Assembly (NCBI GenBank): GCA_036489315.1
Contig: DASXFZ010000063.1
Coordinates: forward strand, 1-55,294
Direction: 5' to 3'
Origin: Candidatus Cybelea sp.
Lineage (GTDB): Bacteria; Vulcanimicrobiota; Vulcanimicrobiia; Vulcanimicrobiales; Vulcanimicrobiaceae
DNA: 55,294 nt
Shown piece after piece: positions 1 to 55,294 of this stretch; within the stretch, counting starts at the first letter, position 1, and each line of letters starts with the position of its first letter. A program made the translations under genes and the position numbers. The notes below the pieces were generated by a model. That model did no database searches. It had not been told where the DNA came from and was given only the letters and a program-made list of their open reading frames with translations.

Positions 1-87
1 ATCTTCTGGGCGCCGGCCCGCGCGAGCCAGCTCGACGATCTTAACCCGGAACTCCAAGGGGTAGGCTCGCGGATGTTTTTTGACCAT
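1..87 (-). CDS. IS3-family transposase OrfA, N-terminal fragment cut by window edge
   Basis: Reading leftward from an ATG at 87, 29 residues are visible before the window ends. They begin MVKKHPRAYPLEFRVKIVEL, matching the start of IS3-family OrfA proteins, which bind the element ends through an N-terminal helix-turn-helix. A terminal-inverted-repeat-like sequence lies just upstream at 115-141, where an IS3 end is expected relative to orfA. Only the 5' end is seen, so whether the element is intact cannot be judged. Confidence 0.7.
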   Translation of the reverse strand, partial: MVKKHPRAYPLEFRVKIVELARAGRRPED

Positions 88-114
88 TGGTGGACCCTTC
101 TCCACAAAGTGGAA

Positions 115-141
115 AGTGTCCACGGAACCCGGGCAGCTTCA
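115..141 (-). mobile_element. IS3-family terminal inverted repeat (one end of the element)
   Basis: On the minus strand this reads TGAAGCTGCCCGGGTTCCGT and continues GGACACT. IS3-family ends typically start TGA with a GCCCCGGG-like core. It sits 28 bases upstream of the transposase start, so the IS extends leftward out of the window and ends here. I could not identify a target-site duplication because the other end is not visible. Confidence 0.6.
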
Positions 142-160
142 AACCCTGGTCATTAGCAGA

Positions 161-499
161 TCATGATCCATCAGAGATCGTCGGCAGGGGATGACCTGCA
201 GCGGTGGCCTGCAGCGGAGCCTCGAGATGCTGCTCTATGGCATCGGGGTTGGTCAGAATGGCGTTACCGACGGCTCCAGGGTCATACTGGCCGTCACCTT
301 CGAGAAGCGAGAAGAGCTGACCGTTGCCCAGACGCTCGAACAGCGGATTCGTCGCGTGATCGTAGCGCGAGATCGTCAGGAAAAGAATCCGATCGTTCGC
401 AATCACGCTCAGCATTTCGTTGACTTGCAGCTGCGCGATCGCGGCGCTCAACGAGTCACGATCGCGAATGCCCGTCCGAGGCACGGCTGGCCCGGCCAC
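161..499 (-). CDS. Unidentified 112-residue ORF, possibly a gene fragment
   Basis: This reading frame gives a protein-like composition with a clean stop at 161, only 20 bases from the IS3 end. I recognise no family, and no convincing ribosome-binding site precedes the start. The opposite strand is also open here, but that frame becomes protein-like only after base 500, where this ORF begins. The abutment suggests two unrelated fragments joined at about 500. It could be the 3' part of a gene truncated by rearrangement, or spurious. Confidence 0.3.
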   Translation of the reverse strand: MAGPAVPRTGIRDRDSLSAAIAQLQVNEMLSVIANDRILFLTISRYDHATNPLFERLGNGQLFSLLEGDGQYDPGAVGNAILTNPDAIEQHLEAPLQATAAGHPLPTISDGS

Positions 500-510
500 T
501 CCGAGAACCG

Positions 511-964
511 GGAGCCAAATCCGCCCAACACATCGACTTTACATACGATCGCTACCGTTACGTCGATTGATCATGTATATGACGTCTCTTTAGTTGGAAC
601 GGAAACAATAGGAGGGTTATACACTTATCATTTGCATCTTCAGCCGACAATCCGCCTGGATCGGTACAGGATCAGAGAGCTCTGGGTTGATGTGTACACC
701 TACCAGATTGTTCAGCTCGAAACCAAAGGCAACTTTACGGACGCGCCCATGTCAAATGTAGCCTGGCTCGTGACCTTCCAAAGCGTCGATGGCACCAGCT
801 ACATCAAGGACGAGACCGCGCTAGAGCCGCTCGTATTCCGTCACGACAGAACGTTTTTAACCGCAACCATCAGCTTTGATAATATTAGCGCAACGGACAA
901 CGCTACAGCCATCCTCCCAACCATGGACAGCCACGCCGCTTTGCGTGAACCGCGGCGCAATTAG
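511..964 (+). pseudogene. 3' remnant of a secreted protein of unknown function
   Basis: About 150 C-terminal residues look like real protein. They include the stretches YHLHLQPTIRLDRYRIRELW and VDVYTYQIVQLETKGNFTD, which resemble the C-terminal half of secreted, beta-rich proteins that I associate with Eremiobacterota. The open frame extends upstream to 191, but that part overlaps an opposite-strand ORF, has different composition and carries no signal peptide. I therefore place the junction near 500-511 and call a 5'-truncated remnant. The function of the family is unknown to me. Confidence 0.5.
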
Positions 965-1078
965 CTATTCGCTAATCGGGCCGCGCGCAAGGCCCACGTC
1001 ATCGTTTTTGTATGCTCTCGTTATTTGTTGATTTGAGCGTGCCGCGTGCGGCCCGATCTTCCGTTCGTGGTCGGCTCT

Positions 1079-2518
1079 TCAGTCGTATTGCGTATCTACG
1101 TTGGCGAACTTGCCATCCTTGGCGATTGTTGCTGCAACAAGTAGCGCCAAGCCATTTTTGAAGAGAACGCGATACGAGTAGGTGGTGCTACCGTCGGGCC
1201 ATCCTTGCTTGCCTTTGTAAATCCACCGCAGTGCTGCTCCGGCCCCAGCGTAATGTGCATGCATGAAAACGACCCGATCTGGCGTTAAATCTTTGTTCAA
1301 ATTGGGCGTCAGTTCCGATCGGTCGATGGTTCCCGAGTGAAGCTCCGCCCAAACCATTTCAGTCTTAGCGGTTATTTGAACATCTTCGCCGGCAGCCGCA
1401 ATATCGCGCTTCTTTGCAAACTCCGGGTCTAGCTTCGCGAGGATATTTTTGGCGATGTTGTCGGGCGGCGTATCGCCACTATTTGTTAGCACGACGATGC
1501 TCAGACCGAGCGTGGGGAAGACATCGTTGATCGATGTAAAGCCTAACATCCCGCCATCGTGGGAGATTACCGGGATGCCGTCAATCGCGTCGATGCTCCA
1601 CCCTAGCCCGTATGTCGTGGATTTGCCATTGATATAAAGGGGCGTCGTCGCCAGTTTCGCATCAGCCACCGATATGATGCGACCGCTGAAAAAGGCACTG
1701 TCCCATCCGGCAAGGTCTCCCGCCGTCGAAATGATAGACCCCGCTCCCCCCGACCAGCCGTAACCGATGTGTCCGGCAACCTTCAGCTTCTTTGCCGCAA
1801 CTGAGGTGTACCCGACTGCCATATTTGGCAAGGACGGCTCGTCTTTGAGGAACGTGCTGTGAGTCATGTGGGCGGCCGCGAAGATGTTCTTGGAAATGTA
1901 TTCGTCATATGGCATGTGCGAAACGCGCGCGATGATCGTTCCGAGCAGCAGGTAGTTCGTGTTGCTGTAGACCGACTGCGTGCCCGGCTCGAAGTTGAGC
2001 GGCATGTTCTTGATCAGTGCGAGGGCTGCATCGAGGCTCCCCGGGCTCGCGGATATAATTTCTACGGAGTTTGGGACGTCGTTAATGTGGTCCGGGATGC
2101 CGCTCGTCATTTGCAATAACTGCTCAACGGTGATATCCTTGCCGCGAGGATACTCCGGCACGTACCGTCCCAGCCGATCGCTCAGCTTCAGTTGCCCGCG
2201 TTCTTTGAGTTGCAGGATCGCAGCGGAGGTGAACGACTTGGTTATCGATCCGATCTCGAACAGTGTGTCCGAACCTACCGTCCGGCGCGTGCCAATGTCA
2301 CGAACGCCATACCCCTGATCGAGAATGATTTGGCCGCCCTGAACAACCGCGATCTGTACGCCTGGTATATTCTCGCGGCCAAGGGCAGCTGTGGCAACGT
2401 CGGCCGAGGCTAGTAGGACTGTGGAATCAGCGGGTGACGATGTAGCGGGGAACGCGGAGGTAACGTCGCAGGTCAACGCAAGAACAAGAGCGACCCAAAG
2501 GGTTGTTATCCAGCGCAT
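1079..2518 (-). CDS. Serine hydrolase, class C beta-lactamase / penicillin-binding-protein fold
   Basis: A 479-residue exported protein with an N-terminal signal peptide (about residues 1-22, ending TSA). The active-site triad of the family is complete: S-I-T-K at 91-94 (nucleophile and general base), Y-S-N at 184-186, and H-D-G-G at 320-323 in the position of the KTG motif. This places it in PF00144, which covers AmpC, D-aminopeptidases, esterases and PBP4-like proteins. The C-terminal ~110 residues form an extra domain, common in esterase-like members. Beta-lactamase activity cannot be assumed, because the HxGG form of the third motif is more typical of peptidases and esterases. It is monocistronic. 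A diverged intergenic repeat lies about 170 bases upstream of its start. Confidence 0.88.
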   Translation of the reverse strand: MRWITTLWVALVLALTCDVTSAFPATSSPADSTVLLASADVATAALGRENIPGVQIAVVQGGQIILDQGYGVRDIGTRRTVGSDTLFEIGSITKSFTSAAILQLKERGQLKLSDRLGRYVPEYPRGKDITVEQLLQMTSGIPDHINDVPNSVEIISASPGSLDAALALIKNMPLNFEPGTQSVYSNTNYLLLGTIIARVSHMPYDEYISKNIFAAAHMTHSTFLKDEPSLPNMAVGYTSVAAKKLKVAGHIGYGWSGGAGSIISTAGDLAGWDSAFFSGRIISVADAKLATTPLYINGKSTTYGLGWSIDAIDGIPVISHDGGMLGFTSINDVFPTLGLSIVVLTNSGDTPPDNIAKNILAKLDPEFAKKRDIAAAGEDVQITAKTEMVWAELHSGTIDRSELTPNLNKDLTPDRVVFMHAHYAGAGAALRWIYKGKQGWPDGSTTYSYRVLFKNGLALLVAATIAKDGKFANVDTQYD

Positions 2519-3156
2519 AGCCCAGTCTATACCGTATTCTTGGGATTACGCCAGCCCGCAGAGCGACAAGCGAGTGAGAGAGCACACGCGACTGACTGGC
2601 GTCGCGCCCGCTGCCCCTGTCGCGGTCTTTCGATCGCGGAGCACCAAGGAGATAAAATACAAGAAATGCCACGACGCCGCAGCGTCACGGGCATAGAGGA
2701 ACGAGCCGAAACGCCGCACCCCTGGCCCAGCTCGCTGATCGCCGGCCATCGTCAAAAAAGCCTATAGAATAAGGACTTTTCGCAGCACCCCTCGCGGCTG
2801 CTCATCGCGCACGTTTTGCATTCACGTTTGCAAAAACTCGGCAACGTCGAAAAAGCTATATGGGATAACGCTTTTTCACGCGGTCCCATGATGCATGCTC
2901 CATGCGTTGTGCATCAGCTCTGGCTTTCAATGTTTGATAACCACTATGGCGTTCACTGAGGCGTATTACATAAGGGCCTTCGAACGTCCGGTGACGCTTG
3001 CTTCCGCGAGGGTTATGGCTCGCCGACCAAGATGCGATCCGCAGGCCAGCGTCGTCAGCGCAACGCCTAAACCGTGCACCTGGACGCGAATAGACATACG
3101 TTCGTGAAGAGAAGCATGTCTCGATCGCGCGCCGCTCAGTAGCTGGGCGTAGCGTC
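2519..3156. other. Intergenic region of about 640 bases
   Basis: No ORF here has protein-like composition or a plausible ribosome-binding site. The region holds the first copy of the two-part intergenic repeat (2688-2870). Further AT-rich tracts around 2750-2790 and 2845-2870 carry CTATAG-like boxes and may be promoters, but I cannot assign a direction with confidence. Between 2880 and 3156 I see nothing recognisable. Confidence 0.5.
2688..2870. repeat. Two-part intergenic repeat, copy A
   Basis: This contains CGGGCATAGAGGAA at 2688-2701 and TTTGCAAAAACT at 2827-2838. Both strings recur exactly, in the same order and at nearly the same spacing (139 against 148 bases), at 6253-6266 and 6401-6412. 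Sequence around each shared string is also similar but diverged, for example an AAAA tract followed by a TATAT or TATAG box. The element lies upstream of the serine hydrolase gene. It may be a mobile-element remnant, a shared promoter or leader, or a structured RNA. Confidence 0.5.
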
Positions 3157-4458
3157 TCAGCAGAAACTGTGCAGCACTTTTTCAGTGCCGCTTAGGGTGA
3201 TGCTGAAGACGGTGCCAGCGTTGCAGGCGCCTCCATAATACGTCGTGCCGTAGAGTTTGCCGTTCAGCCTGGTCAGCTCCGTGAGCGGATATGTGCCGTC
3301 GGCGCTCGTTGAACCGAAGGAGTACAACACCTTCACTCTGCCGCTCGGGGTAACACTGTACACGGTTCCGGAACCGTCACAATAGACGGAGCTTCCGTAT
3401 TTGCCTCCGGCGGTTGTCGTGCCGTAGAGCGTGCCGTTGACATCGATCAGGGGCGCTGCTGGGCGAGCGCCATCGACGCGTCCGCAACCTGCGTCGAAGT
3501 TGTGCAATACTTTCCCAGTGCCGTTTGTGGTGACGCTGAACACCGTTCCCTGGTCGTAAGACACTCCGCCCGCGTACGTCGTACCATAGAGCACGCCACC
3601 GAGGTCGATCAGGCCGCCATTTGCCTGTGCAGAATTACCGCTGGGAGGGTCGGTGATGAAGCTGTAAAGGTCTTTTGTTTGCCCAGTCGCGCTCATGCTG
3701 AACACAACGCCGTCATTATCCGCTCCGCCGCCATACGTCGTGCCGTACAGCCGGTTGCCGACTTCAAGCAGGCGTCCGTACGGTTTATAGCCGGCCTCGC
3801 AATACCTGCTGCTGCACCCTTCGCCAAAGCTGTGCACCACCTGCTCCACGCCGCTCTTCGTGACGCTGAAAACGGTGCCAAAGTTGTAAGTGCCGCCGGA
3901 GTATGTCGTACCGTACAGCGTTCCGTGAACGTTGGTAAGTCCGGTGGGCTCATTCCCGTCGGGTAGTTTACCGAAACTATGCAACACGTGCTCGTCGCCG
4001 CTCGTTGTAATGCTAAATACGACGCCATTGCCGTGAGCGCCGCCGCTCGAGGTGGTACCATAAAGCCCGTCACCGACGAAAATCATACTTGACGGCCCGA
4101 CACCGTCAGAGCCTTTGCCGAAGCTGTGCAATACCGTCTCTGTACCGCGTGTCGTGATGCTGAACACGGTCCCGCAGCCGCCAAAGCTGCGTGACGGACA
4201 ATAGGCGCCGCCGTATGAGGTCGTGCCATACAGTCTGCCGTTTATGGGGACTAATCGCGTCGTGGGAAAGGTGCCATCGGTGCTGGTTGCTCGCGCTAGC
4301 GATAAGGTAGGATGTTGAAAGCGCTGAGCCATTGCGCCGCTTTGCGGAATCGCGCCCGGCACGCCGACCGGCGGCTGCGATGCGCCGCATCCAGAAACTA
4401 GCGGCGCGACAAGAACGCAACTTATCAAAGTGAAGTTATTGCGTAGAGCTATCTTCAT
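3157..4458 (-). CDS. Secreted lipoprotein with seven GloVer-type repeats
   Basis: A 433-residue protein with a lipoprotein signal ending LVSGC, so it is probably anchored by a lipidated cysteine near residue 24. After a short linker it is built of seven repeats of 35-60 residues. Each carries LYGTTxxGG, then G-T-V-F-S-[IV]-T and a closing VLHSFG. This matches the choice-of-anchor tandem-repeat GloVer family, probably a beta-propeller-like fold on the cell surface. Its function is not established. The leader pattern GCGASQPP is shared with the next gene although the mature domains are unrelated. It starts at ATG 4458 and ends with a cysteine directly after the last repeat. Confidence 0.85.
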   Translation of the reverse strand: MKIALRNNFTLISCVLVAPLVSGCGASQPPVGVPGAIPQSGAMAQRFQHPTLSLARATSTDGTFPTTRLVPINGRLYGTTSYGGAYCPSRSFGGCGTVFSITTRGTETVLHSFGKGSDGVGPSSMIFVGDGLYGTTSSGGAHGNGVVFSITTSGDEHVLHSFGKLPDGNEPTGLTNVHGTLYGTTYSGGTYNFGTVFSVTKSGVEQVVHSFGEGCSSRYCEAGYKPYGRLLEVGNRLYGTTYGGGADNDGVVFSMSATGQTKDLYSFITDPPSGNSAQANGGLIDLGGVLYGTTYAGGVSYDQGTVFSVTTNGTGKVLHNFDAGCGRVDGARPAAPLIDVNGTLYGTTTAGGKYGSSVYCDGSGTVYSVTPSGRVKVLYSFGSTSADGTYPLTELTRLNGKLYGTTYYGGACNAGTVFSITLSGTEKVLHSFC

Positions 4459-4467
4459 TTTATCAAC

Positions 4468-5430
4468 CTACTGCAACTGCCATGAAATAATGATTTTACC
4501 GTTTCCAGAACGCGCCGCACCTTGACGGTTTTTCAAAACCTTCGCGCTCGACTCGACGTATGATGATCCGCCGCCGCCGCCACCGCCACCGGTGTCTCCG
4601 AATGCTGCCTCGCCTCCGCCGCCACCGCCATAGAACCCACCACCACCACCGCCGCCCCCTGGACTGGTGAGTTGCCTCGCTTTGCAGCAGCCGCCGGTAC
4701 CGCCGCTCCCGAGTTGTCCTCGCTTGCCATGCGCGGCGTGGCCACGGCCTTGCGTGTACGCGCCGCCTGCGCCGCCTTTACCGCCGCGCATTTGCGTTCC
4801 ACCAAAACCGCCTGCGCCGTCGGTGGGGCTATTGCCGCCTTTCCCTTTGCCGCCGATCTTTCCGCCGCCAGCTCCACCGGAGCCGTTGCTTCCTTGAAAA
4901 AAGGCTCCGCCGGCACCGCCGCCGCCGCCCGCGACAAGAACGCGGTCTGCTAGAGCGCTACCGCCCTGCCGCACATCAGAAGCGCCGCCGCCACCGTTAC
5001 CTCCATTCTCACTGCTATTGGTATAACCGCCAGCACCTCCGGCGCCTCCCCCGTTGAATCCGCCGCTACCAGCTAACCCATTGTAACCGTTGACGCCCTC
5101 GGCGCCGACGAGGACATAGAGCGTTTCTCCCGACGTAACAGGTAGCACGGCTTTAACCACGCCGCCGTCACCACCCATAACGTAATTCGTGCCGTCTTTG
5201 CCGCCGCTCGCGCCGTAAGCGGTGACGGTTATTGCCGTCACGTTATTTGGCACAACGAAAGTCTGCGCTGCGCCGGTGAATTTGAAAGTTTTTGACTGTG
5301 CCTTGTTATCCGGTGCTTGCGCCATCGCGCCCGGCGCGCCGATCGGCGGCTGCGATCCGCCGCACCCTGCGAGCATTGCCACAGCCGCGCAGCTCAAGAG
5401 CGCGTTTCGGCCAAAACCGAGTATCCTCAT
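4468..5430 (-). CDS. Glycine-rich surface lipoprotein
   Basis: The 320-residue protein starts at ATG 5430, which follows a GAGGGGAATAGAA ribosome-binding site. The frame is open further upstream but is not protein-like there. A lipobox LAGC and the leader GCGGSQPPIGAPGAMAQ mark it as an exported lipoprotein. A short beta-rich segment (roughly residues 35-95, including FVVPNNVTAITVTAYGASGG) precedes a long run of glycine-rich sequence with repeated GGxGGxGG. This resembles the glycine-rich domain family found in bacterial surface proteins. The very high glycine content produces open but spurious frames on both strands. It lies 9 bases upstream of the GloVer gene and is probably cotranscribed with it. 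A structural or adhesive role is inference only. Confidence 0.75.
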   Translation of the reverse strand: MRILGFGRNALLSCAAVAMLAGCGGSQPPIGAPGAMAQAPDNKAQSKTFKFTGAAQTFVVPNNVTAITVTAYGASGGKDGTNYVMGGDGGVVKAVLPVTSGETLYVLVGAEGVNGYNGLAGSGGFNGGGAGGAGGYTNSSENGGNGGGGASDVRQGGSALADRVLVAGGGGGAGGAFFQGSNGSGGAGGGKIGGKGKGGNSPTDGAGGFGGTQMRGGKGGAGGAYTQGRGHAAHGKRGQLGSGGTGGCCKARQLTSPGGGGGGGGFYGGGGGGEAAFGDTGGGGGGGGSSYVESSAKVLKNRQGAARSGNGKIIISWQLQ

Positions 5431-5640
5431 TTCTATTCCCCTCGCAGTCTCAACGGATCGGCAGCCTTCAAAGGTTCGGCGCCACCACCAAAGCCGCCTC
5501 GGCTCGGCAAAGCCAACACGGCCTCGCGATCGCGAAGCCGTGGGGAAGGGCAAAGCCGTGGGGGTGGATGAAAGCCACCATCGTTTCCCGCCGGCGCCTA
5601 ACCTATCCGTGATTAGATTAGGCGAAACAAGATTGGACCG
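5431..5640 (-). promoter_or_regulatory. Leader with spaced GGCTTT repeats upstream of the glycine-rich lipoprotein
   Basis: On the minus strand the hexamer GGCTTT, once as GGCTTC, occurs five times (plus-strand positions 5490, 5509, 5534, 5552 and 5571), mostly 18-19 bases apart with one gap of 25. Two copies are part of an exact 11-base direct repeat, CCCCACGGCTT, at 5535-5545 and 5553-5563. Several copies are flanked by complementary GC-rich bases and could form hairpins in a 5' leader. I do not recognise a known riboswitch class. Confidence 0.35.
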
Positions 5641-5715
5641 CATCATGCTAGTGCAATTGCTAGATGACTGAGCCTTCTTTTGGCCATCTAACAAAGTAAA
5701 TATGAACTTCGGCTT

Positions 5716-6185
5716 CTACTCGTTCCCGTCCGCTGGGACGCTGACCGCTGCGCCGTCCCCTGCGTAAGGTGCGACAGCTTGTTTAATAGTCTTCCGCTCC
5801 CGGCGCCCTTGCGGATAAGCCCAGTAGCCGAAATCTTGGGAGCAAAAGGTGTTTCCACCCACCACGAATGAGCCATGAATCCAAGGCTGAATAATCGACG
5901 TGTGGCCAGTAGAGGCGCAGCCACCGACCAGCTTGGTTGAACCGACGATTGTTGCTGCTGAGCCCGAGACTTGCACCCGATAGAAGCCGGTAAAGAGCTT
6001 GCCCTTCATCGCCTGATCGCCGACTGCAAGATATTGACCATCCCACTGAACGGTGTCTCCCGCGTGAAGAAAACAAGAATCTGATCTTTCTTCAGCTTCC
6101 CAACGTTCGTGGGGACGACAGTGATGGCGCGCGGTCCCATGTCTCCATTCTTGGGGTCAACGGTCGACCCGATTCGCAGCGGCAT
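5716..6185 (-). pseudogene. Frame-disrupted remnants of secreted-protein genes
   Basis: Two protein-like stretches lie in different frames. Reading leftward from about 6185, the first gives MPLRIGSTVDPKNGD, then RAITVVPTNVGKLKKDQIL. A second frame then gives HAGDTVQWDGQYLAVGDQA and runs to the stop at 5716, with VVGGNTFCSQDFGYWAYPQG near its end. Both resemble segments of secreted beta-propeller-like proteins that I associate with Eremiobacterota. Whether this is one frameshifted gene or a fusion of two fragments cannot be told from the sequence alone. No intact start or signal peptide is present. Confidence 0.5.
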
Positions 6186-6252
6186 GGCAGCTCAGCCTGG
6201 CCGGGGGGCTCGTTTTGGGAGGCTCTAACTCCTATCCCGCAACGCGGCTCTG

Positions 6253-6440
6253 CGGGCATAGAGGAAGGGGCTCGAAACGGCGCCCCCTACCCTCGCTCGG
6301 CGATCCGTGTGATCGCAAACAATCCCGTAAAATGGGGCGTTTCGCAATCGCGCGCCACGTCTCGACCGTCGCACGAAGCTCGTGGGGTTTGCGAGCTACT
6401 TTTGCAAAAACTTGCAGCGTGTCAAAACAACCTATAGTGT
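6253..6440. repeat. Two-part intergenic repeat, copy B
   Basis: Exact matches to copy A are CGGGCATAGAGGAA at 6253-6266 and TTTGCAAAAACT at 6401-6412, followed by an AT-rich tract with CCTATAG at 6431-6437. The rest is diverged. As with copy A, a minus-strand coding region (here a remnant) lies just to its left. No protein-coding ORF is convincing between 6186 and 6498. Confidence 0.5.
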
Positions 6441-6498
6441 ACGGCTTTTGCATCGGCTCGCGATGGGTGCCCGAGCATGATGGATCGGGGCGCCAACA

Positions 6499-7128
6499 TC
6501 ACTTACAGCAGTCGTATCCGCGCCAGGCTTCCCTGCCCTCTCTTACAAGAAAGAACACAACCGCTAGTGAGGCAACGCCATCGACCCACCAAACACGAAA
6601 AATCAGTTGCGCGACGAGGCTGATAACTACGACCACACCGAGATAGCCGCAGGTAATCGCCTCGATAGCATCCGCACGCAATGCTCGACTCCCAAGGTTT
6701 TCCGCAGTCTTGAGCTTAGCCCGAGCGAGCGCGTACATTGCCGGGATGGAAATGACAGCTAGTAGCAGTCCGGCGAGCGAGAAGTCCGCGCCGACCCGGT
6801 ACCAAAGACTCGACCCGGCCGTCAGGATTACATACGCTGCTAGAGCGAATAGCAACGCACTAGCTACCTTGCTCGCGCGTATTTCAATCGCCTCGGGAAA
6901 TGCGAGACCCGCTTTTAGTTCGACCGCTAATCGCCACATTAGCACACCGGCGGATGAAAGCTCGATGATGCTGTCCAGACCGAATGCCATTAGGACAAGG
7001 CTGCGGGCCATGATAGACGTAGTAATGGCGACGGCAGCTTCTATGATCATCCACGCAACGGTTAACCATTCGAGAACAAAGGCGTGCCGTATAAGGGTGG
7101 CTCGCGGCCTATTGACTAGGTGCTCCAA
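6499..7128 (-). CDS. Cation-diffusion-facilitator-like membrane protein, transmembrane domain only
   Basis: A 209-residue protein with about six hydrophobic segments. It resembles the transmembrane domain of CDF metal-cation/proton antiporters. Candidate metal-site residues are in FGLDSIIELSS (second helix) and RADAIEAITC (fifth helix), where the family carries an HxxxD or DxxxD pair. The cytoplasmic C-terminal domain of classical CDF proteins is missing, as in short cation-transporter variants. The start appears to be TTG at 7128. Its neighbour is a TSUP-type exporter gene, which suggests an island cargo for metal or oxyanion efflux. The substrate is unknown. Confidence 0.75.
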   Translation of the reverse strand: MEHLVNRPRATLIRHAFVLEWLTVAWMIIEAAVAITTSIMARSLVLMAFGLDSIIELSSAGVLMWRLAVELKAGLAFPEAIEIRASKVASALLFALAAYVILTAGSSLWYRVGADFSLAGLLLAVISIPAMYALARAKLKTAENLGSRALRADAIEAITCGYLGVVVVISLVAQLIFRVWWVDGVASLAVVFFLVREGREAWRGYDCCK

Positions 7129-7203
7129 TTGCTTATCCTGTTTTCCTCGTGGCCCAGCAAACTACTTTCGGCGGATGCGAAACTCGCGGCGAATCGGAAG
7201 GTC

Positions 7204-7943
7204 TCAACCACGAAACCATAACCCCAACGCACCAACGTATAGAATCATGCAGAGCGCCACACGCAGCGCACGTTGCGGCAGTTTGTGCGCGAGAGCAACT
7301 CCGAAACCGACGCTAAGAACGGCTCCGGTACCTAGTATCAGACCGACGCGCCAATCTGCAAAGCCTGCAAGTGTGTAAGTCGAAATCGCGATCACTATTG
7401 CGGGCAGCACAACAGCGATCCCCATACCTTGGGCCTCCGTTTGAGAGAGCCCGAAAAGTAACGCGAACAACGGGATCGTAAACGTCGCCCCCCCAACTCC
7501 GAACAGCCCAGAGCAGAATCCTCCGCTCGCTCCGATCGCCGATGCAGAGGGCCATTGAAGCCTCCTGGTCATAGCTTGTCGCCAAAATGCGCTGAAGATC
7601 GTGAACGTTGCCAAAGCTGCGAGGAAAACCGCCAAGCCTTTCCGCATGGACTGTTCTGCCAGGTGAACTGCAATGTGCGCGCCGATGAAGGTTGCGATCG
7701 CGGAACCGCCTGCGGTTGCTGCAATCAAACGCCTGTCTAGGCGGCTTCGGCGGGCGTATGCCAAAGTGCGATGACGCCGACCGGAAGTTGCATCACAAGA
7801 CTGGTCCTCTGAGCCAGTTGTTGACTGAAGCCGAGAAAGCCGAGGATCGGCGCCGCGATAACGCCTCCGGTAATCCCGAACGTACCCGCGACGTAGCCAA
7901 GTGCGAGGCCTAATAGTAGATCGAGCGCCAGACTGCCTTGCAT
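7204..7943 (-). pseudogene. TSUP-family (TauE/SafE) anion exporter, interrupted by a frameshift
   Basis: Two frames together give one TSUP permease of about 245 residues. The first, from ATG 7943, covers the first two helices with the family glycine motif FGITGGVIAAPIL and ends at 7737 with LWHTPAEAA. The second continues from about 7762 with AYARRSRLDRRLIAATAGG and holds the second half-repeat, with FGVGGATFTIPLF. The frames overlap around 7740-7765. Joining LWH directly to YARRSRLDRR would restore the family pattern, consistent with loss of one T in the TTTGGCATACG stretch. It is either a true pseudogene or a sequence error. It is divergent from the MarR gene and shares its operator region. 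Confidence 0.75.
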
Positions 7944-8002
7944 CAGCTAAGATCGTTCGCGAGAGCAGTATAGAAACTTTTTGATTGACGAGGCGTCGGA
8001 AT

Positions 8003-8019
8003 AGTTGTATTATGCAACT
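8003..8019. promoter_or_regulatory. Probable MarR-family operator
   Basis: AGTTGTATTATGCAACT is an inverted repeat (7 of 8 positions match between arms) of the AGTTGCAT/ATGCAACT type commonly bound by MarR dimers. It lies between the divergent TSUP and marR genes and overlaps the likely ATG of marR at 8012, so autorepression and control of the exporter are plausible. Confidence 0.6.
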
Positions 8020-8467
8020 GTTGAGCCGTCGAACTACCGGGGTCTCGCCCGTTACCTTCGAGCAGCAGATCGTCGGATTGATCCGCGCGCTCGGATTGCA
8101 TCGGCCGGACCAAACCCCTTGCGGAGCGCCGATTTCCGTGGGGGAAGCTCAGGCGCTTTTCGAGCTCGCCCACGACCCTGGCATCTCTCAAAATGAGCTC
8201 GCCGCGCGACTGCATTTAGAGAAGAGCACCGTCAGCCGACTATCTAAGATGCTCGAACAACGCGGCTGGCTCGACCGCTTGAGGGACAAGGACGATTCTC
8301 GATTGTTGAGGCTCCGGCTGACCGCGGCTGGATCAAAGGCGGTGCATCGTCTCTCCGCTTCGCGGCGGGCGCGATTCGCTAAGGTCTTTGATGCAATACC
8401 CGCGCAGAAGCGCGAGGCCCTCTTGGATTCACTCTCTCTTCTATCCGAGGTACTTAATGAAGCGTAA
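8012..8467 (+). CDS. MarR-family transcriptional regulator
   Basis: The 151-residue protein carries a winged helix-turn-helix: ISQNELAARLHLEKSTVSRL is the helix-turn-helix, followed by the wing LRDKDDSRLLRLRLTAAG. These are characteristic of MarR repressors, which bind palindromes as dimers and often respond to small ligands or metals. A TTG at 7985 would add nine residues, but ATG 8012 gives a better N-terminus. This start lies inside the palindromic operator at 8003-8019. The gene overlaps the next one by 11 bases. Divergent orientation from the TSUP exporter suggests it controls both. Confidence 0.85.
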   Translation: MQLLSRRTTGVSPVTFEQQIVGLIRALGLHRPDQTPCGAPISVGEAQALFELAHDPGISQNELAARLHLEKSTVSRLSKMLEQRGWLDRLRDKDDSRLLRLRLTAAGSKAVHRLSASRRARFAKVFDAIPAQKREALLDSLSLLSEVLNEA

Positions 8468-8948
8468 TGCTTATACGGCCATCATGGCTTTGGTGCTCGC
8501 TGCATTCCCATTTGTAGTTCGAGCGGATGATGCGCACCAGAATATGGTCATGGAACACGGCGAGCAGGTGATGCCGTTCGACCAGGCCCAAGCGATGCAC
8601 ATGTTCTTGCCAAGCGCAACTGGAGGTGTCGTTGAAATCGTAGTTCACGACATGAATCCTACGCAGATCGCGCTCGTTCGGTCGCATTTGCTTCAGGAGG
8701 CAGCGAAGTTTGCGCGGGGTGACTACTCCGCCCCGGCGTATATCCACGGAAAGAGTATGCCCGGCCTAGTTCAGTTAAAAGCGGGCTCTTCTCGTATGTC
8801 AGTACACTACTTCGAAACGCCGAGTGGAGCAGCGATTACTCTCGGCAGTACCGATCAAACTCTGATCTCAGCCATTCACCAATGGCTCGCAGCGCAGCAG
8901 AGTGACCACAACTCAGGTAAGATAAATCACTGCGACATGCAGATGTAG
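8457..8948 (+). CDS. Small exported protein of unknown function, coupled to the MarR gene
   Basis: The 163-residue protein starts at ATG 8457 inside the 3' end of marR, indicating translational coupling. It has an N-terminal signal peptide (MKRNAYTAIMALVLAAFPFV, cleavage near VRADD). The mature part begins with a His/Met-rich segment (HQNMVMEHGEQVMPFDQAQ) and has a conserved-looking core with HDMNPTQIALVRSHL and YIHGKSMPGL. I recall homologues misnamed as aspartate carbamoyltransferase in databases; there are no ATCase motifs here. The His/Met content and the neighbouring transporters suggest a periplasmic metal-related role, which is inference. It ends 25 bases before the convergent cas1 3' end. 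Confidence 0.75.
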   Translation: MKRNAYTAIMALVLAAFPFVVRADDAHQNMVMEHGEQVMPFDQAQAMHMFLPSATGGVVEIVVHDMNPTQIALVRSHLLQEAAKFARGDYSAPAYIHGKSMPGLVQLKAGSSRMSVHYFETPSGAAITLGSTDQTLISAIHQWLAAQQSDHNSGKINHCDMQM

Positions 8949-8972
8949 GGGCTAACGGTAATAGATATCCCC

Positions 8973-10527
8973 CTATTTCAAGCCGTCGGTTAGTGCGACC
9001 ACAGCGTCCCAGTGCCGTGGGTGCGGTGCCCGCTTCCCAGCGCGAATGCGCGAGCAGGCTGCGAGGGACAAGCCCGTCGCTTTCGCAATCGCATTCAGGG
9101 TAAGGTGGTTGAGCTTGGCCACGACCTCGCGCATGAACCATGCATCATCGCGAGCACTCCCACGATGCCCCTGCGTCCACAGTCGGTTTTGGCGGTGCCC
9201 TTCGCCGATTGCCTCGCCTCGCTTCTGGTTCATCCCAGGATCGCGGCGCGGATCGTTACCGCTTGCGGTCTGCGCCGCGAGGGCTTTGCGAGCGGCTTCG
9301 ATTGCGCGCAGGCCATGCTCGCGACGAGCTTTGGGCATGCATTCGTCGCAATGACGGCGCCGACGCTTGAGTACCGGCTTACCGCACAACGCACAAGGGA
9401 TCGAGTTCGCTGCGAGGCCCTCCGCATGAGGGGCGCCCCACAGCTTGGCGGCATACGGCCGGGGCTGCGAGGTTTTGCGAGGCGTATGCGAGAGCGGGGA
9501 AGGCTGGGCTCCGGCCTTCGTTCGACGCACGGCCGCGCTAACGGAACGCATGCGAGGTTCAATGCTTCGATTACTGAGCGCGTCGCGGAACGTTTGTGCG
9601 AGGTTTGCCACGATCGGCCGCAGACATTCGCGCCAATGCGGCAGCGTCAGTGCGAGTTCATGGGTCAACGGTGCGGCAACTCGACAGACTCCATTTGAAA
9701 GTTCAACGAAGTCGCGCGAGATGAAAGTCCGACCTTCCAGCAGATCGAGCAGAAACGCGTCTACATCGGGCCGAGCGGGTTCCATGGCATCGAGCGCAAA
9801 ACGAATCGCGATTCCTCTGGTCGGCGTGCAGCACGCCTAAGGTCGGATCGAGACCAGCGCCGAGGAGTGCGAGGCGCGCTTCCGATTCAAGAAGCGCGTA
9901 CGTATAGTTGAGCAATGCATTAACCGGATTAGTCGCGGCGCGAGGTGCGCCGGTCAGGATCGAAGAGCGGGAATCGTACCGCGCCCATCGCGCCGGGACG
10001 CGAGCAAGGTCCCGACCTCGCAACCGTATCGGCACGGATGACCACGCATTCCAATAGATCGCCGCTGCCTGTGCCTCGCAAATGCGCACCTGTTCGATGG
10101 AGTTCACGCGATCCAGCGTCTCACACAGCGCATCGAAGCCTTGAAGGTTTACACGAAGGCGTGAGGGATTAGCGCGCTGGCCGTTGAGCTTCTGTGCGAT
10201 GAGACCTCGCGCGACTTCCACGTCGAGTCCGGTCGCGACGGCGAGCGCTTGCGGGCGGCGGATCGGCAAGCCGTCGTATCCAAATGGAACCGAATGTGCG
10301 AGAACCTCGCCATTGGGATTAAGCTGGATAAGTGTCGCGCCAATCGCGCGCAGCCATGCGAGGGCCTCAAGCGTGACCGTTCCGCTTTTGCCTAGCAGGA
10401 CAAGCCGTTCGAGTCCTGAGCCCGCGCGGTCGAGGGCGATCGAGCGACGATGCGGGCCAATCCCGTCCTCAATACGGAGCTTGCCGTACAATACCCGCAG
10501 GCTGATCCCGTAATCGCCGTTCCATGT
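8973..10527 (-). pseudogene. cas1: Cas1-family integrase with zinc-ribbon and HTH tail, frameshifted
   Basis: Two frames reconstruct one Cas1-like protein of about 515 residues. The first begins near 10527 (WNGDYGISLRV) and has the N-terminal Cas1 beta-domain (RLVLLGKSGTVTLEALAWL) and the helical domain with YALLESEARL and GVLHADQRNRDSF. The second continues with ALDAMEPARPDVDAFLLDLL. The metal-binding Glu, His and Asp/Glu of Cas1 are all present once the frames are joined. The break is at an AAAA run at 9798-9801, where dropping one base restores the frame. After the Cas1 domain come a CxxC-CxxC ribbon (CALCGKPVLKRRRRHCDEC) and a C-terminal helix-turn-helix (AIAKATGLSLAACSRIRAGK). There is no good in-frame start, and the 5' end abuts the polymerase gene. 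Confidence 0.8.
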
Positions 10528-12471
10528 GTCTATCTCGACTTCGCGTCCATGTACCCGACCGTTTTCTCGCTCCTGAGTGTCTGGTTTGAACACCTGATTC
10601 CCCAGAGACTTGAGCCGATCGCCGTAGACCCGGAGGAGGCTCAGGCACTTCTCGCTGCGGTCTCCGAGAAGCCAGAGATTCTCTTCGACAAATCGGAATG
10701 GCCGAAGCTCGCATTCTTCGCCCAGGTCGAACCCAACGGGGCGTTTCTTCCAGCGCGCGTAGAGGTTCCAACGAAATACGCCAAGTCGCTGAGAAACATC
10801 GTCCTCGGACCGGTTGAGTCCGAGCATCCACTATGGTACGCGGGACCTGACCTCGCAGCGGCGGCGATCGCGGGTGAACCGCTCCCTCGCATCGTGAAGG
10901 CTTGGAGGCTGCGTCCGGTCGGCGTTCAGGACTCGCTTCGGTCGGTCGCCTTTCGGGGCGAGGTGACGATTGATCCTCGCACGGATGACTTCTTCCGTGT
11001 TCTCATCGAGGAACGGAAACGCGTGAGCGACAATCCGCTTGATGACGAGTTACGCAATACCGGGTTCAAAGTCGTTGCGAACTCCGGATCGTATGGCGAC
11101 TTTGCCGAAACGAATCCCGCTGACATTGATCCAGACATTGAGCCGACGCCGCGAGCCGTCGAGGTCTATGCTGAGAGCGACTTCACGACCTACGTCAATC
11201 GGCCCGAGAGCCCCGGACGGTTCTGCTTCTTCCCGACCGCATCGCTTGTCACGGCTGGAGCGCGCCTGTTGCTGGCGCTCGGATTCCATGACGTTGCAAA
11301 GGCAGGGGGCGAAGTCGCATATTGCGACACCGACAGTCTTATCGTCGTGGCATCGGAGCAAAGCAAGCTCGTACCATGCGATGGGGGTCCGTATCGCCTC
11401 GCCGATGGTCGGCACAGCGTGCGCGCACTTTCTTGGAAGAGCATCAAGGAAATACGCGAGCGCTTCGAAGCGCTTAACCCGTATCGCAGCGGAACGGGTC
11501 CACTTTTGAAACCCGAGGCCGAGAACTTTGCGGGCGATAAGAAGACGCCAACGCAGCTCTGGTTCTACGGCGTTTCGGAGAAAGTGTATGCCCTCTTTAA
11601 TCTCGACTCGAACGACGCTCCGGTAATCCGTAAATACTCCGCGCACGCGCTCGGGCAATATCAATCGCCGATCGCTGGAGACCGTGACCGCGAATGGATT
11701 CGGCTCGCGTAGCAACGGAAGGTACGCGCGTTCGGACGGCCGATCGAATCGTTTGTCTGGGAGCAGCAGCCCGCTTTAGCACAGTTGACCCTCTCAACGT
11801 GGTCAGTTATGAAGCCCTACCTGCGGAATCCGAGTATCAGGCCATTCGACTTTCTCATCGTTGCAACGCCAACACGTTCCTTTAGCGACTTTGCACAAGG
11901 CTTCACTGCTTGTTGCGGCGACCAGCGGCCATCATGTTTCCTGTTTGATAATCCGGCTGATTGGCTTTCGCAGGAATGGTGTTGCCTGCGTTGCGGGAAG
12001 CTGACGCCAATGCGCCGTTTTCGTTCGTATGAGAGCGTTTTACATGGGACACTCGACAGCTTCGAGGTCAAGCGCCTCTGCGCCGATGGAGCGGAGCCGG
12101 GTCCTAACACGATGCGCGGTTTGACGATCGCACGGCCTGTTCGCGTTGAGTCGGTGACCCTTATCGGTAAGGAAGTTATCGTAGACCCGACCGATAGCGA
12201 TGAGGCGCTGACAGCGGAGATGCTTAGCGAGACGAGCATGATCAAGTACGTCAACCCCGCAGAGGCGCTCGACGTCTTGCGCGCGCGAGTACGCGAGGCC
12301 GGTATTAAGGCGGTTTCGCGGGAGAGCGGGCTGAGCCGTCGTCATGTTCAGGAGTTCGTCAATGCGGGAAGTACGCCGCAACCTGAGACGATTGCAAGGC
12401 TTGAGGCAGCTCTCAGCCAGGTCGAGGAAAGGGGCACGGCAGGGCTGAAACGACAGCCTGCGCCTGCCTAG
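10522..12471 (+). pseudogene. Family B DNA polymerase-like gene, 5'-truncated and with an in-frame TAG
   Basis: This one frame shows the palm motifs of family B polymerases: motif A VYLDFASMYPT (catalytic Asp codon 10537-10539), motif B FKVVANSGSYG near 11065-11098, and motif C YCDTDS (Asp codons 11326-11328 and 11332-11334). An in-frame TAG at 11710-11712 splits it. The frame then continues, QRKVRAFGRPIESFVW, into a second part, MKPYLRNPSIRPFDFLIVAT, which ends at 12471 with a helix-turn-helix (AVSRESGLSRRHVQEFVNAG). The joined protein resembles long actinobacterial PolB-like proteins I remember. The exonuclease and N-terminal regions expected before motif A are absent, because sequence left of 10522 is cas1 on the other strand. 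It therefore cannot encode a complete polymerase. Confidence 0.75.
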
Positions 12472-12554
12472 CGGGACTTCGAGTGCTTCTCCCCACGGTC
12501 TGCTGAACTACGACCTGGTTCCGCGGTGCGCTATCTGGAGGGCTTGTTACCGCG

Positions 12555-13745
12555 ATGTACCTGGATTTTGGCGGCGCTCTAGCCGCAATCGGCCTCGTCC
12601 TTGCGGTCTACCAACTGCGAAGGCCTACGTGGACCGTCGTGCTACAGATCAGGCCTTTTTGGCAACGCTATCTCTTTCTTATTCTTGCTCTGGTCGGCGC
12701 GGTGCTAACGATAATCGCGGTCGGCCTAGACCGATTTCAGCCATGTTGGCACCCGGCGTGGTTATTCGAATCGTTCCCGTATCAGGTGCTGGCATATCTC
12801 TCGTTCGTTGCCGCACCGGTATCCTTGCTGCTCCTGGCTAGCATTCGAAGGGGCCTATTTAACGTACGAAATGCGGCTCGGTTTTATCACACGCTTGGAT
12901 GGCACTTGGCCGCGACGGACGATCGAGCAGCCGCGCTCGACGTACTGCTTTACAATTTTACGACGCTGGCCGATGGAGCAGGAAGTCTGAACGCCACCGA
13001 AGGGCGCCGTTACGCTCGTGCAGTTCTGGATGTGATCCTTACGGATGACGGCGTAGTGAGAGAGTTAACCACCAAACGGCTCGCCGGACTCCAACACATC
13101 TTCTTGGTTACCGAGAAGGTCGGGTTTTCGGCCGGATACACCCCCGCTAGTATCCCAGCCTTGATGAGAAGCCTCTATGCCGATCCGAATTCGTTCTTAT
13201 ACAAGCAGTATCGAGCTGATGGGCTCGCCCACGCGTTCAATATATACGAAACGATCTTCGGCTCCCCTCGGCTCTTAGAGAGTTTCGGGCTCTTTGATTA
13301 TCCGGCCCTCGATTATACGATGCGAGTCACGATGGCCTCACAAGGCATCGACATATTCATTGAAGCATTAACGCGGGCGATCCGGACCTACCTCACAAGT
13401 GGCGAAGTGTCTGCCGGACGAATCAATCGGGGATTGAGGTACCTAAGTGAAGTGCTCGGCGATCTCTGCTATCGGATAGCGAAGGAGGCGCAAAAAGGGG
13501 ACAGCGAGGCTCGCATGAGCGCATGGGATGCGGTTGACAAGATTGTGTCGCTGCTTGGGCGCGATTGCATTTTTATTGCTAATCCGAGCGAGTGGCATCC
13601 TACAATCGTGGAGAGTGAAGCGGCGGCAGATATCGAAGGTTTCCATTCGCGCTTATCCATTGCCGCAGGATTTGCTCAGGCGGCCTGCGATGCGTTGACG
13701 CAGCTTGCCACGATTGACAAGGCCGTAGACATTCAACGGTCCTAG
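12555..13745 (+). CDS. Membrane-anchored protein of unknown function (upstream part)
   Basis: A 396-residue protein beginning at ATG 12555. Three hydrophobic segments near residues 5-19, 38-58 and 78-97 anchor it. The remaining ~290 residues are soluble, mainly helical by composition, and carry no motif I recognise. It lies 83 bases after the polymerase remnant on the same strand. The frame stops at TAG 13743-13745 but stays open directly afterwards to 14198, so the full protein may have been about 550 residues. Composition is more AT-rich than the chromosome to the right, in keeping with the island. Confidence 0.6.
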   Translation: MYLDFGGALAAIGLVLAVYQLRRPTWTVVLQIRPFWQRYLFLILALVGAVLTIIAVGLDRFQPCWHPAWLFESFPYQVLAYLSFVAAPVSLLLLASIRRGLFNVRNAARFYHTLGWHLAATDDRAAALDVLLYNFTTLADGAGSLNATEGRRYARAVLDVILTDDGVVRELTTKRLAGLQHIFLVTEKVGFSAGYTPASIPALMRSLYADPNSFLYKQYRADGLAHAFNIYETIFGSPRLLESFGLFDYPALDYTMRVTMASQGIDIFIEALTRAIRTYLTSGEVSAGRINRGLRYLSEVLGDLCYRIAKEAQKGDSEARMSAWDAVDKIVSLLGRDCIFIANPSEWHPTIVESEAAADIEGFHSRLSIAAGFAQAACDALTQLATIDKAVDIQRS

Positions 13746-13754
13746 ATAACAGTC

Positions 13755-14198
13755 GTGGAACTGTTGGGAGGCCTCGTGGGCCGTGACACCTCGTCCCTTT
13801 GCTTGAATTTTCGCAGGCCATTTACGCACAAGACCTGGGAGCGCATCCATGAAAATGTCGTGCACCGCTTCTACCCAGCAACGTCGCGGAGCTATCTCGA
13901 ATACATGGGGTTCTTACTAATCTGCGCGGGTGGCGCCCAAAACGAATGGACTGAGGAACAAAAAGAACGGGTTAGGCGACTTCTCTACGTCGATCTATCC
14001 CCTCGCTTTGACCGAAATGAGAGCATGATAAATAATAAACCAATGGAAGAGGCGCTACTACCAGAAGTTATGCGGTACGAGGGCGGGCACTTCTATTACC
14101 GAGCACGGTATGGTGAAGGCGAGGAAGTCGAGATTGCTCGACCCCCAAAGGGCGCTAACTCCGCTCTTGAAGGCGTTAAGAGCGAGTTTGATCCATAG
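13755..14198 (+). CDS. Downstream part of the same membrane-associated protein, or a separate small gene
   Basis: This 147-residue stretch is in the same reading frame as the preceding gene, separated only by its TAG plus three codons; a GTG at 13755 could start it independently. The sequence is protein-like (HKTWERIHENVVHRFYPATS and LLYVDLSPRF) with no recognised family. There is no strong ribosome-binding site before the GTG. I favour a gene split by a nonsense mutation, but a two-gene arrangement is possible. Confidence 0.5.
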   Translation: MELLGGLVGRDTSSLCLNFRRPFTHKTWERIHENVVHRFYPATSRSYLEYMGFLLICAGGAQNEWTEEQKERVRRLLYVDLSPRFDRNESMINNKPMEEALLPEVMRYEGGHFYYRARYGEGEEVEIARPPKGANSALEGVKSEFDP

Positions 14199-14283
14199 GC
14201 AAACCTTGGTGGCGTGGAAACATCCGCAAGGTAATCGAGTCGCCCGAGTCCCTGGATCGTCTGCGAATATCGGAGTGACGGAC

Positions 14284-14487
14284 CTAATCCTCCTTCCAAG
14301 TCTGATAGCCGAGCACCCTATGCCGCGCCATGTAGCGCCCGAACCGGCGTTTTCCGCCCGATCCTTTCGGCCAACGCTCTCGCATCGTCCGTGAAATGAG
14401 TAAGAGGTCCTCTTCCTTGCAGAGTTGCGAGACATCGAACACGGGAGAACCAAAGGCGATCGGCCGCCGGTCCTCTTGCAGACCCAT
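14284..14487 (-). CDS. Unidentified 67-residue ORF, possibly a fragment
   Basis: From ATG 14487 this reads MGLQEDRRPIAFGSPVFDVS and then KEEDLLLISRTMRERWP. It looks like genuine protein, but I cannot place it in a family. The open frame extends upstream to 14787 with atypical, arginine-rich composition and on into a region coding on the other strand. I therefore treat it as a short gene or the 3' end of a truncated one. Confidence 0.35.
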   Translation of the reverse strand: MGLQEDRRPIAFGSPVFDVSQLCKEEDLLLISRTMRERWPKGSGGKRRFGRYMARHRVLGYQTWKED

Positions 14488-14522
14488 CGTGGTTATCACA
14501 GCTTGACCAAGCGACCGTCGTA

Positions 14523-14764
14523 GGGTCGACAAGTCTCGGTGGTGCGACGGATGTCTATCAGTTTTGGGTGACCGGCCAGAATCGCGCGCATCCTGAGGGC
14601 GCCACCTTGGTCGGAGCAGATGCAAACGCGAACAGCAACACTGGCGCGGCCGAAGTCTGGCCCTATCCGGCAGGCGGCTCGACTCCCACGAAGGAGGTGA
14701 CGCAAAGCCTCTACGCTCCCCAGGGGGCGGTAGTAAGCATGGGAAAAAAGCATCGACGCTCGTG
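14523..14764 (+). pseudogene. C-terminal remnant of a secreted protein
   Basis: About 80 codons give GGATDVYQFWVTGQN, then EVWPYPAGGSTPTKEVTQSL and YAPQGAVVSMGKK before the stop. The terminal pattern YPxGG-x-K-xx-[LV]-xx-P-xG-xx-VS also occurs at the end of the remnant at 5716-6009, so the two derive from the same type of secreted protein. No start or signal peptide is present, hence a remnant. Confidence 0.45.
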
Positions 14765-15811
14765 ATCCGCGATGTCGTTGGAGGCACGTTGAGCCGTCAT
14801 TTGTCTGCAGCTTGTGTGCGCGCGCACGCGCACGTGTACCTCAGAGCGGGAGAGCGGGACCCGGCGCTTTCGCCTAGTTACGCGGAATCGGACGAGCGCG
14901 TTGAAGCAGTGTGCCACGTGACAAGTGTTCGCTCTTTCGCCGCTGGAAGGCGGCCCGTCGACGAAACCTCGCCTTGCCGGCGCACCAGCGGACAAGTGTT
15001 CCGCACCACCGGTGCGCAAGCCCGATGGGCGCTGCGCACGGCGTTCTCTAGTCCGCCGCGATCACAAATGTTGCCAATAAGGGGATGCCTTACGAGACTG
15101 ACTATAAAAATCGACCAAGTACGAAGCCGATAATGAAGATCTGGAAAGCCAACAAACACTGACAGTTGGCGAAGCCAAGAGGGGTCACCGATCGCAGCGA
15201 TCCCTCTTGTATCACTTTATCGTGGGACTCCCGATCCGCCCCGCTAACGTGATCTGCAGCGCCCAAGAACTGCGGTTCGTCGCCGGTCGAGTCTGGAAGA
15301 AGGGCGATCGAAGCGCGGTCGTGCCGGGATCCTACTATCCACCAGAGCCTGCGCCGACAGCTAGTCCTTGAGTCAACGGCCGCGAGAGGTTTGTGTGGCC
15401 CACATTTGGCCCACATACTTCCGACAACCCGCGGCAACCGGAGACAACATGAAACGCGGCATCTTCCTTAGAAGTGCCCATTTCCGTCGTCGTCAGTCGT
15501 CTCGGGTTGCGCTGTGGTATCGCTTTCGATTCCCGTTGGCGCTTGCAGAATTTCATTATTCTGGTGGACTTTTCTCGGGCTTGATGCTCGGAACCTAAAC
15601 GGCTGTCTAACAGACTGCGAAAAAGCGCTCGTACTCCAACCGCGGCCTCGATATCGGCGCCGCCACCGGCCAAGCTACCGCGCTGGCGCTCCCGCGCGCA
15701 AGGCAACCGCTGACGCGGCTGCGCTCCGCTTCGGCCTTGCGCGTGGGTCCCTACGCGCGCTGTTACTCCTCCTTGCGGCAGCGCCAGTGTCGAGGCCGCG
15801 GAAGGAAAGCG
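14765..15811. other. About 1 kb without a convincing gene
   Basis: No frame here shows family resemblance or a good ribosome-binding site. Notable items are a tandem direct repeat TGGCCCACAT at 15396-15405 and 15407-15416, and a 10-base inverted repeat CGCGCAAGGC/GCCTTGCGCG with arms at 15695-15704 and 15734-15743. One minus-strand frame near 15400-15440 reads GSMWAKCGPHK, which resembles the last residues of some tyrosine integrases. That is too short to call. Confidence 0.4.
15396..15416. repeat. Tandem 10-base direct repeat, possible recombinase arm site
   Basis: TGGCCCACAT occurs twice with an 11-base period. Closely spaced direct repeats near a tyrosine integrase can be arm-type binding sites. 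Here the distance to the integrase gene is about 1 kb and no footprint evidence exists, so this is only a candidate. Confidence 0.3.
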
Positions 15812-16004
15812 ATGATCGAAATCTACGGCACAACCTTCGCGCGCGCGACGGAGATTGAAAGCGGCATGCTGGTCCGGCGGCTCGCGGGTTTCGAACTAAT
15901 CGTAGACGTAGGGTTCTACTGAGGACGATGCGGTCCGTCTGTGGCTTCAGGACGGCAGCACGATTACTCTTGGGTCGAGCGGTCTCGTCGAAGTGGCACA
16001 GTGA
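15812..16004 (+). pseudogene. Small unknown protein gene with a frameshift
   Basis: A ribosome-binding site GGAAGGAAA precedes ATG 15812. The frame gives MIEIYGTTFARATEIESGML and ends LIVDVGFY at the stop at 15922. Shifting frame by one base at that point gives TEDDAVRLWLQDGSTITLG, then LVEVAQ and a stop at 16004. The joined product of about 64 residues is coherent, acidic and ends cleanly, so a one-base indel near 15915-15920 probably broke the gene. No family was recognised. Confidence 0.45.
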
Positions 16005-16130
16005 GCCATACCCGACTCGACGACCTCCACACAACTCGAGTTCGGATTGCAGGCGCTCCTACACGGGTGCTGCAAGCCTTGACTGTTTCTTAGCGGCAAG
16101 CGATAATTGTGGTGCAGAGATAAGCAGCAC

Positions 16131-16158
16131 TTTCACCCGCATATTAATGCGGGTGAAA
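16131..16158. promoter_or_regulatory. 12-base perfect inverted repeat upstream of the excisionase-like gene
   Basis: TTTCACCCGCAT and ATGCGGGTGAAA are separated by ATTA. The symmetric AT-rich centre and the position about 80 bases upstream of the small HTH gene suggest an operator or recombination-accessory site. As a hairpin it could also terminate transcription, although only AAAA, not a T-run, follows on the plus strand. On the minus strand TTTT does follow. Confidence 0.45.
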
Positions 16159-16237
16159 ATCGGCAGTCAGAGCGATTCGCGCTTTGCGCCTCTGACGAGC
16201 ATTAATTCAATGATACTGCCCATAGGGTTTCTTAAGC

Positions 16238-16450
16238 ATGGAGTCCAAACGTCATCATGAAGTCGAACCGCTGATGGACACCCAAGAAGTATGTGCCGCC
16301 CTATGCTGCAAAAAATCGAAACTGTACGAGCTGATCGGCAGGGGCCTCTTAGAATCGGTGAAGCTCGGTGGCTCGCGCCGCTTTCGGCCGGCCGCTGTCC
16401 GTGACTGCATTCAGCGTCACGTTGATATGCGTCACAGAAATCGTCGCTAG
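16238..16450 (+). CDS. Excisionase-like helix-turn-helix DNA-binding protein
   Basis: The 70-residue protein contains DTQEVCAALCCKKSKLYELI, GRGLLESVKLGGSRRF and RPAAVRDCI. This is the HTH_17 / excisionase pattern, in which a winged helix is followed by a recognition segment and a conserved Arg-Arg-Phe. It lies three bases before the tyrosine integrase gene on the same strand, the usual arrangement of directionality factor and integrase. Its likely role is to direct excision of the island or to regulate integrase expression. Confidence 0.8.
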   Translation: MESKRHHEVEPLMDTQEVCAALCCKKSKLYELIGRGLLESVKLGGSRRFRPAAVRDCIQRHVDMRHRNRR

Positions 16451-16453
16451 GTC

Positions 16454-17707
16454 ATGGCTCGTCGAGCACGTGGCGAAGGGACACTCCATAGGCGGAAGGA
16501 TGGCCGATGGGAAGGGAAGCTGCGCACCGGGGCACGTGCCGGCAAACTCGCGCGCAAGAGCTTTTACGGTGAGACGCGCCAGGACGTCGCCGAGCAGATG
16601 CGCCGCTATGCGGCTCGCCATGCACTCCCCATGGATCTCGACCTCACGCTAAAAGAATACCTCGAACAATGGCTAGCAGACGGAGAGTGGCGAGCCAACA
16701 CCTATCGCTTGCGAAGGCACGCCGTCGACCGCCACATCGTCCCGCACATCGGCGCGCGTCGCGTTGCCGACCTGGATGTCGATGATGTCAAGGTGCTGCT
16801 CCGGAAGCTGAAGGAGCTCGAGGTAGGCACCGCCACCCGCAAGCAAGTACACGCGACCCTTAATGCCGCGCTCAACGCGCTGTTCCGGGAACGCAAGATC
16901 ATCTTCAATCCTTGTTCTCTTGTGTCCGCACCACGCTACGAGCCGAAGGAGAAGCTCGTTCTCGATCGCTACGGGGCAAAGCGGCTAATGGAAATGGCCG
17001 AGGGGCAAACCCAGGTGCTCGTTATCATGGCTGCGACGCTCGGGATGCGCGAGGGCGAACTCTTTGGATTGCTTTGGGACTGCGTCGATCTCGAAAAGCG
17101 CACCATCGCCATTGTGCGACAACTAACGGAGGATGTCGCCGGTAGGCTTACGCTCGGACCGCTCAAAACTAAAGCCTCCCGGCGCACGTTGGAACTCCCC
17201 GACCTGACTCTGCGCGCGCTCAGAGCTTGGCACAGCGCCCGCCGTGCCGACGGCTACAATGGCTGGCTCGTCTTCACCGACAGCCAAGGCAACCCGCTGC
17301 GCAAGAGTAACTTCATCCGCCGTACCTTCAAGCCGTTACTGCGCCGCGCCGAATTACCTGACGTGGACTTTCACTCGCTGCGCCATTCCTCCAACTCATT
17401 CCTCATTGAGGAGGGTGCTGACCCCATTTTGGTCGCGCGACGCAACGGCCACGTCGATACACGCATGGTGCTCGACCGTTACGGTCACATGTTCGAGGGC
17501 GCACGCCGACAGGCAGCCGAAACGATGGATCGCGTTTTCGCGACCGTCGAGATTGGTCGTCAAATGGTCGTCAAAAAATCGGATGCCGTTCCGAAAAATC
17601 AAACGCCGATTCCAAAAAGCCTTATGAAATCGGCGCGTTTCTTGGTGGAGATGGGGGGACTCGAACCCCCGACCCCTTACATGCGAAGCAAGTGCTCTAC
17701 CAGCTGA
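16454..17707 (+). CDS. Tyrosine recombinase (phage-type integrase)
   Basis: A 417-residue recombinase starting at ATG 16454. Residues 1-50 form the AP2-like arm-binding region (GEGTLHRRKDGRWEGKLRTG), 62-150 the SAM-like core-binding domain, and 165-350 the catalytic domain. Catalytic residues visible are R199 (GMREGELFGL), K238 or K240, H307 and R310 (DFHSLRHS), H333 (RNGHVDTRMV) and the nucleophile Y343 (DRYGHM). The last ~22 codons run through the 3' half of a tRNA-Ala gene on the other strand, giving the odd tail MGGLEPPTPYMRSKCSTS. This is the signature of an element integrated at a tRNA 3' end. Intact by sequence. Confidence 0.92.
   Translation: MARRARGEGTLHRRKDGRWEGKLRTGARAGKLARKSFYGETRQDVAEQMRRYAARHALPMDLDLTLKEYLEQWLADGEWRANTYRLRRHAVDRHIVPHIGARRVADLDVDDVKVLLRKLKELEVGTATRKQVHATLNAALNALFRERKIIFNPCSLVSAPRYEPKEKLVLDRYGAKRLMEMAEGQTQVLVIMAATLGMREGELFGLLWDCVDLEKRTIAIVRQLTEDVAGRLTLGPLKTKASRRTLELPDLTLRALRAWHSARRADGYNGWLVFTDSQGNPLRKSNFIRRTFKPLLRRAELPDVDFHSLRHSSNSFLIEEGADPILVARRNGHVDTRMVLDRYGHMFEGARRQAAETMDRVFATVEIGRQMVVKKSDAVPKNQTPIPKSLMKSARFLVEMGGLEPPTPYMRSKCSTS
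17643..17707. mobile_element. Probable attachment site: 3' part of tRNA-Ala overlapped by the integrase gene
   Basis: The integrase coding sequence reads into the tRNA from its 3' CCA end at 17643 and stops at 17707 in the D-arm. Integration at a tRNA 3' end should leave a duplicate of this segment at the other end of the island. I looked for the T-arm and acceptor sequence in bases 1-17600 and did not see a copy, so the other end probably lies left of the window or has been lost. Confidence 0.6.
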
Positions 17708-17718
17708 GCTACATCCCC
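17643..17718 (-). tRNA. tRNA-Ala (anticodon CGC)
   Basis: On the minus strand, bases 17718 to 17643 fold as a standard cloverleaf. The acceptor GGGGATG pairs with CATCTCC (one G-T), and the D-arm is GCTCAGCTGGTAGAGC. The anticodon stem CTTGC/GTAAG encloses TTCGCAT, giving anticodon CGC. The T-arm is GGGGGTTCGAGTCCCCC, the discriminator is A, and CCA is encoded. It reads GCG alanine codons, which are frequent in this GC-rich DNA. Confidence 0.95.
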
Positions 17719-17779
17719 AAGGGTCCGCCGAAGCGACCTGGAGGATTGTACGCGCCGGGCTGGGCACCTGTCAAAACCA

Positions 17780-18421
17780 ATGAGGAAGCGCTCGCGTGCA
17801 TTCGGCCTGCTGGTCCTCCTATGCGCCACGGTTGCCCTTGGCAGCATGCAGGCTCCACTGCCCCTTCCAGCTGCGGCCGCCGGTCGCTGCAACAGTCAGA
17901 CGGTAGATGAGGGCTACGCCCGCATCCGCGACTACGATCGCCACCCGGCCGGGAACAGTCCATCGCAGTTGCTCGAACGCTACAGCGCCGTAGCCGAAGT
18001 GCTTACGACGATGCAGGAGGAGCGCGAGATCCTCGACAGCATCTGCTCCGGCGATTCAGTCCGTGCCTCGCTTTTTGCCGAGGTCGCGGCAACCGCCGCC
18101 TGGGCGCTGACGCTCCAAGCCGATGTCGCCGCGAAGCTGAACGCTTCGTGTCCGGCCGCCGCTCAGGCCCTTCCCACGATCATGCTCGCCGATGCGTGGC
18201 TCGATATGGCCAACTTCATCAACGAAGGCGGGGGTGCGGTGCCCGCCATCTTCAAAGACATCGTTCCTAAGGTGCAGACGCGGGCCGCCGCCGTCGATCT
18301 CACCTTGCCGAGCTGGGCCGACACCTCTGCCTATTGGCGGGATGGTATACGCGACAAAGCCAAAGCGCTCGCCGCCACCTGCCCGAGCCCGACACCGCTG
18401 ACCACCCCTTCACCGCATTAG
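17780..18421 (+). CDS. Exported protein of unknown function
   Basis: A 213-residue protein with a clear signal peptide (FGLLVLLCATVALGSMQAPL, then an AAAAG cleavage-like site). The mature part is Ala-rich and mostly helical, with cysteines at three or four places that could pair in the periplasm. It ends in a Pro/Thr-rich tail (PSPTPLTTPSPH). I recognise no family. It is the first gene right of the tRNA and is separated from the zur gene by a palindromic operator, so it is probably a separate unit. Confidence 0.65.
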   Translation: MRKRSRAFGLLVLLCATVALGSMQAPLPLPAAAAGRCNSQTVDEGYARIRDYDRHPAGNSPSQLLERYSAVAEVLTTMQEEREILDSICSGDSVRASLFAEVAATAAWALTLQADVAAKLNASCPAAAQALPTIMLADAWLDMANFINEGGGAVPAIFKDIVPKVQTRAAAVDLTLPSWADTSAYWRDGIRDKAKALAATCPSPTPLTTPSPH

Positions 18422-18426
18422 GGGAT

Positions 18427-18445
18427 TTTGCGAACTATTCGCAAA
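18427..18445. promoter_or_regulatory. Palindromic operator, probable Zur/Fur box
   Basis: TTTGCGAA-CTA-TTCGCAAA is a perfect 8-base inverted repeat with a 3-base spacer, 11 bases before the GTG start of the Fur-family gene. A symmetric AT-flanked site directly upstream of zur-znuABC is what autoregulation by Zur would need. The sequence differs from the enterobacterial Zur consensus, so assignment rests on position and symmetry. Confidence 0.6.
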
Positions 18446-18456
18446 TGAGATAGGCC

Positions 18457-18849
18457 GTGGCCAGCCGGGCAGAGTACGTCACGCGCCCGCGCGAGTGGAT
18501 TGCTTCCATCCTCGCGCGTGAGCCGCGCTTTCTCTCCGCAGCGCAGATTCATCAGCGCCTCAGACGCATGGGAGCACCCGTTTCGCTATCGACGGTCTAT
18601 CGAACGCTCGATCACCTGCGCACCAAGGGCGACGTAACGGAACGCGCGGAGGCCGACGGCGAGACGAGCTACATGCTTTGCGGCCCCGCGCCGCATCACC
18701 ACCACGCGATCTGCCGCTCGTGCGGCCGCGTCGAGGACGTCGACTGCGCGGCAACCGAGCAGTTTGCGGAATCACTGCGGGCGCTGCACGGCTTTCGGAT
18801 CGACGGCCACGCGATGGAGTTTTCTGGAACATGCCGAGACTGCAGTTAG
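18457..18849 (+). CDS. zur: Fur-family metalloregulator, probably Zur
   Basis: The 130-residue protein starts at GTG 18457. The winged helix is at residues 27-60 (LSAAQIHQRLRRMGAPVSLS, then TVYRTLDHLRTKGDV). Sensor residues H80-H83 (PHHHHAICRSCG), structural cysteines C86/C89 and C126/C129 (CRDCS), and H111/H118 fit a Fur-superfamily regulator with a structural zinc site. It is the first gene of an operon with a zinc-type ABC transporter and overlaps the next gene by 19 bases. That context makes Zur more likely than Fur or PerR. It probably represses the operon through the palindrome just upstream. Confidence 0.85.
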   Translation: MASRAEYVTRPREWIASILAREPRFLSAAQIHQRLRRMGAPVSLSTVYRTLDHLRTKGDVTERAEADGETSYMLCGPAPHHHHAICRSCGRVEDVDCAATEQFAESLRALHGFRIDGHAMEFSGTCRDCS

Positions 18850-19718
18850 TCCTCGTCGCGCTCGCACTGGCTCTCGCTGCCTGCGCGCACGGCGCGTCGC
18901 AGCAGAACGCCGGCGAAGCCGCCGTCGGAAAGATCAACGTCGCGACAACGATCTCAACGCTCAACTCCTTCGTGCAAGGAGTGGGAGGCGAGTACGTCAG
19001 CGTCCGTAACATCGTGCCGATCGGCGCCTCACCCGAGACGTTTGCTCCGGCGCCGCAAGACGTCGCGAGCATCGCCGACGCGCAGCTGCTCGTCGAGAAC
19101 GGAGCCGGTCTCGAAACCTGGCTCGACCGGCTCCTGCACGATGCCGGAGCCTCGAAGCTTCACATCGTGGTCTGCGCGCAAGGGCTGCCGGTGAAGAATC
19201 TCAATCCGCATCTGTGGATGGATCCGGTGCTCGCCAAAGCTTACGTCGACAAGATTCGCGACGCGCTCATCACGGTCGACCCGGCGCACGCAGACGCCTA
19301 TCGGCTCAATGCGTTTCGCTACAACCACCGGCTCGACGAGCTCATCGCGCAGATCCGGCGGCAAATCAACATGATCCCGCCCGCACAGCGCTATATGATC
19401 GTCTATCACAACGCCTGGCAATACTACAACGACCGCTTCGGGATCGTGACGCTCGGCTTTGTCGAGCGCAATCCCGGCCAGGAGCCCAATCCGCAGCAGA
19501 TTGCCGAGCTGATCGATCTCGCTAAGCGGCACCACGTGCGCGCCCTGTTCAGCGAGCCGGAGTACAGCCCGAAAATCCTCGAAACGATGGCGCAAGGCGC
19601 GAACATCAAAATCGTCGAGAACTTGTACGACGACTCCATCGGCACCGATCCGCGCGTCGCCAACTATATCGCGATGCTGACCTACGATACGAGCGTCATC
19701 GTCCAATCGCTCAGATGA
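18831..19718 (+). CDS. Zinc/manganese ABC transporter substrate-binding lipoprotein (ZnuA-like)
   Basis: The 295-residue protein starts at ATG 18831 inside zur. The lipobox LALAAC puts the lipidated Cys at residue 18. It belongs to the cluster A-I (ZnuA/PsaA/TroA) metal-binding family: NVATTISTLNSFVQGVGGEY near the start, NPHLWMDP with metal ligand H127, and YDDSIG late in the second lobe. The first ligand motif, usually G-x-x-P-H-x-[YF], reads GASPETF here, so the expected His is Glu at residue 69. The His-rich loop of ZnuA is absent. It may bind with altered affinity or prefer another metal such as manganese. The adjacent Zur-type regulator favours zinc. Confidence 0.85.
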   Translation: MPRLQLVLVALALALAACAHGASQQNAGEAAVGKINVATTISTLNSFVQGVGGEYVSVRNIVPIGASPETFAPAPQDVASIADAQLLVENGAGLETWLDRLLHDAGASKLHIVVCAQGLPVKNLNPHLWMDPVLAKAYVDKIRDALITVDPAHADAYRLNAFRYNHRLDELIAQIRRQINMIPPAQRYMIVYHNAWQYYNDRFGIVTLGFVERNPGQEPNPQQIAELIDLAKRHHVRALFSEPEYSPKILETMAQGANIKIVENLYDDSIGTDPRVANYIAMLTYDTSVIVQSLR

Positions 19719-20503
19719 AGGGTGAAGCCGTCGTAGCGCGCGATCTCGTCGTGCGCTACGAAGACTTTACCGCGCTCGTCGGCGCGACGTTTACCGCGCA
19801 TTACGGCGAAGCGCTGGGGATTATCGGCCCGAACGGTTCCGGCAAGTCGACGCTCCTCAAGACGATCGCCGGCCTGCTGACGGCTTCGAGCGGCGAACTG
19901 TGCGTGCTGGGGTCGATCCCCAAGAAGCTCGGGGCCGGTTCGATTGCCTACGTGCCGCAGGTCGAAGCGGTGGACTGGTCCTTTCCGGCGACGGTCTGGG
20001 ACGTGGTCGCCATGGGCCGCTTTGCGCGTTTGCATTTTTGGCAGCGGTTCGGCGCGCACGACCGCGAGGCAGTACATCAGGCGCTGCATGTCGTCGGCAT
20101 GGAGAACCTCGCCGGGCGGCACATCGCGAACCTTTCGGGTGGTCAGCAGCAACGCGCGTTCGTCGCCCGCGCGATTGCGCAGGAGCCCGAGCTGCTGCTG
20201 CTCGACGAACCCACGACCGGCGTCGACGCCGCGACGGAAGAAGCGCTGCGCAAGATCGTGCGCGAACTCGTCGGGGGCGGCTTGCCCGTCCTGATGTCGA
20301 CCCACGATCTCGATCGCGTCGACGACTGGTTCGACCGCCTGCTCGTGCTCGATCGCCGCGTCCTCGCGCTCGGAACGCCGCGCGAGGTCGTCGAGTCGGG
20401 TGCGTATAGCGCGATCCGCGAACACACGCATACCCACGGCCATCTGCGGCACGATCACGAGCCGCACGCGGCGCATGCCGCGCACCCCGAGATCCGCTCG
20501 TGA
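19715..20503 (+). CDS. Metal ABC transporter ATP-binding protein (ZnuC-like)
   Basis: A 262-residue ATPase with Walker A GPNGSGKST (38-46), Q-loop in YVPQVEAVDW, signature LSGGQQQR, Walker B LLLLDEPTTGVD and H-loop STHD. The C-terminus is His-rich (REHTHTHGHLRHDHEPHAAH), plausibly a metal-sensing or buffering tail. Its start overlaps the end of the binding-protein gene as ATGA, and its end overlaps the permease as GTGA, so the three are translationally coupled. Confidence 0.92.
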   Translation: MKGEAVVARDLVVRYEDFTALVGATFTAHYGEALGIIGPNGSGKSTLLKTIAGLLTASSGELCVLGSIPKKLGAGSIAYVPQVEAVDWSFPATVWDVVAMGRFARLHFWQRFGAHDREAVHQALHVVGMENLAGRHIANLSGGQQQRAFVARAIAQEPELLLLDEPTTGVDAATEEALRKIVRELVGGGLPVLMSTHDLDRVDDWFDRLLVLDRRVLALGTPREVVESGAYSAIREHTHTHGHLRHDHEPHAAHAAHPEIRS

Positions 20504-21321
20504 GCCTCGACTCGTTGACCGTTCCGTTTCACTACGCGTTCATGCAGCGGGCCTTTGTGGCGGCGCTGGCCGTCGGGCTCTTGTGTTCGACGATGGGCAC
20601 CTACGTCGTTCTCCGCAAGCTTTCGTTCATCGGCGACGGCATCGCGCACGCCTCGTTCGCCGGCATCGTGATCGCCTATCTGCGCGGCGCCAACTTCTAC
20701 ATCGGTGCCGGCATCGTCGCCGTGCTCACAGCGGTCGGCATCGGATTCGTGCATCGCCGCGGCAGAATCTCGCTCGACACGACGATCGGCGTGCTCTTCA
20801 CGGGGATGTTTGCGCTCGGCGTCTATCTGATGAGCCAGCAGCGCAGCTACGCGGTAGATCTGCAGAGCTTTCTCTTCGGCGATATTCTCGCCGTGCAGGC
20901 GCAGGATCTCTGGCTGATCGTCGCATTGAGCGCCGTCGTCGCGGTCGCGGTCGCCGTACTCTTTCGCGGTTTGCTCTACACGACGTTCGACCCGGTGGTC
21001 GCCCAGGCGAGCGGCATTGCCGCGCCCGCCTACGAGTACACGCTGCTCGTGATGCTCGCGCTGACGATCGTCGTATCGCTGCAGGCCGTGGGCATCGTGC
21101 TGGTGGCGGCGCTGCTGGTCACCCCCGCAGCCGCCGCGTATCAGCTGACGTCGCGCTTCTCGCCGATGATGGCCTTAGCCGCGCTCTTCGGCGCCGCGAG
21201 CACCGTTGGCGGGCTCTACCTCTCCTACTACGTGCGCGCTTCGAGCGGCGCCACGATCGTGCTGCTGGCGACGCTGCTCTTCTTTGCCGCCATCGGTGTC
21301 AAGCGCCTCGTGCGCATCTAA
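20500..21321 (+). CDS. Metal ABC transporter permease (ZnuB-like)
   Basis: A 273-residue ABC-3 family permease with seven or eight hydrophobic segments, starting at GTG 20500. Family features include YVVLRKLSFIGDGIAHASFA near residues 35-54, LFTGMFALGVYLMS, and the coupling-helix region AAPAYEYTLLVMLALTIVVS. The segment LLVTPAAAAYQLTSRFSPM is typical of zinc/manganese permeases. It is the last gene of the zur operon. Confidence 0.92.
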   Translation: MSLDSLTVPFHYAFMQRAFVAALAVGLLCSTMGTYVVLRKLSFIGDGIAHASFAGIVIAYLRGANFYIGAGIVAVLTAVGIGFVHRRGRISLDTTIGVLFTGMFALGVYLMSQQRSYAVDLQSFLFGDILAVQAQDLWLIVALSAVVAVAVAVLFRGLLYTTFDPVVAQASGIAAPAYEYTLLVMLALTIVVSLQAVGIVLVAALLVTPAAAAYQLTSRFSPMMALAALFGAASTVGGLYLSYYVRASSGATIVLLATLLFFAAIGVKRLVRI

Positions 21322-21365
21322 CGCCTGTCACACACGCGCCGCTTTGGGCGCCTTACGTTCGCGGC

Positions 21366-21623
21366 CTAGTCCGCGGGGCGCAACACTTTCCAGGTTTCGT
21401 CGCCGGCCGCTTCGAGGAAGCCCGCCGTTTCGAGGGCGTCGAGCGCTTCGCGCATGGCGGCGCGCTCGTTCTTGTTCGGCATCCCGGCCCAGCGCATCGC
21501 GAGATTATTGAGCGAGAGCGTTGTGCCCGGCACGAGCGCCTCGCGCAGAAACTGCATCGGGAGCTTGACGCGTTCCATCCGGCGCCCGAGCGGTTCCAGC
21601 GCGCGTTCGAATGCGTCGCTCAC
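21366..21623 (-). CDS. Small protein of unknown function coupled to an SDR gene
   Basis: The 85-residue protein begins at GTG 21623, whose bases overlap the SDR stop as GTGA, the junction type seen throughout this genome. An ATG at 21578 is an alternative. The sequence (LSLNNLAMRWAGMPNKNERA, AMREALDALETAGFLEAAGD) looks like a small winged-helix fold but matches no family I know. A frameshifted extension of the SDR is the alternative, but the SDR already has normal family length. Confidence 0.55.
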   Translation of the reverse strand: MSDAFERALEPLGRRMERVKLPMQFLREALVPGTTLSLNNLAMRWAGMPNKNERAAMREALDALETAGFLEAAGDETWKVLRPAD

Positions 21624-22402
21624 GACGTGCTCCGCCGCGCCGAAAAACGCGAAACGACGATTGGATCGGCCAGCGTGCCGAACCATTCGCCGAGCGCGGT
21701 CCCCGCGGTCTGCCACGGCACGGCGTTGACGACCGCCGCGCGGCGCGCGATGCCGCGCAAAATCCGCCGCGCGACGCGTTGCGGATCGGCGGCGCGCACC
21801 TCATCGGAACGCACGATTCCGATCGAGGTATGGAACTCGGTGTCGACGAGCCCGGGATCGACGTAGGTAACGGAGATGCCCCGCCGGCGCAGTTCGCGCC
21901 GCAGCTGAATTGCCGCGGCCCGAATCGCCGCTTTTGCCGCCGCGTACGCGCCGTACTGCGGAAGCGGAACCCGCGCGGCGCCGGAACCGAGGAAGACGAG
22001 CTGGCCGTGCACCGCCTCTAGGTGGCCGACGGCAGCCCGTGCAATTCGTAGCGGCGCCGCCGCGTTGAGCTGCCACTGCGCTTCGATCTCGGCGTCGCTT
22101 TGCTCGAGTAGCGAACCGAACGTTCCCGCACCTGCGTTGTTGACGACGACGTCGATGCGTCCGAAGGCATCGGCCGCGGTGCGTACGATTCGCTCCGGCA
22201 TCGCGGGAGCGGTTATGTCGCCGGCCACCGCGACGGCAGTCCCGCCCCGTTCGCGAATCGCTTGCACGAGCTCGTCGAGGCGGGAGGCTCGGCGCGCGAC
22301 GACGACCAGCCGGTAGCCGTTGCCGGCCGCCAGCCGCGCCAAGGCCGCGCCGATACCGGAGCTCGCGCCGGTCACGATCAGCGTGCGTTGCGCGTCAGGC
22401 AT
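21620..22402 (-). CDS. Short-chain dehydrogenase/reductase
   Basis: A 260-residue classical SDR starting at ATG 22402. The nucleotide-binding motif TGASSGIG is at residues 11-18, the NNAGAG motif is in the middle, and the catalytic region has LGSGAARVPLPQYGAYAAAK with the Tyr-x-x-x-Lys pair and an upstream Ser. R-R at the end of the second strand (VVVARRASRLDEL) suggests NADP(H) preference. The substrate is unknown. It overlaps the upstream hydrolase gene by eight bases and the downstream small gene by four, forming a three-gene minus-strand operon. Confidence 0.88.
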   Translation of the reverse strand: MPDAQRTLIVTGASSGIGAALARLAAGNGYRLVVVARRASRLDELVQAIRERGGTAVAVAGDITAPAMPERIVRTAADAFGRIDVVVNNAGAGTFGSLLEQSDAEIEAQWQLNAAAPLRIARAAVGHLEAVHGQLVFLGSGAARVPLPQYGAYAAAKAAIRAAAIQLRRELRRRGISVTYVDPGLVDTEFHTSIGIVRSDEVRAADPQRVARRILRGIARRAAVVNAVPWQTAGTALGEWFGTLADPIVVSRFSARRSTS

Positions 22403-23564
22403 GCGTCTGGCAGTAGGCCCGGTACTCACGTTCGATGCTCTGCGGCAGTCCATCGTAGTGCTCGGCCTCGTCGGCGATCGGCGCCGGCGCAGGCATCACT
22501 TCACGCTGCTCGGCGGCGAACTGCGAGAGCATCTGCGCGATCGGTTTTTCGCTGCCGTCACTTCGAACGACGCCGAAACGCAGCTCGTGCGGTGCACGAT
22601 CGAAGGGCGGTAAAGGCGCAAGCGTGAGATCGTAGTCGGCCCAGCACCACCAGAACGCCCCGAGGGCGCCGCGCGCGTGAAGCCGGTCGATCGCGCCGCG
22701 CCCGTAGAGCGCCATTTCGTTCTCGTCCAGACAGGCGAAGCCGCTGACGCGGTTGACGCCCGGCGGGCATTCGGGGTTTCCGAGCTCGCTGAAGAGCACC
22801 GCTTTGCCGCTGAACGACTGCTGCAGCTGGCAGAGAAAAGGGACGACGTTCGTATCGAGACGGTTGCGCGCACAGCTGCTGTAGACCGGGTATCCGTGCA
22901 TGGTCGGGAAGATCCACGGTTGCGCGATGCTCGACGGGCGCAGATTGCGATCGTGGTCGAGATCCTCGCCGTGCATTCCGCCGGTCGAACCGGCGCCCGA
23001 GGCTTCGAGCAGCGTCTGCGTGAGGCGAAGGCTCCACTCCGCGGCGTCCTCCGGCCCTTCCGGCTGCCGCAAGTTGGAAAACTCGTTGCCGAGATCCCAC
23101 GCCAGCATCGCCGGGTGCTCGCGTACGCGCTCGCCGACGCGCTGGGCAAAAAAGATTTGGGCGCGCAGCAGATATGGATCGGCGTAAAAATCGCCGATCG
23201 CGCGGTCGACGGGGCCGTCGCGGGTGATCGTCCGAAAGCGCCCCTTCGTCGGCTCGCGCTCGAGCGTCCACGCGGGCAGCCAGTTCACCCCGCTCATGTG
23301 TCCGCAAAACAGCGTGGGCATCGCGCGCAGACCGGCAGCCGCAATCGCGTCCATGACGGAGTCGAACTTCCGCAGCGCCTCGGAGTCCATCGAACCGGGC
23401 TCGGGCTGGAAGGCCTCCCACATCAAGAAAAAGCGAACGACGTCGAGGCCCAAGGCTTTGATTCGCGTCATGTCTTCGACGATCTCACTTCGATCGAAGC
23501 GCTGCCACATATACATCGCACTGTGGCGCGGCCAATAGTTGACGCCGAGGAGAAATCGCGACAT
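22395..23564 (-). CDS. Glycoside hydrolase of the GH5-like (clan A) type
   Basis: A 389-residue TIM-barrel enzyme from ATG 23564. Clan GH-A features are [18 protein letters not shown] at the N-terminus, a W-D-L-G-N-E motif with acid/base E161 ([11 protein letters not shown]), and a probable nucleophile E260 in [20 protein letters not shown] segment late in the barrel would form an aromatic sugar site. No signal peptide is visible, so it is probably cytoplasmic or released by other means. The best guess is a beta-mannosidase or glucanase-like retaining enzyme; the substrate cannot be set from sequence. It is the first gene of the operon with the SDR and lies divergent from purE. Confidence 0.8.
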
Positions 23565-23624
23565 GACACGCCCTTCGACTCGGCGCAGGATGACAACCTG
23601 GTAGAAGCCGCGAAGCGCGCAGCG

Positions 23625-24113
23625 ATGGCCCAAGCAGGAAGAGCACCCATCGTTGGCATTATCATGGGCAGCCGCTCGGATTGGGAAACGATGTCGCCGG
23701 CACGCGACACGCTCGATGAGCTCGAGATTCCCTGCGAGGTGCGCGTCGTCTCGGCCCACCGCATGCCCGACGAGATGTTCGAGTACGCCGAGACGGCCGC
23801 GCAACGAGGTCTCCTAGCAATCATCGCCGGCGCCGGCGGTGCGGCGCACCTGCCGGGGATGACGGCCGCAAAGACGCTCGTTCCGGTGATCGGCGTACCG
23901 GTAACCTCGCGCGCCGGTGGTCTGGACTCGCTGCTCTCGATCGTTCAAATGCCTCCGGGCGTGCCGGTGGCCGCGATGGCGATCGGCGGTGCGATCAATG
24001 CGGCGCTTTTTGCCGCGAGGATCGTCGCGCTGCACGATCCCGCCGTCGCCGAGCGCCTCGTCGCGTACGTTACGCGAATGCACGCCGTCGCCGCTGCAAG
24101 CACTCTCGATTGA
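23625..24113 (+). CDS. purE: N5-carboxyaminoimidazole ribonucleotide mutase (PurE)
   Basis: A 162-residue class I PurE that converts N5-CAIR to CAIR in purine synthesis. Diagnostic motifs are [13 protein letters not shown] (phosphate/substrate loop), [15 protein letters not shown] with the catalytic His, and [13 protein letters not shown]. It starts at ATG 23625 and its stop overlaps the TTG start of purK. Presence of purK right downstream agrees with the two-step ATP-dependent CAIR route. Confidence 0.95.
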
Positions 24114-25252
24114 AGAGCGTCGAGAGAATCGGCGTCATCGGCGGCGGTCAGCTCGGACGCATGTTCGCACTCGATGCGAAGCGGATGGGCTACCACGTGA
24201 CGACCCTCGATCCCCAGGAGCACTCACCGTGCGGCCAAGTCGCCGACGAACAGATCGTCGCCGCCTACGACGACCTAGCGGCGATCGAAGAGCTCGGACG
24301 CAGCAGCGACGTGATCACCTTTGAGTTCGAGAACATCGCAATCGAGTCGGTTCGCCATTTGGAGTCGCTCGGGTACCGTGTGACGCCGAGCAGCAGCGTC
24401 TTGCGCGTCACCCAGGACCGGCTGCTCGAAAAGGAGTTCGTTCGCGCGCAGGGGCTCGAGACGACGGAGTTTGCCGCCGTTTCACACCTCGACGATTTAC
24501 GACGAGCGGCCGCCGAGATCGGTTTCCCGGCCGTCCTGAAAACGGTCCGCGGCGGCTACGACGGCAAAGGGCAATGGCGGGCCGATTCGCTGGAAGAAGC
24601 CCGAGCCGCGCTCGCCGCCGCGGGCGCAGCCCAGCTGATCTTCGAAAGGCTCGTTCCGCTGGCGTGCGAGCTGAGCGTGATCGCGACTCGCGCCGCCAAC
24701 GACGAAATCGTCACCTATCCGGTCGCCGAGAACACGCACGATCGTGGGATCCTTGCGATGACGGTCGCGCCCGCGCGCGTCGAACCGGCGATTGCCGCTA
24801 AGGCGGCAGAGATGGCCGCGGTCGTCGGGCGCGGCCTGCGAATCGTCGGAACCTATTGCCTCGAGCTCTTTCTCTCGACGCAAGGGCGGCTGCTGGTCAA
24901 CGAGATCGCCCCGCGGCCGCACAACAGCGGCCACTACACCATCGACGTCACCCCATGCTCGCAGTACGAGCAGCACGTGCGCGCGATCTGCGATCTGCCG
25001 CTCTCCCCGCCGCGCCTCTTTACCAATGCGATCATGATGAACGTTCTGGGCGCAGGTACCGGCGATCACCTCGACGGCGTCGCCGATCTGCTGAGCGATC
25101 CGGCGATCGTGCTGCACGTTTACGGTAAGCGCCACGCGGTCGCGCGGCGCAAAATGGGCCACTTCACGATGCTCGTCGATCGGCCCGTGGACGACGCGGC
25201 CATCGCCGCCGCCCAGGCCGCGCATGCGAAGCTGAGCTGGTCGCCATGCTGA
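24110..25252 (+). CDS. purK: N5-carboxyaminoimidazole ribonucleotide synthase (PurK)
   Basis: A 380-residue ATP-grasp enzyme carboxylating AIR with bicarbonate and ATP. The N-terminal [20 protein letters not shown] is diagnostic. The ATP-grasp part has [18 protein letters not shown] and the metal-binding [15 protein letters not shown] near the C-terminus. The start is TTG 24110, overlapping the purE stop as TTGA. The 3' end overlaps the MarC gene by seven bases. Confidence 0.95.
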
Positions 25253-25893
25253 CGGGCTGGTTCGGCGACGCGTTCTACGTCTTTATCACGCTGCTCGCGA
25301 TGCTCAATCCGATCGAAGCGGCCGCGGCGTTTGCGACGCTGACCGAAGGGCGGACGCCGGAGGATCAAGCCAAAATCGCCCGCCGCGCGACGACCATCGC
25401 GGCGGTAGCGCTGCTGGTCTTCGGTTTTGTCGGTGAAGCGCTGCTGAAGGCGCTTGGCGTCGAGATGGGTGCGTTCCGGATCGCCGGCGGACTGTTGCTG
25501 CTCAAGGTCGGCTTCAACATGGTCTTCGACGAGAAGACCGATCGCCAGACGGCCGACCAGACGAAGCGTTTGCCGATACCGCCGGCCGACCCGGCGGTCT
25601 TTCCGCTGGCGATTCCGATCATCACCGGCCCCGGGGCGCTGACTGCGAGCGTCGCGCTCGTCTTTCCGAGCCCGCACCACCGGGTACTCAACGCGGGTAT
25701 TTTTGTCGCGGTCGCAATCATCGTCTTTCTCATCACCTACGCGTCCATGCGCGGTGCTCAGCGTCTTACCAAGCTCTTCGGGGAGACGGGTGTCGACGCG
25801 ATCGGCCGGATCGTCGGGATCATCGTCGCGGCGATTGCCGTCCAGCTGGTCATCACCGGGATCGCGAGCCTCACGAACCTCACGATCCGCTAG
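25246..25893 (+). CDS. MarC-family integral membrane protein
   Basis: The 215-residue protein with six hydrophobic segments matches the MarC (UPF0056) family. Features are FITLLAMLNPIEAAAAF at the start, the loop FRIAGGLLLLKVGFNMVFD, and the second half beginning VFPLAIPIITGPGALTA, which has the conserved PLAxPxxxGPG pattern. The biological role of the family is unclear, and drug-resistance claims for MarC have not held up. It is cotranscribed with purEK by overlap, although a functional link is not obvious. Confidence 0.88.
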   Translation: MLTGWFGDAFYVFITLLAMLNPIEAAAAFATLTEGRTPEDQAKIARRATTIAAVALLVFGFVGEALLKALGVEMGAFRIAGGLLLLKVGFNMVFDEKTDRQTADQTKRLPIPPADPAVFPLAIPIITGPGALTASVALVFPSPHHRVLNAGIFVAVAIIVFLITYASMRGAQRLTKLFGETGVDAIGRIVGIIVAAIAVQLVITGIASLTNLTIR

Positions 25894-25944
25894 AGCGGCG
25901 GCCGGTAAAGGACTCACGTCGCAGCCGCTTGGAATAGGAGCGCG

Positions 25945-27093
25945 ATGATCGTACGCGCAGGTTTGCTCTACGACGGTACGCTTGAGCCGCCGAAACAGAA
26001 CGTCGATCTGGTCATAGAGAACGGACGCGTGGCCGAGCTGCGTGCGGCCGGCGGGGAGCGCGACCTCGAGGCCGCCAGCGTCACGCCGGGCTTGGTCAAC
26101 GCGCACGCACACCTCGAAGGAAGCGGCGAGCCCGATTTGATGGGCATGATCAAAGCGACGACCCCGAGTCAACGTCTCTTGCGCGCCGTCGAAAACGCAC
26201 GCAAATCGATCAAAGCGGGCGTCACCACCATTCGCGATGTCGGCAGCTCGAATCGTATTGCGGCCGACGTCCGCGACGCCATCGAAGAGGGTCGCGTGCC
26301 GGGGCCGCGGATGCGCGCCTCCGGCGCGGTGCTCTGCATGACCGGCGGCCACGGCTGGCCGATCGGACGCGCTGTCGATTCTCCCTGGGACGCGCGCAAG
26401 GCGGTGCGCGAGCAGATGTGGGAGGGGGCCGACTGCATCAAGCTCATCGCGACCGGCGGGGTCCTCACCAAGGGGGCGGTGCCGGGCAACGCCCAGCTGA
26501 CCCCCGACGAGCTTGCAGCGGCGATTGACGAGGCGCATCGCCACGGTCTGCGCGTTGCCGCGCACGCGATCGGCACCGAGGGCATCAAGAATGCCCTGCG
26601 CGCGGGCATCGATTCGATCGAACACGGCTCCCTGCTCGACGACGAGGCGATCGAGCTGTTCAAGCAACGTGCCGTCTTTCTCGTGCCGACGCTCAGCGCG
26701 CCCACCTGCATTCTGGCGAACATCGAACGCGGCGAGCAGCCGAAGTTCGTCGTCGACAAGGCGCGCTCGGTCAACGAAGCGATGCTGGCGAACATTCGCC
26801 GCGCCTACGAGGGCGGCGTGCGCATCGCCGGCGGTTCTGATGCCGGCACGCCCTATAACTACCACGAGAACTACGCGCTCGAGGTCGAACTGATGTGGTC
26901 GCTGCTCGGCATGACCGCGCAGCAGGCGCTGCACGCGGCCACTAGCGTCGCCGCCGAGCTCGTCGGTCTGCACACGGGAATTCTCGCGGTTGGCGAACCG
27001 GCCGATCTCCTGCTCCTGCGCGGTGACGCCGGCGCCGACGTGCGCCTCCTCCGCGAGCCGCAGCTGGTCCTCAAAAACGGATTGATTCAATGA
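25945..27093 (+). CDS. Amidohydrolase (metal-dependent, imidazolonepropionase/dipeptidase-like)
   Basis: A 382-residue enzyme of the amidohydrolase superfamily. Metal ligands are visible in order: VNAHAHLEGSG (HxH), the probable carboxylated Lys in CIKLIATGGV, His in RVAAHAIGTEG and SIEHGSLLD, and Asp in AGGSDAGTPYNYH. This is the subset including Xaa-Pro dipeptidases, prolidase-like Sgx enzymes and organophosphate-active relatives. A small beta-sandwich at both ends frames the barrel. There is no signal peptide, so it is cytoplasmic. The substrate cannot be fixed. The stop overlaps the next gene as ATGA. Confidence 0.85.
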   Translation: MIVRAGLLYDGTLEPPKQNVDLVIENGRVAELRAAGGERDLEAASVTPGLVNAHAHLEGSGEPDLMGMIKATTPSQRLLRAVENARKSIKAGVTTIRDVGSSNRIAADVRDAIEEGRVPGPRMRASGAVLCMTGGHGWPIGRAVDSPWDARKAVREQMWEGADCIKLIATGGVLTKGAVPGNAQLTPDELAAAIDEAHRHGLRVAAHAIGTEGIKNALRAGIDSIEHGSLLDDEAIELFKQRAVFLVPTLSAPTCILANIERGEQPKFVVDKARSVNEAMLANIRRAYEGGVRIAGGSDAGTPYNYHENYALEVELMWSLLGMTAQQALHAATSVAAELVGLHTGILAVGEPADLLLLRGDAGADVRLLREPQLVLKNGLIQ

Positions 27094-28490
27094 AACGCCT
27101 CGCGGCCGCCGCGGCGGCCGCGCTCTTGTGTCTGTGCGGCGTGACGAGCCCCTCTGGTCCGAATCCCACGCTGCTCGGCCAGCCGGTCGCGGGGAGCCCG
27201 ATTCGCCACGTCATCGTCGTCGTGCAGGAGAACCGCACGTTCGACAATCTCTTCGCATCCTCGATCCTGGCGCACGGCGGTCCGTACCCCGGCGCCGACA
27301 CGTCGCAAACGGCGATCGTCGACGGTGCGAAGATCGCGCTGAAGCCGGTGCCGCTCGAGAATCCCGGCGATCCGAGCCACACGCACCTTGCGCTGCTCGA
27401 CGAATGGAATCGCGGGAGGATGGACGGCTTTGCCAACGACCACATCCACTCGCTCTTCGGCTGGATAAAAGTGCCCCCGGGCTTTACCTACGCCTACGTC
27501 CCCGATTCGCAGACGACGATTTACCATCTGCTCGCCGCGCATTACGCGCTGGCCGACGAGAACTTCGCACCGCGGCTCGTCCCGACGTTCGCCAGCCACT
27601 ACACGCTGGCTACGGCGCAGAGCCGGATCGCTGGCAATCCGAACAATCGTATCTGGGGGTGCGATTCACCGCCCGGCACGACGGTGCCGGTCTTCGGTGC
27701 CGGAGAGTCGATCCTTACGCCCGGCGTCTTTCCGTGCTTCGACCAGCCGACGATTGGCGATCTGCTCGACGCTGCCCACGTAACGTGGAAGTACTATACC
27801 GGCCCGTCGAACGACCGCTACAATCCGACGGTCAATATTTACGACGCCTTTCGAAAGATTCGCTACGGCCGAGACTGGCGGCGGAACGTTACGATGCCCT
27901 CGGGGAAGATCCTGGGCGACATCGCGAGCTGCCATCTGCCGAGCGTGTCGTTCGTGATGCCCAACGCCATGGATTCCGACCACGCGGGGACGTTGAGCGC
28001 GGCCGGCCCGGGATGGATCGGTTCGATCTACCTCGCGCTCGTGCAGAGCCGCCAGGCATCCGCTCCTTGCAACTACTATAAAGATAGCGCGATGATCGTG
28101 ACGTGGGACGATTCCGGCGGGTGGTACGATCACGTACCCCCGCCTTCGGGGCCGAAGGGCACGACGTGGGGCTTTCGCATCCCGATCATCGTGATGTCGG
28201 CCTGGGCTCGCTCGAGCTTCGAGCGTTCCCATCCCAAGGCAACGCCGTACGTTTCGCATCGCCGCCGCGAGTCGACCGCGATCACTAAGTTCATCGAGGT
28301 GAACTGGGGTTTGGGGAGCATGGGCGAACGTGACGTGACCGACGACGACCTCAGCGATATGTTCGACTACACGCGTTCCGCGCCGGTGCCCGCACTCTCG
28401 GGTCTTGCGATGGTGCAGATGATCGAGCGAACTCACTTCGATTTGGCGCTCGCAGAGCACGATCGGCGCGTCGTCGACGACGACCAGTGA
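27090..28490 (+). CDS. Phosphoesterase family protein (phospholipase C / acid phosphatase type)
   Basis: The 466-residue exported protein has an N-terminal signal with LCLCG, suggesting a lipoprotein. Family PF04185 is shown by IRHVIVVVQENRTFDNLF, with metal-binding residues E-N and the catalytic Thr in NRTFDN. Later come FVMPNAMDSDHAG and MIVTWDDSGGWYDHVPPP. This family includes bacterial phospholipases C and acid phosphatases, which cleave phosphomono- or diesters outside the cytoplasm. A role in scavenging phosphate from lipids or organic phosphate is likely. It is coupled by overlap to the amidohydrolase. Confidence 0.88.
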   Translation: MKRLAAAAAAALLCLCGVTSPSGPNPTLLGQPVAGSPIRHVIVVVQENRTFDNLFASSILAHGGPYPGADTSQTAIVDGAKIALKPVPLENPGDPSHTHLALLDEWNRGRMDGFANDHIHSLFGWIKVPPGFTYAYVPDSQTTIYHLLAAHYALADENFAPRLVPTFASHYTLATAQSRIAGNPNNRIWGCDSPPGTTVPVFGAGESILTPGVFPCFDQPTIGDLLDAAHVTWKYYTGPSNDRYNPTVNIYDAFRKIRYGRDWRRNVTMPSGKILGDIASCHLPSVSFVMPNAMDSDHAGTLSAAGPGWIGSIYLALVQSRQASAPCNYYKDSAMIVTWDDSGGWYDHVPPPSGPKGTTWGFRIPIIVMSAWARSSFERSHPKATPYVSHRRRESTAITKFIEVNWGLGSMGERDVTDDDLSDMFDYTRSAPVPALSGLAMVQMIERTHFDLALAEHDRRVVDDDQ

Positions 28491-28491
28491 C

Positions 28492-29634
28492 GTGAAGCTG
28501 CGCGGCCTGCGCCTCGCGGTGCTGGGTGCGATCTCCCGGCCGTCGCCGCCGCCGGGCTACGGCCCGTGGGAACAGGTCGCGTTCAACGTGGCCGACGGCA
28601 TGCGCCGGCGAGGGCTCGACGTCACGCTCTTCGCTACGGGCAACTCGCATTTCGAGGGAAAGCTCGTCTCGGTCGTCCCGGTGGGGCTCAACGAGGATCC
28701 CGCGCTCGATGGCGAGGTCTTTACCGCGCTGCATATCGCCGCGCTCTTCGAGCGCGCGGGCGAGTTCGACTTGCTGCACAACCACCTCGACTGGAAGCCG
28801 CTCACGTACGCGCTAGCCTCGAACGCGCCGCCGCTGCTGACGACGATTCACGGCTTCTCTTCCCCGCAAATTCTCGCCGCGTACTACGCCGGCGCGCGAC
28901 GCAGCTTTTACTGCTCGATCTCCGATGCCGACCGCGATCCGGGCCTCGAGTATCTGGCGACGACCTATAATGGGATCGATCCGGCGCAGTTTACGTTTAG
29001 CGACAAGCCCGGAGAGTATCTCTGCTTTCTTGGGCGCTTTCACCCCGAGAAGGGAACGCATCTGGCGATCGAGATCGCGAAGAAGGCCGGCGTGCGCCTG
29101 AAGATCGCGGCGATCCCTCAGGACGACGCGTATTTCCGCGAGCTGATCGAGCCCCAGATCGACGGTGACCGCGTACAGTTTCTCGGCGCCGTCGAGCGCG
29201 AGGTACGCAACGACTTGCTCGGCAACGCGCTCGCATTGGTTCATATGACGACGCGCCCGGAGCGTTTCGGAATGACCCTGATCGAAGCGATGGCCTGCGG
29301 GACGCCGGTGCTGGGCGCGCGCATGGGCTCGATTCCGGAGATCGTCGTCGATGGCGTAACGGGGTTCTTGTGCGATAGCGTCGGCGAGGCCGTCTCCAAC
29401 GTTCCGCGGCTGCCGGCGCTCGATCGCCACGCGTGCCGCGCGCACGTCGAGGACAAATTCAGCATTGAGCGGATGGTCGACCGCTACCTCGACGCCTACA
29501 CCCGCGCGCTTGAGCTGCGCCTGCCGCCGGCGCCGAGCGAACGCGTCGCCGCCCAGCGGCGCCGCGACTGGTGGGATCGCCCGATGGCGTACACGGAGAT
29601 CGGCGGCAAACCAAAGAATCTAGAGTTCTCATGA
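28492..29634 (+). CDS. GT-B glycosyltransferase (family 4 type)
   Basis: The 380-residue protein starts at GTG 28492, one base after the previous stop. The N-terminal domain has a glycine-rich acceptor loop (SRPSPPPGYGPWEQVAFNVA). The C-terminal domain has FLGRFHPEKGTHLAIEIAKK and the nucleotide-sugar site RPERFGMTLIEAMACGTPVL, where the EX7E motif appears as E-R-F-G-M-T-L-I-E. These mark a retaining GT4 enzyme. The probable donor is UDP- or GDP-sugar; the acceptor is unknown. The stop overlaps the next gene as ATGA. Confidence 0.9.
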   Translation: MKLRGLRLAVLGAISRPSPPPGYGPWEQVAFNVADGMRRRGLDVTLFATGNSHFEGKLVSVVPVGLNEDPALDGEVFTALHIAALFERAGEFDLLHNHLDWKPLTYALASNAPPLLTTIHGFSSPQILAAYYAGARRSFYCSISDADRDPGLEYLATTYNGIDPAQFTFSDKPGEYLCFLGRFHPEKGTHLAIEIAKKAGVRLKIAAIPQDDAYFRELIEPQIDGDRVQFLGAVEREVRNDLLGNALALVHMTTRPERFGMTLIEAMACGTPVLGARMGSIPEIVVDGVTGFLCDSVGEAVSNVPRLPALDRHACRAHVEDKFSIERMVDRYLDAYTRALELRLPPAPSERVAAQRRRDWWDRPMAYTEIGGKPKNLEFS

Positions 29635-30038
29635 AAGGCCGAGCGGAACGCGATTACTCAGGGCGCTCGCTCTTCGAGAAGCTCGGGATCTTCGCCGAAG
29701 CTCACGTGGCGATCGTCGGTCCGCACGACGAGATCTTCGTGACCGGCTTGAACGAGGGGCTGGCGAAAGCCGCTTCGCAGTCGTTGCGGATGTCGTACGA
29801 TCTCATCTTCGTTCGAATCGATGCGCCGGCCGATCTAACGCGCATTCCGCGGGCCGCGGCCCATCTCGAATCCAATGGTGCGCTCTGGATCTTTCACCCG
29901 AAGGGGCGCGGTGCTGCACCCAGCGATTCGGAGGTCCGGGCCGCCGGGATCGCCGCGGGCCTGGTCGACAACAAGATAAGCGCGTACACCGAGAGTCACA
30001 CGGCAACGCGCTTCGTCATTCCGGTCGAACGGCGTTAG
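29631..30038 (+). CDS. DUF3052-family protein
   Basis: A 135-residue protein resembling DUF3052: DYSGRSLFEKLGIFAEAHVA at the start, a middle PRAAAHLESNGALWIFHPKG with the W-[IV]-x-[FW]-P-K motif, and a closing GLVDNKISAYTESHTATRFV. The fold is probably alpha/beta, but no enzymatic function is established for the family. It is the last gene of the run from purE and overlaps the glycosyltransferase gene. Confidence 0.8.
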   Translation: MKGRAERDYSGRSLFEKLGIFAEAHVAIVGPHDEIFVTGLNEGLAKAASQSLRMSYDLIFVRIDAPADLTRIPRAAAHLESNGALWIFHPKGRGAAPSDSEVRAAGIAAGLVDNKISAYTESHTATRFVIPVERR

Positions 30039-30050
30039 CGCTCGCGGGTG

Positions 30051-30971
30051 TTAGCCGGCGACGGCGCGCGCATCCGCCGCTTCCATCGCCTGATAGGCTT
30101 TGCTCGTCAAGGCGTGATCGAGGACGCCGGAGATAAAGCGAGAGGCCGCGCGCAGCCGTGCGAGATCGATGCCGGTATCGATGCCCATCTGTTCGAGCAG
30201 ATAGACGACGTCTTCGGTTCCCACGTTACCGGTCGCGCCCGGCGCGTACGGGCATCCGCCTAAACCGCCCGAAGACGAGTCGAACTTCTTGATGCCTTGC
30301 TGCAGGGCGGCATAGACGTTTGCCAGCGCGGTGCCGCGCGTGTCGTGGAAGTGCATCGCGATCCGATCGAGCGGAATCTTCGAGGCGAGCAGCGGCACGA
30401 GCGCCTCTACCTGGCTCGGCACGCCGACGCCGATCGTGTCGCCGATCGAGAGTTCGTCGCAGCCCATCTCCATGAGCCTCAGGCTGACGTCGAGCACCAT
30501 CTCCGGCATAACGCGATCGCCGAACGGCGAACCGAACGCGGTCGAGACGTAACCCCGTACCCAGACATCCTCCCGCTTCGCCGCGTGAACGACCTCCGAA
30601 AAGGTCGCCAACGACTCGTCGATCGTCATGTTGATGTTCTTTTTCGTGAAGTCTTCGGAGGCCGCGGTGAACACCGCGATCGCATCGGCGCCCGCCATCC
30701 ACGCGCGTTCGTAGCCCCGCAGGTTCGGCACCAGAACCGGATAGCGGACCCCGGATGCCTTGCGGATGTGCGTGAAGACCTCCGCCGCGTCAGCCATCTG
30801 CGGAATTGCTTTCGGGCTGACGAACGACGTCGTTTCGATCCACTTCAAACCGGTCTCGGAGAGCAGATCGATATAGCGAATCTTGTCGCCGGTGGAGATG
30901 ATGGCGCGCTCGTTCTGCAGGCCGTCTCGAGGACCCATCTCAAAGATCGTCGCGCGTTTGGGTAGTGTCAT
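30051..30971 (-). CDS. Hydroxymethylglutaryl-CoA lyase
   Basis: A 306-residue TIM-barrel lyase that splits HMG-CoA into acetoacetate and acetyl-CoA. It opens with TIFEMGPRDGLQNE, the HMGL metal/substrate motif, with WIETTSFVSPKAIPQMADA following. Metal ligands appear in IAMHFHDTRGTALAN, and the mobile loop GGLGGCPYAPGATGNVGTED has the catalytic Cys. It lies downstream of the carboxylase alpha and hydratase genes on the same strand, giving the last step of leucine degradation. Confidence 0.93.
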   Translation of the reverse strand: MTLPKRATIFEMGPRDGLQNERAIISTGDKIRYIDLLSETGLKWIETTSFVSPKAIPQMADAAEVFTHIRKASGVRYPVLVPNLRGYERAWMAGADAIAVFTAASEDFTKKNINMTIDESLATFSEVVHAAKREDVWVRGYVSTAFGSPFGDRVMPEMVLDVSLRLMEMGCDELSIGDTIGVGVPSQVEALVPLLASKIPLDRIAMHFHDTRGTALANVYAALQQGIKKFDSSSGGLGGCPYAPGATGNVGTEDVVYLLEQMGIDTGIDLARLRAASRFISGVLDHALTSKAYQAMEAADARAVAG

Positions 30972-31003
30972 CTTCCGCCCTCTTCAGATTGACCCGCTTG
31001 GGG

Positions 31004-32935
31004 TCAGCCGAGTTCCACCAGCGGGGCGCCGGCCGAGACGATCTGGCCCTCTTTCACGTGCACCGACTGTACGGTGGCGTCGGCTGGGGCGGCGATGCGG
31101 TGTTCCATCTTCATCGCTTCGAGCACCACTAAAAGCGCGTGCTCCTCGACCCGCTCCCCATCGCCGACCGCGACCTTGACGATCTTACCCGGCATCGGCG
31201 CGACCACGCTCGCCCCGCCGGCCGCCGCGCGCGGCGAGGCCGCCGCCGTGACGCCGGGCGGGGCCGCAACGGTGAACTTCCACGTCTGCCCGTCGTAGTG
31301 AACCGTGAAAAGCTCCGGTTCGTACGTGAACTTGCCCGTCACGGCGGCGCCGTCGAAAACGGCTTGCACGGTGTCGCCTCGGCGATGAGCAGCGAGTTCC
31401 CCGGAAAAATCTCCGGAAAGCTCCCAAGTGCCCGCACCTCGGGCATCGGCGACAAGTTCGGTGCGCGCGTCGCCGCATTGCAGGCGCAGCGGCACGCCCA
31501 CCCCGCCGATTCGCCAAGGCGCCCGTCCCTCGGAGAGCAGACCCGCGGCGCAGAGCAGCACCGCTTCACGCGGCGGCGGGCGGCGCGCAAAGAGCGACTC
31601 GTTCAGGCGCGTGTCGAGAAAGCGCGTCGTCGTATCGCCGGCTCGAAAGGCATCGTCGCGCGCGATCCACAGCAGCAGCGGCAGGTTCGTGCGTACGCCC
31701 TCGATCGTAAAATCGACGAGCGCGCGTTCCAGCCGCGCGATCGCCGCGGCGCGATCGCTGCCGAAGACGATGAGTTTCGCGAGCATCGGGTCGTAGTAGT
31801 GGCTGACGACGCTGCGGGTCGTCACCCCGGCGTCGACGCGTGTGCCGGGGCCTTCGGGCGGGGACCACCGCGTGAGCGTCCCGGTCGACGGAAGCATTCC
31901 GTTGGCGGGATCTTCGGCATAGAGGCGCGCCTCGATCGCCCAGCCTCGCGGGCGCACGTCGTTCTGCACGAACGTCAGCCGCTCGCCCGACGCGATGCGA
32001 AGCTGCCAGCGCACGAGGTCGATATCGTAGACGAGCTCGGTCACCGGGTGCTCGACTTGAAGCCGCGCATTCATCTCGAGGAAGTAGAACTTACCGTCCT
32101 CGAGCATGAACTCGCACGTTCCAGCGTTTACGTAGCCGACCGACTCGGCCGCGCGCACGGCGGCGGCGCCCATCGCGGCGCGCAGTTCTGCGTTCAGCGC
32201 CACCGACGGCGCCTCTTCGACGATCTTTTGATGGCGACGCTGGATCGAGCATTCCCGCTCGCCGAGATGCAGCGTCGTTCCGTGTGCGTCGGCTAAGATT
32301 TGAAACTCGATGTGCCGGGGATCGCGAAGGTAGCGCTCGAGCAGAACGGCGTCGTCGCCGAACGCGGCTCGCGCCTCACGCTTCGCCGCTTCGAGCGCAT
32401 CGTCGAAGTGTGCCGCCGACTCGACGACGCGCATACCGCGTCCGCCGCCCCCAGCGCTGGCTTTGATGAGCAGCGGAAAGCCGGCGCGTTCCGCCGCTCG
32501 TTTCAGGGTGGCCGGCGACTGATCGTCGCCGTCGTAACCGGGCACCGTCGGCACGTCGAATGCGCGCACGCGGCGTTTCGCTTCGATCTTGCTGCCCATC
32601 GCGGCCATCGCCTCCGGCGAGGGTCCCACGAAAATGAGTCCAGCATCGCGCACCATCGCCGCGAAGGGCGCGCGCTCCGAGAGAAAACCATAGCCCGGAT
32701 GCACGGCGTCCGCGTTCATCGATACCGCCGCGGCAAGGATCGCCTCGCCGTTGAGATAGGACTGGGCCGCTTCCGCGGGACCGACGCAGCGTGCGTCGTC
32801 GACGAACTGCAAGTGGTAGGCATCGGCATCCGCTTCCGAATAAATACCGAGCGCAACGATGCCCATCTCACGCGCCGCGCGAGCAACGCGCACGGCGATC
32901 TCACCGCGATTGGCAATGAGGAGCCGCTCGATCAG
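31004..32935 (-). CDS. Methylcrotonyl-CoA carboxylase alpha subunit (biotin carboxylase + BCCP)
   Basis: About 643 residues. Biotin carboxylase domain: GYGFLSERAPFAAMVRDAGL, ATP site LLIKASAGGGGRGMRVVE, catalytic ECSIQRRHQKIVEEAPS and NARLQVEHPVTELVYDIDL. The C-terminal biotinyl domain has VVLEAMKMEHRIAAPADA with the biotinylated Lys. The family N-terminus (LLIANRGEIAVRVARAARE) is present only if translation starts before the first GTG at 32893. The in-frame CTG at 32935 overlaps the upstream stop as CTGA, and I take that as the start. Acyl-CoA specificity is inferred from the HMG-CoA lyase and hydratase neighbours; a propionyl- or acetyl-CoA enzyme is possible. Confidence 0.85.
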   Translation of the reverse strand: MIERLLIANRGEIAVRVARAAREMGIVALGIYSEADADAYHLQFVDDARCVGPAEAAQSYLNGEAILAAAVSMNADAVHPGYGFLSERAPFAAMVRDAGLIFVGPSPEAMAAMGSKIEAKRRVRAFDVPTVPGYDGDDQSPATLKRAAERAGFPLLIKASAGGGGRGMRVVESAAHFDDALEAAKREARAAFGDDAVLLERYLRDPRHIEFQILADAHGTTLHLGERECSIQRRHQKIVEEAPSVALNAELRAAMGAAAVRAAESVGYVNAGTCEFMLEDGKFYFLEMNARLQVEHPVTELVYDIDLVRWQLRIASGERLTFVQNDVRPRGWAIEARLYAEDPANGMLPSTGTLTRWSPPEGPGTRVDAGVTTRSVVSHYYDPMLAKLIVFGSDRAAAIARLERALVDFTIEGVRTNLPLLLWIARDDAFRAGDTTTRFLDTRLNESLFARRPPPREAVLLCAAGLLSEGRAPWRIGGVGVPLRLQCGDARTELVADARGAGTWELSGDFSGELAAHRRGDTVQAVFDGAAVTGKFTYEPELFTVHYDGQTWKFTVAAPPGVTAAASPRAAAGGASVVAPMPGKIVKVAVGDGERVEEHALLVVLEAMKMEHRIAAPADATVQSVHVKEGQIVSAGAPLVELG

Positions 32936-33723
32936 GATTCCAGATCCTTCGCAAACGAGGGCAGACGCCGCTCGAGAAATGCGCGCAGGCCCTCCTGGCC
33001 TTCGGCGCCGGCGCGCTGGCGTGCGATCGCCGTGGCCGTGATCGCACGCGTGTCGTCGTACGAGCTGTCGATGACGCGCCGCACCAGGAGCTTTGCGGCG
33101 CTGACCGCCGCCGGCCCGGCGGTAAAGATCTCTTCCAGGCAGTACTCGACCGCCGCGCCGAGCTCCACCGGCGGCACGATCTTGTGCACGAGACCGACGC
33201 GCATCGCAGCCGCAGCGTCGAACTTTTGTCCCGTCAGGAAGAGCGCCCGCGCATGCGACACGCCAATCTTATTGATGACGAAGGGCGAGATCACCGCCGG
33301 GATGACCCCCAGTTTGACTTCAGTGAAGCCGAAAACGGCGTCGTCGGAAGCGATGACGATGTCGCAGACCGCCGCCAAGCCGGCGCCGCCGCCCAGTGCT
33401 GCACCGTGGATCTGTCCAATGACCGGCTTGGGACAGTTGTCGATCGCGCGGAACATGTCGCTCATGCGCTGCGCGTCGGCGATGTTGGCGTCGACGCTCA
33501 GATCGAGTGACGCGCGCATCCACTTGATATCCGCGCCGCCGCAGAAGACCTTGCCTTCACCGTCGAGCACGACGGCCCGAACGTCGTCGGCCGCGGTGAT
33601 CCGGGTAAAGACCTCGTGCAGCTGCTCGATGACCTCGGCGTTGAAGGCGTTGCGCACCTCAGGGCGGGCGAGCGTCACGCGCGCGATGCCCCGCGAAACG
33701 ACCAAACGGATGCTCTCGGCCAT
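32932..33723 (-). CDS. Enoyl-CoA hydratase, probably methylglutaconyl-CoA hydratase
   Basis: A 263-residue crotonase-fold enzyme starting at ATG 33723. Oxyanion-hole segments are DGEGKVFCGGADIKWM and IHGAALGGGAGLAAVCD; the acidic residue region is FGFTEVKLGVIPAVISPFVI. The ADIKWM stretch is typical of methylglutaconyl-CoA hydratases. Its position between the carboxylase alpha and lyase genes gives the matching pathway step: hydration of 3-methylglutaconyl-CoA to HMG-CoA. It is first in the minus-strand operon. Confidence 0.88.
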   Translation of the reverse strand: MAESIRLVVSRGIARVTLARPEVRNAFNAEVIEQLHEVFTRITAADDVRAVVLDGEGKVFCGGADIKWMRASLDLSVDANIADAQRMSDMFRAIDNCPKPVIGQIHGAALGGGAGLAAVCDIVIASDDAVFGFTEVKLGVIPAVISPFVINKIGVSHARALFLTGQKFDAAAAMRVGLVHKIVPPVELGAAVEYCLEEIFTAGPAAVSAAKLLVRRVIDSSYDDTRAITATAIARQRAGAEGQEGLRAFLERRLPSFAKDLES

Positions 33724-33780
33724 GGGCGCCCGGGTTCGCGGCCTCATCCGGGCGGGCCTCGCGCGCGTTATACTCTGAGG

Positions 33781-34569
33781 ATGAAGAGTGCCGGCCGCGG
33801 GGCCATCTACCGGTACACGCTGCTCACGCGCGCGAGCCACTGGGTGTGGGTGGTGGCCTTCTTCGTGCTCGTCGGCAGCGGCCTACAGATCTTCAACGCA
33901 TCGCCCAACCTCGACGCATCGGACAAAAGCAACCCGGCGCGCCGCGTTCTTGCGATCGATTCCCCGGCCGACGGCGTCGGGACGACGACGCTTTTCGGGC
34001 ACACGTTCGTCACCACTGGTTGGCTGGGCTGGACCGACGACGGCAGCGGCTCACGCGGTCCGCATGCCTTTCCGGCGGCGCTGATCATCCCCGGGTATCA
34101 GGATCTCGCGTCGGGGCGCCGCTGGCATCTCTTTTTTGCCTGGATCGCGGCGCTCTGCTGGCTCGCATGGCTGATTTCGAGCGCGATTAAGGGCAATCTC
34201 CGAGAACTATTGCTGCGCCCGAGCGATCTGCCGAAGCTGTGGCCGATGCAGGCGTACTATCTCAAGCTCCGTAAGACGCCGCCGCCGCACGGGATCTACA
34301 ACCCGCTGCAAAAGGCTTCGTACACCCTCATCCTCTTCGTCGTCACGCCGTTGGTCGTCCTCACGGGGCTCGCGCTCTCGCCGGGCATCGACGCCATCGC
34401 CAATCCGTTGACGGTCCTTTTCGGCGGCCGTCAGTTCGCACGGCTCTGGCACTTCGCCGGAATGGCGCTACTGCTGGGATTTTTTGCGATCCACACGTTC
34501 CAAGTGGCAACGCAAGGCATCGTCAACCAGATGCGCTCGATGATCACCGGCTGGTATCAACCCGAATGA
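33781..34569 (+). CDS. Cytochrome b subunit (b561/formate dehydrogenase gamma type)
   Basis: A 262-residue membrane protein with four or five hydrophobic segments. Probable heme ligands are His in TRASHWVWVVAFF, in RRWHLFFAWIAALCW, in RLWHFAGMALLLG and in FFAIHTFQVATQG, matching the cytochrome b subunits that pass quinol electrons to periplasmic oxidoreductases. The start at ATG 33781 is divergent from the hydratase gene. It overlaps the molybdopterin gene as ATGA, so the pair probably forms one complex. Confidence 0.85.
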   Translation: MKSAGRGAIYRYTLLTRASHWVWVVAFFVLVGSGLQIFNASPNLDASDKSNPARRVLAIDSPADGVGTTTLFGHTFVTTGWLGWTDDGSGSRGPHAFPAALIIPGYQDLASGRRWHLFFAWIAALCWLAWLISSAIKGNLRELLLRPSDLPKLWPMQAYYLKLRKTPPPHGIYNPLQKASYTLILFVVTPLVVLTGLALSPGIDAIANPLTVLFGGRQFARLWHFAGMALLLGFFAIHTFQVATQGIVNQMRSMITGWYQPE

Positions 34570-35303
34570 AGCGCCGAATCTTTCTGGCCTCGGCCGTCTC
34601 CACGCTGGCCGGCTGCGGGCCGATCGGTTCGGCGCTCAACAACGACGAGGCGGTGCGGCGCGTTTTGAGCGCCGCCGAGGGCGTCAACCACGCGCTCATC
34701 GGTACGCGCGGCATGGCGCGGCTCTACGGCGAGAACGACGTGGACCGGGTCTTTCGAGTAAACGGTTTCGCGACGCCGTCGGATACCCAGTACCGGCGTT
34801 TGGCGGCAGAAGGCTTCGCCTCGTACCGTTTGATCGTCGACGGAGCGGTCGAACGTCCCCAAGCCTTTACGCTCGCGCAGCTTCGGCGGATGCCGCAGCA
34901 GACCCAGATCACGCGTCACGACTGCGTGGAAGGCTGGAGCGTGATCGGCAAGTGGGCGGGTGTTCCGTTGGGGGCGCTGCTCGAGACGGTAACGCCGCGT
35001 GCCGGTGCCCGCTACGTCGTCTTCCGCTGCATGGACAACGACGGGCAAGGCAACCTGTACTACGAAAGCCTGGATCTCCATCAGGCGCGCCACCCGCAGG
35101 CGCTGCTGGCGCTCCGGCTCAACGACGCTCCGCTCGATCCCGATCACGGGGCGCCCGTGCGTCTTCGGGTCCCGACGCAGCTCGGTTACAAGAGCGCGAA
35201 GTGGGTTGCGCGAATCGAGGTCATGGGAACGTTCGCGACGATCGCGGGCGGCCAGGGCGGTTATTGGGAGGATCGGGGCTACGAGTGGTACGCGGGGATT
35301 TAG
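34566..35303 (+). CDS. Molybdopterin-dependent oxidoreductase (sulfite-oxidase/MsrP fold), exported
   Basis: A 245-residue protein with a twin-arginine-like start (MKRRIFLASAVSTLAGCG), which also contains a lipobox LAGC. The Moco domain includes TRHDCVEGWSVIGKWAGVPL, where the Cys of HDC is the expected molybdenum ligand, and a C-terminal KSAKWVARIEVMG. Pairing with a cytochrome b suggests a quinol-linked periplasmic reductase, like MsrPQ for methionine sulfoxide repair, though the partner here is not MsrQ-like in length. The substrate is not certain. Confidence 0.85.
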   Translation: MKRRIFLASAVSTLAGCGPIGSALNNDEAVRRVLSAAEGVNHALIGTRGMARLYGENDVDRVFRVNGFATPSDTQYRRLAAEGFASYRLIVDGAVERPQAFTLAQLRRMPQQTQITRHDCVEGWSVIGKWAGVPLGALLETVTPRAGARYVVFRCMDNDGQGNLYYESLDLHQARHPQALLALRLNDAPLDPDHGAPVRLRVPTQLGYKSAKWVARIEVMGTFATIAGGQGGYWEDRGYEWYAGI

Positions 35304-36327
35304 CTTAGCTGCACTGATACTGCTGCTGGGCGTCAATGCAGGTGACGGCGATTTGAAGACGTCGCTGCAAGTTACCGCTGCGGTCTACTTCGCGCACCTC
35401 GACTCGATCGCGCCGGTCGCCGGACGCGAAACGACCTTCGACTACTATCAGCGCCTGCTCGACGATGCCGACCTGCTTGCCGGCACGAGCGTGCCTGCGG
35501 GCTACACGCAAGCCGAATGGTCGCAGACGGTAAGCCGCACGGCGCAGCTCGATCTCAGCCTCGTAAAGCAGCTGCTCGATTCGTCCGTCACCCCGTTCCA
35601 ATCGATGGCTTCGATTCGCGGCCTCGGCGAGGCATTCGTCCGTTCTTCAAAGGACGGAACGATGCAGCCGGTCGCCGTCTACGTGCCGCCGGGCTACCAG
35701 CCCAACCATCCCGCACCGCTGGTCGTCCTGCTTCACGGCCATCCGCAATCCGAGACGCAGCTGCTCGCACCGGCCTACATGGCGCTGCTTGCGGCGAAGT
35801 CGAATACGATCGTCGTCGCGCCGTGGGGACGCGGATATTACGATTTCCGCGGCTCCGTTTCCGACGTCTACGATGCGCTCGACGCCGCCACGCAAGCATT
35901 CTCGATCGACCCGCGCAAGAAGTATCTGGCGGGTTATTCGATGGGCGGTTTCTCGGTCTTTGAAGTGGCTCCGGTGCATCCCAACGACTGGTCGGCGGTG
36001 ATGTGCATCGCGGGCTCACTGCTCGGTTCGGACGCGCAGCCGGTTCTCGCGATGCTGCGAACGCTCCCATTCTACGTGCTGACCGGCACGGCCGACGAGA
36101 GCATACCGACGCAGTACCCGGCGTCGACGGCCGCCTATCTGCACGCGGCCGGGCTCGATGTCTCGTTCTACTCGCAGCCGGGCGGAATCCACCGCCTCAT
36201 TACGCTGCTTCCGATCCTCACGCTCGCGTGGAACGACATGCTGCACCAGATCGTGCGCGCGCCGCCCGAGAACCTCGGCAGGGTGAAGCTGCCCACCTCG
36301 ATACCAATGAGCGCCCTCAAGCCATAG
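35206..36327 (+). CDS. Alpha/beta hydrolase (esterase D-like), start uncertain
   Basis: About 350 residues of an exported hydrolase. After a hydrophobic segment (FSLAALILLLGVNA) and a helical region, the catalytic domain has VVLLHGHPQSETQLL (oxyanion hole) and the nucleophile elbow YLAGYSMGGFSVF (Ser of GYSMG). A probable acid lies in LTGTADESIP, and the catalytic His in QPGGIHRLITL. In this frame no ATG or GTG lies near the signal-like segment. The nearest conventional candidate is TTG 35206, which overlaps the oxidoreductase gene by 98 bases. A CTG or ATT start around 35263-35320 is also possible. Probably cotranscribed with the two genes upstream. Confidence 0.7.
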   Translation: MRESRSWERSRRSRAARAVIGRIGATSGTRGFSLAALILLLGVNAGDGDLKTSLQVTAAVYFAHLDSIAPVAGRETTFDYYQRLLDDADLLAGTSVPAGYTQAEWSQTVSRTAQLDLSLVKQLLDSSVTPFQSMASIRGLGEAFVRSSKDGTMQPVAVYVPPGYQPNHPAPLVVLLHGHPQSETQLLAPAYMALLAAKSNTIVVAPWGRGYYDFRGSVSDVYDALDAATQAFSIDPRKKYLAGYSMGGFSVFEVAPVHPNDWSAVMCIAGSLLGSDAQPVLAMLRTLPFYVLTGTADESIPTQYPASTAAYLHAAGLDVSFYSQPGGIHRLITLLPILTLAWNDMLHQIVRAPPENLGRVKLPTSIPMSALKP

Positions 36328-36336
36328 GGCGAGGCG

Positions 36337-37887
36337 CTACATTCGGAAGACGCCGAACTGCGTGCGCGGCTGCGGCGCGTGCGCGGCAGCATCGAGGCCG
36401 ATCGCGATCACCCGCCGCGTATCGAGCGGGTCGATGATGCCGTCGTCCCACAAGCGCGCGGTCGAATAGTAGGGATTGCCTTCGCGTTCGTACTTCTCGA
36501 GAATAGGCGCCTCGAAGGCCGTCTTTTCTTCCGCCGTCATCTCGCCCTTGACCGTCGATAAGACGCTTGCGGCCTGCGGGCCGCCCATGACGCTGATGCG
36601 CGCGTTGGGCCACATCCAGAGCTGACGCGGCGCGTAGGCGCGGCCGCACATGCCGTAATTGCCCGCGCCGAAGCTGCCGCCGATCACGACGGTAAACTTC
36701 GGGACCTCGGCGCAGGCGACGGCCATGACGAGCTTCGCGCCGTCTTTGGCGATGCCGCGATTTTCGTACTCGCGCCCGACCATGAAACCGGTAATATTCT
36801 GCAAGAAGAGCAGCGGCGTTCCGCGCTGCGTACAGAGCTCGATGAAGTGCGTCCCTTTGAGCGCGCTCTCGCTGAAGAGGATTCCGTTGTTGGCCAGGAT
36901 GCCGATCGGGTGTCCTTCGATACGCGCAAACCCGCAGACGAGCGTCGTGCCGTAGCGCGATTTGAACTCGTGAAACTCCGAGCCGTCGATGAGCCGAAGA
37001 ATGACGTCACGAACGTTGTACCCGGTGCGGCTGTCGGCCGGAATGATGCCGTAGATTTCGCGCGGTTCGAGCTTGGGCGGTGCGGGATCGGTGCGGTCCC
37101 ACTGCTGCGGCAGCTCCAGATGAAGATTGCGCACGATCTGACGTACGAGCCCCAGCGCCTGCGCGTCGTCGTTGGCAAAGTGATCGGCGACGCCGGAAAC
37201 GCGCGTGTGGACGTCGGCGCCGCCGAGGTCCTCGGCCGTGACGATCTCGCCGGTCGCGGCCTTCACCAGCGGCGGTCCGCCTAGAAAGATCGTGCCTTGA
37301 CCTTTGACGATCACCGTTTCATCGCTCATCGCCGGGACGTATGCGCCGCCCGCCGTGCAGGAGCCCATTACCGCCGCGATCTGCGCGATGTGCTTGCTCG
37401 ACATGCGCGCTTGATTGTAAAAGATGCGCCCGAAGTGGTCGCGATCGGGAAACACGTCGGCTTGCAGCGGTAGAAAGGCGCCGCCCGAATCGACCAGATA
37501 GATGCACGGCAGGTGATTCTGTTCGGCGATCTCCTGCGCGCGCAAGTGCTTCTTAACGGTCATCGGGTAGTACGTGCCGCCTTTGACCGTCGCGTCGTTG
37601 GCGACGACGATGCAGTGCTGGCCTTCGACGACGCCGATTCCGGTAAGAATGCCGGCCGACGGCGAGCCGTTGTCGTACATGTCGATCGCCGCGAGCGCCG
37701 AGAGCTCGAGAAAGTCGGAGCCGGGATCGATGAGGCGTTCGACGCGCTCCCGCGCCGTCAGCTTGTTGCGGCGGCGGTGCTTCTCGACGGACTCCGCTCC
37801 GCCGCCGCTGCGTACGGCGATCAAACGCTCGCGCAGCTCGGCGACGAGACGCTCCATCCGCTGCGCGTTTACCTGAGTCTCGGTCAT
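36337..37887 (-). CDS. Methylcrotonyl-CoA carboxylase beta subunit (carboxyltransferase)
   Basis: A 516-residue acyl-CoA carboxyltransferase from ATG 37887. The N-half crotonase fold has [20 protein letters not shown] and the acyl-CoA oxyanion region [20 protein letters not shown]. The C-half has [35 protein letters not shown] and [20 protein letters not shown], close to methylcrotonyl-CoA carboxylase beta. It pairs with the alpha subunit 3.4 kb away; three plus-strand genes separate them, an unusual split. Together they carboxylate 3-methylcrotonyl-CoA. Confidence 0.9.
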
Positions 37888-37981
37888 CGCGCCGCCATTC
37901 GGCGCCGCCCCGCTTAGAGCCCGGTTAGACGTCTGGTTCGTGCGCGGGCGGGCACCTGCGGCACGCGGAACTATCCCGGTG

Positions 37982-39379
37982 ATGGCGGCGCAGACCAAGA
38001 TGGACGTCGGCGGTATCGTGCGGCCGGCCGGCCGGCTCGATCCCTCCAACGCGCTCTCGCCTCACGGCGGGCGGCTTGGGGGCCGCGCGGCGGCGCATTT
38101 GCTTCGCCGGGCCGGATTTGGCGGCACGCCCAGGGATGTCGGGCGCGTAGCGCAGCTGACCGCAACACAAGCGGTAGCGTCGCTATTGGTGCTGACGCCG
38201 GCGAGCGCGGTCGCGCCTCCGCCGGAACTCCTCGACGGGGAACGCCCGCTAAGACGCGCGGCCGTCTTCACGCTGCAGTCGTGGTGGCTGAATCGGATGC
38301 TGACGACGCCATCTCCGCTGCAGGAGAAGATGACGCTTTACTTTCACGGTCACTTCACCTCGCGGGCGACGCCGCGCTTTCCGTTAATCACGTACAACCA
38401 AAACGCGCTGTTTCGTCAGTACGCGCTTGGCAATCTCCGCGAGCTCACGCGCCGGGTCTCAAAAGACGCGGCAATGCTGATTTACCTCAACGGGGCAGCC
38501 AACGTCGTCGCGCATCCCAACGAAAACTACGCGCGCGAACTGATGGAGCTCTTCACGCTGGGCGTCGACAACTACACCGAGGAAGACGTCCGCGAATCCG
38601 CGCGAGCCTGGACGGGATGGCAGGTCAACCGGCGCGCCGACCTCGTCAGCTTCAATCCGGTGCTGCACGACGGCGGCCGCAAACGGTTTCTCGGACAAAC
38701 CGGAGACTTCACCGGCGACGATATCGTCAACATCATCTTCTCCCAGCCGCAGTGTGCGAAGTTCTTTGCCGCGAGCCTCCTGAACTGGTTCGTCTACAAC
38801 GATCCGGAGCCCGAGCTGATCGATGCGGTTGCGGCGCTGCTGCGCGAGCACGACTTCGAGCTGGCGCCGGTCGTCGGCACGATCCTGCGCAGCGACGTTT
38901 TCTACAGTCCGCGAGCCTATCGCGCGCTGGTGAAGAGCCCGGTCGAGTTTGTGATCGGCGCGTACAAGACGCTCGGACTGAGCGAGCTCGACTACAGTGC
39001 GCTCCCGGCGCTGCAACAAATGGGCCAGCGCCTCTTCTTTCCGCCGACGGTCGCCGGTTGGCCGGGCGGTCAGAACTGGCTGACCAGCGGCACGATGATC
39101 GCGCGCCAGAACTTCCTGACCCGGCTGCTGGGCTCGCAGACGCTCGGCTCGTCGTCGTGGCTTCGCGGGTTGCCAGTCGCGCCCGCATCGGCCGCGCAGC
39201 AGCTCGCGCAGAACCTGCTGCAGAGCGACCTCGCGCCCGCGTCCTTCGTCGAACTCGAGAGCTACTTGGGCGGAAAGGGAAGCGCGGCGCTCGCCTCGCT
39301 CTCGGTTGAAAACTACGACCAGCGCGTGAGCGGTGCCGCCTATCTCGCGATGGCGACGCCGGGATTCCAGTTGAATTGA
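37982..39379 (+). CDS. DUF1800-family protein
   Basis: A 465-residue protein typical of DUF1800: [18 protein letters not shown] near residue 40, [39 protein letters not shown], and a C-terminal [20 protein letters not shown]. The family is generally paired with DUF1501 in the same operon, as here, and is thought to act in the envelope. No catalytic activity is established. I see no standard signal peptide at the chosen start, ATG 37982. Confidence 0.88.
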
Positions 39380-39400
39380 CCATGGAACGACAGGTTGGAA

Positions 39401-40621
39401 ATGAGACGCCGTAACTTTCTGCTTGCCGCCGTTTCGGGCCTCGCGGTCGTCGCGAATCCCGAACACGTCTTTTCCCGTGCGCTGGCGCAGGCGCCGCTTC
39501 CCGGATTACCTGGCTCCGAAGGGCGCTGTCTGGTGCTGATCAATCTTTACGGCGGCAACGACGGTCTCAACTGCGTGGTGCCCTACGGCGACGACCGCTA
39601 CTACCAAATGCGCCCGGGATTGGCGATCGACCGCAGCAGTGTGCTCGCGATCGACAAGCGCGTCGGGCTCAACCCCGGGATGCGTTCGTTAAAGGCGCTC
39701 TACGATAAAGGCATGGTCGCGATCGTGCAGGGGGTTGGCTATCCGAATCCCGATCACTCGCACTTCCGCTCTACCGAGATCTGGCAGACGGCTTCGCCGG
39801 GAAGCTACCAGCACACCGGTTGGCTCGGCCGCTACTTCGACGAGGCGGGGCTCCGACAGGAGAATCTGTTCAAGGGCGTTGCCGTCTCGAAGGTGCTGCC
39901 CGAAGTACTCGTCTCCGACCGCACGGATATCCCCGCGGTTCCCGCGCTCAATCAATACTCGATGATCGCCGACAGCAATGCCGTGGCGCGCGATGCGTTC
40001 TCGCGCCAGGCGCGCGATCGGCGCCTCCCGTTCGCGTCGCCGTATCTGGCGCACGTTATGGAAATCGAAGCCGATGCCCAGAGCAGCTCGGAAGAATTGC
40101 CGAAGCTGATCGCCGGTTACAAAAGCCGCGCCGCCTATCCGAGCACGGGGCTCGGCCGCAGCTTGGCTTTGGCCGCGCAGATCGTCGGCAGCAATCTCGG
40201 CACGAAAGCGATCTACGTCGAACACGGCTCGTTCGATACGCACGTCAGCCAGAAGATGACGCAGAATCAGCTGCTCCTGCAGTTTTCCAACGCGATCGGG
40301 GCGTTCTACGAGGATTTGGCAGCACACGGCAACGACCGCCGCGTGCTCACCCTTACCTTTAGCGAGTTTGGCCGCCGGATCGAAGAAAACGGCAGCCGCG
40401 GTACCGATCACGGGGAAGCCTCGCCGCTCTTTCTCGTCGGCGGCGGCGTGCGCGGCGGCTTGTACGGAACATTGCCCGACTTGAGCGCCACGAATATGGG
40501 CAACCTGCGTTACTCGGTCGATTTCCGCAGCGTCTATGCCACCGTCCTCGAGCGCTGGCTGGGGCGCCCGGCGGCACCCGTGCTCAATGGGACGTTCCAG
40601 CAGCTTCCCGTCCTCGCATAG
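39401..40621 (+). CDS. DUF1501-family exported protein
   Basis: A 406-residue protein with a Tat-type leader (MRRRNFLLAAVSGLAVVANP) and the sulfatase-like DUF1501 fold. Features are LINLYGGNDGLNCVVPYGDD, NPDHSHFRSTEIWQTASP and a C-terminal SRGTDHGEASPLFLVGGG, where H and D residues may bind metal. TTG 39395 is an alternative start two codons earlier. It lies 21 bases after the DUF1800 gene and is certainly in the same operon. Confidence 0.88.
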   Translation: MRRRNFLLAAVSGLAVVANPEHVFSRALAQAPLPGLPGSEGRCLVLINLYGGNDGLNCVVPYGDDRYYQMRPGLAIDRSSVLAIDKRVGLNPGMRSLKALYDKGMVAIVQGVGYPNPDHSHFRSTEIWQTASPGSYQHTGWLGRYFDEAGLRQENLFKGVAVSKVLPEVLVSDRTDIPAVPALNQYSMIADSNAVARDAFSRQARDRRLPFASPYLAHVMEIEADAQSSSEELPKLIAGYKSRAAYPSTGLGRSLALAAQIVGSNLGTKAIYVEHGSFDTHVSQKMTQNQLLLQFSNAIGAFYEDLAAHGNDRRVLTLTFSEFGRRIEENGSRGTDHGEASPLFLVGGGVRGGLYGTLPDLSATNMGNLRYSVDFRSVYATVLERWLGRPAAPVLNGTFQQLPVLA

Positions 40622-40636
40622 CGAATAGCGCCGGTC

Positions 40637-41434
40637 TTGGCTTCGTCTATTCTTTTTCTGGGCACCGGTGGTGCGCGCTTCGTCGTAGCCCGACAGCTGC
40701 GCGCCTCAGGCGGAATGTGGATGCGTTTCGGCCCCACACAGATCCACGTCGACCCCGGGCCCGGCGCGCTGGTTCGCGCGCTTTCGCACGTGCCGCCGTG
40801 CAATCCGCGAGAGCTCGACGCCATCGCGCTCTCGCACAAACACCTCGACCACTCCGGTGACGTCAACGCCCTCATCGAAGCGATGACCTCGGGCGGATTT
40901 CGACGGCGTGGGGCGCTTCTCGCACCGGCCGACGCGATCGACAGCGAGCCGGTGGTTCTGCCGTATGCCGCGCGTTACGTCGAGCGAATCGAGCGGCTGG
41001 AGCCGAGCAGCGGCCCGTATCGCATCGGCGAGGTCGACGTCTTTACCTCACTGCGTCACATGCACGCGGTCGATACGTTCGGAATGCACTTCGTTCATCG
41101 CGGTCTGCGCGTTGCCTATCTTCCCTGCGGGCGCTATTTCGAAAGCCTCGCGGCAGACTACGCGGCGCGCCGGCCCGACGTTCTCGTCGTCAACGTCCTG
41201 CGTTTCGTCGATCAGCTGAACGTCGATCACCTGACGTGGGACGACGCACGCCGACTCGTCGCCGAGATCCGGCCGCGGGTTGCCGTCCTCGGACACTTTG
41301 GAACCAAAATGCTCGAGGCCAATCCGCCAAAGCTTGCATCGCAGTTCGAAGACGAACTCGGCCTGCGAGTAATCGCCGCCTACGACGGGCTGGAACTGGA
41401 TCTCGATACGGCGGTTGCCGCCGCCGCCGGTTAG
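40637..41434 (+). CDS. MBL-fold metal-dependent hydrolase
   Basis: A 265-residue metallo-beta-lactamase-fold protein from TTG 40637. The signature HxHxDH is at H67-H69-D71-H72 (SHKHLDHSGD), later ligands include TSLRHMHAVDTFGMHF, and a late His lies in VAVLGHFGTKML. The opening FLGTGGARFVVARQLRASGG resembles the RNase Z/PhnP-like subset that acts on phosphoesters. The specific substrate is unknown. Its stop codon overlaps that of the convergent gene. Confidence 0.85.
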   Translation: MASSILFLGTGGARFVVARQLRASGGMWMRFGPTQIHVDPGPGALVRALSHVPPCNPRELDAIALSHKHLDHSGDVNALIEAMTSGGFRRRGALLAPADAIDSEPVVLPYAARYVERIERLEPSSGPYRIGEVDVFTSLRHMHAVDTFGMHFVHRGLRVAYLPCGRYFESLAADYAARRPDVLVVNVLRFVDQLNVDHLTWDDARRLVAEIRPRVAVLGHFGTKMLEANPPKLASQFEDELGLRVIAAYDGLELDLDTAVAAAAG

Positions 41435-42471
41435 AGCGGCGGCCTCGGCGGCGGCTGCTGCGGCCGCACCGGCAAGCGGACGCTGCCGCTCAGCTCCGCC
41501 TTGACGCGAGGCTGATCGTCCATCGAACCGCTGTATAAATAGACCGAACCGTTTTTGGAGGCTGCCGTAACGACGGGGCCGCCGCCGTGAACCGTCGCCT
41601 GTTTGGTCGTGGGGTCGCCGCGAACGTCGGCCTGGTCGTTGAAGTTGGAAACGACATGGCCGGAGCCGCTGAAGGCGCCGATCTGCGCGCCGCCTTGCAC
41701 GCCGAGCGCAACGTTGCCGTGCTCCGACTCGAAGCGCGCGAGCCCCGGCTCGAAGTGCCCGTTGTCGTAGACGATCGATCCGTAGGTGCTGCTGGCTTGA
41801 ATCTGATGCGATGTGCAGCCGGTAAAGAGCATATCTCCAACCGCCGAGCGTACGCGAAGCCGGTCGAACGTCGAGCCGAAGGCGTCGATCCGGCCGCGAA
41901 GCGATTCGACGAACCCGGTACCGTCGACGCGGTCGAGCGAGACGCCGGCCGAGCGTACCTGCGCGACGAAGACGCCGTGGTAGTTCTCCATCGTCAGATG
42001 CCCCGTGTGCATGTGAGCGATTACCATGACGGTGCTGCGGGGTATCGTTATGGTGACTCTACCGTTCCCGTGGACGACGACGGCATCGTGCTGGCTTCCG
42101 GGAAGCTCTGGAAGGACGAAGGTCTCGGGGTCGAGCGTCACCGGCCCGTGCTCGGTCGAAATTCGCTGCCAGGATATCTGCATCTGTTTGGGGATGCCGG
42201 GGTCGACTTCAGAGGCGGCCAGATGACGTACGTCCACCGAGCTGTCGGCGGCGATCAGGACCGACTGGCGGTCCCACGTCTGGATCGTCAGCTTGCCTCG
42301 GTTGACGTGGACGTTTAGCACCGGGGAAGGCCCAACGTCAAACTCTTCGTCGGCCCGCACCGGGGCGGCGAATCCCAGACAACACAGCATCGCAAGAAGC
42401 GTCAAGATCGCTCCTCGCTGCCAACTTCCGCGCACGGTGCTATTGTATCGGCAGCGGCTGCGGTCCATCAT
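41431..42471 (-). CDS. Exported DUF4097-like beta-repeat protein
   Basis: A 346-residue protein with a signal peptide (LTLLAMLCCLGFAAPVRA). The rest is a right-handed beta-repeat pattern, with GKLTIQTWDRQSVLIAADSS, GHLTMENYHGVFVAQVRSAG and SGVSLDRVDG-like turns, characteristic of DUF4097 and related adhesin-like proteins. The tail is Pro-rich. Its ATG overlaps the histidine-kinase stop as ATGA, so it is coexpressed with a two-component system. A role in envelope sensing is inference. Confidence 0.72.
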   Translation of the reverse strand: MMDRSRCRYNSTVRGSWQRGAILTLLAMLCCLGFAAPVRADEEFDVGPSPVLNVHVNRGKLTIQTWDRQSVLIAADSSVDVRHLAASEVDPGIPKQMQISWQRISTEHGPVTLDPETFVLPELPGSQHDAVVVHGNGRVTITIPRSTVMVIAHMHTGHLTMENYHGVFVAQVRSAGVSLDRVDGTGFVESLRGRIDAFGSTFDRLRVRSAVGDMLFTGCTSHQIQASSTYGSIVYDNGHFEPGLARFESEHGNVALGVQGGAQIGAFSGSGHVVSNFNDQADVRGDPTTKQATVHGGGPVVTAASKNGSVYLYSGSMDDQPRVKAELSGSVRLPVRPQQPPPRPPL

Positions 42472-43919
42472 GAAAGCCCGGTGAACGCGAGCCCAATGCG
42501 AGGTAAAACCACGCGAAAAAGGGCTCCTCCACCGGGTGCTTTGCCCGCGGTCGCCTCTCCGCCGTGGACCCGCGCGATCGACCGGACGATCGCCAGACCA
42601 AGCCCGGTACCCGGGACCGCTCGGGAACGCGCCTTGTCGGCGCGGTAAAAACGCGCAAAGACGTTCGCCAGGTCTTCCTCCGGAATGCCGGGTCCGGTAT
42701 CGGCAACCTCGACCCAGGCCGAAGCCCCGTTGCTGCCGACTCGAACGTCGACCTGGCCGCGTTCGCTGAACTTCAACGCGTTATCGACCAGGTTGCCGAT
42801 CATCTGGCGCAGGAGGTTCGGATCGCCGTAGACGGTGGGCGCGGCGCTGTGCGTGAAGTGCAGGCTGATCTCTTTTTCGGCGGCTCGCTGCGCGGCGTTC
42901 TGCGTGACTTCGCTGGCAATCTGCGCGAGCGAGAGCGGCTCTTTGGGAATCTCGTCCCCGCGATCGGCCTTCGCCAGCGTGAGCATGCCGTTGACCATGC
43001 CGGCGAGGTCCGCGCTTTCGCGCACGATCGTCTCGAGGCTTTCGCGCCGGATCGTTTGATCTCGATCGGCCCAGCGCAAGAGCATCTGGGCATTCGCGTT
43101 GATCGAGGTCAGCGGCGTCTTCAGCTCGTGCGACGCATCGGCAATAAACTGGCGCTCGCGGGCAAAGGCTTCGCCCAGACGCGAAAGCAGGTCGTTGAAA
43201 CTTTGCGCAAGCCTTCCGATCTCGTCACGCCGCCGTAGATAGAGCTGGCCGCTGTCTTCGAACGCGCCGGAACCCGCCGCGAGGGCAAGGCGATCGGAGC
43301 TGATCTCGCGCATCTCCCGCGACAACTGGTTGATCGGCGTCGTCGCCTGCGATGCGAGCACGATCGAAAGTATGACGACCGCAATCGCGGTCGCCCCCAG
43401 GACGATAGCGATCGCCTCGCGGGTGCTTTTGAAGGTGCGTTCCAGCGTATCGAGCGGCTCGCCAACGTGGACGATCGCGGCGCCGGCCCCTTCGCGCAGG
43501 TAGCGATCCTCGACGAGGAACGGGCGGTTTCCGAGCGTGATCTCGCGGAACGCCCGGTCGTGCGCGGCGGTGAGCGCGCGATTCGCGGGGATCGTCAGCG
43601 CGCCGAGGTTACCCGTTTTCGCCAGAGGATACCCGTTGAGGGAATCGACCTGAACGAAGCTGTTCTCCGAGTTCCACGTCGCGAGATTGTTGCTGTTGAA
43701 GAGGAACTGCAGCGTCCCGTGGGAGGGATCCTCGATCGAAAACGGCGTCGTCGACTGCTGCGCGAAAGCGACGATCGCGCGCATCGTCGCGTTCACCGTC
43801 GCCTCCGCCTGATCGTAGAGGATCTGCTGAAAGCGCAGAATCGTAATGGCGCTCATCACGCTAAGTGCAACGATGAGCAGCACCGAATAACCCAGCGCAA
43901 TCCGCCACTTTAGCGACAT
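42468..43919 (-). CDS. Sensor histidine kinase
   Basis: A 483-residue membrane kinase. TM1 is near residues 8-28, a periplasmic sensor at 30-165, TM2 near 168-190, and HAMP at 190-245. HisKA has the phosphorylated H264 in IADASHELKTPLTSINANAQ. The ATPase domain has the N-box NLVDNALKFSERG, G1 DTGPGIPEEDL, FARFYRADKARSR and G2 GTGLGLAIVRSIARVHGG. It is encoded just downstream of its response regulator and is translationally coupled to the exported DUF4097-like protein, which could be a target or accessory. Confidence 0.95.
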   Translation of the reverse strand: MSLKWRIALGYSVLLIVALSVMSAITILRFQQILYDQAEATVNATMRAIVAFAQQSTTPFSIEDPSHGTLQFLFNSNNLATWNSENSFVQVDSLNGYPLAKTGNLGALTIPANRALTAAHDRAFREITLGNRPFLVEDRYLREGAGAAIVHVGEPLDTLERTFKSTREAIAIVLGATAIAVVILSIVLASQATTPINQLSREMREISSDRLALAAGSGAFEDSGQLYLRRRDEIGRLAQSFNDLLSRLGEAFARERQFIADASHELKTPLTSINANAQMLLRWADRDQTIRRESLETIVRESADLAGMVNGMLTLAKADRGDEIPKEPLSLAQIASEVTQNAAQRAAEKEISLHFTHSAAPTVYGDPNLLRQMIGNLVDNALKFSERGQVDVRVGSNGASAWVEVADTGPGIPEEDLANVFARFYRADKARSRAVPGTGLGLAIVRSIARVHGGEATAGKAPGGGALFRVVLPRIGLAFTGLS

Positions 43920-43965
43920 CGCTGGTTTCTTTTAGCCGGCTCCGCGGCTGGAAAGCAAAGCGCCG

Positions 43966-44658
43966 CTAATCCTTAATGGTATATCCCACACCCCGCACCG
44001 TCGTGATCAGTTTATCGTCAAATCCGTCGTCGATCTTGCCGCGCAGGTAGCGGATGTAGACGTCGATGAGGTTCGAGTCGCCAAGAAAGTCGCTCCCCCA
44101 GACGCCGTTGAAGAGCTCGTCGCGCGTATGTACCTTATTGCGGTGAAGCAGGAGGTACTCGAGCAGCGCGTACTCCTTGGCGGTCAGCGAGATCGGTTTT
44201 CCGTCGCGGTGCACTTCGTGGCGGTCGCGATCCATGACGACGTCGCGGTATTCGATGACGTTGCCTTGGGGCGTCCGCTCGCGCAGCCGAGCGCGTACGC
44301 GCGCCAGCAGCTCTTCGGTGGAAAACGGCTTGGTGACGTAATCGTCCGCGCCGACGTCGAGCCCCGCGATGCGGTCGGGAACGCGGTCGCGAGCGGTCAG
44401 CATGATGATCGGGACGCGGCTCTTGGCGCGTATGCGCTTGCAGACCTCGATGCCGTCCATTCGTGGAAGCATGAGGTCGAGGATGACTAAGTCCGGTTCT
44501 TTGAGGGCTTTCTCCAGGCCGGCGAGGCCGTCGCGAGCGACGTCGACCTCGTACCGTTCGTGCTCTAACTCGAGCTGCAGGACGCGGCTGATCGCCGCGT
44601 CGTCCTCGACGACGAGGATTCTATACGGACGCCGTTCCGGCGCTACGCGATTCTCCAT
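43966..44658 (-). CDS. OmpR/PhoB-family response regulator
   Basis: A 230-residue regulator. The receiver has acidic residues in LVVEDDAAISRV, phospho-acceptor D61 (VILDLMLPRMDG), T88 and K110 (DDYVTKPFSTEELLARVR). The C-terminal winged helix has SLTAKEYALLEYLLLHRNKV, RDELFNGVWGSDF and a closing DNA-binding wing (KLITTVRGVGYTIKD). The kinase gene follows after 46 bases. Operon order is sigma, anti-sigma, regulator, kinase, DUF4097-like. Confidence 0.95.
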   Translation of the reverse strand: MENRVAPERRPYRILVVEDDAAISRVLQLELEHERYEVDVARDGLAGLEKALKEPDLVILDLMLPRMDGIEVCKRIRAKSRVPIIMLTARDRVPDRIAGLDVGADDYVTKPFSTEELLARVRARLRERTPQGNVIEYRDVVMDRDRHEVHRDGKPISLTAKEYALLEYLLLHRNKVHTRDELFNGVWGSDFLGDSNLIDVYIRYLRGKIDDGFDDKLITTVRGVGYTIKD

Positions 44659-44667
44659 GGAGATACA

Positions 44668-45057
44668 TTATCGGACGTTCTCTCGCGCGGACCTGTGAGA
44701 GCGTGCGACAACGGGTTGGGAAAAGGTGAAAAGTGAGAGCCATACGGCGGTCGCGCTGCCGGCGACCAGCCATTCCCACGTTGCGGCGTTCGAGAGCGCT
44801 CCGCCCAGGGTCGCGACGATGGCATTGACTGTGTGCGTGAAGAGCGAACCGCCGCCCATGACAAGCAATGCAACCAGCCAAACCGCGACGGCACCCAACG
44901 CGCCTGCGACGGCGATCTCCCAAAACGAGAACGGCGATACGGGACGGTACGCGGTGGCAAGGAGGATCGACGAGCGCAGGCCGGCCGGCGGCTCCTCCAG
45001 CGGTAGCGCAAAAAGGGCCCGATCCAGCGCATCGAGCGAGCGTTCGTCCATACTCAT
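44668..45057 (-). CDS. Probable anti-sigma factor, membrane-anchored
   Basis: The 129-residue protein starts at ATG 45057, overlapping the sigma-factor stop as ATGA. The short N-terminal region (ERSLDALDRALFALPLEEPP) precedes two hydrophobic segments (FWEIAVAGALGAVAVWLVAL and WLVAGSATAVWLSLFTF). The zinc-binding HxxxCxxC of the ZAS anti-sigma domain is absent. The identification rests on coupling to an ECF sigma gene, topology and size, so it is an inference. Confidence 0.6.
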   Translation of the reverse strand: MSMDERSLDALDRALFALPLEEPPAGLRSSILLATAYRPVSPFSFWEIAVAGALGAVAVWLVALLVMGGGSLFTHTVNAIVATLGGALSNAATWEWLVAGSATAVWLSLFTFSQPVVARSHRSARENVR

Positions 45058-45605
45058 GATTCCGTTACCTCCGTACCTTCCAAAAGCCTGCGCAGCTGTT
45101 CCTTGGCCCGGAACAGGTGCGTTTTTACCGTACCCATCGGCAGTCCTAATACATTGGCGATCTCTTCGTACTGCTGGCCCTGCAGATGGAAAAGGGTGAT
45201 GACCGTGCGATACTTCTCCGGCAGCTCGTCTATCGCAGCGCGTAGCCGAGACGCGTCGTCGGCGGCGATCGCCTGCTGCTCGGGACCCTGTGCGGGGTCG
45301 GCGCGGTCGGGCAGTTCGTCGCTCGAATCGTGCTTTCGCCGGCTCAGGCGGTCGCAGCACGCGTGGTACGCGATCGCAAAGACCCACGTCGAAAACTTCG
45401 CGCCGGGCTTGAAGGTTCGCAGGCTGCGAAAAGCCTTGAAAAATGCCTCTTGCGTGACGTCGCGCGCATCCTCGACGTGGTGCAGCATGCGATACGAAAG
45501 ATGGTAAACCGCGCGGTCGTACCGTTCGACGAGACTCGCGAACGCCTCGGGATTTCCCCGCAGCGTCAGTTCGACGAGCTCGCCGTCTTCGGGGATCGCC
45601 TTCAT
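45054..45605 (-). CDS. ECF-type RNA polymerase sigma factor
   Basis: The 183-residue protein starts at ATG 45605. Region 2 has EAFASLVERYDRAVYHLSYR, MLHHVEDARDVTQEAFFKAF and SLRTFKPGAKFSTWVFAIAY. Region 4 has LPEKYRTVITLFHLQGQQYE and EIANVLGLPMGTVKTHLFRA. This is a classic ECF (RpoE/SigW-like) pair of sigma2 and sigma4 domains without region 3. It is coupled by ATGA to the probable anti-sigma gene. Target promoters are unknown. Confidence 0.93.
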   Translation of the reverse strand: MKAIPEDGELVELTLRGNPEAFASLVERYDRAVYHLSYRMLHHVEDARDVTQEAFFKAFRSLRTFKPGAKFSTWVFAIAYHACCDRLSRRKHDSSDELPDRADPAQGPEQQAIAADDASRLRAAIDELPEKYRTVITLFHLQGQQYEEIANVLGLPMGTVKTHLFRAKEQLRRLLEGTEVTES

Positions 45606-45780
45606 TCGGATCGGCCGCACCGCCGGGGGTTCAGCCAAAAGTGCCGACACGCCACTGGTACGCCTATGCCGGAGCGATTGTTTCGAGATGAAGCCGCTTT
45701 TAAGGCTAGGGGCCGTGCGAAACATGGAGCGCGCTGGGACGTAACTAGGACAGCATCAGTCACGGAGGTTCGACCCGATA

Positions 45781-45927
45781 ATGATCACCATCTTGAACAA
45801 GACCCTTCCCGGCGGCGCCTCGGCCGAGCGCCGGGGGTCAGCCCTAGAGACCGCCGAGCGGAACTCCGCTCAGTCGCTGCGGCCCACCTTCGACGGCTGG
45901 GGTCCCAGGCTGAATGGGGGGCTCTAG
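45781..45927 (+). CDS. Small ORF, 48 residues, upstream of a membrane protein gene
   Basis: ATG 45781 is preceded by GGAGG 12 bases upstream. The product starts MITILNKTLPGGASAERRGS and ends GWGPRLNGGL, with the stop two bases before the next ATG at 45930. Spacing and the ribosome-binding site make translation plausible, perhaps for coupling to the next gene. No family was recognised, and I cannot exclude chance. Confidence 0.4.
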   Translation: MITILNKTLPGGASAERRGSALETAERNSAQSLRPTFDGWGPRLNGGL

Positions 45928-45929
45928 CG

Positions 45930-46523
45930 ATGGATGACAACTTTGTCCCGGCAATCGCTATCGTGGTCGTCTTCGGCTTCCCGTGTGCGGTTTGGCTCGT
46001 CTCTCGCGTCCTGGCCCACCAGGAGCGAATGGAGATGATGCGCCGAGGCTTCATGCCGCCTCCGGACTCACGCGAAATGCGCCGGGCGATGAAGCGAGGA
46101 TGGGTCCCCCCCACGGCGTCCGGGCCTTCGTTGGACCAGTACGAATACCAGAGCAAGCTCGCCGCCCAGCAGCAGATGCGCAAAGGAATCCAGGTAGCTT
46201 TCATTGGCTTCGCCCTGCTGATCGGCCTCGGATTCATCGGGTATCACCACGGAATCGTCGTGCCCGGGCCCTGGCTCCTCGGCGGCCTGATCCCGCTCTT
46301 CGTGGGGGTGGCGCAGATCGTAAGCGCCGTCCTCAGCGGAGCCACCATCTCGGTTCCTTCGGGACGCCCGCAGTACCACGCGACCTTTACCCCTTCGTCG
46401 GGCCCACCGCCCGAGAACGCGACCGAGGGGGCGGTGCCCCCGGGACCGGCTTACGGCGGCTGGCGGCCCGGACCGATCCCCGGGATCGAGAAGCCCGCTT
46501 CACCTCCGGACTATCGCAGCTGA
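45930..46523 (+). CDS. Membrane protein of unknown function
   Basis: The 197-residue protein starts at ATG 45930. An N-terminal hydrophobic segment (PAIAIVVVFGFPCAVWLVSR) is followed by a basic cytoplasmic loop (HQERMEMMRRGFMPPPDSRE). Two more hydrophobic segments (VAFIGFALLIGLGFIGY and PWLLGGLIPLFVGVAQIVSA) and a Pro/Gly-rich C-terminal tail complete it. The layout resembles DUF6249-type proteins, which I would not assert. It is divergent from the sigma-factor gene and terminates at the hairpin at 46551. Confidence 0.65.
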   Translation: MDDNFVPAIAIVVVFGFPCAVWLVSRVLAHQERMEMMRRGFMPPPDSREMRRAMKRGWVPPTASGPSLDQYEYQSKLAAQQQMRKGIQVAFIGFALLIGLGFIGYHHGIVVPGPWLLGGLIPLFVGVAQIVSAVLSGATISVPSGRPQYHATFTPSSGPPPENATEGAVPPGPAYGGWRPGPIPGIEKPASPPDYRS

Positions 46524-46550
46524 GCCTCCGCGCAGCCGACAAAGAATTGA

Positions 46551-46583
46551 AAATGCCGCCGGTTGGTTGCCGGCGGCATTTTT
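46551..46583. terminator. Strong bidirectional intrinsic terminator
   Basis: AAATGCCGCCGG pairs with CCGGCGGCATTT (12 base pairs) across a 7-base loop, and TT extends the T-run. The left side is A-rich (TTGAAAA), so it works for the opposite strand too. It lies between the convergent genes ending at 46523 and 46606. Confidence 0.9.
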
Positions 46584-46605
46584 CGTGTTGAAGATGAAGA
46601 CGATG

Positions 46606-46746
46606 CTACTTGCAGGAGACCAAGGCCATAGCCCATCCGGCCGCCGTACGAGTCCTGACCAGATATCCATCTGCAGTCCGATCGTACACCTGATAGCCCG
46701 CTCTGAGTGCGTCGGCTAACGATTTGAAGACGATAAGACCTGCCAT
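46606..46746 (-). CDS. Small 46-residue protein of unknown function
   Basis: Translation from ATG 46746 follows a strong ribosome-binding site (AAGGAGGG) and gives MAGLIVFKSLADALRAGYQV, then YDRTADGYLVRTRTAAGWAM. Its own sigma70-like promoter lies 32 bases upstream and a terminator follows, so it is a discrete, probably well-expressed gene. The sequence suggests a compact alpha/beta fold. No family was recognised. Confidence 0.7.
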   Translation of the reverse strand: MAGLIVFKSLADALRAGYQVYDRTADGYLVRTRTAAGWAMALVSCK

Positions 46747-46777
46747 CTGCGGACCCTCCTTTCTACTTGCTACGCTC

Positions 46778-46806
46778 TCTATACAGTATAACGGCTTTTG
46801 TCGCAA
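46778..46806 (-). promoter_or_regulatory. Sigma70-type promoter for the small protein gene
   Basis: On the minus strand a -35 TTGCGA (46801-46806) and a -10 TATAGA (46778-46783) are separated by exactly 17 bases. The implied start of transcription near 46770 leaves a short leader containing the ribosome-binding site of the gene at 46746. Confidence 0.7.
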
Positions 46807-46856
46807 GAGCGTTCACCCGTTCTCGGAGATTTTTCTAAGAATTCGCAGAAAATACG

Positions 46857-47687
46857 ATGGGTATGGCATTGCTTGACCTGCATCCCCGCGTTCACGCGAC
46901 AAAAGTGATCGAGCGATGCGAGCTCGCGCAGGGCGTGACGCTGCTCACGCTCCATGCGCCCCAGCTCGCATCGGCCGTTCGACCCGGGCAATTCGTCATG
47001 GCGATTCCGCCGAGCGGTGAATCGGCGGCGACCGCGCTCGCCGTCTACGACATATCAGGCAAGCACGCGAGCATACTCTTTTTTGTAACAGGCAAGCGCA
47101 CGAGCGAGCTCGCCGGCTTAGCGCCCGGTGCGCGCCTCGACGTCGTCGGCGCATTGGGTAACGGCTTCGATTGCGCGGGGAACCAACGCGATGTTGCGAT
47201 CGTAGCCGGCGGTGTCGGGATTGCATCGGTCTGGTTGTGCGCGAAGGCATTGCTCGCGCGAGGAGCGCGCGTACGGCTCTTTTACGGCGCTCGCACGGCC
47301 GAACTGCTCGTCGAAGCGCAACGCTTCGCTGACGTGGGCTGCGAGTTGATTCTGACGACCGACGACGGAACGCGCGGCGAGCGAGGATTCGTGACCGACG
47401 CGCTGCGCCGCGCTGCACCGCCTGAGGCGATCTTCGCCTGCGGCCCGTCGCCGATGCTGCGCTGTGTCGGGCAGATTGCCAACGAACTCGAGATTCCCGC
47501 GCAGCTCTCGTTGGAAGAGACCTTCGGCTGCGGCGTCGGCGGCTGCTGGGGTTGCGTCGTTGCGCTGACTGCGCGCAGCGATAGAGCTCCGAACTTTCCG
47601 CCGGCGCAACGCGGCGGCAGCGACGTCGTATACGCTCGGGTCTGCAAAGATGGTCCGGTTTTTTTGGCGGATGAGTTACGGTGGTGA
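46857..47687 (+). CDS. pyrK: Dihydroorotate dehydrogenase electron-transfer subunit (PyrK-like)
   Basis: A 276-residue protein of the ferredoxin-reductase family that passes electrons from PyrD to NAD. An N-terminal FAD-type barrel is followed by the NAD domain (DVAIVAGGVGIASVWLCAKA, IFACGPSPMLRCV) and a C-terminal 2Fe-2S site (ETFGCGVGGCWGCVVAL) with cysteine spacing typical of PyrK. The FAD segment reads TALAVYDISG where an Arg-x-[YF]-S-like motif is usual. A possible internal start is ATG 46863. The stop overlaps pyrD as GTGA. Confidence 0.9.
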   Translation: MGMALLDLHPRVHATKVIERCELAQGVTLLTLHAPQLASAVRPGQFVMAIPPSGESAATALAVYDISGKHASILFFVTGKRTSELAGLAPGARLDVVGALGNGFDCAGNQRDVAIVAGGVGIASVWLCAKALLARGARVRLFYGARTAELLVEAQRFADVGCELILTTDDGTRGERGFVTDALRRAAPPEAIFACGPSPMLRCVGQIANELEIPAQLSLEETFGCGVGGCWGCVVALTARSDRAPNFPPAQRGGSDVVYARVCKDGPVFLADELRW

Positions 47688-48643
47688 ACGTGACGCCGAG
47701 CCTAGCAACGAGGCTCGGAAAGTTGGAGCTCGCGTATCCGACGCTCATGGGAAGCGGGTGTTACGGTTCGGGCGAAGAGTTCGCACCGTTTGCCGACCTG
47801 TCGAAGATCGGCGGCATCGTGCTCAAGAGCGTCACGCGGCTGCCGCGTCTGGGTAATCCCACACCGCGGCTCGTGCATACGCCGGCGGGAATGCTCAACG
47901 CGATCGGGCTGCAGAATCCGGGCATCGAGTGGTATTTGGAACGCGAACTCCACAAGTACAAGGACCGGCCGTGCAAGATCGTCGGCAGCGTGGCGGGATT
48001 CTCGATCGACGACTACGCGTACGTCTGCGAGCGTTTGGCGGCGCGCGACGAGATCGAGGCCGTGGAGCTGAACGTTTCGTGCCCCAACGTCGCGCGCGAA
48101 GGCGAGACGTTCGGCTGCGATCCGGATCTCACGGAACGGGTCGTCGCTGCCGCGCGGGCGACGACGGACAAGCCGCTGATCGTCAAGCTCTCCCCGAACG
48201 TGACCGACATCACGGCCGTCGCCCGCCAAGCCGAGCGCGCCGGCGCCGACGCGCTCGCCGTCGTCAACACCGTGCGCGGTATGGCCATCGACGTCGAGAG
48301 CTGGCGCCCACGATTGGGTAACATCACCGGCGGTCTCTCCGGTCCGGCGATCAGGCCGATCGCGGTGCTCGCCGTCTACGAAGTCGCGCAGGCCGTCAAC
48401 ATCCCGATCGTCGGGCAAGGCGGCATCGAAAACCTCAGCGACGCACTGGAGTTCTTCCTGGCCGGCGCGACGGCAATCTCGATCGGTACGGCGAACTTCA
48501 CCGACCCGCGCATTCCGCAGCGCATCGCCGGCGAACTGCAGGCCTACTTGGCGCGGCGCAACCTCGGCTCGATTTCCGAGATTGTCGGACGGGCGAACGT
48601 CGGAATAAGCACCGCTTATCAGTACGAAGGGGATGAAGGTTGA
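47684..48643 (+). CDS. pyrD: Dihydroorotate dehydrogenase, class 1B (PyrD)
   Basis: A 319-residue FMN enzyme oxidising dihydroorotate to orotate. Motifs: NPTPRLVHTPAGMLNAIGLQ, AVELNVSCPNVAREGETFGC with the class 1 catalytic Cys, PLIVKLSPNVTDITAVARQA and IVGQGGIENLSDALEFFLAG. Start GTG 47684 overlaps the pyrK stop; GTG 47681 is one codon earlier. Adjacency to pyrK and the Cys place it in class 1B, NAD-linked. Confidence 0.95.
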   Translation: MNVTPSLATRLGKLELAYPTLMGSGCYGSGEEFAPFADLSKIGGIVLKSVTRLPRLGNPTPRLVHTPAGMLNAIGLQNPGIEWYLERELHKYKDRPCKIVGSVAGFSIDDYAYVCERLAARDEIEAVELNVSCPNVAREGETFGCDPDLTERVVAAARATTDKPLIVKLSPNVTDITAVARQAERAGADALAVVNTVRGMAIDVESWRPRLGNITGGLSGPAIRPIAVLAVYEVAQAVNIPIVGQGGIENLSDALEFFLAGATAISIGTANFTDPRIPQRIAGELQAYLARRNLGSISEIVGRANVGISTAYQYEGDEG

Positions 48644-48647
48644 AATC

Positions 48648-49361
48648 ATGGCGCCGCAGCTGATCGTCGCCCTCGACGTGCCCCGCGCACAGGACGCGGA
48701 GCAGCTCGTCGATCGACTCTACGAGCTCGATGTGATCCTCAAGATCGGTCTCGAAGCGCTCTGCGGTTATCCGGAGCGCATCTTTTCATACTGCGAGGCA
48801 CGCGACGTGCGAACGTTCGTCGACGCCAAGCTGCACGACATCCCGCGAACGGTGGGCGCGGCGATGGCGCAGCTCGTGCGTCCGACGGTGCAAATCGTCA
48901 ACGTTCACGCGCTCGGGGGCCTGGAGATGATGCGCACCGCGGTTGACGTCGCCGCCGAGCGAGCGGCAGAGCTCGGCCGCAGCGCGCCGCAGGTCTTTGC
49001 CGTCACGCTGCTGACCAGCATCGCGCCCGAGGATCTGAACGAGCTGGGCCTGCAAGGCGGTCCGGGCGAGAACGCGATTCGCCTAGCAGCGTTGGCGCGC
49101 GATGCCGGGTGCGCCGGCGTCGTCTGCAGCGCGCACGAGGTGCGCGATCTCAAACGCTTCTTCGGTGAGGACTTCCTCACACTGACCCCCGGCATACGCC
49201 CCGCAGGCAACGCGCACGGCGATCAAAAGCGCGTCACGACTCCGGCCGAGGCGGCGGCTTGCGGTACCGACTACATCGTCGTTGGCCGTCCGATCGTCGA
49301 GGCAGCGGATCCGCTGGCGGCGGCAAAGGCGATCTTGGAGGAAATGAGCGTCAGCGCGTGA
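48648..49361 (+). CDS. pyrF: Orotidine 5'-phosphate decarboxylase (PyrF)
   Basis: A 237-residue enzyme forming UMP. Key segments are LIVALDVPRAQDAEQLVDRL, LKIGLEALCGYP, FVDAKLHDIPRTVGAAM (Lys-Asp catalytic network) and LTPGIRPAGNAHGDQKRVTT with phosphate-binding residues. ATG 48648 has a good ribosome-binding site (GAAGG) five bases after the pyrD stop; ATG 48633 would overlap pyrD. The stop overlaps pyrE as GTGA. Confidence 0.95.
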   Translation: MAPQLIVALDVPRAQDAEQLVDRLYELDVILKIGLEALCGYPERIFSYCEARDVRTFVDAKLHDIPRTVGAAMAQLVRPTVQIVNVHALGGLEMMRTAVDVAAERAAELGRSAPQVFAVTLLTSIAPEDLNELGLQGGPGENAIRLAALARDAGCAGVVCSAHEVRDLKRFFGEDFLTLTPGIRPAGNAHGDQKRVTTPAEAAACGTDYIVVGRPIVEAADPLAAAKAILEEMSVSA

Positions 49362-49927
49362 GCGCGCCGCTCGACCTTCCCGCGCAGCTGGCGCGGCGCG
49401 GGGCATTACTGGAAGGACACTTTCGGCTGAGTTCGGGGCGTCACAGCGACCGATTCGTACAAAAGTTTCGCATCCTCGAGGATCCGCAACTTCTCGAAGC
49501 GGTCGCCGTGCAGATCGCTGCGCGCTTCCGCGAGGCGCGGCCGACGATTGTCGTCGGGGCAGCGGTGGGCGGCATACTGCTCGGCTACGAAGTTGCGCGG
49601 CAACTCGGAACCAAAGCGATCTTCGTCGAGAAAGAGAACGGCGTCCCGGTACTCCGCCGCGGCTTCGCGCTGGACGCCTCGGACCGCGTACTGGTGGTCG
49701 AAGACGTCGTGACGACCGGGCTCTCCGTTCGCGAAGTGGTCGGCGTCGTTCGTTCGTCGGGCGCTGCCGTCGTCGGCATCGGGGTGATCGTCGCGCGGAC
49801 CGAAATGGACTTCGACGCACCCGCGAGCGCGCTGCTGCACCTGCCGATTGTCTCGTACGACGCCGCGGACTGCCCGCAGTGCCGCTCGGGCGAAGCGATC
49901 ACCGATCCGGGATCCCGCCGCCGGTGA
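49358..49927 (+). CDS. pyrE: Orotate phosphoribosyltransferase (PyrE)
   Basis: A 189-residue type I phosphoribosyltransferase joining orotate with PRPP. The PRPP motif is RVLVVEDVVTTGLSVREVV. FRLSSGRHSDRFVQKF near residue 20 and FVEKENGVPVLRRGF in the middle are typical of PyrE. The C-terminus has two cysteines (DCPQCRSGEA). The start GTG 49358 overlaps the pyrF stop and the end overlaps the acetyltransferase gene. Confidence 0.93.
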   Translation: MSAPLDLPAQLARRGALLEGHFRLSSGRHSDRFVQKFRILEDPQLLEAVAVQIAARFREARPTIVVGAAVGGILLGYEVARQLGTKAIFVEKENGVPVLRRGFALDASDRVLVVEDVVTTGLSVREVVGVVRSSGAAVVGIGVIVARTEMDFDAPASALLHLPIVSYDAADCPQCRSGEAITDPGSRRR

Positions 49928-50403
49928 AGATCGAGGTTCGTCTGGGGGCGCGCGCCGGTCTTGCGGCGCTGCAGGACCAGGATTTCATCAAAGCCCTTGG
50001 GCGCCGTTGTGTGATGTCAAGCGTCGGCGGCTTGCGGCCGGCGGCGGAGAGCGCTGCGATTACTGCCTTCGACCGCCTCGTCGATCTCGTCGGCGCTCAG
50101 TCGCACGTTACGCTGATCGCCCAGGATCGGGAGCGCCGCGTCGGTTTTCTGCTCTTGCTCGACCAGCTTCCCGATGAGGTTACGCTGCTCGACCAGGGGT
50201 TCGTTGCCTTCATGGCCGTCGAGCCTGACGTTCGCCGGAACGGAGTCGGAACCGCGCTTCTCGCGGCCGCCGAAGAAGAGGCAAGAAAGCGCGGTTTGCC
50301 GCACGTCGCCTTGATGGTCACCGAAGAGAACGAGGCCGCCCGCGTTCTCTACGAGCGCGCCGGGTATCGCACCGAACGCCGGCTCTTGTCTAAGCCGCTG
50401 TGA
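49924..50403 (+). CDS. GNAT-family N-acetyltransferase
   Basis: A 159-residue protein with the GNAT core. FVAFMAVEPDVRRNGVGTAL is the acetyl-CoA pyrophosphate loop (R-x-x-G-x-G), followed by HVALMVTEENEAARVLYERA and GYRTERR. Start GTG 49924 overlaps pyrE, and its stop overlaps the next gene as GTGA. The substrate is unknown; position in the pyr operon does not define it. Confidence 0.88.
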   Translation: MKIEVRLGARAGLAALQDQDFIKALGRRCVMSSVGGLRPAAESAAITAFDRLVDLVGAQSHVTLIAQDRERRVGFLLLLDQLPDEVTLLDQGFVAFMAVEPDVRRNGVGTALLAAAEEEARKRGLPHVALMVTEENEAARVLYERAGYRTERRLLSKPL

Positions 50404-51458
50404 GCGCCGAGCTTTGGCGGCGAATCGGCTGGATCACCGGCGCCGTCGCCGTCGTCGCCGGCGCGATTTGGCTCGCGGCCCGCATACCGCGAACGATCTC
50501 GATCTTCGTGATCGCGGCCTTCATCGCGTTCGGGGTCCAGCCGCTCTCCGTGCGCTTGGAGCGCCGGATGCCCAAGCCCGTTGCCGTCGGCATCGTCTTT
50601 CTCGGTCTGCTCGTTCTGGTGGTCGTCTTTTTGGTGATCGTGGTGCCGCTGACGATCGCCCAAACGCAAGTCCTGGTCGCAAATATCCCAGCGTATGCGT
50701 CAACCATCCAAACCTGGCTGCTCTCGGCCCAGGATGCACTCGATCGCTATCTTCCTGCGGTGAAGCTTCCGCCCGGCTTCAACATCGGGCGGATCGGCAC
50801 CGCACAGATCTCGAGCTTTGTAAGCGATGCGGTCGCTTCGCTCGGTGCGATTGCGCTCAATACTGCGACGGCCTTCTTCATCGCGTTCTCGTCGATCATT
50901 CTCTCCGTATTCTTCCTGCTCAACGACACGCAGATCGCGGAAGGCTTTGCCGCGCTCTTTCCGCCTCGCCGACGAGAGACCGCGCGCAAGCTCGCGGCCG
51001 AGGTGACCGAAGTATTCGGCAACTACATCTCGGGCCAGGTGATCGTCAGCGCCATCACCGGAGCGGTCATCGCGATACTGACCGCGATCCTCGGTTTTAA
51101 GTTCTCGCTGATCATCGGCCTGATCTCGGCCGTTGCCTACGCTATTCCGATCATCGGCATGCTAATCGCCGAGCTGATCGCGGTGCCGCTTTCACTGCCG
51201 CAGGGTCTCGGGATGGTCGTTTGGGTGCAGATCGTGATGTTCGGCATGGCGCGAGTCAGCGACAACGTGCTCGTTCCAAAAATTATGGGCCAATCGGTCG
51301 GCGTGTCGCCGATCGGCGCGATGTTCGCAGTCTTTGCCGGCGGCGAGCTCTTTGGAATTCCCGGGCTCATTCTCGGGATTCCCGCAGCGGCGCTGCTCAA
51401 GATCCTCTGGCGCTATTTCATGGCGCCGTGGATAACCGCGCAGCTCGAAAAGAACTAG
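50400..51458 (+). CDS. AI-2E-family transporter
   Basis: A 352-residue integral membrane protein with about seven or eight segments, starting at GTG 50400. It matches PF01594: ISIFVIAAFIAFGVQPLSVR with the following PKPVAVGIVFLGL, the amphipathic middle (VLVANIPAYASTIQTWLLSA), and the C-terminal pattern DNVLVPKIMGQSVGVSPIGA. The family includes TqsA and various sodium/proton antiporter-like proteins; the substrate here is unknown. The last 41 bases overlap the convergent membrane-protein gene. Confidence 0.9.
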   Translation: MSAELWRRIGWITGAVAVVAGAIWLAARIPRTISIFVIAAFIAFGVQPLSVRLERRMPKPVAVGIVFLGLLVLVVVFLVIVVPLTIAQTQVLVANIPAYASTIQTWLLSAQDALDRYLPAVKLPPGFNIGRIGTAQISSFVSDAVASLGAIALNTATAFFIAFSSIILSVFFLLNDTQIAEGFAALFPPRRRETARKLAAEVTEVFGNYISGQVIVSAITGAVIAILTAILGFKFSLIIGLISAVAYAIPIIGMLIAELIAVPLSLPQGLGMVVWVQIVMFGMARVSDNVLVPKIMGQSVGVSPIGAMFAVFAGGELFGIPGLILGIPAAALLKILWRYFMAPWITAQLEKN

Positions 51459-53211
51459 AAAAGCGCAGCGGCTCCTTCGGCGGCGTTGCGACGACGCCGA
51501 TCGGATCGGCGTAGACGACGTGTCCGCAGGCATGGGCCGCGCCGAGCCGTTGTGAATTCGCGCTCGGGGTGAGGTCGTTCTGCGCGACCGCGACGAGCAG
51601 CACGCGAGCACGCCGGGCGTACGCGCACGGCCGGTCGTCGGGCAGATCGCGCGTTTGGGTTGACGGCGAGAGTACGTTGACGACGCCGAGACGCAACCCG
51701 TCACCGCCGATGCGGGCGGGATGCGTCGACGCGATCCAACGATAGACTCCGGGCCTCGTATCGCCAACGCGCAGCGCGTCGTCGTAATAGTCGATTGGAT
51801 GGCGGCCCGCATAATGGATCGTGAAGATCACCGCCAGACCGACCGCCAGCGGTCGAAGACCGCGCAAGGAAGGCGCGCGCGTCGCGGCTGCAACGGCCGC
51901 ACCTAGGGCGGCTGCGAGCAGTGCAACGTGCGTCGATCCGTCGTTCCAGAAGATTGCCAAGACGTACCAGGCGCCGAAGACCGTCGAGCAGAGCAGCACA
52001 ACCGTCGAAGCGATCGCGGCTCGCCGCAAGCCGGGCGTTAGCAGCAAGGCTCCGAGGACGATCGCCGGCGCGGCAAACCGCAACGAGGCTCCGGTCGCGA
52101 GCTGGGCAACTGCCGTCTCGTAGCCGAACGGCAGCGCCGAGAATACGACGACCGCCGCGAGCGCCGCCCAGCCGAGACTTCGCCGGTCGCGGGCGATCAG
52201 CGGACCCGCAGCCGCCGCGCAGATCGCCAGAAGCGCAAAAGGAGAGAGGCGTGCGGCGACGATCACGAGCAGCCAGAGCGCGGCCGCGCCGTGCGCGAGG
52301 ATCGTCGACGCGTACGGGTGCGCGAACGAAGCCGCGGCCGGGGGCGAGATCGCCGCGCCTTTTGCGAGCAGCGCATCGCGCAGCACCCACGCACACAGCG
52401 CCGCCGCCGCGGCGCGCCAAACCCGAAAGCGTGCGCGTCCGGCGAGCAGTGCAATCAGCGTAAAGAGCCACCCCTGCGGTTTGATCAACGCGGTAAGCGC
52501 GGCCGATCGCGCGGCCGCAGCGCCGCCGCCTCCGGGGCGCAACGCCCAAAGCGTCTCGAGCCAAAACGCTGCGAGCCAGACGTCGTTCTGCAGCGTGCCC
52601 CCTTGAATCGCCAGCGGGTAGGCGGTGACGATCGCGGCGGCGAGCGCGTCGGCGAGCAGCGGCGACGCGCCGAACTCACGTGCCCACGTTGCGCAGCGAA
52701 AGCCGAGCAAGGCCAAGGCACAGAGCCCACTGTACGGCAATGCAAACGGACCGCCGGCCGCGTAGAGCGCAGCGGCAAAGAGTTCCGATGCCGGCGGATA
52801 CCACCAGTAGCGCGTCGCCGACGTCCAGATCGAATGCGCTTGCACCCATGAAGCGGCGTTGGGCAGGTGATAGGAGAGCGAGTCGCCGTCGAGCAGCGGC
52901 CGCATCAACTGCGGCCACCCAACGAGCAGCAGAGCTGCAATCAGAATGTACGGCGGATCGGGCGGCAGCGTTTGTTTTGCGAAGCGCGGCTCGCGCCGGC
53001 GAATGTCGGCGATCGCGATAGCGAGCAGCAGTGCCCCGAAACACGCGGCGGGGTACAGCATGCCGACTGCGCCCAGCGCAAGCGGGATCGCCACGCCCAA
53101 GATCAACGCATCGCGCAGCCGGTCGGGGAAATCGTACTGCGTGCTTTGCCGCAGCGCCGGGGCAGCCGCGTAGAGCCCAAGCAGCCAAAGCGCGGCGAGA
53201 ACTTGCGACAC
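51418..53211 (-). CDS. GT-C-like polytopic membrane glycosyltransferase
   Basis: A 597-residue protein with twelve or more hydrophobic segments. An early luminal loop contains LMRPLLDGDSLSYHLPNAAS, resembling the acidic motif of GT39/ArnT-like lipid-linked sugar transferases. QNDVWLAAFWLETLWALRPG and WWYPPASELFAAALYAAGGP follow in the core. The C-terminal ~130 residues are soluble (RIGGDGLRLGVVNVL). No donor or acceptor can be named. It overlaps the AI-2E gene 3' to 3' by 41 bases. Confidence 0.72.
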   Translation of the reverse strand: MSQVLAALWLLGLYAAAPALRQSTQYDFPDRLRDALILGVAIPLALGAVGMLYPAACFGALLLAIAIADIRRREPRFAKQTLPPDPPYILIAALLLVGWPQLMRPLLDGDSLSYHLPNAASWVQAHSIWTSATRYWWYPPASELFAAALYAAGGPFALPYSGLCALALLGFRCATWAREFGASPLLADALAAAIVTAYPLAIQGGTLQNDVWLAAFWLETLWALRPGGGGAAAARSAALTALIKPQGWLFTLIALLAGRARFRVWRAAAAALCAWVLRDALLAKGAAISPPAAASFAHPYASTILAHGAAALWLLVIVAARLSPFALLAICAAAAGPLIARDRRSLGWAALAAVVVFSALPFGYETAVAQLATGASLRFAAPAIVLGALLLTPGLRRAAIASTVVLLCSTVFGAWYVLAIFWNDGSTHVALLAAALGAAVAAATRAPSLRGLRPLAVGLAVIFTIHYAGRHPIDYYDDALRVGDTRPGVYRWIASTHPARIGGDGLRLGVVNVLSPSTQTRDLPDDRPCAYARRARVLLVAVAQNDLTPSANSQRLGAAHACGHVVYADPIGVVATPPKEPLRFSSSFRAARLSTAP

Positions 53212-53226
53212 GAACGGCGACGGGGC

Positions 53227-54912
53227 TTACATTGTGTCCGGCGCGCTGACGCCGGCTAGCGACAGCGCGCGGGCGAGGACGTTCTTCGCTGCCAAGCAGA
53301 GCGCGAGCCGGGCGAGCCGCAGGTCGCGATCCTCGGTGAGGATCTTGCACTCCGTGTAGAAGTGGTGGAAGTCCGAGGCGACGTCGCGAGCGTAGCGCGC
53401 GAGTCTATGCGGCGCGAGGCGTTCGACGACTCCGGCCACAACGCGGGGAAACTCGGCTAGGCGTGCAGTCAGCGAGAGTTCGGCCGGGTGCACGAGAAGT
53501 TCGAGCGCTGCGGCCGGAGCGGCCTCAACCTCCTGCGGCACCGCGCGGCGGAGTACGGAGGCGATGCGCGCGTGCCCGTACTGCACGTAATAGACCGGGT
53601 TTTCGTTGTCTTTCTCGACGGCCAGCTTGAGGTCGAAGGTCAGCGGCGATTCCGCGGCGGGCATGATGAAGAAGAAGCGCGCCGCATCGAGGCCGACTTC
53701 GTCGACGATCTCGTCGAGCGTCACGATCTCTCCCGCGCGTTTGCTCATGGCTACCTGCTCGCTGCCGCGCATGAGCGTGATCTGCTGCGCGATGAGTACC
53801 TCGAGACGACCCGGAAACTCCAGCGCGTCGGCCAGACCGCGCAGGCGCTCGATGTACCCGTGATGATCGGGTCCGAGGATGTCGACGACGCGGTCGCTCG
53901 CTTTGAGTTTTTGGTAATGATAGGCGACGTCCATCGAGAAGTACGTGGGCCGGCCATCGCTTCGCAGCAGCACCCGATCTTTGTCGTCGGCGAACTGCGT
54001 TGCCCGAAAGAAAAGCGCACCGTCGCGTTCGTACGTCAGTCCGAGCTCGCGCAGCCGATCGATGCCTTCGCGCACTTTGCCCGCTTCGTGCAGCTCGCGC
54101 TCGCTCTGCCAACGGTCGTACTCCACGCCGAAGCGCCGCGCCGTCTCCTTGTGTTCGGCCACGAGCTGGTCGCGGCCGGTTGAAGCAAAGTACGGGAGCC
54201 ACTCCGGCTCGGGCGCAGCAATCCAACGGTCGCCGTCGCGTTGTGCGATAGCCTCGGCGATCGGAATCAGATAGGAACCGGGGTAGCCGTCCTCGGGAAA
54301 GGCAAACTCCGGATCGTAGCGTTGACGATACCGGGCGTAGATCGATCTGCCGAGCGCGTCGAGCTGCCCTCCCGCATCGTTGATGATCCATTCGACGAAA
54401 ACCTCGTAACCGCAGTACCGCATCGCGTTGACCAGCGTCGCGCCGATCGACATCGACCGGCCTTGAACGACTACCAGCGGCCCGGTCGGATTGGCGCTGC
54501 CGAATTCGATAGAGACCCGCACGCCGTTGCTCGGCAATTCGCCGAAGCGCTCTTTTTCGCGCAGCATTCGAGCCAGCTCGCCGTGCCACACGCGCGGAGC
54601 GAGCCGCAGGTTGACGAACCCGGCGACCGGTTCGATTTGCGTAAAGAGATCGCCAAGCGCGGGCGAGTCTTCGGCGACGTCGGCGACCAGCAGCGACGCC
54701 ACGTCCTGCGGAGAGCGGCGCGCCGTCTTTGCCAGCGAAAAGGCGACGTTGGTCGCAAAGTCGCCAAACTCGGGACGGCGTGGGGCCTCGAACCCCACCT
54801 TGACGCCGGCGCCGGGGTAGCGTCGCTCGACGGCCGCGTCGACGGCGTGCCCGAACGCGCGAAGCGCATCGTCGAGCATGGTGGCGGCCGCGGCGTCCGT
54901 CGAAGACTTCAT
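53227..54912 (-). CDS. argS: Arginyl-tRNA synthetase with a degenerate HIGH motif
   Basis: A 561-residue class I synthetase with an N-terminal tRNA-recognition domain (FEAPRRPEFGDFATNVAFSL) and catalytic core. FGSANPTGPLVVVQGRSMS at about 138-155 occupies the HIGH position, where most ArgS read P-L-H-V-G-H; here it is P-L-V-V-V-Q. AMSKRAGEIVTLDEIVDEVG replaces KMSK, as in many ArgS. WIINDAGGQLDALGRS and DILGPDHHGYIERLRGLADA are typical of ArgS. The C-terminal helical anticodon domain is complete. The gene overlaps dprA by four bases. Confidence 0.9.
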   Translation of the reverse strand: MKSSTDAAAATMLDDALRAFGHAVDAAVERRYPGAGVKVGFEAPRRPEFGDFATNVAFSLAKTARRSPQDVASLLVADVAEDSPALGDLFTQIEPVAGFVNLRLAPRVWHGELARMLREKERFGELPSNGVRVSIEFGSANPTGPLVVVQGRSMSIGATLVNAMRYCGYEVFVEWIINDAGGQLDALGRSIYARYRQRYDPEFAFPEDGYPGSYLIPIAEAIAQRDGDRWIAAPEPEWLPYFASTGRDQLVAEHKETARRFGVEYDRWQSERELHEAGKVREGIDRLRELGLTYERDGALFFRATQFADDKDRVLLRSDGRPTYFSMDVAYHYQKLKASDRVVDILGPDHHGYIERLRGLADALEFPGRLEVLIAQQITLMRGSEQVAMSKRAGEIVTLDEIVDEVGLDAARFFFIMPAAESPLTFDLKLAVEKDNENPVYYVQYGHARIASVLRRAVPQEVEAAPAAALELLVHPAELSLTARLAEFPRVVAGVVERLAPHRLARYARDVASDFHHFYTECKILTEDRDLRLARLALCLAAKNVLARALSLAGVSAPDTM

Positions 54913-55294
54913 CGCGCATGCTCTTCGCCGTTTGGTAGAACTCCAACCCGCGCGTAGGTGCCGCCGCCTCGCGATTCGATCGAGCCGTCGAGCTCGAGCA
55001 CGCTAAGGACCGAGAGCGCGGCGTGCGCGGGCAGGTGCGCAGCGGCGACGATCGTGTCGAGATCGGCCGGCCCCTCCTCGAGCGCCTGCAGTACGGCCGT
55101 GCTTGCCGGATCGAGCGCTCGGAGCGTGGTTTGCGGTGCCGGGGTGAGGTGCAGCCGCCCCAAAGCCTCGAGCACGTCGGCCGGCCCGCGTGCGAGCGTG
55201 GCGCCGTCGCGAATCAACCCTAGGCAGCCTTGGACGTGCTTGCGATCGACGTCGCCGGGAACGGCCAGAACGGGTATCCGCCCGGCGGCCCAGC
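54909..55294 (-). CDS. dprA: DNA processing protein DprA, C-terminal part (cut by window edge)
   Basis: Visible from the right edge: AAGRIPVLAVPGDVDRKHVQ then GCLGLIRDGATLARGPADVL, the end of the Rossmann-like DprA core, including VPGDVD and the GxNxLIRDGA pattern with Cys-Leu in place of Asn. A winged-helix C-terminal domain (PADLDTIVAAAHLPAHAALS, VLSVLELDGSIESRGGG) follows. DprA loads RecA on incoming single-stranded DNA in transformation. The stop overlaps argS as ATGA. Confidence 0.9.
   Translation of the reverse strand, partial: WAAGRIPVLAVPGDVDRKHVQGCLGLIRDGATLARGPADVLEALGRLHLTPAPQTTLRALDPASTAVLQALEEGPADLDTIVAAAHLPAHAALSVLSVLELDGSIESRGGGTYARVGVLPNGEEHAR

Follow-up and report, generated by a model that had tools for sequence, protein, structure and literature searches.

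A damaged cas1–polB pair in a soil Candidatus Eremiobacterota genome, read as the remnant of a bacterial casposon

Introduction

How does a gene for a Cas1-family integrase come to lie against a gene for a family B DNA polymerase (PolB) in a bacterium, at a place where no CRISPR array is seen? Casposons are transposons moved by Cas1, the enzyme used by CRISPR immunity for storing memories; the CRISPR adaptation machinery is proposed to have arisen from them, and those that have been studied are archaeal. The core genes of casposon families 2 and 3 are published, with a C-terminal helix-turn-helix (HTH) on both Cas1 and PolB in family 2, a ZBD and an HTH on Cas1 in family 3, and four bacterial hosts, of family 3, listed in 2014 (NitAL212-C1, StrAlb-C1, HenMar-C1 and AceAut-C1) (PMC4046053). 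Archaeal casposons are described with terminal inverted repeats (TIRs), target-site duplications (TSDs) of ∼14–15 bp, targeting of gene 3' ends (EF-2, tRNA) and tandem copies (PMC4046053, PMC6563490, PMC10359463, PMC9939771). No paper joining casposons with Eremiobacterota was found in the literature searched, whose coverage was partial.

The window analysed here, a stretch of 55,294 nucleotides, is the entire contig C63 in the genome (3.1 Mb, 95% complete) of a soil Candidatus Eremiobacterota bacterium. We understand the Cas1–PolB feature in it, with high confidence, as a no longer functional copy of a bacterial casposon, that is, of a DNA transposon encoding a Cas1-homologue integrase (casposase) and its own family B DNA polymerase.

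Results

A frameshifted cas1 and a truncated polB

The feature comprises two gene remnants and the junction between them:

8973–10512, minus strand: cas1 (casposase) remnant with Cas1 domain, zinc-binding-like stretch and C-terminal HTH; one frameshift; ∼25 first residues absent
10513–10518: deletion junction, joining the cas1 5' end to polB codon ∼321–332
10519–12471, plus strand: polB remnant with motifs A, B, C and C-terminal HTH; in-frame TAG at 11710–11712; N-terminal exonuclease part absent

The first-pass annotation had claimed a Cas1 with its catalytic motifs spread over two frames, opposite a family B polymerase with motifs A, B and C, in a damaged copy, and had proposed profile searches of Cas1 and PolB. 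The claim is borne out. The frame at 9703–10827 (minus strand) matches Pfam Cas_Cas1 at E 2.6e-26, and PADLOC Cas1 models match down to 8.6e-29; the second frame (8973–9785) carries on the alignment with intact relatives, to which identity is 76.6% at 9799–10512 and 64% at 8988–9800. The motifs CEAQAA, LHADQR and ALDAMEP form a complete set over the two frames, which are separated by a single frameshift near 9788–9800, at a TTTT run, and a CxxC...CxxC stretch resembling a zinc-binding site was recognized by eye. The polymerase motifs can be read directly (A, YLDFASMYP near 10530; B, ANSGSYG near 11070; C, YCDTDS near 11320). Pfam DNA_pol_B alone gives the window PolB just a weak match (E 0.33) and, run against the host genome, no match; a profile built from 28 casposon PolBs matches 10519–12417 at E 7e-122, over model positions 321–945 of 954. 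The damage to polB consists of the one nonsense codon and the loss of the N-terminal third, including the exonuclease part.

Two further claims hold in part. Both proteins do end in a likely HTH, given weak Pfam HTH_3 matches (Cas1, E 8e-4; PolB, E 3e-3), although this is not an added feature of the present pair, being known from family 2 (PMC4046053). Cas1 does lie beside PolB, yet their adjacency is not the normal layout: in the related locus L048 (cas1 at 5280–7007, polB from 10195), ∼4 kb separate the cas1 start from the corresponding point in polB, compared with 6 bases in the window, and the head-to-head contact is therefore a deletion scar. What is missing corresponds, in the related intact layout, to the HTH genes, the HNH gene and the polB N-terminus.

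An intact casposon in the same genome

The intact relative that the first-pass annotation had recommended seeking, together with its TIRs and target duplication, is present in the window's own genome at C40:694–15974 (15,281 bp). Its five-gene core reads:

3998–5356, minus strand: cas1, intact, 452 aa
5310–6341, minus strand: HTH-like gene, 343 aa
6458–6973, plus strand: HTH-like gene, 171 aa
6970–7608, plus strand: HNH-like gene
7605–10457, plus strand: polB, 950 aa, exonuclease and polymerase motifs complete

The TIR is perfect over 30 bp (694–723 and 15945–15974) and is flanked by a perfect 14-bp direct repeat, GCGGCATAATCCAG; the left duplication directly abuts, on its outer side, an inverted-repeat end belonging to another element. 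Among solved structures, the Methanosarcina mazei casposase 6opm comes closest to the C40 Cas1 (E 3.5e-19). The PolB profile found no match among PDB sequences, and the polymerase family was seen there only after fold comparison, in which family B polymerases, phi29 and Pol alpha among them, match the predicted structure of the C40 PolB (mean pLDDT 86). The HNH and HTH genes have no Pfam or NCBIfam match; HNH-like and HTH-like are identities suggested by position, inspection by eye and conservation.

Two casposon lineages and where they insert

One Eremiobacterota family frequently carries casposons, which occur there as two lineages, each with its own targets, a finding that is new within the literature searched. 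The C40-like lineage (A-type) inserts at one site in a conserved gene of ∼400 aa, normally single-copy and found in 56/60 relatives. This gene is split near residue 174–178 in five genomes (G029, G050, G001, G009 and G020), and the fragment on contig C57 of the host genome starts at the same codon, which places a split there too. TSDs at the site are ATGGGTTTCGCAGA, CTTGGGTTCGCAGA and CTCGGCTTTTCGTC. When the flanks in G029 are joined, an open frame is restored across the site, and most relatives have uninterrupted orthologues. Inspection by eye had suggested a C11 (clostripain-like) peptidase; Pfam, NCBIfam and PDB gave no support, and we therefore call it a conserved gene without assigned function. 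The C40 and G003 insertion sites lie outside this gene and match its target at 21/32 bases, a score exceeded at only two positions in a 55-kb comparison scan. Such agreement hints at, but does not prove, recognition of a leader as it has been measured for the Aciduliprofundum boonei casposase (PMC6614799). Separately, the same gene is split near residues 190–200 without a casposon signature in L194/L195 (G047:C18) and L192/L193 (G048), its halves in G047 lying ∼100 kb apart.

The window-like lineage (B-type), with terminal repeats GGGATAGGAGTTAG... or GGGCATAGGGGAACG..., inserts at the 3' end of secA, an essential gene identified here by NCBIfam. Pairwise comparison downstream of cas1/polB, which returned mainly host repeats and gene families, had pointed to this 3' end. 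Since the B-type duplication covers the stop codon, secA stays intact. On contig C20 of G003 the repeat CTTACGCTGCGGCTC occurs three times (14272, 21856 and 38245), with elements of 7.6 and 16.4 kb in between and a further element end beyond; a single genome thus has a tandem array at the secA stop codon, new within the literature searched. The host's own secA, on contig C47, directly adjoins a B-type repeat end (C47:34565), for which no partner was found within 34 kb. Brief stretches that copy the secA 3' end, detached from the gene, also adjoin casposon ends (window 2640–2688, L048 2720–2761, L165 280–324) and exceed the 14-bp duplication in length. The element L045/L189 (G020:C41) combines an A-type-like Cas1, a B1-like PolB, B-like terminal repeats, the A-type target and a 14-bp TSD; judging by this mosaic, casposon modules seem to have been exchanged.

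Four TIR-bounded A-type elements carry differing defence-like genes, recognized by profile matches to defence families:

C40 (L003 10482–13979 and L049 379–1911): Type ISP restriction-modification enzyme, Cas4-like/RNase H protein
G003 (L035 240–3295): SIR2 and HerA
G029: OLD-family protein (L036 16357–18099) and AAA/NsnB-like protein, one in each of two elements
G050 (L038 66–2336): nSTAND3-Mrr protein

Candidate element ends in the window and a probable island nearby

A weight matrix (PWM) for the terminal repeat, trained on other loci and reaching at most 20.0 in 20 shuffles, locates three repeat-like ends left of the Cas1–PolB pair. With the features around them, these are:

2640–2688, plus strand: secA 3'-end-like stretch (..KYKKCHDAAAS..), the usual B-type target; the genome's own secA is on C47
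2689–2726, plus strand: B-type terminal-repeat-like end GGGCATAGAGGAACG..., PWM 32.0; left end of another element or remnant
6201–6238, minus strand: B-type terminal-repeat-like end GGGATAGGAGTTAG..., PWM 37.4; right end of a neighbouring element
6239–6253: 15-bp spacer GCAACGCGGCTCTGC between back-to-back terminal repeats, resembling the secA 3'-end target; candidate target-site copy
6254–6291, plus strand: B-type terminal-repeat-like end GGGCATAGAGGAAGG..., PWM 26.4; candidate left end of the element carrying the cas1/polB remnant
6499–8948: possible cargo between left end and cas1, membership uncertain
6499–7128, minus strand: cation efflux gene, possible cargo
7204–7764, minus strand: TauE gene, possible cargo
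7985–8467, plus strand: MarR gene, possible cargo
8388–8948, plus strand: gene of no assigned family, possible cargo

The repeat pair at 6238/6254, enclosing 15 bases, is arranged as in tandem insertions; as left end of the damaged copy, that at 6254 is the strongest candidate. The right terminal repeat of this copy and a matching TSD were looked for and not found. For this reason we infer the copy's own past transposition from its relatives; taken alone, it would not prove mobility. Two lipoprotein-like genes lie at 3157–5694, one of them matching the ALK/LTK glycine-rich domain; the family recurs near many casposon remnants in relatives, and also in L042, L043, L048 and L053.

Further right, at 16238–17718, a tyrosine recombinase and an HTH_17 gene lie beside tRNA-Ala(CGC) and probably belong to an integrative island. 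Rather than having inserted itself, the window copy might have been carried in by this larger island with its recombinase (16454–17707), a scenario that we consider unlikely on balance while giving it more weight than any other rival below. An integrase and an excisionase-like HTH_17 gene do adjoin the tRNA, several casposon ends and remnants fall within the same left 17.7 kb, and the missing right end and TSD would be in keeping with passive carriage. Against it, the contig starts at position 1 and the window yielded no additional tRNA 3' end; because of the latter, the island boundaries are unproven.

Decay of the window copy

With its Cas1 frameshifted and its polymerase lacking the exonuclease part and carrying a stop, the window copy is immobile by itself. 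Read through the frameshift, the window Cas1 has a short end branch (0.10) in the Cas1 tree, from which we take the decay to be recent. The same short branch, and the position of one break as a homopolymer frameshift, could also be expected if the living organism had Cas1 and PolB whole and assembly errors had produced the breaks. This we regard as very improbable: the frameshift could be a sequencing error in a metagenome-assembled genome, but the deletion and the nonsense codon together could not, the polB stop and the loss of ∼4 kb including part of PolB being independent of the frameshift, and broken copies are common in relatives.

Casposons across related genomes

The casposon polymerase is present in 15/60 related genomes, several of which hold many copies, many of these broken; Cas1 is likewise multicopy and often broken, with up to 7 matches in one genome (G016). 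Across the phylum, 26/149 genomes match the PolB profile at E 1e-10, nearly all within the window's own family. Searches of viral contigs, with a single protein and with the PolB profile, confirmed nothing, and PolB had no match in plasmid and phage collections. Among 80 loci of named archaeal and bacterial genomes, most have Cas1 next to PolB. The gene order cas1(−) HTH171(+) HNH(+) polB(+) is kept, HTH171 being found in 83/86 loci and HNH in 81/86.

A mechanical search found an exact repeat of 13–15 bp, nearly always 14 bp, beside an inverted repeat in 44/71 loci; two of these, L085 and L100, are probably false positives, and one locus entered the count twice. The control gave 4/71, every one only at threshold. 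TIR and exact 14-bp TSD are put at about 40 related loci. A separate, ungapped search for TIRs in loci of 20 kb missed ends beyond that range. TIR and TSD also occur together in G003, G029 (two tandem elements), G050, G020 and G035, and TSDs of the 14-bp class include ATGGGTTTCGCAGA, GCAGCGAGTGCCAT and CTTGGGTTCGCAGA. At L161 131–6535 (G035:C3), a 6.4-kb element with TIR and TSD contains cas1 without polB and is followed by another terminal repeat; it is possibly non-autonomous.

These loci bear on the idea that Cas1 and PolB form an immobile, stand-alone pair that was domesticated, repair and defence being examples of its use. No ends can be demonstrated for the window copy, and some relatives have unrelated genes right after cas1 and polB, as such a pair might. 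For the lineage the idea is already refuted by the TIRs and exact TSDs of the loci just described, and several copies per genome and the target frame restored in G029 further oppose it; overall we judge it hardly tenable.

Cas1 phylogeny and the question of CRISPR

In a tree of 90 Cas1 sequences, whose rows do not include the published references of casposon families 1–4, the window Cas1 falls in a starred bacterial casposase clade (99/98) with members from Streptomyces, Chloroflexota, Acidobacteriota, Gemmatimonadota and Eremiobacterota, and within it in a starred B-type subclade (100/96). Joining the two halves in frame left the nearest rows and the placement the same in a second tree. The clade holds Streptomyces noursei/zinciresistens, the former's kin grouping with the window Cas1, family 3 references being absent from the tree; sister to it are Nitrosomonas and Hyphomonadaceae rows. 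Archaeal casposases group apart in a supported clade of their own, as do the CRISPR Cas1 sequences of the window's phylum in a starred group. Some Cas1 in the wider set are CRISPR Cas1 (L054–L058), three with an adjoining cas2-like ORF noted by eye.

The host genome has two Cas1 matches, in the window and on C40, each adjoining a casposon PolB, and none was found outside casposons. In line with the earlier observation that neither array nor cas2 was visible, no repeat-spacer array was found in the window or in the casposon contigs examined, and a Cas2 search of the genome gave no match. Despite the Cas1 domain profile match, a remnant of a CRISPR–Cas adaptation module is thus rejected, its probability practically nil, given the lack of cas2 in the 95% complete genome, the lack of an array in the contigs examined and a tree that sets the window Cas1 apart from same-phylum Cas1 with cas2-like neighbours.

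Discussion

The first reading of the window as a casposon relative was right, as follows from the TIR, TSD and five-gene core of C40 and from the placement of the window Cas1, in the tree that this reading had called for, within the bacterial casposase clade and apart from CRISPR Cas1. Core genes, TIRs, 14-bp TSDs, a frame restored at the empty site, tandem insertion at the same target and decay of many copies can all be read from the DNA. Copies that still function most probably move as characterised casposons do. By that analogy, the casposase would bind the terminal inverted repeats, recognise a leader upstream of the target, cut the specific target with a 14-bp stagger and join both ends, and gap repair would then give the 14-bp duplication; PolB would, in its proposed role, copy the element.

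The kind of element is already known; the host, the targets and the cargo are new within the literature searched. Like family 3, these casposons are bacterial, have HNH and HTH core genes, TIR and TSD, carry a C-terminal ZBD and HTH on Cas1 as in AceAut-C1, and share a Cas1 clade with Streptomyces noursei/zinciresistens, in a tree that lacks the family references themselves. They differ from family 3 in the host phylum, new within the literature searched, in their targets (the ∼400-aa gene and the secA stop codon) and in forming tandem arrays in bacteria. Gene order, HTH on both C-termini and the 14-bp TSD recall family 2 of Methanosarcina and Aciduliprofundum (PMC4046053, PMC6614799), as does tandem insertion at the same target (PMC10359463, PMC6563490), whereas the archaeal rows make up their own supported Cas1 clade. 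Pipolins and Polintons likewise encode a family B polymerase, but the casposon integrase is Cas1 and not a tyrosine recombinase or a retroviral-type integrase. The CRISPR adaptation module (Cas1–Cas2) has a homologous integrase and, by repeated insertion at one site with target duplication, produces the same repeat–insert–repeat pattern; unlike it, the present system has no Cas2 and no crRNA array, and the inserts are whole transposons of 6–19 kb with TIRs.

This likeness leads to a broader reading that we offer tentatively, as possible rather than probable. The secA stop codon might be a permanent landing place where whole elements pile up as repeat-separated tandem arrays, the sister lineage using one conserved gene in its stead; because the elements carry different anti-phage systems, such sites might amount to defence islands that are exchangeable and that a Cas1 integrase assembles, a natural large-scale analogue of the CRISPR array. 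A benefit of the defence cargo is something that we only infer; the profile matches nonetheless suggest bacterial casposons as carriers of anti-phage defence genes.

Here, then, is a bacterial phylum with two casposon lineages that offer clean TIRs, 14-bp duplications, defined targets, tandem arrays, intact copies and same-site insertions in several genomes. The new casposases, with their known natural targets, would allow tests of how Cas1 chooses its site, and of why repeat insertion builds an array.
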